The position numbers were made by a program, and so were the translations under genes. Under the pieces are notes generated by a model, which saw nothing but the letters and a program-made list of their open reading frames with translations, was not told the origin of the DNA and made no database searches. A stretch of DNA of 31,671 nt from a virus. This document shows, one piece after another, positions 1 through 31,671 of the stretch; within the stretch, counting starts at the first letter, position 1, and each line of letters begins with the position of its first letter. The stretch lies in IMG/VR virus record IMGVR_UViG_3300009155_000158, positions 1 to 31,671 of that record; one strand, given 5' to 3'.

Positions 1-6
1 CAAAGA

Positions 7-465
7 GTGGGAAGTCTTGCTGCAAGGCTCAAACCTCTGACTGCTCCGCAGCATCAATTCGCGACAGGAATCATCCAGGGTTTACCTATGAGACAGGCGT
101 ATCGGGAGGCTTACCCGATGGATCGGTCAAACGATGCAAGCGTGGCGGCTGCGGCCTATAAGCTAAGCAAACATCCCAAAGTCGTCAGGATGCTGAATGA
201 TGCCTGGGGTCAGACGGTCGAAGTGCTGGCGGATGATCTAGCGGCAACGAGGCGATGGGTGATGCGGGCTCTGGTTACGGCAGCAAGGGAAAGCAACCAA
301 GAAGGCTCAAGACTCAAAGCGCTCGAGCTTCTAGGCAAAGCATCAGGGGCGTTTACACAGGCCGCCGCCACCGCTCCCGAGCCCGTAACCGCCGACCAAC
401 TCAAGAAAGAATTGTCCGGTCACCTGCGCCTGCTGGACAACGTCAAGCCGATGAAGACGGGTTAG
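7..465 (+). CDS. terS: terminase small subunit (5' end possibly outside window)
   Basis: Likely the small terminase subunit, which recognises phage DNA and recruits the large subunit to start packaging. The first 60 residues fit the small-terminase pattern: QFATGIIQGLPMRQAYREAY is the helix-turn-helix region, followed by AAAAYKLSKHPKVVRML, where such proteins usually have repeated A and a 'p.V...' segment. The C-terminal half is helical and Ala/Leu rich (AARESNQEGSRLKALELLGKA). The start is uncertain: the GTG at position 7 is the first start in the window, but the frame is open to base 1, so the true start may lie upstream. At 152 residues it has a normal family length. The large subunit lies downstream after a 230-bp regulatory gap and a small regulator gene, which supports the call. 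Confidence 0.75.
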   Translation: MGSLAARLKPLTAPQHQFATGIIQGLPMRQAYREAYPMDRSNDASVAAAAYKLSKHPKVVRMLNDAWGQTVEVLADDLAATRRWVMRALVTAARESNQEGSRLKALELLGKASGAFTQAAATAPEPVTADQLKKELSGHLRLLDNVKPMKTG

Positions 466-472
466 GAGGTGA
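464..472 (+). promoter_or_regulatory. orphan Shine-Dalgarno (AGGAGGTGA)
   Basis: A perfect complement of the 16S rRNA 3' end overlaps the stop codon of the small terminase. No ATG, GTG or TTG follows within 40 bases. It therefore serves no visible gene: it may be a relic of a lost ORF, a ribosome-binding decoy, or chance. Confidence 0.4.
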
Positions 473-473
473 A

Positions 474-518
474 AAAAGGGGAACGGCGGAGCCCCACCCA
501 CCGGGGGGAGACCCTTTT
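474..518 (+). terminator. hairpin after small terminase, possible weak terminator
   Basis: AAAAGGG (474-480) can pair with CCCTTTT (512-518). Inside the loop CCCC (492-495) can pair with GGGG (503-506). The A-tract/T-tract arms resemble a bidirectional intrinsic terminator, but the outer loop is long and the T run has only four bases. The element may instead be part of a packaging-site structure. Confidence 0.35.
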
Positions 519-574
519 GTACTACCGGTCACCCGTCCAACTGTAACGCTCTAATCCACTCTTACAAAACATCT

Positions 575-620
575 CCCCCCAGACCCCCCCCATCATCTCC
601 CCCTCAAAAACACCCCCCCC
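575..620 (-). other. four C-tracts: G-quadruplex (minus strand) / i-motif (plus strand) candidate
   Basis: The plus strand carries C runs of 6 (575-580), 8 (584-591), 5 (599-603) and 8 (613-620), separated by 3, 7 and 9 bases. The minus strand is therefore G8-N9-G5-N7-G8-N3-G6, which has the runs needed for a quadruplex, although the 9-base loop exceeds the strict 7-base limit. It lies between the terminase genes, just upstream of the promoter. The function is unknown; a packaging (pac/cos) or regulatory role is inference. Confidence 0.6.
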
Positions 621-642
621 TACATAAAATTTTAGGAAACAT

Positions 643-672
643 TTGTATGTACATACACTTGTATGCTATGCT
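643..672 (+). promoter_or_regulatory. promoter P1 with extended -10
   Basis: The -35 is TTGTAT (643-648). An 18-base spacer ends in TGC and leads to the -10 TATGCT (667-672), a TGn extended -10. Transcription would begin near 679. A ribosome binding site, AAGGTGA, ends at 685, before the ATG at 698. The 8-mer TATGCTAT (662-669) recurs at the second predicted promoter (8713-8720). Confidence 0.55.
644..657 (+). promoter_or_regulatory. 14-bp perfect palindrome, LexA-box-like operator
   Basis: TGTATGTACATACA is a perfect palindrome that overlaps the -35 and spacer of the predicted promoter. It matches the inner 14 bases of the classical LexA box (TGTATATATATACA) at 12 of 14 positions, but lacks the outer C and G. 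The next gene encodes a LexA-type DNA-binding domain, so autoregulation, or control by host LexA, is a plausible inference. Confidence 0.6.
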
Positions 673-697
673 TGTTTAAAGGTGACAAGATTTAAAG

Positions 698-928
698 ATG
701 ACTGATCGGTGGAAAATTGTTTTGGACTTCATCAGGGCTTACACAAAGATCCATGGGGTTGGGCCTTCCTATGCGGTTTTGGCAAGTGGGTTGAAGATGA
801 AGTCCAGGGCAAACATGCATAGGATTGTGATGAGGTTAGAGAAGGAGGGTCATTTGGAGACTAGGACAAGGAAGTATTACTCTATTAAGTTGGTGGACAA
901 GTCTGTCAACGAGATAGCCAGCTTATGA
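698..928 (+). CDS. LexA-type winged-helix DNA-binding protein (no protease domain)
   Basis: A 76-residue protein that aligns with the N-terminal DNA-binding domain of LexA over nearly its whole length: IVLDFIRAYTKIHGVGPSY corresponds to LexA 'VFDLIRDHISQTGMPPT'. A recognition-helix region (KSRANMHRIVMRLEKEGHLE) and a wing (TRTRKYYSIKLV) follow. The LexA S24 self-cleavage domain is absent, so it would be a bare DNA binder that cannot self-inactivate. The ATG follows AAGGTGA with a long spacing. The gene overlaps the large terminase start by four bases (ATGA), which implies translational coupling. The coding region is AT-rich and uses many AGG Arg codons. It may repress its own promoter through the palindrome at 644-657. 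The fold call is firm; the regulatory target is inferred. Confidence 0.7.
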   Translation: MTDRWKIVLDFIRAYTKIHGVGPSYAVLASGLKMKSRANMHRIVMRLEKEGHLETRTRKYYSIKLVDKSVNEIASL

Positions 929-2421
929 CTCTTTTAACGAAGAAAGAGATTTCGGGGTACTTGTCTATTGTGGACAAGGTTCCGGAAGCTGAGCGGAACA
1001 AGATCTTTGCTCTTATGGAGATGGATCGGGTTGAGAGGTGTAGGGAGTCCTATCTTTTCTTTGTTCAGCAGATGTGGCCGATATTTATATCGGGTAAGCA
1101 TCATCAAATCATGGCGGATGCTTTTGAGAGGGTGGCATCGGGAGATTTAAAGCGATTGATCATCAATATGCCGCCCCGACACACAAAGTCGGAGTTTGCG
1201 TCCTTTTTGCTTCCTTCTTGGTTTTTGGGGAAGTTTCCTGAAAAGAAGATCATTCAGACAGCTCACACGGCAGAACTAGCTGTAGGTTTTGGGCGGAAGG
1301 TCAGGAATTTAGTCTCGTCAGAGCAGTACGCAAAAGTCTTTGATATGAAGTTGTCAAGTGATTCAAAGGCAGCAGGAAGATGGAACACTGACAAGGGAGG
1401 GGATTACTTCGCTATTGGGGTGGGAGGGGCTGTAACAGGCAAGGGCGCTGATCTTTTGATCATTGATGACCCTCATAGTGAACAAGAAGCCAAACAGGGC
1501 AACCCTGCGGTCTTTGATAACGTGTATGAGTGGTACACATCAGGCCCAAGGCAGCGTTTACAGCCTGGGGGAGCCATCATTATTGTTATGACCCGATGGT
1601 CTAAAAGAGACTTGACGGGTCAAATCCTTAAATCTTCTGATAAATCGGGGGTAGATGATTGGGAAATCATTGAATTTCCTGCCATTTTGCCTTCTGGCAC
1701 CCCTTTATGGCCTGGATTTTGGAGTAAAACGGAGCTTGAAGCGTTAAAAGCTGAGCTTCCGGTGTCTAAATGGGAGGCTCAGTACCAACAGAACCCCACT
1801 TCCGAAGAGGGGGCCATTGTTAAGAGGGATCAATGGCAGATTTGGCCTCATGATGATCCTCCAGATTGCAGTTATGTAATCCAATCATGGGATACGGCGT
1901 TTGAAAAGACCAATAGGTCAGACTATTCTGCTTGTACGACATGGGGAGTCTTTTCCCATCCGGATAAACATGGTAATTTAAAGCAGAACATCATCTTGCT
2001 CAATGCGTTTAAAGAGCGGATGGAGTTTCCGGAGCTAAAGAAGGCGGCCTTTGAGATGTGGACAGAGTGGCAGCCTGATACTTTGATTGTTGAGAAGAAA
2101 GCTGCCGGGGCACCATTGATTTATGAGATGAGGAAGATGGGAATACCGTTATCGGAGTACACACCGGGTAAAGGAAACGATAAGATTGCCCGTGTAAACT
2201 CTATTTCTGATCTTTTTGCGTCAGGAATTGTGTGGTGTCCGGATAAAAGATGGGCAGAAGAGGTTGTAGAAGAGATGGCTTCGTTCCCTAATGGGGATCA
2301 TGATGACCTTGTGGACTCTTCAAGTCAGGCTTTGATTAGGTTCAGGCAAGGCGGGTTCATCTCGATTGATTCGGATGAAAAAGATTACGAACTGCCCCGG
2401 CGACGGGTCGAATACTACTAA
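925..2421 (+). CDS. terL: terminase large subunit (ATPase/nuclease)
   Basis: The packaging motor that pumps DNA through the portal and cuts concatemers. The ATPase domain shows a Walker A-like NMPPRHTKSE (81-90), Walker B LLIIDDPHSE (177-186) and coupling motif VMTRW (221-225). The C-terminal RNase H-like nuclease shows Asp323 (SWDTAFE), Glu390 (IVEKKAAGAP) and Asp460, Asp461 and Asp464 (HDDLVDS). At 498 residues it has the normal length for the gp17-like Terminase_6 families. Its ATG overlaps the stop of the upstream LexA-like gene and has no strong ribosome binding site, so translation probably depends on coupling. The portal gene follows after nine bases. Confidence 0.96.
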   Translation: MTLLTKKEISGYLSIVDKVPEAERNKIFALMEMDRVERCRESYLFFVQQMWPIFISGKHHQIMADAFERVASGDLKRLIINMPPRHTKSEFASFLLPSWFLGKFPEKKIIQTAHTAELAVGFGRKVRNLVSSEQYAKVFDMKLSSDSKAAGRWNTDKGGDYFAIGVGGAVTGKGADLLIIDDPHSEQEAKQGNPAVFDNVYEWYTSGPRQRLQPGGAIIIVMTRWSKRDLTGQILKSSDKSGVDDWEIIEFPAILPSGTPLWPGFWSKTELEALKAELPVSKWEAQYQQNPTSEEGAIVKRDQWQIWPHDDPPDCSYVIQSWDTAFEKTNRSDYSACTTWGVFSHPDKHGNLKQNIILLNAFKERMEFPELKKAAFEMWTEWQPDTLIVEKKAAGAPLIYEMRKMGIPLSEYTPGKGNDKIARVNSISDLFASGIVWCPDKRWAEEVVEEMASFPNGDHDDLVDSSSQALIRFRQGGFISIDSDEKDYELPRRRVEYY

Positions 2422-2430
2422 GGATTAGCG

Positions 2431-4884
2431 ATGGCTACGAACTTTGACAAGGCAATGGTTCCCTACAACACAGACGCAGGACTAGATGAGGGGCCGGATA
2501 TCGAGATTTTGATTGATGATCCGGAGGGGATTAGCATTGATGCGTTAGAGATTGACATTGGTGAAATAGATGACGGCTTTGATGACAACCTAGCCGAAGA
2601 CATGAGCAAGGGTGAGCTTCAGTCCATTGCTTCTGAGCTTATTGATCTTGTTGAGACCGACATTAACAGCCGTAAGGATTGGGTTGATGCCTTTGTTAAG
2701 GGTCTAGATGTCCTAGGAATGAAGTACGAAGAGCGCACAGAGCCCTGGAACGGGGCTTGTGGAGTCTTTTCAACCCTTCTTTCTGAAGCTGCCATCCGTT
2801 TCCAAGCGGAAATGATTACCGAGACATTTCCTGCTCAAGGCCCGGTTAAGACTCAAATTGTCGGGGCGATTGACAAGATGAAGGAAGAGGCGGCAGAGCG
2901 TGTTCGGGAGGACATGAACTACCAATTGACCGAGGTAATGACCGAGTACCGCCCCGAACATGAAAGGCTTTTGTATAGCTTGGGTCTGTCAGGCGCTGCG
3001 TTTAAAAAGGTTTACTACGACCCGGCGCAAGGAAGGCAGACTGCCATTTTCCTTCCCGCTGAAGATATGGTTATGCCTTATGGGGCAAGCAATATCTACA
3101 ACGCAGAACGTGTTACCCATGTAATGCGTAAAACAGAGAATGAAGTTAGGAAACTACAGGTTGCCGGGTTTTATAGGGACGTTGACCTAGGAGATCCGGT
3201 ACATATCTTCTCTGACGTTGAAAAGAAAAAGGCAGAAGAGCAAGGGTATTCCCTTACGGACGATGATCGTTATCAGTTGCTGGAAATTCATGCAGATTTT
3301 GATCTGCCGGGGTTTGAAGATGAAGACGGTATAGCTTTGCCTTACGTTATTACCATTGAGCGTGGAACTCAAGAGGTATTGGCAATCCGCAGGAATTGGA
3401 ATCAAGATGATCAACAAAGGCTCAAGCGGCAACATTTTGTTCAATACACTTACATTCCGGGGTTTGGTGCTTATGGCCTGGGCCTTATTCACCTTATTGG
3501 CGGCTATGCTCGGGCTGGTACGTCTCTTATTCGTCAGTTAGTTGATGCTGGATCATTAAGTAATTTGCCGGGTGGTTTAAAGGCCCGTGGCCTAAGGATT
3601 AAAGGAGATGACACCCCTATTGCTCCGGGCGAGTTTAGGGATGTGGATGTTCCTAGTGGAACTGTGCGTGACAACATCATGCCCCTTCCTTATAAGGAAC
3701 CAAGCCAAACCCTGCTTGCTTTGTTAAATCAAATCACCGAAGAAGGCCGCAGGCTCGGCGCTATTAGTGATATGAACATTAGCGACATGAGTTCTAACGC
3801 TCCTGTCGGCACAACCCTGGCTTTGCTTGAGCGCACGTTAAAGACGATGAGTGCGGTACAGGCCCGTGTCCATGCCTCAATGAGGATGGAATTTAAACTT
3901 CTGCGGGGGATTATTCGGGATTACACCCCGAAATCCTATAACTACGACCCACAAAGCGGCGACCGTAAAGCCAAACAAGCCGATTACGACACGACGGAAG
4001 TGATACCCGTAAGTGATCCAAACGCAGCAACGATGGCTCAACGGATCATGCAGTATCAAGCCGCCATTCAATTAGCTCAAGGCGCCCCACAAATCTATGA
4101 TTTACCCCAGCTTCACCGGCAAATGTTGGAAGTATTGGGAATCAAAAACGCAGATAAGCTTGTTCCAATTGAGGATGACCAGACGCCGAAAGACCCAATT
4201 AGCGAGAACATGGCATTCCTTGTGGGCAAACCGACAAAAGCCTTTATTTATCAAGACCATGATGCACATATCGCCACGCACATGGCAATGATGCAAGACC
4301 CGTCAATCATGCAAATGATTGGTCAGAATCCTATGGCTCAACAGATGCAAGGGGCAATCATGGCCCATATTGCACAGCATTTAGCCTTCTCTTACCGGGC
4401 AAATGTTGAGAAACAGTTGGGTGTAGAGATTCCCGCCCCGGATTCTGAGCTTACCCCTGAAGATGAGGTTCAGTTGTCTAGGCTGGTTGCCCAGGCTTCT
4501 CAACAGTTGTCTCAAGCAAATCAGCAGAAAGCGCAGCAGCAACAAGCCCAACAACAGGCTCAAGACCCTGCAATGCAACTCCAACAGGCTGAAATCCAGA
4601 TTCAACAGCAGGATTTACAACGTAAACAACAAAAAGACCTAGCCGATAACCAACTAGCTCAACAGCGGTTGGCGTTGGACGCTCAGCGGATTCAAGCCGA
4701 TATAGAAAAAGAAAAGATGAGGGTTCAGGCTGATGCACACAAATATGCGGTGCAACATCAAAATGATTCTCAAAATGAAGCCTTGAAAGTGGCAGCGCAA
4801 CAACGCCAACATAATCAAAAGATTCAAGCCGATTTAGTTAAGAACTTGACTAAAAATCAAATTCAACCAAATAAAGGTAAATGA
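2431..4884 (+). CDS. portal protein
   Basis: A large portal (817 residues) forming the DNA channel at one capsid vertex. The N-terminus is strongly acidic (about 1-60). A portal-like core follows: ETDINSRKDWVDAFVKGLDV (about 75-95) and NGACGVFSTLLSEAAIRFQ (about 109-127). Residues about 449-490 (NISDMSSNAPVGTTLALLER and on) match the conserved stretch of large podovirus portals. Residues about 690-800 are very rich in Gln/Ala/Lys and probably form a long coiled coil or barrel-like extension into the capsid, as in P22. A good ribosome binding site (AAGGA) precedes the ATG. Its position directly after the large terminase supports the call. The length favours a P22/N4-like rather than HK97-like portal. 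Confidence 0.9.
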   Translation: MATNFDKAMVPYNTDAGLDEGPDIEILIDDPEGISIDALEIDIGEIDDGFDDNLAEDMSKGELQSIASELIDLVETDINSRKDWVDAFVKGLDVLGMKYEERTEPWNGACGVFSTLLSEAAIRFQAEMITETFPAQGPVKTQIVGAIDKMKEEAAERVREDMNYQLTEVMTEYRPEHERLLYSLGLSGAAFKKVYYDPAQGRQTAIFLPAEDMVMPYGASNIYNAERVTHVMRKTENEVRKLQVAGFYRDVDLGDPVHIFSDVEKKKAEEQGYSLTDDDRYQLLEIHADFDLPGFEDEDGIALPYVITIERGTQEVLAIRRNWNQDDQQRLKRQHFVQYTYIPGFGAYGLGLIHLIGGYARAGTSLIRQLVDAGSLSNLPGGLKARGLRIKGDDTPIAPGEFRDVDVPSGTVRDNIMPLPYKEPSQTLLALLNQITEEGRRLGAISDMNISDMSSNAPVGTTLALLERTLKTMSAVQARVHASMRMEFKLLRGIIRDYTPKSYNYDPQSGDRKAKQADYDTTEVIPVSDPNAATMAQRIMQYQAAIQLAQGAPQIYDLPQLHRQMLEVLGIKNADKLVPIEDDQTPKDPISENMAFLVGKPTKAFIYQDHDAHIATHMAMMQDPSIMQMIGQNPMAQQMQGAIMAHIAQHLAFSYRANVEKQLGVEIPAPDSELTPEDEVQLSRLVAQASQQLSQANQQKAQQQQAQQQAQDPAMQLQQAEIQIQQQDLQRKQQKDLADNQLAQQRLALDAQRIQADIEKEKMRVQADAHKYAVQHQNDSQNEALKVAAQQRQHNQKIQADLVKNLTKNQIQPNKGK

Positions 4885-5075
4885 TGGACAAGTATCTTGA
4901 ATATTTAATTAAACAAATCGCCGAACGACAAAAGCATTTATCTGATGCGGTAGCTGACGGAGCGGCTAAATCATATGATGGTTATGTGATGTTGGTGGGG
5001 GAAATCCGAGGTCTTTCCTTCGCTCAAATGTGTGTAAACGACCTTGTGCGTAAATTGGAACATGAAGATGAGTGA
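4881..5075 (+). CDS. small helical protein between portal and co-chaperonin
   Basis: A 64-residue, mostly helical, charged protein with no signal peptide or membrane segment. It begins inside the portal stop (ATGATGG; an alternative start is three bases later) and overlaps the next gene, so it belongs to the head operon. I do not recognise a domain. Small helical proteins at this place are common in phage head operons and may act in portal or capsid assembly, but no function can be assigned. Confidence 0.7.
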   Translation: MMDKYLEYLIKQIAERQKHLSDAVADGAAKSYDGYVMLVGEIRGLSFAQMCVNDLVRKLEHEDE

Positions 5076-5472
5076 ACTATTGATAGCGCCTAATTTGTTT
5101 AGTGTACCTACTTCTTTGCCAGAAGTAACCACAGATAAAGCGAGGCAATTACCTGAACCGGCAACATATCATTTGCTATGTGTTCTTCCTGAAACTGAGG
5201 AAAAATACGACAGCGGGTTGATTAAATCTGGTCAGACAATGCACTTTGAAGAGGTGCTATCTCCAGTTTTGTTTGTAGTTAAGATGGGGCCAGATTGCTA
5301 TGGCGACAAAACACGCTTCCCTAGTGGGCCTTCTTGTAAGGTTGGAGATTTCATTTTGGTGCGTCCCAACACAGGCACTCGGGTAAAGATCCATGGGCGA
5401 GAGTTCAGGATCATTAACGACGATTCTGTTGAAGCGGTTGTTGAAGACCCCCGTGGCATTAGCCGAGCATAA
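5068..5472 (+). CDS. GroES-like co-chaperonin
   Basis: From about residue 30 the protein follows the GroES (Cpn10) pattern. YHLLCVLPE matches the first strand, EEKYDSGLIKSGQ matches the mobile loop with Gly-Leu-Ile in place of the GroES Ile-Val-Leu that contacts GroEL, KVGDFILVRP matches GroES 'KVGDIVIF', and FRIINDDSVEAVVED matches the C-terminal strand. It would cap the host GroEL to fold a phage protein, most likely the major capsid protein, as T4 gp31 does. The ATG at 5068 overlaps the upstream gene by eight bases; a TTG at 5044 and an ATG at 5062 are also in frame. Gly and Asp turns are conserved, while the dome loop looks altered. No GroEL is encoded in the window. Confidence 0.78.
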   Translation: MSELLIAPNLFSVPTSLPEVTTDKARQLPEPATYHLLCVLPETEEKYDSGLIKSGQTMHFEEVLSPVLFVVKMGPDCYGDKTRFPSGPSCKVGDFILVRPNTGTRVKIHGREFRIINDDSVEAVVEDPRGISRA

Positions 5473-5481
5473 GGAGCAATC

Positions 5482-6405
5482 ATGGCCGATGAATTTAAAT
5501 TTCCCGATGAGCAAGAAGTTAACAACAAGGAAACAGCCTCTGCGGAAGTAGAGATTGAAATTGTTGATGACACCCCAGCAGCGGACAAAAACCGCAAGCC
5601 AATGACGGAAGCCCCGGCAGATGTCACCGATGAAGAGCTAGAGCAATATAGCGACAGCGTTAAAAAGCGCATCCAGCACTTCACCAAGGGATATCACGAA
5701 GAGCGCAGAAACAAAGAAGCTGCGTTGCGAGAGCGGGAAGAGGCGGTAAACCTTGCTCAAAACCTTGTAGAAGAGAACAAACGTCTACAGGGTTCTTTGG
5801 GTCAGGGTCAAGCTGCTTTGCTCGATCAAGCCAAAAAAGTTATTAGCGCGGAGGTAGAAGATGCCAAGCGCCAATACAAGGCGGCTTATGAATCTGGCGA
5901 CTCTGAAGCGTTGGTAAATGCACAAGATGCCTTAACAAATGCCAAGATTAAAGCTGATCGTGTAAACAATTTTAAATTACCCCCTTTACAAGAACCAAAA
6001 ACTGCGGTACAAAGGCAACCAGAGCGTGTAAACGCACCAGCAACACCTTACGTTGATACCAAAGCAAGAGCGTGGCAGGACAAAAATCCTTGGTTTGGTT
6101 CGGACGATGAGATGACCGCTGTTGCGTTAACAGTACACAAAAAACTTGTTGAAAGTAACATTGACCCTACTAGCGACGAGTACTACGAGAAAATCAATTC
6201 CCGTGTACAACAGCTTTTTCCAGATGCGTTCACCTCGGAAAAACCTGTCAAAAAGTCAATGGTAGTGGCTTCTGCTACTAGAAGTACGGCACCGCGCAAA
6301 ATCGTGCTAACTCAATCGCAAGTAAACATCGCCAAGCGGCTAGGCGTTCCACTGGAAGCCTATGCTAAGCAGGTTGCGGCAGATATAAGGAAACAGAATG
6401 GCTGA
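5482..6405 (+). CDS. scaffold-like protein
   Basis: A 307-residue acidic protein with a disordered Glu/Asp-rich N-terminus and a long coiled coil (about 53-160; EERRNKEAALREREEAVNLA). A Pro/Gln linker and a more ordered C-terminal part follow (about 195-250; WQDKNPWFGSDDEMTAVALT and PTSDEYYEKINSRVQQLFPD). Size, composition and position between portal and capsid genes fit a scaffolding protein that guides procapsid assembly and then leaves. The ATG follows AAGGAG. No prohead protease is visible nearby, so it is probably released intact, as in P22. The call rests on composition and synteny, not on a diagnostic motif. Confidence 0.7.
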   Translation: MADEFKFPDEQEVNNKETASAEVEIEIVDDTPAADKNRKPMTEAPADVTDEELEQYSDSVKKRIQHFTKGYHEERRNKEAALREREEAVNLAQNLVEENKRLQGSLGQGQAALLDQAKKVISAEVEDAKRQYKAAYESGDSEALVNAQDALTNAKIKADRVNNFKLPPLQEPKTAVQRQPERVNAPATPYVDTKARAWQDKNPWFGSDDEMTAVALTVHKKLVESNIDPTSDEYYEKINSRVQQLFPDAFTSEKPVKKSMVVASATRSTAPRKIVLTQSQVNIAKRLGVPLEAYAKQVAADIRKQNG

Positions 6406-6847
6406 TACCCGTACACCCCGAGAACTTGATACCCGTGCTGTTTTTGAGCGTCCTAAAAGTTGGATGCCTCCAGAAAAGCTTCCTAGCCCAAATCCTATTG
6501 GTGGATTTGATTTTAGGTGGGTTCGTGTTAGCACTTTGGGCACGGATGATCCCATGAACATTTCCGGTAAGCTCCGCGAAGGTTGGGAGCCTGTCAAGGC
6601 CGCAGATCATCCAGAACTTGGCATCATGGCTAGCGCTCGTGGGCGTTACCCGGACAGTGTTGAGGTCGGTGGACTCATGCTTTGCAAAATCCCCAAGGAA
6701 TTCATGGAGCAGCGCACTGCGTACTACCAGCAGCAAGCTGATACCCAGATGAATTCGATTGACAATAATTTCATGCGCGAAAACGATCCTCGTATGCCGC
6801 TCTTCAAAGAGCGAAGCAGCAAGGTAAGTTTTGGCAAAGGTACTTAA
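6398..6847 (+). CDS. conserved head-module protein of unknown function
   Basis: A 149-residue protein that overlaps the scaffold-like gene by eight bases. The first half is Pro/Trp rich (WMPPEKLPSPNPIGGFDFRW) and followed by a compact segment (VRVSTLGTDDPMNISGKLRE, MLCKIPKEFMEQRTAYY). The tail is basic and probably disordered. I have seen proteins of this style between scaffold and capsid genes of aquatic phages. A head-assembly or minor capsid role is possible, but no function is established from sequence. Confidence 0.75.
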   Translation: MADTRTPRELDTRAVFERPKSWMPPEKLPSPNPIGGFDFRWVRVSTLGTDDPMNISGKLREGWEPVKAADHPELGIMASARGRYPDSVEVGGLMLCKIPKEFMEQRTAYYQQQADTQMNSIDNNFMRENDPRMPLFKERSSKVSFGKGT

Positions 6848-6864
6848 TTTAAAGGAGTCCTTAA

Positions 6865-7719
6865 ATGGCTTACCCTACGATTGACGCCCCCTACGGGCTA
6901 AAGCCGATCAACTTGATCGGTGGTCAGGTGTTTGCGGGTTCAACCCGTGAAGTGCCTATTCAGTATGGCGATGCGACAAGCATCTTCTACGGTGACTTTG
7001 TAAAACTTGTTCAAGGCAATGCTACTCGCGCTGCTGTTACTACCAGTGGTACAGGTCTGGGTCTGGTCGGGGTCTTCCTCGGCTGCTCGTTCACGAACCC
7101 GCTGACAAAACAGAAGCAGTTCCAGCAGTATTGGCCCGGTGGCACTCTGTCTGGTGACGCAGTTGCTATTGTTTGCGATGACCCGGATACGGTCTTCAAA
7201 GCGGCAGTTGTGTCTGGCACGACCGTTATGGCTTCTGGTAGCTATGCCATGATTGGGCAGAACTACTCGATGGTTAACGGTACAGGCAGCACTGCCACCG
7301 GCAACTCAGCCAATGCGCTGTTGTACTCGGCCACCCTTACCACGGCTGCTTTCCCGGTTCGTGTTGTTGGCGTGAACCCTGACACTGGTGTGCCTATCTC
7401 GGCTACGGGCTCGTCTTCGTCTACGACTATCACTCTTACCGGAACTGGCCTGCCTTCGGCTATTCTGGCTGGTACTGATGTGTCGTATATTGCAGGTGGT
7501 TCGTCACCGACTGGTCAGATCATTCGTACTGGCTCGTTTGTCACTACTGCTGCCGCAGCGGGCGCTACCTCTGTAACGATCAACGTCGCCACTAGTTCGC
7601 TTGGTGGTACTGCTACGACGATCCCCAGCAATTCTACGATTGTGTTTACGCAGTTCCCGGAGATGTTGGTCAAGATCAACTTTGCCGTGCATTCGTATTA
7701 CACTGCCACAGCAGTCTAA
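6865..7719 (+). CDS. capsid decoration-type protein with beta-rich insertion
   Basis: A 284-residue protein immediately before the major capsid gene, with a strong ribosome binding site (AAAGGAG). The N-terminus (YGLKPINLIGGQVFAGSTRE) and the strands around 30-165 look like a small all-beta decoration or head-stabilising protein. Residues about 170-262 are Ser/Thr/Gly-rich and look like a separate Ig-like or carbohydrate-binding-type beta insert (ATGSSSSTTITLTGTGLP). The chain returns to the core with FPEMLVKINFAVHSYY. The codon use is more GC-rich than the flanking genes in the insert. The likely role is coating the capsid surface, with the insert exposed. No domain name can be given with certainty. 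Confidence 0.65.
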   Translation: MAYPTIDAPYGLKPINLIGGQVFAGSTREVPIQYGDATSIFYGDFVKLVQGNATRAAVTTSGTGLGLVGVFLGCSFTNPLTKQKQFQQYWPGGTLSGDAVAIVCDDPDTVFKAAVVSGTTVMASGSYAMIGQNYSMVNGTGSTATGNSANALLYSATLTTAAFPVRVVGVNPDTGVPISATGSSSSTTITLTGTGLPSAILAGTDVSYIAGGSSPTGQIIRTGSFVTTAAAAGATSVTINVATSSLGGTATTIPSNSTIVFTQFPEMLVKINFAVHSYYTATAV

Positions 7720-7730
7720 GGAGCTAAATC

Positions 7731-8642
7731 ATGGCTATTTCACGCGCACAACTACTTAAAGAACTCCTGCCTGGACTGAACGCACTGTTTGGTCTGGAGT
7801 ATGCTCGTTACGGCGAAGAGCATAAGGAAATCTACGACACCGAGACTTCAGAGCGCAGCTTTGAAGAGGAAACCAAACTGTCTGGCTTCTCTGCCGCTCC
7901 GGTAAAGAACGAAGGCTCTGCCATTGCTTATGACAATGGTCAGGAAGCTTGGACTGCTCGATACAACCACGAAACCATTGCCCTGGGTTTCTCCATCACC
8001 GAAGAAGCGATGGAAGATAACTTGTATGACAGCCTGTCGGCTCGTTATACAAAGGCTTTGGCTCGCGGTATGGCATACACCAAGCAGGTTAAAGCTGCTG
8101 CGGTCATCAACAACGGTTTCAGCGCCGGTGTTACTTATGGTGACGGTGTGTCTTTGTTCTCGACGGCTCACCCGCTTGTCTCCGGTGGCACTAACAGCAA
8201 TCGTCCTGCAATTGCTGCTGACCTGAACGAAACTTCATTGGAAAGCGCAGTAATTCAAATTGCAGCGTGGACAGATGAGCGTTCGTTGCTGATCGCCGCT
8301 AAGCCCAAGAAGCTGATCATTCCTCCGGCTCTGATGTTCGTTGCTACTCGTCTGTTGGAAACGTCGTTGCGTGTTGGCACGACTGACAACGATATCAACG
8401 CCATCAAGAACAATGGTTCGATTCCGGAGGGCTACACGGTCAATCACTTCTTGACCGACACCAACGGCTGGTATCTGACCACCGACGTTCCTAACGGCCT
8501 GAAGCACTTTGTGCGGACTCCGTTGAGCACGTCGATGGACGGTGACTTTGACACGGGCAATACCCGCTACAAGGCCCGTGAGCGTTATAGCTTCGGTGTT
8601 AGCGATCCGCTGGGTATCTTTGGTTCGCCCGGTTCGTCCTGA
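7731..8642 (+). CDS. major capsid protein (Mu gpT-type, HK97 fold)
   Basis: A 303-residue main shell subunit. The N-arm (LLKELLPGLNALFGLEYARY) leads to the E-loop region with YDTETSERSFEEETKLSGF and GFSITEEAMEDNLYD, which fit the Mu-like major head subunit gpT family. LFSTAHPLVSGG and SLLIAAKPKKLIIPPALMFV are also typical of that family. The length is normal. It has an AAGGAG ribosome binding site and the codon use of a highly expressed gene, and a strong terminator follows 15 bases after its stop. This suggests it ends a transcription unit and is strongly expressed. The co-chaperonin at 5068-5472 is its likely folding helper. Confidence 0.9.
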   Translation: MAISRAQLLKELLPGLNALFGLEYARYGEEHKEIYDTETSERSFEEETKLSGFSAAPVKNEGSAIAYDNGQEAWTARYNHETIALGFSITEEAMEDNLYDSLSARYTKALARGMAYTKQVKAAAVINNGFSAGVTYGDGVSLFSTAHPLVSGGTNSNRPAIAADLNETSLESAVIQIAAWTDERSLLIAAKPKKLIIPPALMFVATRLLETSLRVGTTDNDINAIKNNGSIPEGYTVNHFLTDTNGWYLTTDVPNGLKHFVRTPLSTSMDGDFDTGNTRYKARERYSFGVSDPLGIFGSPGSS

Positions 8643-8656
8643 TCGAACTGCAAGAC

Positions 8657-8681
8657 AAAGCCCACTTCGGTGGGTTTTTTT
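8657..8681 (+). terminator. rho-independent terminator after major capsid gene
   Basis: The stem CCCAC (8661-8665) / GTGGG (8670-8674) closes on a TTCG tetraloop. It is extended by AAAG against the T run and followed by six T's. It sits 15 bases past the capsid stop and would end the terminase-capsid unit. Confidence 0.85.
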
Positions 8682-8694
8682 ACGTCTATACTTG

Positions 8695-8723
8695 TTGCGT
8701 TTAAAAAGTATATATGCTATAAA
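8695..8723 (+). promoter_or_regulatory. promoter P2 with extended -10
   Basis: TTGCGT (8695-8700), a 17-base spacer ending in TGC, then TATAAA (8718-8723). The TGn extended -10 and the 8-mer TATGCTAT (8713-8720) are shared with the promoter at 643-672. It lies just past the terminator, so it would restart transcription of the accessory, fibre and internal-protein genes. Confidence 0.55.
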
Positions 8724-8728
8724 CAGTT

Positions 8729-8784
8729 ACCGGATCACCGGTACATCAAACCGCTCCGGTCGGGCGACATGCAGATTGATGTAC
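8729..8784 (+). promoter_or_regulatory. structured leader with nested inverted repeats
   Basis: GTACATCAA (8741-8749) pairs perfectly with TTGATGTAC (8776-8784). Inside, ACCG (8750-8753) pairs with CGGT (8757-8760). A competing hairpin, ACCGG-ATCA-CCGGT (8729-8742), overlaps the left arm. The element lies between the promoter and the TGAGGA ribosome binding site (8797-8802) of the next gene. It may stabilise the mRNA, control translation, or be a protein-binding site in DNA. Confidence 0.5.
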
Positions 8785-8809
8785 TTAACTCGCATGTGAG
8801 GAAAATTAA

Positions 8810-9292
8810 ATGGCTGTAGCTACCCACCTTGGCCCCTGGCTGCTCGGTACTGTCAAAGACACGACCGGCACGACCGCAGGCACTCTCCGCAACGTCGGCA
8901 CCACCGTTAGCACGCAGTCCAAAGCTGTTCTGTACACGGACATCACCGCCGGAACCTACGCATTTACGATTCCTGCCGGGTCAATGATCATGCAGGCGTT
9001 GTTTAATACCACCGTCGCCTACGCGACAACTACCCCGACGTATGCGTTGTTCGTTAATGGCACGGCTATTAACACCGCAGCTAACGGCAGTGTGTTCACA
9101 AACACCGGCACGGTTTCTCTTCTGTTGGGCAACAACAGTGCTGCTGCGGCTGTTCTGTGCAACAACGTCGGAACCACGGATGCGGTCATTACTTTCACGC
9201 AAGCTAACGTCACCGCCACTTCAGGTGCTGGTACGCTGATTCTTGTTTACACGGTGCGTAACGCTGACGGTACTTACGGCGCTGCTAGCTAA
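8810..9292 (+). CDS. beta-rich virion protein (decoration or fibre type)
   Basis: A 160-residue protein rich in Thr, Ala, Gly and Val with regular strand-turn periodicity (TLRNVGTTVSTQSKAVLYTD, GTYAFTIPAGSMIMQALFNT, TFTQANVTATSGAGTLILVY) and one or no charged residue per strand. It looks like a single beta-sandwich or jelly-roll, as in phage decoration, fibre or needle-like proteins. It is the first gene after the predicted promoter P2, with TGAGGA at suitable spacing. No diagnostic family motif was recognised. A structural role is inferred from composition and place. Confidence 0.7.
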   Translation: MAVATHLGPWLLGTVKDTTGTTAGTLRNVGTTVSTQSKAVLYTDITAGTYAFTIPAGSMIMQALFNTTVAYATTTPTYALFVNGTAINTAANGSVFTNTGTVSLLLGNNSAAAAVLCNNVGTTDAVITFTQANVTATSGAGTLILVYTVRNADGTYGAAS

Positions 9293-9304
9293 TTGGAGTA
9301 GATC

Positions 9305-9562
9305 ATGGGTAAACAGACTAACTACAGTCCTACGTTCCCCATGTTCCCTGCGGGAGCGGCACTGGTTACCACTAGCGACACGGTAAACCTACCCAACCCC
9401 TCAGTGATCTATGTTGGTGGTGCGGGTGCTGTTCAAGTGACCACCACAAATGGAGATACCGTACTTTTCAGTGGTTTGACTGCTGGAAGCGTTATCCCTG
9501 TGCAGGTTATTCGTGTGTGGACAACAGGTCTTACAGCATCACTGCTGATTAGGATTTACTAA
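9305..9562 (+). CDS. small beta-rich virion protein
   Basis: An 85-residue protein in which VIYVGGAGAVQVTTTNGDTV and VLFSGLTAGSVIPVQVIRVW form a compact beta domain after a Pro/Phe-rich N-terminus (YSPTFPMFPAG). Small proteins with this GGAG..V pattern recur near capsid or fibre genes in phages, but I cannot name the family. The gene has a GGAG ribosome binding site. The next gene begins at the base after its stop, which indicates co-translation with the propeller protein. Confidence 0.7.
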   Translation: MGKQTNYSPTFPMFPAGAALVTTSDTVNLPNPSVIYVGGAGAVQVTTTNGDTVLFSGLTAGSVIPVQVIRVWTTGLTASLLIRIY

Positions 9563-10468
9563 GTGGCATTCGGGTATAACTTTGGTCTTCCCTCTTATGG
9601 CTGGAGAGCCGGGGGTGCCCCTACTGGTTCAATACAAGCTATATTTGGGTATGGTTCTCCCAATACTGCAATAACCAATCTTGTGTCCAATACAGGTGTA
9701 GTGTCTACGGACACTACTGGCGTAGGAACTGCTAGAAATAGTTTAGCTGCCGCTGGGTATGGGACTGATAAAGCTATATTTGGATATGGTGACACTGGCT
9801 CTAATGTTTCTATAACTAATAAAGTGTCCAATACGGGCGTGGTAGCTACGGACACTACTGGAGTTGGAACTCCTCGGTATTCTTTAGCTGCTGCTGGTTA
9901 TGGAACTGATAAAGCTATATTTGGGTATGGTTTTGACGACAGTAGTTATACTTCAGTAACTAATAAAGTGTCCAATACAGGTGTAGTGGCTACGGATACC
10001 GCAGGTGTTGGAACTGCTAGGTCTTATTTAGCTGCCGCTGGTTATGGAACCGATAAGGCTATATTTGGGTATGGTTCTGGTGCGATAACCAATCTTGTGT
10101 CCAATACAGGTGTAGTGTCTACGGACACTACTGGCGTAGGAACTGCTAGAAATAGTTTAGCTGCCGCTGGTTATGGAACCGATAAGGCTGTATTTGGGTA
10201 TGGTGTTACCAGCGTTAATGTTTCTATAACTAATAAAGTATCCAATACGGGCGTAGTAGCTACAGATACTACTGGAGTTGGAACTGCTAGGAGCGTTTTA
10301 GCTGCCGCTGGTTATGGTGCTGGGCAAGCAATATTCGGTTATGGGTATGGTGGTGCCACTTTTGTTTCTATGACTAATAAAGTATCCAATACGGGCGTAG
10401 TAGCTACAGATACTACTGGAGTTGGAACTGCTAGGTCTAGTTTAGCTGCCTCTAGTTTTGGATCGTAA
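9563..10468 (+). CDS. six-repeat kelch-like beta-propeller protein
   Basis: After 25 residues the whole 301-residue protein is six tandem units (residues 26-70, 71-117, 118-165, 166-208, 209-255, 256-301). Each runs AIFGYG, a variable 4-10 residue loop, TN(K/L)VSNTGVV, TDTTGVGTAR, then LAAAGYGTDK. The pattern 'R..LAAAGYG.DKAIFGYG' resembles kelch blades, and six units would close a propeller. The variable loops between AIFGYG and TN lie together on one face and could bind a receptor. The GTG start directly abuts the previous stop. Codon use is AT-rich compared with its neighbours. A capsid- or tail-borne recognition protein is inferred; no enzyme residues were seen. Confidence 0.72.
   Translation: MAFGYNFGLPSYGWRAGGAPTGSIQAIFGYGSPNTAITNLVSNTGVVSTDTTGVGTARNSLAAAGYGTDKAIFGYGDTGSNVSITNKVSNTGVVATDTTGVGTPRYSLAAAGYGTDKAIFGYGFDDSSYTSVTNKVSNTGVVATDTAGVGTARSYLAAAGYGTDKAIFGYGSGAITNLVSNTGVVSTDTTGVGTARNSLAAAGYGTDKAVFGYGVTSVNVSITNKVSNTGVVATDTTGVGTARSVLAAAGYGAGQAIFGYGYGGATFVSMTNKVSNTGVVATDTTGVGTARSSLAASSFGS
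9638..10468 (+). repeat. six tandem coding repeats of 129-144 bp
   Basis: The units are 135, 141, 144, 129, 141 and 138 bp long. An 86-bp block is identical between units 1 and 4 (9671-9756 and 10085-10170). A 63-bp block is identical between units 5 and 6 (10229-10291 and 10373-10435). This indicates recent duplication or gene conversion. Confidence 0.9.
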
Positions 10469-10471
10469 ATC

Positions 10472-11059
10472 ATGGCCGTTAAACTAAACTCAGAATTTAA
10501 CTACCGATATCAAGTTATCGGAGAGACTCCTTGGGAGAAGATCAAGACTCTCAAGGGTTTCTTGGAAGGACGGATACGTGCCGCTGCGTTGGAGAAGGTA
10601 GCTGATCTCAAGCATCAAGCCCTGGTTCTGGAGGTTGAACACCTCATCCGTATTGATGCTTTGCCTCATATAATCTTAACCAAGCAAGCTGAACTGCTAG
10701 AGCTTGAGTCCCATCTCCCTATCCAAGCAGAAGCGTTTGAGTTAAATCGGGAAGAAATTGAGATGCTCAAGCGGCTCTTGGCTGAGTTGTACGAGATTGC
10801 AGAACGCATCCCCGGTTACACCGATGAGCAGATGTTTGAAGCTAACGCAGCAAATGAGTTTACTGTCACTATTGGCAGAGACATCCAAGCTGAGATCATT
10901 GCAAACGGTCGGCCATCTCCCGCCAAGCTGCGTAATGCCATGAGTAACCCACACACTTTTGCTGCTTTGCAACAATGCGGGTTTATTCCGGCAGAGGCGG
11001 TGTTGCTTGTAGGTAGCAATAACCCCCTTCAAATCGAGTTGAAGCCAAATGTCTCTTGA
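10472..11059 (+). CDS. helical virion-module protein of unknown function
   Basis: A 195-residue, mainly alpha-helical protein. The N-terminus has FNYRYQVIGETPWEKIKTLK and GFLEGRIRAAALEKVADLKH. Long amphipathic helices follow (LTKQAELLELESHLPIQAEA, LNREEIEMLKRLLAELYEIA; about 65-130), probably a coiled coil. The C-terminal third is more compact (NPHTFAALQQCGFIPAEAVL). I recall relatives in aquatic podoviruses but no assigned function. The gene follows the propeller gene by three bases and overlaps the next gene by eleven, so it is expressed in the same unit. A chaperone or linker for the neighbouring surface proteins is possible but unproven. Confidence 0.7.
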   Translation: MAVKLNSEFNYRYQVIGETPWEKIKTLKGFLEGRIRAAALEKVADLKHQALVLEVEHLIRIDALPHIILTKQAELLELESHLPIQAEAFELNREEIEMLKRLLAELYEIAERIPGYTDEQMFEANAANEFTVTIGRDIQAEIIANGRPSPAKLRNAMSNPHTFAALQQCGFIPAEAVLLVGSNNPLQIELKPNVS

Positions 11060-11297
11060 GTCCATCGTAGCTTTCGTCGGCGCGGCCCTCCTTCCTGTAC
11101 TGGGGTACTTCTTGAAAACTGTCATCGAAGATGTCAAAGAGCTACGGCATGATCTAGCAGAATTCAAGGCCGATGTCCCAAAGGTGTATACTCCCAAAAC
11201 AGAGTTTGACCGGGACTTTAATCGGATCATGGAGCGCTTTGATCGCTTAGACCAGAAGCTTGACAGTGTTATCAATACTCGACGCAAGGAAGACTGA
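11049..11297 (+). CDS. small membrane-anchored coiled-coil protein (holin/lysis candidate)
   Basis: The 82-residue protein has one N-terminal hydrophobic segment (about residues 4-24, SIVAFVGAALLPVLGYFLKT) followed by a charged coiled coil (VIEDVKELRHDLAEFKADVP; FNRIMERFDRLDQKLDSVIN). One membrane span plus a heptad tail resembles holin- or XhlA-like phage membrane proteins, with the order of parts reversed from XhlA. No lysozyme lies beside it, so a lysis role is only a guess; a virion or injection-related membrane role is equally possible. It overlaps the previous gene by eleven bases. Confidence 0.65.
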   Translation: MSLESIVAFVGAALLPVLGYFLKTVIEDVKELRHDLAEFKADVPKVYTPKTEFDRDFNRIMERFDRLDQKLDSVINTRRKED

Positions 11298-11298
11298 C

Positions 11299-11793
11299 AT
11301 GCCTTCAACCAGCAAAAAACAGCATAACTTCATGGAAGCTATTGCTCATTCTCCCGCCTTTGCTAGGAAGGTTGGTGTTCCTCAATCTGTAGGCCGGGAG
11401 TTTAGCATTGCTGACAAAGGCCGTAAATTTGCTAAAGGTGGTGATATGGCTACTAAAGGTATGAATATGGGCGGCATGGCTAAAGGCGGCATGTCCATGA
11501 AAATGGGTAGTACCCGGAAAATGGCCGAGGGCGGCATGATGGATAAAGCCCAAGACAAAGCCATGATTAAAAAAGCATTTAAACAGCACGATATGCAAGA
11601 GCATATGGGCGGTAAGGGCACTACCTTAAAGCTAGCCAAAGGCGGTATGCACACCATGCCTAATGGAAAAATGATGAAGAATTCAGCCATGAAAATGGCG
11701 TCGGGTGGTTTCACCAAAGAAGCCGATGGGATTGCTCGTCAAGGTAAGACACAAGCAACGCAGATTAAAATGAAGCGCGGCGGCGGCTGCTAA
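11299..11793 (+). CDS. Met/Gly/Lys-rich basic protein with repeated xxGG motifs
   Basis: A 164-residue strongly basic protein. The first part (KKQHNFMEAIAHSPAFARKV, GVPQSVGREFSIADKGRKF) is a conserved phage domain I have seen but cannot name. The rest is low complexity with six copies of an aromatic/Met-Ala-x-Gly-Gly type motif (FAKGG, MAKGG, MAEGG, LAKGG, MASGG, MKRGG). It ends in Gly-Gly-Gly-Cys. The segment ADGIARQGKT near the end is related to the C-terminal tag of the next two genes. The ATG at 11299 follows AAGGA, one base past the previous stop; an upstream in-frame start at 11260 has no ribosome binding site. DNA- or RNA-binding in the head or an internal virion role is inferred from charge. 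Confidence 0.75.
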   Translation: MPSTSKKQHNFMEAIAHSPAFARKVGVPQSVGREFSIADKGRKFAKGGDMATKGMNMGGMAKGGMSMKMGSTRKMAEGGMMDKAQDKAMIKKAFKQHDMQEHMGGKGTTLKLAKGGMHTMPNGKMMKNSAMKMASGGFTKEADGIARQGKTQATQIKMKRGGGC

Positions 11794-11801
11794 GGACTAT
11801 C

Positions 11802-13163
11802 ATGGCAAAACCTGTAAATGCAATGACGGGGGATGCCCCGGACGGTCAAAATCCGGATAAGAAGTATGTCCCCAAAGCTGCGGAAATGAGGTTTAAATAC
11901 GCGCCTCCACCGCCTCCTAAGCCAAATCCAAAGGATGAGGGCATCTTTACAGAAGAGATGTTACGTCGGTCTGGTGGCAAGATGAAAGAACCGCCATATG
12001 ACCCGGAAGGGAAGAAGCGTGGTGGCTCTATCAAGAAACGTCGCTTTGATGAAGGCGGTGAAGTAGAAGATAAAGCCGCTGGCCTTAAAGCCTCAAAGGG
12101 TGAAGATGTAGGCTTCTTTAAACGCTTGATGATGGGCAACATTGATCAGCCCGGATCTGAGGCGTATGAAAAGTTTGGCGCTGGTCGAGGCAAAGCCGCT
12201 AGGGAAGCCGAGGTTGAAACGGCTCGAGAAAGCGGGCGAACTGCTGAGCGATATAAACCTGCTGCCGTTGAGTCTGAAAAGCCTGTAGCGCCTGTAGCAA
12301 GCAAACCAGACAAGTATTCGGATTTTGGAGACAACGGTGACGTAGGTACTATTGAGTACAGTCCTGTCAATAAACCCACTGTTAAGCCAACTGTTCGACC
12401 GACTATCTCCTCGTCGGATAGGCCAATGCCTCCCGTTAGCGCGGGAAACCCTCGTGATGCCGAAAAAGGCATGAGCCGTGGAAGGCGAGACACCGATACG
12501 CGGAACGCAGAACAAGGCATGAGTCGCGGCATGAGGGGTGAAGGCCCGCCATCTGCTTCTCGGGATTACAAAGCTGAAGAAAAGCAACGACAAGACGCAG
12601 AAGCGGATTACAAACGGATCACTAAGCCTGGAAGAGATGCTATTGAGGGCGTCTATCCTGAAGAGTTGTTGATTCCCGGTGGCAAAGCAGCCAAGTATGG
12701 TTTAAATGCATTAAAAGGTGCAGCCAAACCTGTTGGTTCCACCAGTCGCGCTCTTGCTGAATATGAGACGCCAATTACCTTTCTAGGGAAGGGCGCACAA
12801 AAGAACGTCACTCCAATGGAGCGACTGGCTACTGATCGAGCCAAGCGTTTGACCTATGACGAAGCGCAAGGCATAGCATCTAATGCTACACCTCGCGTTG
12901 GCGGGCCTAAAGCTCAAGCCGAGAGAGAAGTTGCAGAGACTATTGCAAGGCTGAAGCAGTCTAAGTCTGGCGGGTCTTCCGGTGCCCCTGTGCGGCAGCG
13001 GTCTCCAAAAGACATGACAAGCTTTAAATCAGCAGATGAGTTAGGGATTGATTTTAAACGTGGAGGCAACATTAAGCGTTATGCCTCTGGTGGTTCAGTA
13101 TCAGCGTCTAGCCGTGGTGACGGATGCGCTCAACGTGGCAAAACTCGTGGAACAATGAGGTAA
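11802..13163 (+). CDS. large disordered basic protein with GG motifs and C-terminal tag
   Basis: A 453-residue, Lys/Arg/Pro/Gly-rich and mostly disordered protein. Two short repeats, DAEKGMSRGRRDTDTR and NAEQGMSRGMRGE, lie near residues 222-247. A hydrophobic stretch, EELLIPGGKAAKYGLNALKG, sits near residues 286-305 and resembles sequences in toxin or internal phage proteins. GG motifs occur at KKRGGSI, FDEGGEV, FKRGGNI and YASGGSV. The last 20 or so residues (SSRGDGCAQRGKTRGTMR) recur almost unchanged at the end of the next gene. The start has a ribosome binding site (AAGGA). No enzymatic motif was found; an internal or assembly role in the virion is inferred from its neighbours. Confidence 0.7.
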   Translation: MAKPVNAMTGDAPDGQNPDKKYVPKAAEMRFKYAPPPPPKPNPKDEGIFTEEMLRRSGGKMKEPPYDPEGKKRGGSIKKRRFDEGGEVEDKAAGLKASKGEDVGFFKRLMMGNIDQPGSEAYEKFGAGRGKAAREAEVETARESGRTAERYKPAAVESEKPVAPVASKPDKYSDFGDNGDVGTIEYSPVNKPTVKPTVRPTISSSDRPMPPVSAGNPRDAEKGMSRGRRDTDTRNAEQGMSRGMRGEGPPSASRDYKAEEKQRQDAEADYKRITKPGRDAIEGVYPEELLIPGGKAAKYGLNALKGAAKPVGSTSRALAEYETPITFLGKGAQKNVTPMERLATDRAKRLTYDEAQGIASNATPRVGGPKAQAEREVAETIARLKQSKSGGSSGAPVRQRSPKDMTSFKSADELGIDFKRGGNIKRYASGGSVSASSRGDGCAQRGKTRGTMR

Positions 13164-13168
13164 TCATG
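13072..13168 (+). repeat. C-terminal tag and ribosome-binding-site cassette, copy 1
   Basis: Encodes KRYASGGSV...DGCAQRGKTRGTMR, the stop, the ribosome binding site and the next start. The last 23 bases (13146-13168) are identical to 14234-14256. The tag's Met-Arg codons (ATGAGG) form part of the ribosome binding site of the next gene. Confidence 0.85.
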
Positions 13169-14251
13169 GCTAAGATGAGACGTTTTGACAATGGTGGTGG
13201 AGTCGGGCTTGATTTTGGCCCATCTCCGTCATATCAAACCCCGGCAGATCATTTCACCAATCTTCCGTCTGGAAGCCCGCAGCAGTTCAATGCTATGCGT
13301 AGTGCAATTGGCTTGTCGCCTATGGAGGATTCCAACGACAATGATGCCAATATACAAAAAGCAAAAGCTATGATGGGTTCTATTGTTGGTTTAACACCCA
13401 ACGATAACAACTACTCATTGCAAGATGCTATTTCTCAACTAAGGGGTCAGTACTCTGCTCCGGCTCAGCCAATTGTACAAGCCCCCCCGCCTCCTATAGC
13501 CTCCAGTCCGGAGCCGGACTTTATGGCCGGTTTTTCTCCGTCAATGAGGGCTCGTTTTGCGGCAAATCAAGCCCGCAGCAAACCAGAGGGGCCGGATCAA
13601 GAAAGAGCTTTGATGGCTCGTTTTGAGGCAAATCAAGCGAGAGCCAATGCCAAGCGGGATTTGGGCATGAAGAGCGGTGGTGGCGTTAAGGCCAAAGGCA
13701 GTAAGGTCAAGAAGTTTGCTGAAGGTGGTGAAATTGATAACGATTTTGGAGCCATGAACGAAGGCCCAGCTGGTGATGACTCTTACACTCCAGCCCCCAA
13801 AGCAGAACCCAAGACACGCGGAGAAGCCTTCCGCGCTGCTCGTGCTGCCGGTGACAAGACGTTTGAGTTTGAGGGCAAGAAATACACCACTGAACTAGCC
13901 AAGCCAAAATCTGCCGCTAAGGAAGAAGCTCCCAAATTTGCTTCTGCTAAAAGCCCTGGCATCATGCAACGGATGCGTGACGCAGATGCGGCGATGGTGA
14001 AGTCTGCACAAGCAAAAACTAGGCAAGGTAACGCTGATCTTGGCAGTGCCAATGCAGGGCCGTCAGGAACTGGCGGCAGGCTTACCGGCGACCGCATGTC
14101 CCCGGCGTATGGTCAAGGGCGGGTAAATCCTGACACCTTGCTTCCCATGAAAAAAGGCGGCTCTGTCAAAAAATTTGCTTCCGGTGGTTCAGTTTCTAGT
14201 CGGGCTGATGGTTGCGCTCAGCGGGGCAAGACCCGTGGAACAATGAGGTAA
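13166..14251 (+). CDS. disordered basic protein with GG motifs and C-terminal tag
   Basis: A 361-residue, Ala/Pro/Lys/Gly-rich and largely disordered protein. An internal repeat, MRARFAANQARSKPEGPDQE and MARFEANQARANAKRD, lies near residues 128-170. GG motifs occur at RFDNGGGV, MKSGGGV, FAEGGEI, MKKGGSV and FASGGSV. The C-terminal tag (RADGCAQRGKTRGTMR) is nearly identical to that of the previous gene. The ATG at 13166 fits the duplicated AATGAGGTAATC ribosome-binding sequence; an in-frame start at 13124 lies inside the previous gene and is unlikely. The fusion-like reuse of one tag in consecutive genes suggests a common address or attachment signal. The function is unknown. Confidence 0.72.
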   Translation: MAKMRRFDNGGGVGLDFGPSPSYQTPADHFTNLPSGSPQQFNAMRSAIGLSPMEDSNDNDANIQKAKAMMGSIVGLTPNDNNYSLQDAISQLRGQYSAPAQPIVQAPPPPIASSPEPDFMAGFSPSMRARFAANQARSKPEGPDQERALMARFEANQARANAKRDLGMKSGGGVKAKGSKVKKFAEGGEIDNDFGAMNEGPAGDDSYTPAPKAEPKTRGEAFRAARAAGDKTFEFEGKKYTTELAKPKSAAKEEAPKFASAKSPGIMQRMRDADAAMVKSAQAKTRQGNADLGSANAGPSGTGGRLTGDRMSPAYGQGRVNPDTLLPMKKGGSVKKFASGGSVSSRADGCAQRGKTRGTMR

Positions 14252-14256
14252 TCATG
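14174..14256 (+). repeat. C-terminal tag and ribosome-binding-site cassette, copy 2
   Basis: The second copy of the tag cassette, with KKFASGGSV...DGCAQRGKTRGTMR, stop, ribosome binding site and next ATG. It is diverged at silent positions from copy 1 upstream of 14234 but identical over the last 23 bases, which points to selection on the tag and on the translation signal. Confidence 0.85.
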
Positions 14257-14613
14257 CGAGCTAGCCGAGGTATGGGGGATATCAATCCCGCTAAAATGCC
14301 GGGGGCCAAACAGACTCAGCGTCGGGATAACACCGATTTTGAGATGTTTGCTGAAGGCGGCTCGGTTACTCCAGCATGGCAACGTAAAGAAGGCAAGTCT
14401 GAAAGCGGTGGTTTAAACGCTGCTGGCAGAGCTTCTTACAATAGGGCTAATCCTGGTAAGCCTGGATTGAAAGCCCCGCAGCCAGAAGGTGGCTCCCGCA
14501 AAAAGTCATTCTGTGCCCGAATGTCAGGCATGAAGAAGAAGCTGACTAGTTCAAAGACAGCTAATGACCCGGATAGCAGGATCAACAAAAGTCTTAGGAA
14601 ATGGAAATGCTAA
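14254..14613 (+). CDS. small basic Cys-ended protein
   Basis: A 119-residue basic protein. It has one FAEGGSV motif, then AWQRKEGKSESGGLNAAGRA and SYNRANPGKPGLKAPQPEGG, then a Lys/Arg/Ser block (KKSFCARMSGMKKKLTSSKT, DPDSRINKSLRKWKC). This last block is a recurrent signature I recall in aquatic phage genomes, with no known function. The protein ends in Cys, as does the product of 11299-11793. The ATG at 14254 lies in the tag cassette; the next gene starts at the base after its stop. DNA or membrane interaction is plausible from charge only. Confidence 0.75.
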   Translation: MRASRGMGDINPAKMPGAKQTQRRDNTDFEMFAEGGSVTPAWQRKEGKSESGGLNAAGRASYNRANPGKPGLKAPQPEGGSRKKSFCARMSGMKKKLTSSKTANDPDSRINKSLRKWKC

Positions 14614-14799
14614 ATGGCAAAAGCTAAATCCACTGTTAATGAAGCGGGCAACTACACCAAACCTGAGTTGCGTAAAAAGATTGTGGCGAATGTGAAAGCA
14701 GCAGCTACTCAAGGTACAGGGGCTGGAGAATGGAGCGCCCGAAAGAGTCAATTAGTAGCAAAAAAGTACAAGGCCGCTGGCGGTGGCTATCGTGACTGA
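14614..14799 (+). CDS. small basic conserved protein (YTKPELRKK...WSARKSQ family)
   Basis: A 61-residue protein with Asn-Tyr-Thr-Lys-Pro-Glu-Leu-Arg-Lys-Lys near residue 12 and the signature GEWSARKSQLVAKKYKAAGG near residue 38. I recall this signature in small proteins of phages, bacteria and large DNA viruses (I think a DUF family, not verified). It is basic and probably helical, and may bind nucleic acid. It abuts the previous gene with no intergenic base and overlaps the endonuclease gene, so all are translated together. The function is unknown. Confidence 0.78.
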   Translation: MAKAKSTVNEAGNYTKPELRKKIVANVKAAATQGTGAGEWSARKSQLVAKKYKAAGGGYRD

Positions 14800-15250
14800 A
14801 GCCACAAAAACTTGTACGGATTGCGGCGAGACGAAACAATTGTCCGCATTTCGTAGTCGCGGTGGGCAAATGACGCATTTGTACAAGAGCCATTGCAACA
14901 CTTGTCTTTACAAAAGGCATAAAGATTGGGCAGAGAACAATCAACATAGGGTAGCAGAGTACCGCGAAAGAGACCCATGGACTTTGGCTAAGCGATGTTC
15001 GCGTCGGGGGATTACTCCAGAACAGCTTGTGGAAAGATATGAACGGCAAGAGGGTTGTTGTGCAATCTGCAAAACTGAAGTTACGTTAATAGAAAGCGCA
15101 ATTGACCATAACCATGAAACCGGAGAGTTTCGAGGGGTACTTTGCAAACAATGTAACCGGGCATTAGGGATGTTTAAAGACAGTACTACGATATTGCGTA
15201 ATGCCGTAGAATACCTTAGTGCTTTTGGTAGTTACAGCAATGACTCTTAA
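14783..15250 (+). CDS. endonuclease VII-type HNH/zinc nuclease
   Basis: A 155-residue (or 152, if the GTG at 14792 is used) free-standing nuclease. An N-terminal zinc finger has C11-x2-C14 and C38-x2-C41. The C-terminal T4 endonuclease VII-type domain has C93-x2-C96, D108-H109-x-H111, the G114/R117/L120 pattern and C121-x2-C124-N125. Family members cut Holliday junctions or branched DNA, and some behave as homing endonucleases. Resolving branched concatemers before packaging is one likely role; spread of its own gene is the other. Both GTG starts lack a clear ribosome binding site, and the GTGA overlap with the previous stop suggests re-initiation. It overlaps the next gene by eleven bases. 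Finding it in the middle of virion genes is unusual. Confidence 0.85.
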   Translation: MAIVTEATKTCTDCGETKQLSAFRSRGGQMTHLYKSHCNTCLYKRHKDWAENNQHRVAEYRERDPWTLAKRCSRRGITPEQLVERYERQEGCCAICKTEVTLIESAIDHNHETGEFRGVLCKQCNRALGMFKDSTTILRNAVEYLSAFGSYSNDS

Positions 15251-15479
15251 AACACCGCAGAAATCTTTGAAGGATTGGGGAGACCAGAAATGGCAAACCA
15301 AGTCCGGTAAGCCCTCATCCGAAACGGGTGAGCGGTACTTACCAGCAAAGGCAATACAATCGCTTAGCCCTGCTGAGTATGCGGCTACGACCAAAGCAAA
15401 GCGTATGGGTAAAGCCGCAGGTAAACAGTTTGTAGCGCAGCCCAAACGCATAGCGAAGAAAACAGCAGGGTTTAGATAA
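15240..15479 (+). CDS. small basic conserved protein (KSGKPSSETGERYLP family)
   Basis: A 79-residue protein with the conserved-looking string LKDWGDQKWQTKSGKPSSET, then GERYLPAKAIQSLSPAEYAA, and a basic tail (KQFVAQPKRIAKKTAGFR). I recall the same string in many phages and some giant viruses, without function. The start at 15240 overlaps the nuclease stop; an upstream ATG at 15219 in the same frame is less likely. It overlaps the adaptor gene by one base. Charge and size suggest a nucleic-acid-binding or small virion protein. Confidence 0.78.
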   Translation: MTLKTPQKSLKDWGDQKWQTKSGKPSSETGERYLPAKAIQSLSPAEYAATTKAKRMGKAAGKQFVAQPKRIAKKTAGFR

Positions 15480-16171
15480 TGGCAACATCAGGCACCCAAT
15501 CATTCAACCTAGACCTTAGCGAGATTGTCGAGGAAGCGTTTGAGCGTTGCGGTGCAGAGCTTAGGACTGGCTATGACTTACGTACTGCTCGTAGAAGCCT
15601 TAATCTACTGTTTGCTGACTGGGCTAATCGTGGCATCAATCTGTGGACTGTTGATCAAGGGTCTATCACGCTGGTTCCTGGTACGGCGACGTATGACCTA
15701 CCAATCTACACAGTTGATTTGCTTGAGCATGTTATCCGCACCGGAGCAGGTAACGCTTCCACGCAGGCAGATTTAAACATCACGCGCATCAGTGTTTCTA
15801 CCTATGCGACGATCCCCAATAAGCTGACCCAAGCTAGGCCGATTCAGGTCTATATTGACCGCTTGTCCCCCACACCGACGATCACTGTCTGGCCCACCCC
15901 TGACAATGTGCAGACCTACACCTTCGTGTACTGGCGGCTGCGCCGGATCGAGGATGCAGGTAACGGTGTAAACACAATGGATGTGCCTTTTAGGTTCCTT
16001 CCGTGTATGATTGCAGGGTTGGCTTCTTACCTTGCTTTGAAGGTTCCTGGGGGTCTAGAACGTGCTCAAATGCTTCAAGCGCAGTATGATGCGGCATGGG
16101 AGTTGGCAGCGGGCGAAGATCGAGAGAAAGCTGCGGTTCGTTTTGTCCCACGGCAGCAGTTCATTAGCTAA
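15479..16171 (+). CDS. head-tail adaptor-like protein 1
   Basis: A 230-residue protein of the style of podovirus connector/adaptor proteins such as P22 gp4 and T7 gp11. It has a helical N-terminus (IVEEAFERCGAELRTGYDLR, SLNLLFADWANRGINLWTVD) and a beta middle with VPGTATYDLP and PTPTITVWPTPDN, followed by a paired strand, TYTFVYWRLRR. A helical end (MDVPFRFLPCMIAGLASYLA) follows. The W-x-x-P pattern after a strand is typical of this group. Its position after the head genes and before the nozzle gene fits a ring that joins portal and tail. The exact P22/T7 equivalence is not provable without structure comparison. Confidence 0.72.
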   Translation: MATSGTQSFNLDLSEIVEEAFERCGAELRTGYDLRTARRSLNLLFADWANRGINLWTVDQGSITLVPGTATYDLPIYTVDLLEHVIRTGAGNASTQADLNITRISVSTYATIPNKLTQARPIQVYIDRLSPTPTITVWPTPDNVQTYTFVYWRLRRIEDAGNGVNTMDVPFRFLPCMIAGLASYLALKVPGGLERAQMLQAQYDAAWELAAGEDREKAAVRFVPRQQFIS

Positions 16172-16173
16172 TC

Positions 16174-16563
16174 ATGGGCAATAGGTTTGCAGCAGGTAAA
16201 CGGGCAATATCGGAGTGTGACCGATGTGGGTTTCGTTTTAAGCTCAAAGACCTCAAAGGGTTGGTGATCAAGACCAAGAACGTAAACATCTTGGTTTGTC
16301 CTCAGTGTTGGGAGGAAGATCACCCGCAGCTTCTTCTAGGGATGTATCCAGTCGATGACCCTCAAGCTTTGCGTAACCCTCGCCCTGATCGTAGCTACGT
16401 TACTTCTGGGCTTTTGTCTAGCGGATACTTGGGAGAAGGCAGCAGAAGTATTTTTTGGGGCTGGAACCCTGTTGGTGGGTCTAGGCTTTTCGATGCGGAT
16501 TTAACCCCCAACCCTCTCGTTGCCGTTGGATCAATCGGCACTACCACTGTAAGCATAACGTAA
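16174..16563 (+). CDS. zinc-ribbon virion-module protein
   Basis: A 129-residue protein with a zinc ribbon in the first third: C15-x2-C18 (ECDRCGFRFK) and C42-x2-C45 (LVCPQCWEED), followed by HPQLLLG and VDDPQALRNPRPD. The second half is Gly/Ser rich and beta-like, ending TTTVSIT. I recall related ribbon proteins next to adaptor genes of aquatic podoviruses. The ribbon could bind DNA at the vertex or stabilise an interface. The gene lies two bases after adaptor 1 and ten before the next gene. Confidence 0.75.
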   Translation: MGNRFAAGKRAISECDRCGFRFKLKDLKGLVIKTKNVNILVCPQCWEEDHPQLLLGMYPVDDPQALRNPRPDRSYVTSGLLSSGYLGEGSRSIFWGWNPVGGSRLFDADLTPNPLVAVGSIGTTTVSIT

Positions 16564-16572
16564 GGAATCATA

Positions 16573-16794
16573 ATGGCTACCAAATCAGCTAACTTTCCCG
16601 CCAGTATGGCAGTTGCCGGGTACAAGCCCGTGGAACATGATGAACTGAAGATTGGCAATGACTTTGCTACCACATCTGGTGACCGTGTGGCTAACAACCA
16701 CCAGCATGTCCGTGGTAAAAGTCTCGGTGTAGAAACAGATGCCATGATGAAGTATGGCCGCAACATCGCCCGTGCGATGAATCAAGGAGACTAA
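16573..16794 (+). CDS. small conserved hypothetical protein
   Basis: A 73-residue protein with mixed charge and no membrane or signal segment: FPASMAVAGYKPVEHDELKI, then FATTSGDRVANNHQHVRGKS, and a Lys/Arg end. No family was recognised. It is co-transcribed between the zinc-ribbon and adaptor 2 genes. The ATG follows TAAGGA. Confidence 0.7.
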   Translation: MATKSANFPASMAVAGYKPVEHDELKIGNDFATTSGDRVANNHQHVRGKSLGVETDAMMKYGRNIARAMNQGD

Positions 16795-16796
16795 TC

Positions 16797-17069
16797 ATGG
16801 CTACGTTCAGCAAGAAAATGGGCGGTAAAGAAGTTGGTGATGCGGCTGTTTATGCCAAGCCTCACACTATGTCTGGTGCCCCTGGTGTAAAGCCATCCAA
16901 GTCTTTGCAAGACAAGGCTGCGGTAAATGTCTTTAATGAAAAAGATATTGTCAAGCACAGTACTCCCGTGACTATTGGCCCGCTGAAAGAAGTTACGACT
17001 GAAGGCATCAAAATGCGCGGGTCTGGTGCTGCAACTAAGGGATTTATGTCCCGTGGGCCAATGGCGTAA
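16797..17069 (+). CDS. small conserved hypothetical protein
   Basis: A 90-residue basic protein (MGGKEVGDAAVYAKPHTMSG, KPSKSLQDKAAVNVFNEKDI, LKEVTTEGIKMRGSGAATKG). It ends in RGPMA with several Gly/Met/Lys residues, which resembles the composition of the small basic proteins upstream. No known domain was recognised. It begins two bases after the previous stop and lies three bases before adaptor 2. Confidence 0.7.
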   Translation: MATFSKKMGGKEVGDAAVYAKPHTMSGAPGVKPSKSLQDKAAVNVFNEKDIVKHSTPVTIGPLKEVTTEGIKMRGSGAATKGFMSRGPMA

Positions 17070-17072
17070 AAC

Positions 17073-17723
17073 ATGAACTACACCCAGTTGAAAACCGCAG
17101 TACAGGACTATTGCGAGAATACTTTTACTGCTACTGACTTCGCCACTATGACGAATTTGGCAGAGCAGAAGATTTACAACTCGGTGCAGCTACCCTCCTT
17201 GCGTAAAAACGTACAGGGGGTTTTAACGTCTGGCTTTCAGTATCTTGCTGCCCCGACAGACTTCTTGTCCGTCTTCAGCCTTGCAGTTGTTGACGCTGTA
17301 GGGGCATACACATACCTCCTTAACAAAGATGTCAACTTCATCCGGGAAGCGTACCCCACCCCGTCATCCACAGGCACACCTAAGTACTACGCTGTGTTCG
17401 GGCCGGATAGCGCATCTCTTCAAGAGCTTACATTTATTCTCGGGCCAACGCCTAGTGCTGGCTTGACGGCAGAGCTTCATTACTTCTACTACCCTGTCTC
17501 CATCGTTACAGCGGGCACTTCCTGGCTGGGTGATAACTTTGACTCTGCGTTGTTTAACGCGGTAATGGTTGAAGCTATCCGGTTTATGAAAGGTGAGCCT
17601 GATATGGTTGCACTGTATGCTGATGCATATAAACAGTCGCTTACTCTTCTCAAGAACCTGGGTGACGGTAAGTTGCGTCAGGATGCGTATCGTAGCGGGC
17701 AAGTCCGCACCCAAGTTATCTAA
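17073..17723 (+). CDS. head-tail adaptor-like protein 2
   Basis: A 216-residue protein with the features of phage adaptor/connector proteins: an N-terminal helix (NYTQLKTAVQDYCENTFTAT), the motif LAEQKIYNSVQLPSLRKN, then a beta core with the common Y-L-x-x-P pattern (FQYLAAPTDFLSVFSLAV), YYAVFGPD and LTFILGPTPSAGLTAELHYF. A C-terminal helical part (NAVMVEAIRFMKGEPDMVAL) follows. It looks like a second, diverged member of the group to which 15479-16171 belongs. Two adaptor-type rings, such as P22 gp4 and its neighbours or T7 gp11 and gp8-side partners, would fit. The family assignment is moderately firm; the exact location in the tail is inferred. Confidence 0.75.
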   Translation: MNYTQLKTAVQDYCENTFTATDFATMTNLAEQKIYNSVQLPSLRKNVQGVLTSGFQYLAAPTDFLSVFSLAVVDAVGAYTYLLNKDVNFIREAYPTPSSTGTPKYYAVFGPDSASLQELTFILGPTPSAGLTAELHYFYYPVSIVTAGTSWLGDNFDSALFNAVMVEAIRFMKGEPDMVALYADAYKQSLTLLKNLGDGKLRQDAYRSGQVRTQVI

Positions 17724-17732
17724 GGAAATATC

Positions 17733-18155
17733 ATGGCTTTTACTGGCAATGCTTTTTGCACTTCAGCCAAGGTTGGCTTTCTGACGGGGACATACACTCC
17801 GTTGACCCATACTATGAAGATTGCTCTGTACACCAACTCAGCTACGCTGGACGCAACGACAACGGTTTATTCAGCAACTAATGAGGTTGTTGGTACAGGC
17901 TACACGGCTGGCGGGAACACGCTAACGGGCAATGCTATTAGTTATGGTGGCACTACCGCATGGCTAACTTTCAATGACTCTAGTTGGACTACCGCTACGA
18001 TTACAGCCCGTGGCGCACTGATCTATGACAGCAGCGCATCAAACGCAGCAATTGCAGTCCTAGACTTCGGTGCAGACAAGACTTCTACCGCAGGTACATT
18101 TACCGTACAAATGCCGGTTGCTGCTGCCTCCACTGCACTGATCCGCATCGCTTAA
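17733..18155 (+). CDS. beta-rich minor structural protein
   Basis: A 140-residue protein of Thr/Ser/Ala-rich strands (MKIALYTNSATLDATTTVYS, NEVVGTGYTAGGNTLTGNAI, TARGALIYDSS). I recall this type in aquatic phages as a small tail or neck protein, without known function. No Trp/Cys clusters or catalytic residues. It heads the fibre cluster and is spaced by ten bases from adaptor 2, so a neck or fibre attachment role is possible. Confidence 0.7.
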   Translation: MAFTGNAFCTSAKVGFLTGTYTPLTHTMKIALYTNSATLDATTTVYSATNEVVGTGYTAGGNTLTGNAISYGGTTAWLTFNDSSWTTATITARGALIYDSSASNAAIAVLDFGADKTSTAGTFTVQMPVAAASTALIRIA

Positions 18156-18164
18156 AGGCACAAA

Positions 18165-18752
18165 ATGGCTATTACCGTAACCCACCCGTTTGTTAGTGCA
18201 ATCTCTGATGGCGCGGATGCTACGGTAGTTCGCCCTTCTAATTGGAACGCTACCCACAGCATTTCAGGAACTGTTGACGTAGCTAACGGAGGCACAGGGC
18301 TTTCTGCTGGTACTTCTGGGGGTGTCTTAGCGTTTACAGCTACCGGAACCATAGCTTCTTCAACAGCCCTAGCGGCTAGTGCGCTTGTCATTGGTGGTGG
18401 GGCGGGGGTTGCTCCTTCTACGACAACTACCGGCACCGGAATCTTGACGTTTCTTGGAACTCCCTCAAGTGCAAACCTTGCGGCAGTGCTTACCGATGAA
18501 ACAGGTTCTGGTGCAAATGTTTTTGCAACGTCGCCGACGTTCACGACGAGCATAGACTCCGGGGCAACATTTACAGCTTTTGCCGGGGCAACGACTTCTC
18601 TTACCATAGGTGGCACGGGGGCAACTTCAGTGTTTGCCGTGCCGGGTACGTTGGAACAATCAAGCACAACTGGGGCTATGACGATAGCCGGTGGCGTTTA
18701 CATAGCTAAGAAATTGACTGCAATCGGCGGCATTTCAGGCGGCACATTTTAA
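18165..18752 (+). CDS. tail-fibre-type protein
   Basis: A 195-residue Gly/Thr/Ser-rich beta protein with typical fibre motifs: VANGGTGLSAGTSGGVLAFT, ALVIGGGAGVAPSTTTTGTG and DETGSGANVFATSPTFTTSI. The N-terminus (TVTHPFVSAISDGADATVVR) contains PSNWNATHSISG, a short module found at the base of many phage fibres. It ends GGISGGTF; the fibre gene at 21428-21850 also ends in GGTF. It is likely a trimeric fibre segment, not an enzyme. Confidence 0.75.
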   Translation: MAITVTHPFVSAISDGADATVVRPSNWNATHSISGTVDVANGGTGLSAGTSGGVLAFTATGTIASSTALAASALVIGGGAGVAPSTTTTGTGILTFLGTPSSANLAAVLTDETGSGANVFATSPTFTTSIDSGATFTAFAGATTSLTIGGTGATSVFAVPGTLEQSSTTGAMTIAGGVYIAKKLTAIGGISGGTF

Positions 18753-18761
18753 GGAACTACG

Positions 18762-19505
18762 ATGGCAGCAACAGGCTTTACCCCCATTTCGTTGTACTAC
18801 AGCACCACGGCAGCAGCAGCCCCTTCAGCGGGAAACCTTGTTGCGGGTGAGTTGGCACTCAACACCCTTGATGAGAAGCTGTACTTTAAGAACAGCGCGG
18901 GCACGGTCAAGCTGCTGGCGAGCAACGGTGCAACGACCAACGTGTCTACCTTCTCGGCGGGCACCACAGGGTTTACACCGTCATCCGCTACGTCTGGTGC
19001 GGTTACCCTGGCAGGAACCCTGGCGGTCGCCAACGGGGGCACCAACGCCACCACGGCCAGCATCACATCGTTCAACAACATCACGGGCTACACAGCCTCT
19101 GGTGCCACGGGAACGACCAGCACGAACTTGGTCTTCTCAACCTCACCAACGATCACCACCCCGGTACTGACAAACCCCACAGTCACGGCGTACCTTGAGA
19201 CCGCCCCGGCAATTGCCAACAGCGGCACCTCAGTAACCCTAGCCCTAGCCTCTGGAACAGTCCTGAGCTACACGCTGACAGGCAACTGCACCTTTACGAT
19301 GCCCACCGCCACAAGCGGTACGAGTTTCATCATCCGGTTGATTCAGGATGCAACGGGCAGCAGGACTGCCACATTTACAGGCGTCAAGTGGCCTGGGGGC
19401 ACTGTACCGACGATCACCACCACGGCATCAACGGGTGTAGACATCATCAGCTTTGTCTGTATCGCGTCGGTCTGGTACGGTAACGCAGCCCAGGCGTTCG
19501 CATAA
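18762..19505 (+). CDS. tail-fibre-type protein, GC-rich and probably mosaic
   Basis: A 247-residue fibre. The N-terminal module SAGNLVAGELALNTLDEKLY and FKNSAGTVKLLASNGATT is a common fibre-attachment stretch. The middle has VANGGTNATTASITSFNNIT and LVFSTSPTITTPVLTNPTV, related to the previous gene. The C-terminal domain (FIIRLIQDATGSRTATFTGV, WPGGTVP) is a known tip type. The gene uses many GCC/ACC codons and is visibly more GC-rich than both neighbours, which suggests recent exchange. It overlaps the following gene by one base. Confidence 0.78.
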   Translation: MAATGFTPISLYYSTTAAAAPSAGNLVAGELALNTLDEKLYFKNSAGTVKLLASNGATTNVSTFSAGTTGFTPSSATSGAVTLAGTLAVANGGTNATTASITSFNNITGYTASGATGTTSTNLVFSTSPTITTPVLTNPTVTAYLETAPAIANSGTSVTLALASGTVLSYTLTGNCTFTMPTATSGTSFIIRLIQDATGSRTATFTGVKWPGGTVPTITTTASTGVDIISFVCIASVWYGNAAQAFA

Positions 19506-20461
19506 TGTTTGCAGCACTCAACTCGTTTTTGACTGTTAAAAAACCTAATATTAGTATTGACTATTTAGTAGTCGGCGGCGGCGGCGGCGCTGGCGGCGGC
19601 GGGCAGAATGCAGATTGGTCTGGTGGAGCAGGAGCGGGTGGAGGTTATTTAACAGGAACTACAAGCACGCTTCTGGTTGTAAATACCCTTTACACAGTAA
19701 CCGTTGGTTCGGGCGGCGGCAACGGTCAAAGTGGTGGTTCTCCTAGTTTTTATGCACCAACTAGCGGGTCATCTGGTTCCGACTCTAGCATTGGTAGTAT
19801 TGTTGCTACTGGCGGTGGTTATGGCGGTCGCCCTGGCTATGCCGGATTTCAAGCTGGCGCTGCGGGCGGTGCTGGGGGTTCGGGCGGTGGTGGCGGTGCG
19901 TCTAGCAGTTCTGGTGGCGTTGGTGGCGCGGGCACTTCTGGTCAAGGGTCTAACGGAGGCGATGGCAATGTCTGCCGTGCAAGTGGTAGCGGTGGTGGCG
20001 CATCAGGTGCGGGGACAAGTGCCACTAACACTGCCTTAGCGTTAAACCAACCCGGCTTTGCTGGGGGCGCTGGGTCTTCCAGCAACAGCATTTCTGGTAC
20101 GGCCACGCAATACGCCGGAGGCGGCGGTTCTGGCGGGGCGGCGCCTAATCCATCAGGAACCATGTCTGGCGGTGCTGGTGGCGTTGGTGGTGGCGGCGCT
20201 GGTGGAGACGCTTCTTTCGGTTCTGCATCCCCTGGAACAAACGGAACTGTTAACCAAGGGGGCGGTGGGGGTAGCGGCGGCGTGGATACCGTTTCGTCTC
20301 AAACTTGCGGCGCAAGCGCAAGCGGTGGCTCAGGTATTGTAATAGTTAGATACCCGGATACTACTCCGGCTGCTCAATCTACCACAGGCTCTCCAACTGT
20401 TACTGTAGCTGGTGGTTACCGAATATACAAATTTACAGGTTCTGGAAGCATTAAAATATGA
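19505..20461 (+). CDS. glycine-rich adhesin/fibre tip
   Basis: A 318-residue protein beginning with a short fibre-attachment region (FLTVKKPNISIDYLVVGGGG) followed by long Gly tracts (GGGGGAGGGG; SGGAGAGGGYLTG; GGSGGGGGASSSSGG; GGVGGGGAGGDASFG). The end is ordered (SGIVIVRYPD, VAGGYRIYKFTGSGSIKI). The composition matches glycine-rich domains of phage tips such as the polyglycine-II adhesin gp38 of S16, where Gly helices stack and the loops between them set host specificity. The variable Ser/Asn/Thr loops are the likely receptor contacts. The start overlaps the previous stop; the end overlaps the next gene by four bases. Confidence 0.75.
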   Translation: MFAALNSFLTVKKPNISIDYLVVGGGGGAGGGGQNADWSGGAGAGGGYLTGTTSTLLVVNTLYTVTVGSGGGNGQSGGSPSFYAPTSGSSGSDSSIGSIVATGGGYGGRPGYAGFQAGAAGGAGGSGGGGGASSSSGGVGGAGTSGQGSNGGDGNVCRASGSGGGASGAGTSATNTALALNQPGFAGGAGSSSNSISGTATQYAGGGGSGGAAPNPSGTMSGGAGGVGGGGAGGDASFGSASPGTNGTVNQGGGGGSGGVDTVSSQTCGASASGGSGIVIVRYPDTTPAAQSTTGSPTVTVAGGYRIYKFTGSGSIKI

Positions 20462-20814
20462 GTAATTTTGCTGAACTTGATAAAAACAATGTTGTACTAC
20501 GGGTAATCGTGGTGCATAACAATGAACTACTCGATGCTGATGGTGTTGAGCAAGAAGCTTTAGGCCAAGCTTTCTGCACCAATTTGCTGGGTGGTAACTG
20601 GAAACAAACTAGCTACAACAGCAATATTCGTAAAAAATACGCGGGGGCCGGAGATACCTATAATGTTGACTTGGACGCTTTTATTTCACCGCAGCCTTTT
20701 CCTAGTTGGGTATTAAACTCTAATACTTGCCAATGGGAACCGCCAGTCCCCTACCCCAACGACAGTAAGCCCTATGCGTGGGATGAAAGCATATTGAGTT
20801 GGGTATTGATATGA
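20458..20814 (+). CDS. conserved phage protein after adhesin
   Basis: A 118-residue protein with FAELDKNNVVLRVIVVHNNE at the start and GNWKQTSYNSNIRKKYAGAG. The C-terminal Pro/Trp part (FPSWVLNSNTCQWEPPVPYP) is a pattern I recall in many aquatic and cyanophage genomes next to tail genes, without assigned function. It may be a small tail-tip or capping protein, or an assembly helper of the adhesin, since it is translated by a four-base overlap with it. It also overlaps the membrane protein gene that follows. Confidence 0.75.
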   Translation: MSNFAELDKNNVVLRVIVVHNNELLDADGVEQEALGQAFCTNLLGGNWKQTSYNSNIRKKYAGAGDTYNVDLDAFISPQPFPSWVLNSNTCQWEPPVPYPNDSKPYAWDESILSWVLI

Positions 20815-21086
20815 ACCTGCCGCAATTCCCCACAGACAAGGCGAACCATGCAATTTATGGTGCCGTGATCTTTGACGCTTGCTTCTTGCTTACGCGGAGC
20901 TTGCTTGTCTCTCTTTGTGTGGTGGCTGTAATTGCCGTGTTTAAAGAGTTGAGTGATGCGTTTATCAACTGGCGGGCAACAGGCGATGCCATGCACGGCC
21001 CTCACGGCGTGGAGTTCCTAGACGCTGCCGCAACGTGCTTTGGTGGTATCCTTGTAGCCTTGCCCCTAGTGCTTATGCGAGCCTAA
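20811..21086 (+). CDS. small membrane protein (lysis or envelope candidate)
   Basis: A 91-residue protein. After a short N-terminus (MNLPQFPTDKANHAIYGAVI), there are two hydrophobic segments (about residues 15-45, with IFDACFLLTRSLLVSLCVVA and VIAVFKEL; and about 70-88, ATCFGGILVALPLVLM). Conserved-looking DKANHAIYG and KELSDA resemble YfiM/holin-like phage membrane proteins. The start overlaps the previous stop (ATGA). A holin role is possible, but no lysozyme is adjacent. Confidence 0.65.
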   Translation: MNLPQFPTDKANHAIYGAVIFDACFLLTRSLLVSLCVVAVIAVFKELSDAFINWRATGDAMHGPHGVEFLDAAATCFGGILVALPLVLMRA

Positions 21087-21089
21087 AAC

Positions 21090-21419
21090 ATGGCTAATGC
21101 CTTCCAAGCGGGTGCGTTCCAGGCAGACAGCTTTCAGGTAGGCGTTGTAGTAGTTGTTACGGGCGTATCGGCAACCGGAAGTATTGGAACTGTATTCGTT
21201 GCTTCAGGCGCAATTGCCGTAGTCACCGGGGTGCAGGCAACTGGGTCTATTGGAACTGTCGTAATAGCTGCTGGCGCTACTGCCTTCCCCACAAGTGTTA
21301 CAGCGTTTGGTCGGATTGGACAAGTCTTGGTCTGGGGGCTGATACCAAACAGCCAAACCCCGAACTGGGCTACCATAGGTAACGCCCAAACACCAAACTG
21401 GCAACTCATTGCCGCTTAG
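21090..21419 (+). CDS. repeat-bearing beta virion protein
   Basis: A 109-residue protein in which VTGVSATGSIGTVFVASGAI and VTGVQATGSIGTVVIAAGAT are two direct repeats, with a third weaker copy, VTAFGRIGQVLVWG. The N-terminus (FQAGAFQADSFQVG) and the C-terminus (QTPNWATIGNAQTPNWQLI) also contain short duplications. This protein type is frequent in aquatic phage metagenomes, I believe next to fibre genes. It is probably a beta-helix or beta-solenoid stalk. No function is known. Confidence 0.7.
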   Translation: MANAFQAGAFQADSFQVGVVVVVTGVSATGSIGTVFVASGAIAVVTGVQATGSIGTVVIAAGATAFPTSVTAFGRIGQVLVWGLIPNSQTPNWATIGNAQTPNWQLIAA

Positions 21420-21427
21420 GAGCAGAA

Positions 21428-21850
21428 ATGCCAGCAAGCTATACTACAAGTCTTAAACTTACTCTGCCTGCGGATGGCGACACCAACTGGGGTACGGTAG
21501 TTAACAATGGCATTACGTCTTTAATAGACTCTTCTGTTGCTGGTACAGCGTCTGTTGCCCACGACAATACAGCCAACTACACCCTTACGTCTTCAAATGG
21601 GGCGGCAGACGAAGCCCGGAAGATGTTTCTTAATATTACGGGAACCTTAACCGCTGATAGAAACGTAGTTTGCCCAACAGTTTCTAAGCTGTACTTCATC
21701 ACAAACTCTACCACGGGCGGGTTTTCTGTAACCCTAAAGACTTCTGCGGGTACGGGCATCTTAGTGCCTAACGGGCGCAGCGTTGTTTTGTATTGTGATG
21801 CAACAAATGTGGTCAACGCTTTGTCGGCCCCCGCTGGTGGTACGTTCTAA
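21428..21850 (+). CDS. tail-fibre-type protein ending in GGTF
   Basis: A 140-residue protein whose start (YTTSLKLTLPADGDTNWGTV, VNNGITSLIDSSVAGTA) is a typical phage fibre N-terminal module. A compact beta domain follows (MFLNITGTLTADRNVVCPTV, KLYFITNSTTGGFSVTLKTS). It ends ALSAPAGGTF, sharing the final GGTF with 18165-18752. It is likely a fibre or fibre-tip subunit. The gene has a GGAG-type ribosome binding site. Confidence 0.78.
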   Translation: MPASYTTSLKLTLPADGDTNWGTVVNNGITSLIDSSVAGTASVAHDNTANYTLTSSNGAADEARKMFLNITGTLTADRNVVCPTVSKLYFITNSTTGGFSVTLKTSAGTGILVPNGRSVVLYCDATNVVNALSAPAGGTF

Positions 21851-21859
21851 GGACACGCC

Positions 21860-23767
21860 ATGCCGTTGAAGAAGATCACCCTCAAGCCCGGTGTAAACAG
21901 AGAAAACACGCGCTATACCAATGAAGGCGGCTGGTACGATTGCGACAAGATTCGGTTTCGTCAAGGCACTCCAGAGAAGATCGGTGGCTGGTCACCTGTA
22001 ACGCCTAGCGCTACGTACCTGGGTACTGCCCGGTCTTTGTGGCCCTGGACGACCAACAGTTCGTTTCCTTACCTTGGTGTCGGTACTAACCTCAAGTACT
22101 ACATTGAATCGGGTTCTGTTTACAACGACATCACTCCTATCCGAGCAACAACCGCTGCCGGTGCTGTTACGTTTGCAGCAACAAATGGGTCGGCAACTAT
22201 TACGGTCACTAACGCAGCATTTGGTTCTAGTGCTGGCGACTTTGTGACTTTCTCTGGTGCTGTCAGTCTTGGTGGCAACATCACTGCCGCTGTTCTGAAT
22301 CAAAACTACCAGATAGCCACAGTCATAAGCGTAAACTCTTACACCATTACAGCCACAGCAACAGCAAGTGCTTCTGATAGCGGGAATGGCGGTGGCTCGA
22401 CTGTTGGCGCGTATGAAGTTCCAGTAGGGTATGCGATCAACGTATCTCTTTACGGTTGGGGTGCGGGAACTTGGGGTGGTGGGGGATGGGGCACAGGTAC
22501 TACATCCGCAAGCCAAATTCGCATTTGGAACGCGCAAAACTTTGGTCAAGACTTGATCTTTGGGCCTAAAGGTGGACTGCTGTACTACTGGAGCACTTCT
22601 GGTTCTCCGCTGACCTCCCGTGGGGTTGCTCTGTCTTCGTTAGCTGGGGCGTCTGATACCCCGCTATTCCAAAATTTACTGCTTGTGTCTGACACATCTA
22701 GGTTTGTGTTTGCCTTTGGTACTAATGATTACGGTAGCGTTGAACTAGACCCGATGCTCATCCGTTGGTCTGACCAAGAAGACGCAGTCAATTGGACACC
22801 CGCAGCAACCAACCAAGCGGGTAGCCTTCGTCTTTCTCATGGCTCATCTATTGTTGCGGTTGCTCAGACCCGGCAGGAAATTCTTGTTTGGACTGATACA
22901 GCGCTGTACTCATTGCAGTACGTTGGGACGCCCATTGTTTGGAGTTCTACCCTTCTTTCTGACAACGTCTCAATCCTGAGTGACCGGGCATGGTCAACTG
23001 CTTCTGGCAAGACGTATTGGATGGGGATAGACAAGTTCTATGTTTACGAGGGTGCGACAAGTACGCTAGTTTGTGACCTTCGGCAGTACATCTTTGATGA
23101 CATTCCGGGCATCAACAACGATCAAAACGCGCAGATATTTTCTTCCACGGTAGAAAAGTTTAACGAAGTGTGGTGGTTCTACTGTTCAGCCGGTAGTACC
23201 ACAATTGACAGGTATGTAATCTTTAACTATACCGAAAGACTCTGGTACTACGGCACTATGGTTCGTACTGCCTGGATAGACGCAAGTGTTCTTAACCATT
23301 TGCCAATTGCCGCCGATGATACAAACAAGAAACTGATGTATCAAGAAACCGGGACTGATGACCTCTCAACTAACACGGCAGTGGCAATCACCTCATACAT
23401 CACTTCTGCTGAATTTGATTTAGACGACGGCAACAACTTTTCATTTATCTGGCGTATGTTGCCCGACATTACGTTTCGGGGTTCTTCTGCTGCAAGCCCT
23501 GCGGCGACCATGTACCTGCTGCCGTTGTCCAATTCAGGTTCTGGATACAACAACAATACCTCTACAAACAGCAATCAGTCTGTGGCTGACCAAAGCTCAG
23601 CGGGAGTTACTAGGACTGGCACTTACCCTGTTGAACAGTTTACCGGTCAGGTTTACACGCGAGTCCGTGGACGGCAGTTGTCAATCAAAGTAGAATCGAC
23701 TGCACTAGGGGTGCAATGGCAGCTTGGCGCACCTAGACTTGACATCAGACCTGATGGACGAAGATGA
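21860..23767 (+). CDS. tail nozzle/stabilisation-type protein
   Basis: A 635-residue protein of the size and position of the podovirus nozzle or tail-stabilisation proteins (T7 gp12, P22 gp10). The N-terminus has PGVNRENTRYTNEGGWYDCD and KIRFRQGTPEKIGGW, a sequence pattern I recall from many aquatic podovirus nozzle proteins. A separate Ig-like/beta insert (about residues 96-190; ATNGSATITVTNAAFG, GDFVTFSGAVSLGG) is followed by beta-propeller-like strands with QILVWTDTALYSLQY and NEVWWFYCSAGSTTIDRYVI. The end is NNTSTNSNQ, then a strand-rich tail. The last codons overlap the next start by four bases. The insert looks like an exchangeable surface module. Confidence 0.78.
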   Translation: MPLKKITLKPGVNRENTRYTNEGGWYDCDKIRFRQGTPEKIGGWSPVTPSATYLGTARSLWPWTTNSSFPYLGVGTNLKYYIESGSVYNDITPIRATTAAGAVTFAATNGSATITVTNAAFGSSAGDFVTFSGAVSLGGNITAAVLNQNYQIATVISVNSYTITATATASASDSGNGGGSTVGAYEVPVGYAINVSLYGWGAGTWGGGGWGTGTTSASQIRIWNAQNFGQDLIFGPKGGLLYYWSTSGSPLTSRGVALSSLAGASDTPLFQNLLLVSDTSRFVFAFGTNDYGSVELDPMLIRWSDQEDAVNWTPAATNQAGSLRLSHGSSIVAVAQTRQEILVWTDTALYSLQYVGTPIVWSSTLLSDNVSILSDRAWSTASGKTYWMGIDKFYVYEGATSTLVCDLRQYIFDDIPGINNDQNAQIFSSTVEKFNEVWWFYCSAGSTTIDRYVIFNYTERLWYYGTMVRTAWIDASVLNHLPIAADDTNKKLMYQETGTDDLSTNTAVAITSYITSAEFDLDDGNNFSFIWRMLPDITFRGSSAASPAATMYLLPLSNSGSGYNNNTSTNSNQSVADQSSAGVTRTGTYPVEQFTGQVYTRVRGRQLSIKVESTALGVQWQLGAPRLDIRPDGRR

Positions 23768-23952
23768 GCATTCCAACCGCTTTCGTTGCACCTAACTTGC
23801 CTCTGGCTACGGCAGAGTACGACCGCAGCTTAGAAGAGCGGTTTAGGAATGCTGAACGGGTCTACTTTGCTCTCCTTGACAACCAAAACCGGGTCATCAA
23901 CGAGCAAGTCTCATCTAACCAAACGCTGATCTGGTTAAACGCTTGGGCCTAG
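23764..23952 (+). CDS. small virion-module protein
   Basis: A 62-residue protein with VAPNLPLATAEYDRSLEERF and RNAERVYFALLDNQNRVINE, ending in a Trp-rich tail. It overlaps the nozzle gene by four bases and lies two bases before the next gene, so it is co-translated with the tail genes. No family was recognised. It may be a tail-tip or assembly protein. Confidence 0.7.
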   Translation: MSIPTAFVAPNLPLATAEYDRSLEERFRNAERVYFALLDNQNRVINEQVSSNQTLIWLNAWA

Positions 23953-23953
23953 C

Positions 23954-24292
23954 ATGGCAAATTATCAGACCATCACCGCTGTAAAGCTAGGCCAAGCGGC
24001 TATCACGGCCACCATTGCTACGATTTACACAACCCCTGCGCTATCCAAAACCTATGTCAAACAGCTTGACATCTGCAACACCACGGCTGGGGCGCTGACT
24101 GTAAATGTTCATCTTGTGCCCGTAAGCGGTACAGCGGGCACTGCCAATGCTATTTACTACACGTTTTCAGTAGCTGCCAATAGTGTTCTTCAGTGGAAAG
24201 GCATTCAAGTTATGAATGCTGGAGAAACAATACAGGTCAAAGCTTCTTCAACCGGGTTGACTATTACCGCCAGTGGTGGGGAGGCTGTTTAA
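23954..24292 (+). CDS. beta-sandwich virion protein
   Basis: A 112-residue protein of alternating strands (YVKQLDICNTTAGALTVNVH, NAIYYTFSVAANSVLQWKGI, ETIQVKASSTGLTITASGGE). This jelly-roll style recurs in phage fibre-knob or decoration proteins. It ends one base before the large internal protein gene. The function is inferred only from fold-like pattern and place. Confidence 0.7.
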   Translation: MANYQTITAVKLGQAAITATIATIYTTPALSKTYVKQLDICNTTAGALTVNVHLVPVSGTAGTANAIYYTFSVAANSVLQWKGIQVMNAGETIQVKASSTGLTITASGGEAV

Positions 24293-27037
24293 ATGGCAAC
24301 AAAACCACCTGAAGGCTGGTCTACTGGCCCTGCTGGAATACAACTTGGTCAAGGTGAAGTTGGTACGGTTGATGTTCCTTGGTATCTTCAAGGGACTGGC
24401 CCCGCTACCTATACTGCTGGGGAAGGGCAAGATCAAACTACTGGAATCTTAGGCCCAGAAACCATACCGCAGGATGTTGCTTGGAGGCAGGTTGCCCCTA
24501 ATAAATATCAGACCCAACGCTTTGACGATACCGGGTTAATTGACAAGCCGTTAGATGTAGACTTGACAGATCCTAATGAATGGATTGCTCAGTTAATTAT
24601 TGGCGCCGGTATGGCGGGGGTGCTTGGGCCGTTAGCTGGTAATTTGGGTGCTGCGGTTGCTCCTGGGTTGAGCACTACCGCACAGATGGCAATAGGCCAA
24701 GGTCTTGTCAATGCTGGTAAGACGTTTGGTCTAGGCGGGAATTTAGGGGATATAGCCAAAGCGGGTGTTTTAGGTGGAGCCACGTCGTATGCTACTTCGG
24801 CTATTGGTGATATTTTACCTAAAAATGTTGCTAATACAGGCATAACGTCTTTAGATACAGCTTTAAACAAAGGCATTCAATCTGCTGCTGGTAGTGGCGT
24901 AACGTCCCTTTTAACTGGCAATAAGAACGCCCTTCAAGATGCTTTGATGGCTGGTGCCAGTGCTGCTGCCGGGTCTGGTGCAAACAGCGCAATGGAATCA
25001 ACCTTTGGAAACACAGGGTTGCCCGCCCCGGCTGCAAACATTTTAAGCTCAGCCGCATTGGCAGCAGTTATGGGCAAAGACCCTGGCAAATATGCTTTGA
25101 AATCTGCATTGGGTGAGATTACAGGGGCTATTAAAGGATCTGCTCCTTCAGGAAATTCTGGAGCAACAGGGTCAACAGGTGCGCGTGGCTTAGCAAATTT
25201 AAATGAAGAGTATGACGATAATAGTTCTTTGTTTTCAAATAGCAAAGGAGAGCTAGCTTCACTTGATACAAGCGGACAACGCTATGTCCCCGGCTCAAAT
25301 CCATTGCTTCCTCAAAATGTAGCCGCAGCACAAAATGCAGCAGCAGAGCAAGAACAATTACTTGCTTTTGCCAATCAAGCAAATGGGCAATTTGGTTTAA
25401 CTCCCCAGCAAGAAGAAGCTTTAAATGCTTATACCAAAGATTTAATAAACCTAGGACTTACAAAAGATTCTGCTGCCGGAATAACATCTGTTCCTGATGA
25501 AATCCAAGCGTTAATACAGGCTGGGCTTACCCCTGATTCTGCTGCTGCTGTGGCTGGGCCAGAGGGTATTGAAGCATTAGCAAAAGATTTCCCCCCTGAG
25601 TCTTTTAATCAAACTCCATCCGGGGCCGCACCATCTACTTCTTTAGCGGAAGATAACCTTTTTGACTTAGGGGAAAATTTTGGCACATTTGCCGAACGTC
25701 CCGAAACATCCGCTGATACAGATGCTGCACCGCAACAAGTTGATATTACAGGCCACAACTTTGATTTAGAACTAATGCGTTTTCTTGAGGCCAATGGCCT
25801 TACGGCTGATGAAGCGCAGAAGGTTCTTATTACCGGCAAAGACAAAACTGCCGGAACAGATTACAACTCGTTTTACGAAACCCCTGGAAGTTCATTAACC
25901 CCCAAAGTTGTTGTTCAAGGACAAACGCCACCTAAAGACACTGCGGTTGATGATTTAATGGCAATGTTAAATCAATATGATCCGCAGCTTGATAACGCTC
26001 AAAGAGTTGAAATAACCGGTAAAGCGTCTCCTATTGATGAACTAGCCGCCTTGTTAAGTCCTAATGACACAACGCAAAGAGTTGATATAACTGGAACTGC
26101 CCCTAAAACATTGCCAATAGATTCTGATTTAAATTTAGACAGGTACTACCCAGGCGATACGCAAACAGAAGCGCCCTCGACCTCGGATAAGCTAACAGAT
26201 GATTTGCTCCAAAAAGTTGAAATAACTGGCAAAATTCCTCCTATTGATGAGTTATTGGCGTTGTTAAATCCTAGTGATACAACGCAAAGGGTAGATATAA
26301 CAGGTACAACCCCCCTTGATTACTCTTCTTTAGAATACCCTCTAGGGCCAGAAGATGAAACGCCAAAAGTTGTAATAGAAGGCAAAACACCACCAATCCC
26401 ATTTGTTGACTATTCTGACTTAAACAACATTCCTACAGAAATAGAAGATGAAACGCCGCAAGTTGTAATAGAAGGCAAAACACCACCGATTCCATTTTTT
26501 GACTATTCTGTTTTAGACAACATTCCTACAGAAACAGAAGATGGGACGCCGCAAGTTGTAATAAAAGGGCAAACACCACCGACTCCGTTTATTGATTATT
26601 CTGATTTAGACAATATCCCCAAAGAAGAACTTATTCCAGACGCCCAACAAGTTGTAATTAGGGATAAGCTTGTAGACGAGCCTCCATTTGATGGTCATGT
26701 AATGCCTCCTGTTGAGCAACCTGTTCAGGTGCCTGTTGCTCCAGACAAGCCAATTGTTGATCCCATTAGACCGCCAATTAAGCCTATAGTTGACCCAATA
26801 CGGCCAATAATTAAGCCTATAGTTGACCCTAAAGTCACCACGACATCGGGGGGGAACATTACAATTCCCGGAATGACTCAGCAGTTGCATCAAGAGCTTA
26901 TGCAGCTTCCAGATTTTGATTTGGAAAAACTGTTAAGCCCATCGCTTTATGCTTACCACCAAGCGCAGAAGCGTAAACAAACATCTCAAGAAGACCAAAT
27001 GGCGGCGCTTCTTAACCAGCTTGGATACAGGAGTTAA
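24293..27037 (+). CDS. large internal/ejection-type virion protein with repeated VxIxG motif
   Basis: A 914-residue protein. Residues about 97-300 are Gly/Ala-rich with glycine-zipper-like membrane-active segments (IIGAGMAGVLGPLAGNLGAA; AGASAAAGSGANSAMES). Residues about 480-800 carry about eleven copies of a short V-x-I/V-x-G motif (DITGHN, LITGKD, VVQGQT, EITGKA, DITGTA, EITGKI, DITGTT, VIEGKT twice, VIKGQT, VIRDKL). Three tandem 31-residue units (687-779) end this part. A Pro-rich 11-residue triple repeat (KPIVDPIRPPI; from residue 819) follows, then a short helical end. Position near the right end of the structural genes and the membrane-active N-terminal half fit a protein that leaves the head with DNA. 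No enzyme motif was found. Confidence 0.7.
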   Translation: MATKPPEGWSTGPAGIQLGQGEVGTVDVPWYLQGTGPATYTAGEGQDQTTGILGPETIPQDVAWRQVAPNKYQTQRFDDTGLIDKPLDVDLTDPNEWIAQLIIGAGMAGVLGPLAGNLGAAVAPGLSTTAQMAIGQGLVNAGKTFGLGGNLGDIAKAGVLGGATSYATSAIGDILPKNVANTGITSLDTALNKGIQSAAGSGVTSLLTGNKNALQDALMAGASAAAGSGANSAMESTFGNTGLPAPAANILSSAALAAVMGKDPGKYALKSALGEITGAIKGSAPSGNSGATGSTGARGLANLNEEYDDNSSLFSNSKGELASLDTSGQRYVPGSNPLLPQNVAAAQNAAAEQEQLLAFANQANGQFGLTPQQEEALNAYTKDLINLGLTKDSAAGITSVPDEIQALIQAGLTPDSAAAVAGPEGIEALAKDFPPESFNQTPSGAAPSTSLAEDNLFDLGENFGTFAERPETSADTDAAPQQVDITGHNFDLELMRFLEANGLTADEAQKVLITGKDKTAGTDYNSFYETPGSSLTPKVVVQGQTPPKDTAVDDLMAMLNQYDPQLDNAQRVEITGKASPIDELAALLSPNDTTQRVDITGTAPKTLPIDSDLNLDRYYPGDTQTEAPSTSDKLTDDLLQKVEITGKIPPIDELLALLNPSDTTQRVDITGTTPLDYSSLEYPLGPEDETPKVVIEGKTPPIPFVDYSDLNNIPTEIEDETPQVVIEGKTPPIPFFDYSVLDNIPTETEDGTPQVVIKGQTPPTPFIDYSDLDNIPKEELIPDAQQVVIRDKLVDEPPFDGHVMPPVEQPVQVPVAPDKPIVDPIRPPIKPIVDPIRPIIKPIVDPKVTTTSGGNITIPGMTQQLHQELMQLPDFDLEKLLSPSLYAYHQAQKRKQTSQEDQMAALLNQLGYRS
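26009..26317 (+). repeat. two diverged coding repeats of VEITGK..VDITGT block
   Basis: VEITGKASPIDELAALLSPN / DTTQRVDITGTAP is followed about 200 bp later by VEITGKIPPIDELLALLNPS / DTTQRVDITGTTP. The copies are diverged in third positions. They are part of the VxIxG motif series in the 24293-27037 protein. Confidence 0.8.
26351..26629 (+). repeat. three tandem 93-bp coding repeats (31 residues)
   Basis: Units at 26351-26443, 26444-26536 and 26537-26629 each encode E-D-(E/G)-T-P-(K/Q)-VVI(E/K)G(K/Q)TPP...DYS(D/V)L(N/D)NIP, with no interruption. High DNA similarity between units 1 and 2 suggests recent duplication. Confidence 0.9.
26747..26829 (+). repeat. 33-bp proline-rich tandem repeat (2.5 copies)
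   Basis: Copies begin at 26747, 26780 and 26813, each encoding KPIVDPIRP(P/I)I (the third copy is partial). They form an extended Pro-rich spacer in the large internal protein. Confidence 0.85.
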
Positions 27038-27039
27038 TC

Positions 27040-29601
27040 ATGACGCTACAAGTCGATTCCAACGGTGAAGTGTATGACGATGGCGTCACGCCAGAGGTAA
27101 CTAAAGTAGATGCCAATGCGCGCTATGAACTAGAAAACCCATTAGTTGGTGGGGCAAATGGTACTAGTGCATATACGAATAAGAGCGGCACATATGTAAC
27201 AAATCCAGATGGAACTGTAGATTTTATTCCAAATGATTCTGGAGTTATTACATACACAGATCCAGTAACTGGAGAGGTTACAAAAAGCGGGGGCAATGCA
27301 ATAGGTGGATCATCCAGTGGTGGATCTGCTGGAGGCGGTTCAAATGTATTAAAGGGACTCCTAGACAAAGCAACCACCCCTGCTGGCCTTGCTGCTTTAG
27401 CAACTTTGCTTGGCGCTGCTATGGGCATGAATAAGCCCAATGCCTCTCCCGGATGGAAAGGCACGATTGATCCTAATGCGTATGTAGCCAATATGCAGCA
27501 GATAGAACAACCAGAGTACCAGCCTTACAGCGGCAAGCCTGTAATGGGCGGTAGGCAATTTACAGACATTTCTTACAGTAAAAAGGGCGAGGCTGCTCCT
27601 GCTCCGACAGTAAATGGTGTCCCGTTGGCTGATTACTTGGGCAGGAAAGGACTTGGTTCTTTACCTAAAGACTTTGGCCCCAAAGAAAACGATCAAGCTG
27701 GGCCATTGCAACCGGGTGAATCGTTTACACCAAAAACCGGTGTACCTTCGTTTGTAATGCCAGATGGTAGCGCCGTGCCAGAAGGCAAGTTTTATATGGA
27801 TGGGAGGCTTTTTGATAACCAAGAAAACCGTTTAGCTGTTGAGCCACCGCCAACCGGATGGCAGTCTAATTTAGGCCCGGATGATCGCCCCATGACAATG
27901 GACATAAAGCCAGGGGACATTATTGGTTTTAATGGAACCAATCCTATACTAGCACAAGCTAATACCGGTAATATTCTACAAGAAACTATGAATGCCAACT
28001 TAGGGGGGTTTGCAATGGGTGGTATTGCCAACCTAGCTCATGGCGGCAGGTATTTACACGGCGCTACTGATGGTATGGCGGATAAGCTTGATACCACTAT
28101 TGATGGGACACAAGCAGCTAAGCTAAGTCATGGTGAGTTTGTTATTCCTGCGGATGTTGTTTCTCATTTGGGGAATGGCAACTCCACTGCGGGTGCTGAT
28201 GTCTTGTATAAGATGATGGATCGGGTTCGTAAGGCTAGGACTGGCAACCCCAAACAAGGCAAACAGATCAACCCTGAAAAGTTTATGCCCGGTGGCTTGG
28301 CTGCTTTACCTGCCTATGCCAATGGTGGGGCAATTGCTTTTGAAACAGGAGACTTGGTTAAAGCCCCTGGAACAACGGCTACAGGAATGCCAGCAACCAA
28401 TGAATCCAACCTATCTTCTTGGGCTGGGCCGGGTATTTCTGACTATATCCAGAGGGGGACGGCAATTGCCAAACAGCCCTATCAGGCTTATAAAGGCCCA
28501 TTGACTGCTGGAACTTCTCCTTTACAGCAGCAGGCGTTTACAGCAGCAGGCAATCTTTCTACCCCAGGAAGCATTGCACAAGCGGCGGCTGGGGCTGGAG
28601 ATGTGGCAGCAAAGATGGGGCAGTTGAGCTACACCCCCGCCACAATGACAAATCAGTTTACTGCGCCGGGTGCTTACCAAGCATCAAACAATGCCAATCA
28701 ATACACTGCCACGAGTCCTTATAACGCATCAAATATAACGTCTAATACGTTCGGTGCGGAGCAAGCTCAACAGTACATGAACCCGTACTTACAAGCTTCT
28801 CTTGATCCTCAGTTGGCAGAGGCTCGTCGGCAATCTCAAATGACGCAGATGGCTAATGCCGCCAGGGCCACTCAGGCGGGGGCATTTGGCGGTAGTAGGG
28901 GCGCCTTGATGGATACAGAGACCCAAAGGAATCTTGGCACCAATCTGGCTAACATTACGGGTCAGGGCTACAATACGGCCTACAACAATGCTATGACTCA
29001 GTTTAATTCTGATCAAGGCAGAAACTTACAGGCGCAGCAGGCAAATGAAGCTTCAAGGCAATTTGGCGCAAATCAAGCTCTGTCTAACGCTCAAAACACT
29101 GCTCAGTACGGGCTGGCTGGTTTAAATGCTAACGAAGCATCTAGACAGTTTGGGGCGAATCAGGCTATGACCGCAGCACAACAGCAAGCGCAGTATGGTA
29201 ATTTGGCTCAAAGCCAGACCGAGCAGTCACGACAGTACGGTAATACATTTGGGTTAAATGCGCTTCAAGATCAATTGGGAGCGTACAACTCTCAAGGCAA
29301 CTTGGGCGCTATCCAAAACACTGCTGGTCTTGCTAACCTTAACGCAATGACTGCTGCCGGTAATGCTCAGCGGGATATTGAGGCTCAAGGGATTGCAGCC
29401 AAGAAAGCAGCGTTTGAAGAAGAGCGTAACGCCCCGATGGCTAACATCCTTGCTACGCAAGCTTTGTACAGAGGTCTGCCGGTGTCTACTGTTACTTCTA
29501 GCACAGCCACTACTCCGGCAATGGATATTGGTAAGGCTATCGGGCAAGGACAGGATGTGTACAAATCTGTAGACGAATTGCTTAACGGCAAAAAGCCATA
29601 A
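27040..29601 (+). CDS. large internal virion protein (ejection/tail-tip type)
   Basis: An 853-residue protein. Residues about 325-340 hold GG motifs (FAMGG, LAHGG). Residues about 341-383 (TDGMADKLDTTIDGTQAAKL, SHGEFVIPADVVSHLGNGNS) are a conserved stretch I have seen in virion proteins of aquatic phages. Another GG pair (FMPGG, YANGG) is near 420-430. Residues about 590-627 (MTQMANAARATQAGAFGGSR and on) and the Gln/Asn/Ala repeats at about 660-740 (ANEASRQFGANQALSNAQNT, then a similar copy) form long helices. The end has AAFEEERNAPMANILATQAL. Position among giant genes after the nozzle, low-complexity helices and lack of signals fit a core protein ejected with the DNA. This is inference from pattern, not a proven family. 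Confidence 0.72.
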   Translation: MTLQVDSNGEVYDDGVTPEVTKVDANARYELENPLVGGANGTSAYTNKSGTYVTNPDGTVDFIPNDSGVITYTDPVTGEVTKSGGNAIGGSSSGGSAGGGSNVLKGLLDKATTPAGLAALATLLGAAMGMNKPNASPGWKGTIDPNAYVANMQQIEQPEYQPYSGKPVMGGRQFTDISYSKKGEAAPAPTVNGVPLADYLGRKGLGSLPKDFGPKENDQAGPLQPGESFTPKTGVPSFVMPDGSAVPEGKFYMDGRLFDNQENRLAVEPPPTGWQSNLGPDDRPMTMDIKPGDIIGFNGTNPILAQANTGNILQETMNANLGGFAMGGIANLAHGGRYLHGATDGMADKLDTTIDGTQAAKLSHGEFVIPADVVSHLGNGNSTAGADVLYKMMDRVRKARTGNPKQGKQINPEKFMPGGLAALPAYANGGAIAFETGDLVKAPGTTATGMPATNESNLSSWAGPGISDYIQRGTAIAKQPYQAYKGPLTAGTSPLQQQAFTAAGNLSTPGSIAQAAAGAGDVAAKMGQLSYTPATMTNQFTAPGAYQASNNANQYTATSPYNASNITSNTFGAEQAQQYMNPYLQASLDPQLAEARRQSQMTQMANAARATQAGAFGGSRGALMDTETQRNLGTNLANITGQGYNTAYNNAMTQFNSDQGRNLQAQQANEASRQFGANQALSNAQNTAQYGLAGLNANEASRQFGANQAMTAAQQQAQYGNLAQSQTEQSRQYGNTFGLNALQDQLGAYNSQGNLGAIQNTAGLANLNAMTAAGNAQRDIEAQGIAAKKAAFEEERNAPMANILATQALYRGLPVSTVTSSTATTPAMDIGKAIGQGQDVYKSVDELLNGKKP
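29041..29230 (+). repeat. approximate helical coding repeats NEASRQFGANQA
   Basis: NEASRQFGANQALSNAQNTA and NEASRQFGANQAMTAAQQQA, followed by a weaker third copy (TEQSRQYGNTFGL), recur with a period of about 31 residues. They mark the helical part of the 27040-29601 protein. Confidence 0.8.
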
Positions 29602-29611
29602 GGAATAACAA

Positions 29612-31420
29612 ATGCCTAACCCAGCCGTTATTTCTGGTGGTTTAAACGCACTGATGCTTTTGCAAAGGGGCATGGAGGCGTTGCAGAAAAACCCTCCCTC
29701 TACACAAGGGCCAGCAGGGCCGACAATTGCTATTCAGGCCCAACAGGCTGCACAGCAGGCTATGTCAGGACAGCCCCCTCAAGAACCTTCTGCGCCCCCA
29801 CCTCCGGGTCAACCGCAACCACAAGAAAACGGCATTGCAAGCATTGCTCAGAATGTAGGGACAGGAGCGCAGATCCAAGCCCAACAGCAACAACAGGCCC
29901 AGCAGGCAATGATGGCCCAGGCCCAACAGGCTCAACAGCAGCCCCAGCAAATGGCTAAAGGTGGTATTGCTAGTTTAAATGCACACAATATGCGTGGGTT
30001 TAAATCTGGTGGTGTTCTAGGCTTTGCTGGGCCTGATGGGTCTGATGTGCCTTCGGCAGAAGAGCTTGAGGCAGCATCTCGGCCTGCCGGGTTATTGCGC
30101 CAGTCTTTCGAGCGTCCTTCTGAAAATACCCAATTGGAACGAGCAAAGGCAGAAGCGGCGGTAGCCAATGCTTTGTTGCAACGGTACGGATCTACGCAAA
30201 GACAAAATGATCCGCAAGGGTTTGCAGAAGCCAAACAAAAAGCTGAAGCTGCACAAAAAGATTTGTTGGCGGCTTTGTCAACTAGGCTTACGGCTCGGCC
30301 AGAAGAAGGAACCCATACAGTAGAAGCCCAAAAGGATACCCGTCTTTTGCCGACCGCCCCTCCCGTTGAAATGATGGATACGAGGGAAATGCCGCAGCAA
30401 ACAGGTGAACAAGCCCGTCCAGTAAGGCAGGCATCTCAAGCTGGCCCATCAGCGCCCAGGGTTCCTACAAGTCAATCGGATTTAGAGGGTCTTCTGGCGG
30501 CGATGTCAAAAGGGCAAGCTGCTGTTCCGGGCACAGATGTGTCTCAACAAAGGGCGCTACTTGCACAATTAAAAGCAGCTAGGGAAGCTCAACCCATGCC
30601 GGGTATTGAACAACTTGCTGCGTATCGTCGGGCTCAAGATGAGTACGACACTGCCGCCAAGGGGCGCAAGGAAAGTTTTGGCTCAAGGCAGTTTAGAGAA
30701 TTGATGCGTGATTTTGCCGCAAACCGTAACGGTGAAGGCATGGCACGGGTTGGGGATGAAGAACGTAAATTGACGGAAGCGGATACTACCCGCAGACTGA
30801 CCAATGCTCAACTCAGTGGGCATATCGTTGATGTTCAAAATGCCAGGAAGGTTGGAGATCTAGAGAAAGAACTTTCTGGTGTAAACGCTATAACCGACAT
30901 CCTTCGTAAGGATGCAGAGCTTAAAGCCAAGTCTGGTGAATCTATTGCTTCTGCGTTTGGTCATATTGCTCAACAACGTATTAGTGCTGATTCGTCTGCC
31001 GCTAATAATGCAACACAACTGTTGATAGCAAAGATGAAGATTGATCAAGACAATGCAAGTAATGCAATATTGAGACAAGACCAAGGGTTTAACGGGTTCC
31101 AAAAAGCTCTTGACAACAACGAACACACTAGGGTTCTTCATCTTACCCAAGCTGAAAAAGCTTTCCAAAGCAAAGCTCAAACAACAGTTGAACAAATGGC
31201 TTTGACTGGCAATGCTGAAGACAAAGCCAGAGCGGCAGAAATTAAAGCGGCTCATGCCAGAGATTTGCAGAGTATAAATAACGTGTACGATCAAGAGCGG
31301 CAAAAACTTTTGATGTCGCAATATCAAAGATTTGGTCAGGCTTATGGAATACCCAAACCTTTGGAAATGACTAATACGCCATCTGGCAATAAAAGAATTT
31401 CACTTGATCAATTGGGGTAA
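29612..31420 (+). CDS. Gln-rich coiled-coil internal virion protein
   Basis: A 602-residue protein. Residues about 40-112 are Gln/Ala/Pro rich (QAQQAAQQAMSGQPPQEPSA; QQQQQAQQAMMAQAQQAQQQ). MAKGGIASLNAHNMRGFKSGG follows (about 114-134), carrying two GG motifs. From about residue 160 the chain is highly helical and charged (ERAKAEAAVANALLQRYGST; NEHTRVLHLTQAEKAFQSKA), likely forming coiled coils to the end. No hydrophobic membrane segment and no catalytic motif were found. It starts eleven bases after the previous stop with an AAGGAA ribosome binding site. It resembles large ejection or core proteins by composition and place only; an internal scaffold of the head is an alternative. Confidence 0.7.
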   Translation: MPNPAVISGGLNALMLLQRGMEALQKNPPSTQGPAGPTIAIQAQQAAQQAMSGQPPQEPSAPPPPGQPQPQENGIASIAQNVGTGAQIQAQQQQQAQQAMMAQAQQAQQQPQQMAKGGIASLNAHNMRGFKSGGVLGFAGPDGSDVPSAEELEAASRPAGLLRQSFERPSENTQLERAKAEAAVANALLQRYGSTQRQNDPQGFAEAKQKAEAAQKDLLAALSTRLTARPEEGTHTVEAQKDTRLLPTAPPVEMMDTREMPQQTGEQARPVRQASQAGPSAPRVPTSQSDLEGLLAAMSKGQAAVPGTDVSQQRALLAQLKAAREAQPMPGIEQLAAYRRAQDEYDTAAKGRKESFGSRQFRELMRDFAANRNGEGMARVGDEERKLTEADTTRRLTNAQLSGHIVDVQNARKVGDLEKELSGVNAITDILRKDAELKAKSGESIASAFGHIAQQRISADSSAANNATQLLIAKMKIDQDNASNAILRQDQGFNGFQKALDNNEHTRVLHLTQAEKAFQSKAQTTVEQMALTGNAEDKARAAEIKAAHARDLQSINNVYDQERQKLLMSQYQRFGQAYGIPKPLEMTNTPSGNKRISLDQLG

Positions 31421-31426
31421 ATAAAT

Positions 31427-31671
31427 ATGCCTTATGATGTTGAATTGCCCAATGGGGATATCATTGAGGTGCCTGATAACGTAAGTCAGGCAGAAGCAAA
31501 ACAACGGATCTATAAGGCGTATCCTCAATTTGCTCCCAAACAAAGCACAGAGCGCACCTTTGGAGAGGCCATTACCGATCCTTTGCTAGGGATAGCAAAA
31601 GGTGTAGGGGCTATGGCTCAGCTTCCCGGTCAGTTGTACGGGTTAGCCACTGGAGACTTTGACACCGCCGC
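31427..31671 (+). CDS. start of large internal virion protein (runs off window)
   Basis: Only 81 codons are visible. MPYDVELPNGDIIEVPDNVS then QAEAKQRIYKAYPQFAPKQS is an N-terminal module that I recall at the start of large phage ejection proteins, sometimes with a lytic transglycosylase further along. FGEAITDPLLGIAKGVGAMA then looks like a hydrophobic, amphipathic segment. The gene begins six bases after the previous stop without a strong ribosome binding site. The rest, and any enzyme domain, lie outside the window. Confidence 0.75.
   Translation, partial: MPYDVELPNGDIIEVPDNVSQAEAKQRIYKAYPQFAPKQSTERTFGEAITDPLLGIAKGVGAMAQLPGQLYGLATGDFDTA

Follow-up and report, generated by a model that had tools for sequence, protein, structure and literature searches.

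A conserved DNA element beside the terminase genes of freshwater phages is a candidate packaging-initiation region

The C-tracts that stand out upstream of the large terminase gene in the viral DNA analyzed here are the visible part of a larger conserved, terminase-linked DNA element; two of the four tracts are conserved boxes of that element (D and F) and two are private to this sequence. The relatives bearing the element are freshwater phages. It occurs once per genome beside the packaging genes, and is therefore probably the site where packaging starts. With a probability of roughly 0.5, the element is a packaging-initiation (pac-like) region that would be recognized by the small terminase (TerS) via DNA shape and that overlaps the control region of the terL operon.

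Layout of the element in the window and its relatives

The window was the 31,671-base virus record IMGVR_UViG_3300009155_000158, and all positions refer to it. Four C-tracts had been described in an earlier note made from the sequence alone, and their lengths and loops were confirmed exactly: C6 at 575-580, C8 at 584-591, C5 at 599-603 and C8 at 613-620, separated by AGA (3), ATCATCT (7) and TCAAAAACA (9). This is far above chance, as a three-C5-tract pattern at such spacing was expected 0.01 times per window in dinucleotide shuffles. The tracts had been placed between the small and large terminase genes. The gap is indeed 232 bp long, from the end of terS at 465 to the start of a LexA-like ORF at 698; because that ORF (698-928) precedes terL (925-2421), it is strictly the terS/lexA-like gap and does not join terS to terL directly.

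A TerL search of viral contigs yielded 80 close relatives, whose upstream regions were then compared. An 18-bp block was used as a search word to collect further contigs, giving a non-redundant comparison set of 82 elements. The layout common to the relatives consists of the block (TTACGCTCTAATCCACTC), about 23 nt, box D, about 18 nt, box F and an AT run (TATATATATTTT), usually followed by a palindromic operator and then the LexA-like gene. Box F, an all-G:C run of about 10 bp, directly abuts the AT run, and a near-invariant 16-mer is part of the conserved element. The features of the window are as follows.

1-465, plus strand: terS, small terminase, cut short at its 5' end by the start of the window (phrog_51 terminase small subunit, E=2.3e-7)
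492-514, no strand assigned: upstream C/G-run boxes (CCCCACCCACCGGGGGGAGACCC); G:C-rich columns at -53 to -47 and -43 to -33 in the block-anchored profile
532-534, plus strand: CCC box preceding the block by 14-12 bp; in 81 non-redundant relatives these positions are 91-98% C
544-561, plus strand: 18-bp block TAACGCTCTAATCCACTC (family TTACGCTCTAATCCACTC), the sole good copy in the window
575-580, plus strand: C6 tract, lineage-private, unconserved in relatives
584-591, plus strand: box D, C8 (family C5-8); C on the plus strand in 73/74
599-603, plus strand: C5 tract, lineage-private, unconserved in relatives
613-620, plus strand: box F, C8, the G:C run abutting the AT run
621-633, plus strand: AT run TACATAAAATTTT (family TATATATATTTT), following box F
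644-657, no strand assigned: perfect palindrome TGTATGTACATACA; most relatives have GAACGTTC-type sites instead
698-928, plus strand: LexA-like winged-helix DNA-binding ORF, 76 aa (PF01726 LexA_DNA_bind, E=1.9e-7)
925-2421, plus strand: terL, large terminase (phrog_38, E=2e-108; PF17289 Terminase_6C)

The block is partly ascertained by its use as a search word, and is also present in the terL-derived set. The length of box D was mostly 5-8 among the non-redundant elements, and the distance from the start of D to the start of the AT run was 36 ± 2 bp in the family. The corresponding distance of 37 bp in the window identifies the tract at 584-591 as D and that at 613-620 as F. Comparison of the gap in relatives, as the earlier note had proposed, thus placed these two tracts in the conserved element and left those at 575-580 and 599-603 private to the window. 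Box F was C-only in 23 of the 82 elements, C-then-G in 48 and G-only in 11; since its strand varies between lineages, the conserved feature is a run of G:C duplex and not a G-strand.

The tracts had originally been proposed to form a G-quadruplex or i-motif switch, and the minus strand of the window does carry four G-tracts of 5-8 bases. An oligonucleotide of that strand from the window may fold in vitro. As a conserved function the proposal fails: four C5+ tracts were found in 1 of 82 non-redundant relatives, the window itself, and the canonical G-quadruplex pattern was rarer (13/82) than the 21.9 ± 3.2 expected when tract lengths were kept and their order permuted, with none of 500 shuffles giving 13 or fewer. 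The strand of box F is not fixed, and a strand-specific quadruplex or i-motif would not tolerate change between C-only, C-then-G and G-only forms. A switch of this kind is accordingly regarded as extremely improbable. In the collection of papers searched, nothing relevant turned up about quadruplexes or C-rich tracts close to phage terminase genes.

The palindrome at 644-657 is the probable operator of the LexA-like protein. A LexA-like promoter had been suggested in the gap; the sequence in question is the perfect 14-bp palindrome TGTATGTACATACA, and no strong sigma-70 promoter was called in a scan of the window gap. The orphan Shine-Dalgarno sequence reported earlier is visible as GGAGGTG at 465-471, directly after the terS stop and with no start codon at a suitable distance. 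RNA folding of the gap was not compelling (z -2.0), and an Rfam search returned one chance match only (JPX_1, E 0.45). Within 14-60 bp after the AT run, the 82 relatives carried a GAACGTTC site (45), a half-site (16), a TGTAC-type site (8, including TGTATGTACATACA of the window) or no recognized site (13). Because the set was largely built on the presence of D, F and the AT run, this comparison establishes no more than that operators can be exchanged; the operator is a separate, exchangeable module. The putative operator type (TGCGAACGTTCGCA-type or TGTATGTACATACA) switches between lineages together with a residue in the recognition-helix region of the LexA-like protein, HRIVHRL often occurring with GAACGTTC, HRIVMRL with GTAC-type sites and HRIVKRL with half-sites. 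The palindromic operator adjoins a gene for a LexA_DNA_bind-like protein, as in LexA-type systems; unlike those, the operator here is exchangeable and C-box arrays remain in relatives without the LexA-like gene.

Copy number and linkage to the terminase genes

Good copies of the block numbered one per genome in 13/13 records. The AT-run sequence TATATATATTT/TACATATATTT was single-copy in each of the two complete relatives (G001 and G008), and the element defined as an S-run followed by TATATATA occurred once per complete genome apart from one weak match. G001 and G008 also have a single ORF each of about 3,000 codons (3007 and 3068 aa), which closes the rightward gene block. The palindrome GTTTAAAC was present about 49 times in 64 kb of G008 (L242-L245), mostly inside ORFs, and twice in the related G001.

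To examine linkage, 2.9 million viral contigs were scanned for D-N15-22-CCCCGGGGTATATATATTTT, a gene-blind pattern that does not use the block either. The scan returned 24 contigs, all at the terminase locus. The lexA-like gene followed directly in 24/24, terL came next wherever the sequence stretch extended that far, and terS lay upstream in most contigs reaching that far; the match without terL in view (L259) is a 1-kb stretch of a record having terL. A block scan gave 113 contigs, in which 126 block-like sites were tested: terL was found within 2.5 kb downstream of 111/126 and terS within 600 bp upstream of 111/126. Three sites with room for terL but lacking it (the second site of L105, L123 and L151) also lacked box F, and look like chance matches. 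The element was always upstream of terL and on the same strand.

More distant loci were reached by a profile search extending to TerLs at 64-74% identity. In most loci at TerL identities of 73% or less, no LexA-like ORF was detectable upstream. C-box arrays nevertheless preceded terL without the LexA-like gene in L316, L337, L327, L293, L304 and L339, and a related central motif (ATATATACATAGT, CGCTCAAAC) was present in some distant arrays. In the distant loci, C5+ runs averaged 15.4 bases/kb upstream of terL vs 2.4 in the terL body, and G-runs 5.1 vs 4.1. Many individual TerL relatives at 64-71% identity had no C-box array. L311 and L342 have a module CCCCCC-N18-CCCCCCGGGGGGTATATAATTTTT in front of a TerS-like ORF, which bears the TerS signature LELLGK and was recognized by eye and not by profile. 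Persistence without the LexA-like gene, together with this position before terS, indicates that the element tracks the terminase genes and not one particular gap or the LexA-like gene; the modular element remains beside terS/terL in relatives whose TerL has diverged to about 66% identity. No annotated phage was matched in a blastn search with the element region of a relative, the motif was absent from the upstream sequence read in the nearest named phages (023Pt_psg01, DSL-LC04, HTVC027P and HTVC023P, TerL 50-57%), and a PDB sequence search with TerL gave no match.

Packaging initiation and competing explanations

The suggestion of a packaging signal in the earlier note is upheld by association, and by association only: the element is found once per genome, beside the terminase genes, and is kept through TerL divergence and relocation. 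One cis site per genome near terS/terL, as is looked for in pac, was found. A Pfam search on TerS gave nothing convincing. An AlphaFold2 model from an 8-sequence alignment (overall pLDDT a modest 71.8) placed an N-terminal HTH at residues 13-54 (pLDDT ~90), followed by a long helix. The best named Foldseek matches were the SF6 TerS DNA-binding domain 4zc3 (TM(target) 0.78, prob 0.98, E 0.58) and the full-length SPP1-like TerS 3zqq (E 0.076, prob 0.90); these E-values are weak, none passing 0.001, and the predicted HTH resembles the SF6 domain at the level of the model.

In SF6, TerS has been proposed to select a segment of ~100 bp by its conformation, and the TerS complex to repress the terminase operon promoter as well (Greive et al., PMC4737164); in SPP1, pac overlaps late promoters (PMC6316719). 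The TerS proteins of pac phages, when purified, show weak binding and little preference for particular sequences (PMC9611059, PMC4737164). The element is comparable to the pac of these Bacillus phages in adjoining terS/terL, in overlapping the promoter region of the terminase operon, in the similar HTH of TerS and in the proposed recognition by DNA shape over ~100 bp (PMC4737164, PMC6316719). It differs in that the SPP1/SF6 pac covers promoters and the start of terS and has A/B/C box repeats, whereas the element here follows terS in the main group and has long G:C runs, a near-invariant 16-mer and an AT run. By analogy, the alternation of G:C and AT runs beside an operator/promoter region would fit the SPP1/SF6 model.

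Under this proposal the pac-like element would span ~90-130 bp and include the block, boxes D and F and the AT run. A TerS ring would bind or wrap this segment, the stiff G:C runs alternating with AT runs providing the shape signature; TerL would then be recruited and the first cut made nearby. TerS bound at the element would also cover the promoter/operator region of the lexA-like/terL operon downstream, which may couple packaging to terminase expression, as proposed for SPP1/SF6. A phasing of ~10.5 bp was not demonstrated.

The observed linkage would also be expected if the role were one of transcription alone, since the element invariably precedes terL and usually adjoins an operator. The block, D, F and the AT run would then be activator or repressor sites plus an UP-like element for the lexA-like/terL (late) operon, with no packaging role. 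The AT run does precede the operator/-35-like region by ~20-25 bp, most lineages have a LexA-like palindrome after it and the element is consistently 5' of terL on the same strand. Against this, operators are swapped while D-F-AT stays (D-F-AT being present largely by construction of the set), each genome has one element and not several at different promoters, the element persists without the LexA-like gene, and the sigma-70 scan of the window gap called no promoter; operon control is held to be a possible but minority explanation. Resemblance of the block to the T7-like promoter sequence TAATACGACTCAC is faint, and this candidate was rejected as the block is single-copy per genome. PF00940 (single-subunit RNA polymerase) had no match in 11 records, a search in which the controls gave no match either.

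The junction of a GC cluster with an AT-rich run beside conserved boxes may also resemble the arrangement of the bacterial basal origin unwinding element. Here the block and repeats would bind an initiator, box F would act as a GC clamp and TATATATATTTT would unwind. The element is present once per genome, the cumulative GC-skew minimum lies at it in both complete relatives, and parS sites, which are often near origins, occur in the element region in several lineages. The skew minimum, however, falls both where gene orientation changes and on the C-rich element itself. Unlike a bacterial basal origin, the element is linked to terminase genes and not to an initiator gene, none of which was seen adjacent, and it has no clear DnaA box array; it tracks terS/terL even when moved before terS. 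An origin is on balance unlikely. A Rho-utilization site or terminator for the terS transcript would call for a C-rich, G-poor RNA, and the linker has that composition (40% C and 6% G on the plus strand). Spacing fixed to ~2 bp, a near-invariant 16-mer and a strand-swapped box F are unexpected for rut, and the scan of the window gap found no plus-strand intrinsic terminator, which leaves this explanation highly improbable.

Contig ends bear on whether TerL makes staggered cuts within the element to give cohesive ends. Among 44 contig ends upstream of terL, 13 fell at 250-500 bp vs 0-9 in other 250-bp bins, an enrichment which, with one site per genome beside terS/terL, would suit a cos site. 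The ends were, however, scattered within the element and not at one point. Long contigs ending there are incomplete, one (G013, 53.7 kb) being without terL and another (G015, 57.8 kb) having an unrelated coding far end, which points to assembly breaks; contig ends at the element are best read as breaks at C-runs. Short end overlaps at different positions in G001, G005, G008 and G010 show that reads cross the element, and that alone; the ends as a whole fit pac and other modes of packaging equally. In L036 the contig end (1-65) repeats the element region as an inverted fold-back centered on CCCCCCTGTTTTAAAACAGGGGGG, probably an assembly or amplification artefact. The putative TerS-recognized site beside terminase genes is shared with lambda-type cosB/cosN and PaP3 cos; unlike in those, no fixed cohesive-end sequence was found, and the contigs of some relatives close at other positions. 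Because box F varies freely among C-only, C-G and G-only forms, leaving no fixed cohesive sequence there, and because the contig ends look like breaks, cos is not favored and is considered very unlikely.

parS-like sites and implications

Across ~2.0 Mb of viral loci, most of them retrieved from around terL, all parS-like 16-mers (TGTTTCACGTGAAACA, ≤2 mismatches) lay within the element or the region upstream of terL; by our own estimate ~0.02 would be expected at ≤1 mismatch in the searched loci. The lineages bearing them were L065/L072, L091/L141, L169, L184, L262, L264 and L287. A search of 14 records for a ParB_N domain, in which the controls worked, found none. Judging from the sites, these lineages may draw host ParB to the terminase locus. 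We tentatively suggest, as a narrower and rather doubtful proposal, a packaging site read by duplex stiffness and shape and not by sequence, in which a G:C run of ~10 bp, either C-only, C-G or G-only, at a fixed distance from a second C-run abuts TATATATATTTT, and in which several lineages would also capture host ParB via an embedded parS.

On the open question of how TerS recognizes viral DNA at its pac sites, the family provides more than 80 non-redundant natural alleles in which one box alters its sequence and strand and keeps its G:C content, length and spacing, and these make the DNA-shape model directly testable. As a candidate pac-like region, the element would also be a marker for locating the start of packaging in a widespread group of uncultivated aquatic phages.

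Follow-up and report, generated by a model that had tools for sequence, protein, structure and literature searches.

A GroES-type co-chaperonin of a known kind, with a conserved docking-loop variant, encoded in the head-gene region of a virus record

The window analysed here is the whole stretch of 31,671 nucleotides of the virus record IMGVR_UViG_3300009155_000158 (positions 1 to 31,671), and the feature under study is the open reading frame at 5068-5472, designated P0001. The genes and gene segments concerned are the following:

925-2421, + strand: terminase large subunit (phrog_38, E=2e-108)
2431-4884, + strand: portal protein (phrog_1216, E=2.1e-20)
4881-5075, + strand: 64-aa ORF, overlapping the portal gene and, by 8 nt, the start of cpn10
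5068-5472, + strand: cpn10-type co-chaperonin gene P0001, an ATG-started ORF of 134 aa (phrog_3188 and predicted fold)
5191-5265, + strand: mobile-loop region, residues 42-66 (boundaries by alignment; helix 55-63 in the model)
5218-5226, + strand: tripeptide Leu51-Ile52-Lys53, equivalent by alignment to GroES Ile25-Val26-Leu27
5290-5337, + strand: residues 75-90, at the position of the GroES roof hairpin by alignment and conservation, with a putative role as such
5482-6405, + strand: head-region protein in scaffold position (phrog_28737, a family of unknown function, E=2.1e-44), putative scaffold
7731-8642, + strand: major capsid protein of 303 aa (Phage_capsid_4 / Mu gpT type), from its linkage the likely folding client

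The genes follow one another in the order terminase, portal, 64-aa ORF, cpn10, the 5482-6405 gene, two more genes and the major capsid gene, the last of which exceeds the Pfam cut-offs of both Phage_capsid_4 (52.5 against 27 bits) and Mu gpT (28.6 against 20.1 bits). In 11 related phage records, the place of the 64-aa ORF is taken by a gene of 55-79 aa whose sequence is poorly conserved. The original prediction had placed the co-chaperonin gene between portal and scaffold genes. The portal gene is indeed found upstream, whereas the name "scaffold" applies to the 5482-6405 gene by position only, because its sole family match is to a family of unknown function, and the 64-aa ORF intervenes on the portal side. 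All the motifs then quoted for the ORF are present in its translation, SGLIKSG corresponding to residues 49-55, KVGDFILVRP to 91-100 and VVED to 124-127.

P0001 matches phrog_3188 ("co-chaperonin GroES") with E=2.9e-9, residues 31-126 aligning with positions 5-95 of the 96-position profile, that is, with the whole domain. Against the Pfam Cpn10 model (PF00166), the single sequence scores 16.5 bits, under the gathering score of 21.1; this score is passed by 19 of 25 records of relatives, the six below it being IMG/VR contigs, and all 39 members of one set of relatives (A1) match the model at E<=0.1 (best, 1.6e-5). Searches of PDB sequences gave weak matches (best E=0.022 with the single sequence and 0.025 with a profile). 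Profile-profile comparison of the P0001 family with five GroES proteins gave E=1.8e-5 (probability 78), and the same comparison with T4 gp31 was not significant (E=0.06, probability 0.9). At E<=1, phrog_3188 was the only family listed for P0001; phrog_931, the family to which T4 gp31 itself is assigned at 3.7e-50, is not among the matches listed. Relatives of P0001, which are encoded in at least 600 candidate viral stretches, grade from 85% identity to proteins that resemble GroES, and the direct matches among GenBank phages comprise seven records, 31-50% identical and each annotated as GroES. Strong purifying selection is indicated by dN/dS values among close relatives (median 0.057 and maximum 0.19 over 103 close pairs), and many positions are invariant in 74 distinct sequences, including Lys53 and a DPRG motif near the C-terminus. 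A faster evolution of cpn10 compared with the adjacent genes was considered and dropped, as its median identity in the capsid loci is 61%, against 63% for the terminase and 60% for the portal.

An AlphaFold model built from 100 diverse rows reached a pLDDT of 83.0 and a pTM of 0.69; since 10 of the 100 alignment rows had been retrieved with E. coli GroES as query, the model and the homology evidence are not independent of each other. With 39 close relatives only, no usable fold was obtained (pLDDT 44.9). Foldseek comparison of the model with the PDB returned Cpn10, GroES or gp31 structures at all ranks from 1 to 31 (E from 2.5e-6 to 2e-3). With VIA, the best structural match was the GroES of 8wuc (Z 10.4 over 91 residues at 2.8 Å), followed by gp31 (Z 8.3 and 7.9), dehydrogenase rows reaching at most 6.5; in a viral library, the top fold matches were co-chaperonins of uncultured viruses (E=6.6e-14). 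The original prediction had proposed a comparison of the predicted structure with GroES and gp31: the model shows the Cpn10 barrel, and its best matches are these two proteins. We conclude that 5068-5472 is a real gene for a Cpn10/GroES-type co-chaperonin and that the co-chaperonin name holds. The view that the head operon contains a GroES-like co-chaperonin comparable to gp31 is likewise upheld by the phrog_3188 match, the predicted Cpn10 fold and the nearby gpT-type capsid gene.

This kind of co-chaperonin is already known, since GroES has been reported in HTVC023P-type, CRP-901-type and B8b phages. The same family, phrog_3188, occurs in HTVC023P-type pelagiphages, Planktothrix phage Pag-Yong1, Synechococcus phage MinM2 and Roseobacter phages CRP-901/902, most of which carry the GroES gene between the portal and capsid genes with a small ORF upstream, as here. 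GroES belongs to the 13 core genes described for 82 HTVC023P-type genomes (PMC9599517), it is marked in CRP-901-type genomes (PMC10149686), and in siphovirus B8b, where it was also reported, a role in capsid or tail was suggested (PMC4294664). P0001 resembles E. coli GroES in its fold, in its C-terminal half (KVGD...) and in the position of the loop. It differs by an N-terminal extension of about 26 residues, a short C-terminal tail, a loop about 4 residues longer, with the extra residues after the tripeptide, and the replacement of Leu27 by Lys53. T4 gp31 and P0001 are both phage co-chaperonins with SGLI in the loop and a loop longer than that of GroES, but the gp31 loop reads SGLII, with Ile where P0001 has Lys. 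PMC6318259 describes for gp31 a loop of 22 residues against 16, the absence of the roof loop and a chamber about 8% larger for the 56-kDa gp23; the length of the roof hairpin is, in contrast, kept in P0001.

The original prediction had read the docking tripeptide as Gly-Leu-Ile in place of Ile-Val-Leu. This reading has to be corrected: the loop alignment is ungapped through the tripeptide, bridged by the natural intermediates GGVIKAD, GGIIRPD, GGVFMPD and GGIVLAE, and its register places Gly50 on GroES Gly24 and Lys53 on Leu27 of E. coli GroES, so that the tripeptide is Leu51-Ile52-Lys53; T4 gp31 moreover shares SGLI. As judged from the alignment, the true departure from the GroES tripeptide is thus the Lys at the third position. 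GroES positions 25 and 27 are canonically Ile, Leu or Met, and of the two P0001 counterparts Leu51 belongs to this group and Lys53 does not. Among the 100 diverse rows, all 38 at 60% identity or more have Lys at the third position; Lys or Arg occupies it in 29 of the 36 at 40-60%, hence in 67/74 at 40% or more, and in a single one of the 26 rows below 40%. The first position is Ile, Leu or Val in 100/100 rows, the second is mostly hydrophobic, and close relatives show strong conservation of the loop. By comparison, the position of Leu27 is Ile or Leu in 64/64 aligned cellular GroES, in a sample covering two phyla and a few MAGs (71 loci fetched, including 11 from MAGs with phage-like copies, and 7 dropped because no GroES was retrieved from them with the profile). 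As a separate observation, many of 61 genomes in the phylum of G013 encode, next to an ordinary GroES, another Cpn10-like match that is divergent and scores about 44-49 bits.

In E. coli GroES, the substitutions L27A and I25A weaken the affinity from 3.8 nM to over 5 µM, L27D abolishes binding and V26D is tolerated, as stated in PMC5575113. The loss of GroEL binding by L27A and L27D makes Lys53 an argument against ordinary docking, and the Lys-type family departs from the rule drawn from these mutants, since its Leu27 equivalent is Lys or Arg. On a tree computed from columns without the tripeptide, the basic state changes 6 times, against 27 with shuffled labels; this tree is poorly resolved, and as it has few columns and many open forks we do not claim a single origin of the basic residue. 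Overall, P0001 is a co-chaperonin of a known kind with a conserved docking-loop variant.

Cpn10 and the gpT-type capsid gene are almost strictly linked. The capsid protein led to 80 loci (84-91% identical); in 58 of them cpn10 lies about 2.3-2.9 kb upstream of the capsid gene, in the remaining 22 less than 2.9 kb separates the capsid gene from the start of the locus, and no locus with room lacks cpn10. Conversely, of 385 cpn10-derived loci in which the ORF is complete, 285 have the capsid gene downstream, 57 of these having been retrieved by the capsid scan; another 99 are of insufficient length for a decision, and only one, a distant relative (L253), has room downstream but no capsid gene. 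GenBank phages include 22 records with a relative of the capsid protein; the analysis covered 20 of these, all but MW202604 and the fragment MT836833, and Cpn10 was found in all 20, in 16 by Pfam model search (16/16) and in 4 by tblastn (Pra-JY27, RW, RLK and KcrB). Among the 25 records searched for both, Cpn10 was present in 25/25 and GroEL in 0/25, so the host GroEL would have to serve. Two divergent, capsid-bearing records, vir526 (an archaeal virus) and MW202601, looked like exceptions, as their annotation shows no cpn10 from portal to capsid; a search of the whole records located the gene elsewhere, outside the portal-capsid interval. We also noticed a GroES-like gene near the terminase and outside this interval in a virus assigned to Methanomicrobiales (BK063670.1; L190, 827-1234, - strand).

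We propose, with a probability of about 0.68, that P0001 is a phage GroES-type lid, a heptamer that would dock via its mobile loop on the host GroEL, replace the host GroES and help the gpT-type capsid protein to fold. Seven copies of P0001 would form a GroES-like ring which may dock on the host GroEL through the mobile loop; in late infection, this phage lid would take the place of the host GroES, and its client would be the abundant gpT-type capsid protein, much as gp31 serves gp23 in T4. The conserved Lys could lower or re-tune the affinity for the host GroEL, influence the choice of the host GroEL or pair with an acidic GroEL residue, and the longer loop may add further GroEL contacts. The modified chamber that had been suggested is not supported if understood as an enlargement: the size of the capsid protein does not call for a larger chamber, as it has only 303 aa, far under the ~56 kDa of gp23, for which the larger chamber of gp31 is invoked (PMC6318259).

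As an alternative, the co-chaperonin could serve mainly in a general takeover of the host GroEL, to the benefit of various phage proteins or of growth in the cold or under stress, its gene standing next to the capsid gene only through block inheritance of the head module. Cpn10 shares its inheritance with the portal and capsid genes, and all 18 portal matches lie in capsid-bearing records, which makes hitch-hiking within the head module possible; in addition, a study of the Southern Ocean virome, in which viral chaperonins are described as frequent, sees viral GroEL/GroES as a cold adaptation (PMC8407431). However, vir526 and MW202601 keep cpn10 although it lies outside the portal-capsid interval, and none of 11 control phages that share only the terminase has a Cpn10. 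We therefore consider this explanation rather unlikely. One of these controls, Bacillus phage Pookie, carries a PF25209 capsid without Cpn10, and the capsid fold as such thus does not demand a Cpn10. A retained Cpn10 fold that has lost the usual GroEL docking, the basic residue marking another partner (a GroEL paralogue or a phage protein) or a structural role, would suit the 67/74 rows with Lys or Arg where cellular GroES has Ile or Leu, as well as the L27A and L27D mutants (PMC5575113), but it appears improbable given the aliphatic first position in every row, the mostly hydrophobic second and tolerant position, a loop as strongly conserved as expected of a docking element and no sign of relaxed constraint (median dN/dS 0.057).

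Returning to the phage lid acting on the host GroEL, a more specific proposal can be made tentatively, at somewhat less than even odds: a very abundant group of aquatic phages might have fixed Lys or Arg as third docking residue and use a different GroEL-binding chemistry, such as a salt bridge with an acidic residue of the apical domain, supplemented by contacts of the longer loop. The binding would be adjusted to rapid release or to a single host GroEL, and the co-chaperonin would serve one capsid-protein family only. In the literature, as partly covered, no prior statement was found of the basic docking residue or of the near-strict capsid pairing. If the Lys-type loop docks on GroEL, the rule derived from E. 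coli mutants, that residues 25 and 27 have to be large and hydrophobic, is not general. The tripeptide is LIL in HTVC027P, IIR in Pag-Yong1, IVL in DSL-LC04 and LIK in P0001, and the natural phage loops LIK, IIR, LIL and IVL would then offer a ready series for relating docking strength to the folding cycle. The near-strict pairing with the capsid gene names the likely client and thereby opens to direct testing the reason for which phages encode a lid of their own.

A host was also sought through genome assemblies. The 15 matches fall on contigs of MAGs whose assigned phyla are unrelated to one another, and are read as phage DNA in bins; for this reason no host is named. Genes of the psbA type were found in 0 of 17 records searched.

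Several other features of the window were recorded in passing. The 9563-10468 gene encodes a 301-aa repeat protein (FGYG...TNKVSNTGVVATDTTGVGTAR) with several near-identical copies of its repeat, and the adjoining genes at 11802-13163 and 13124-14251 have near-identical tails (SRGDGCAQRGKTRGTMR and SRADGCAQRGKTRGTMR, respectively). GG-rich motifs such as KKFAEGG and KRYASGG are common to several genes. Finally, a 155-aa ORF at 14783-15250, inside the structural region, contains CxxC motifs in pairs as well as the HNH-like sequence DHNHETG, and is a putative endonuclease VII-type gene.
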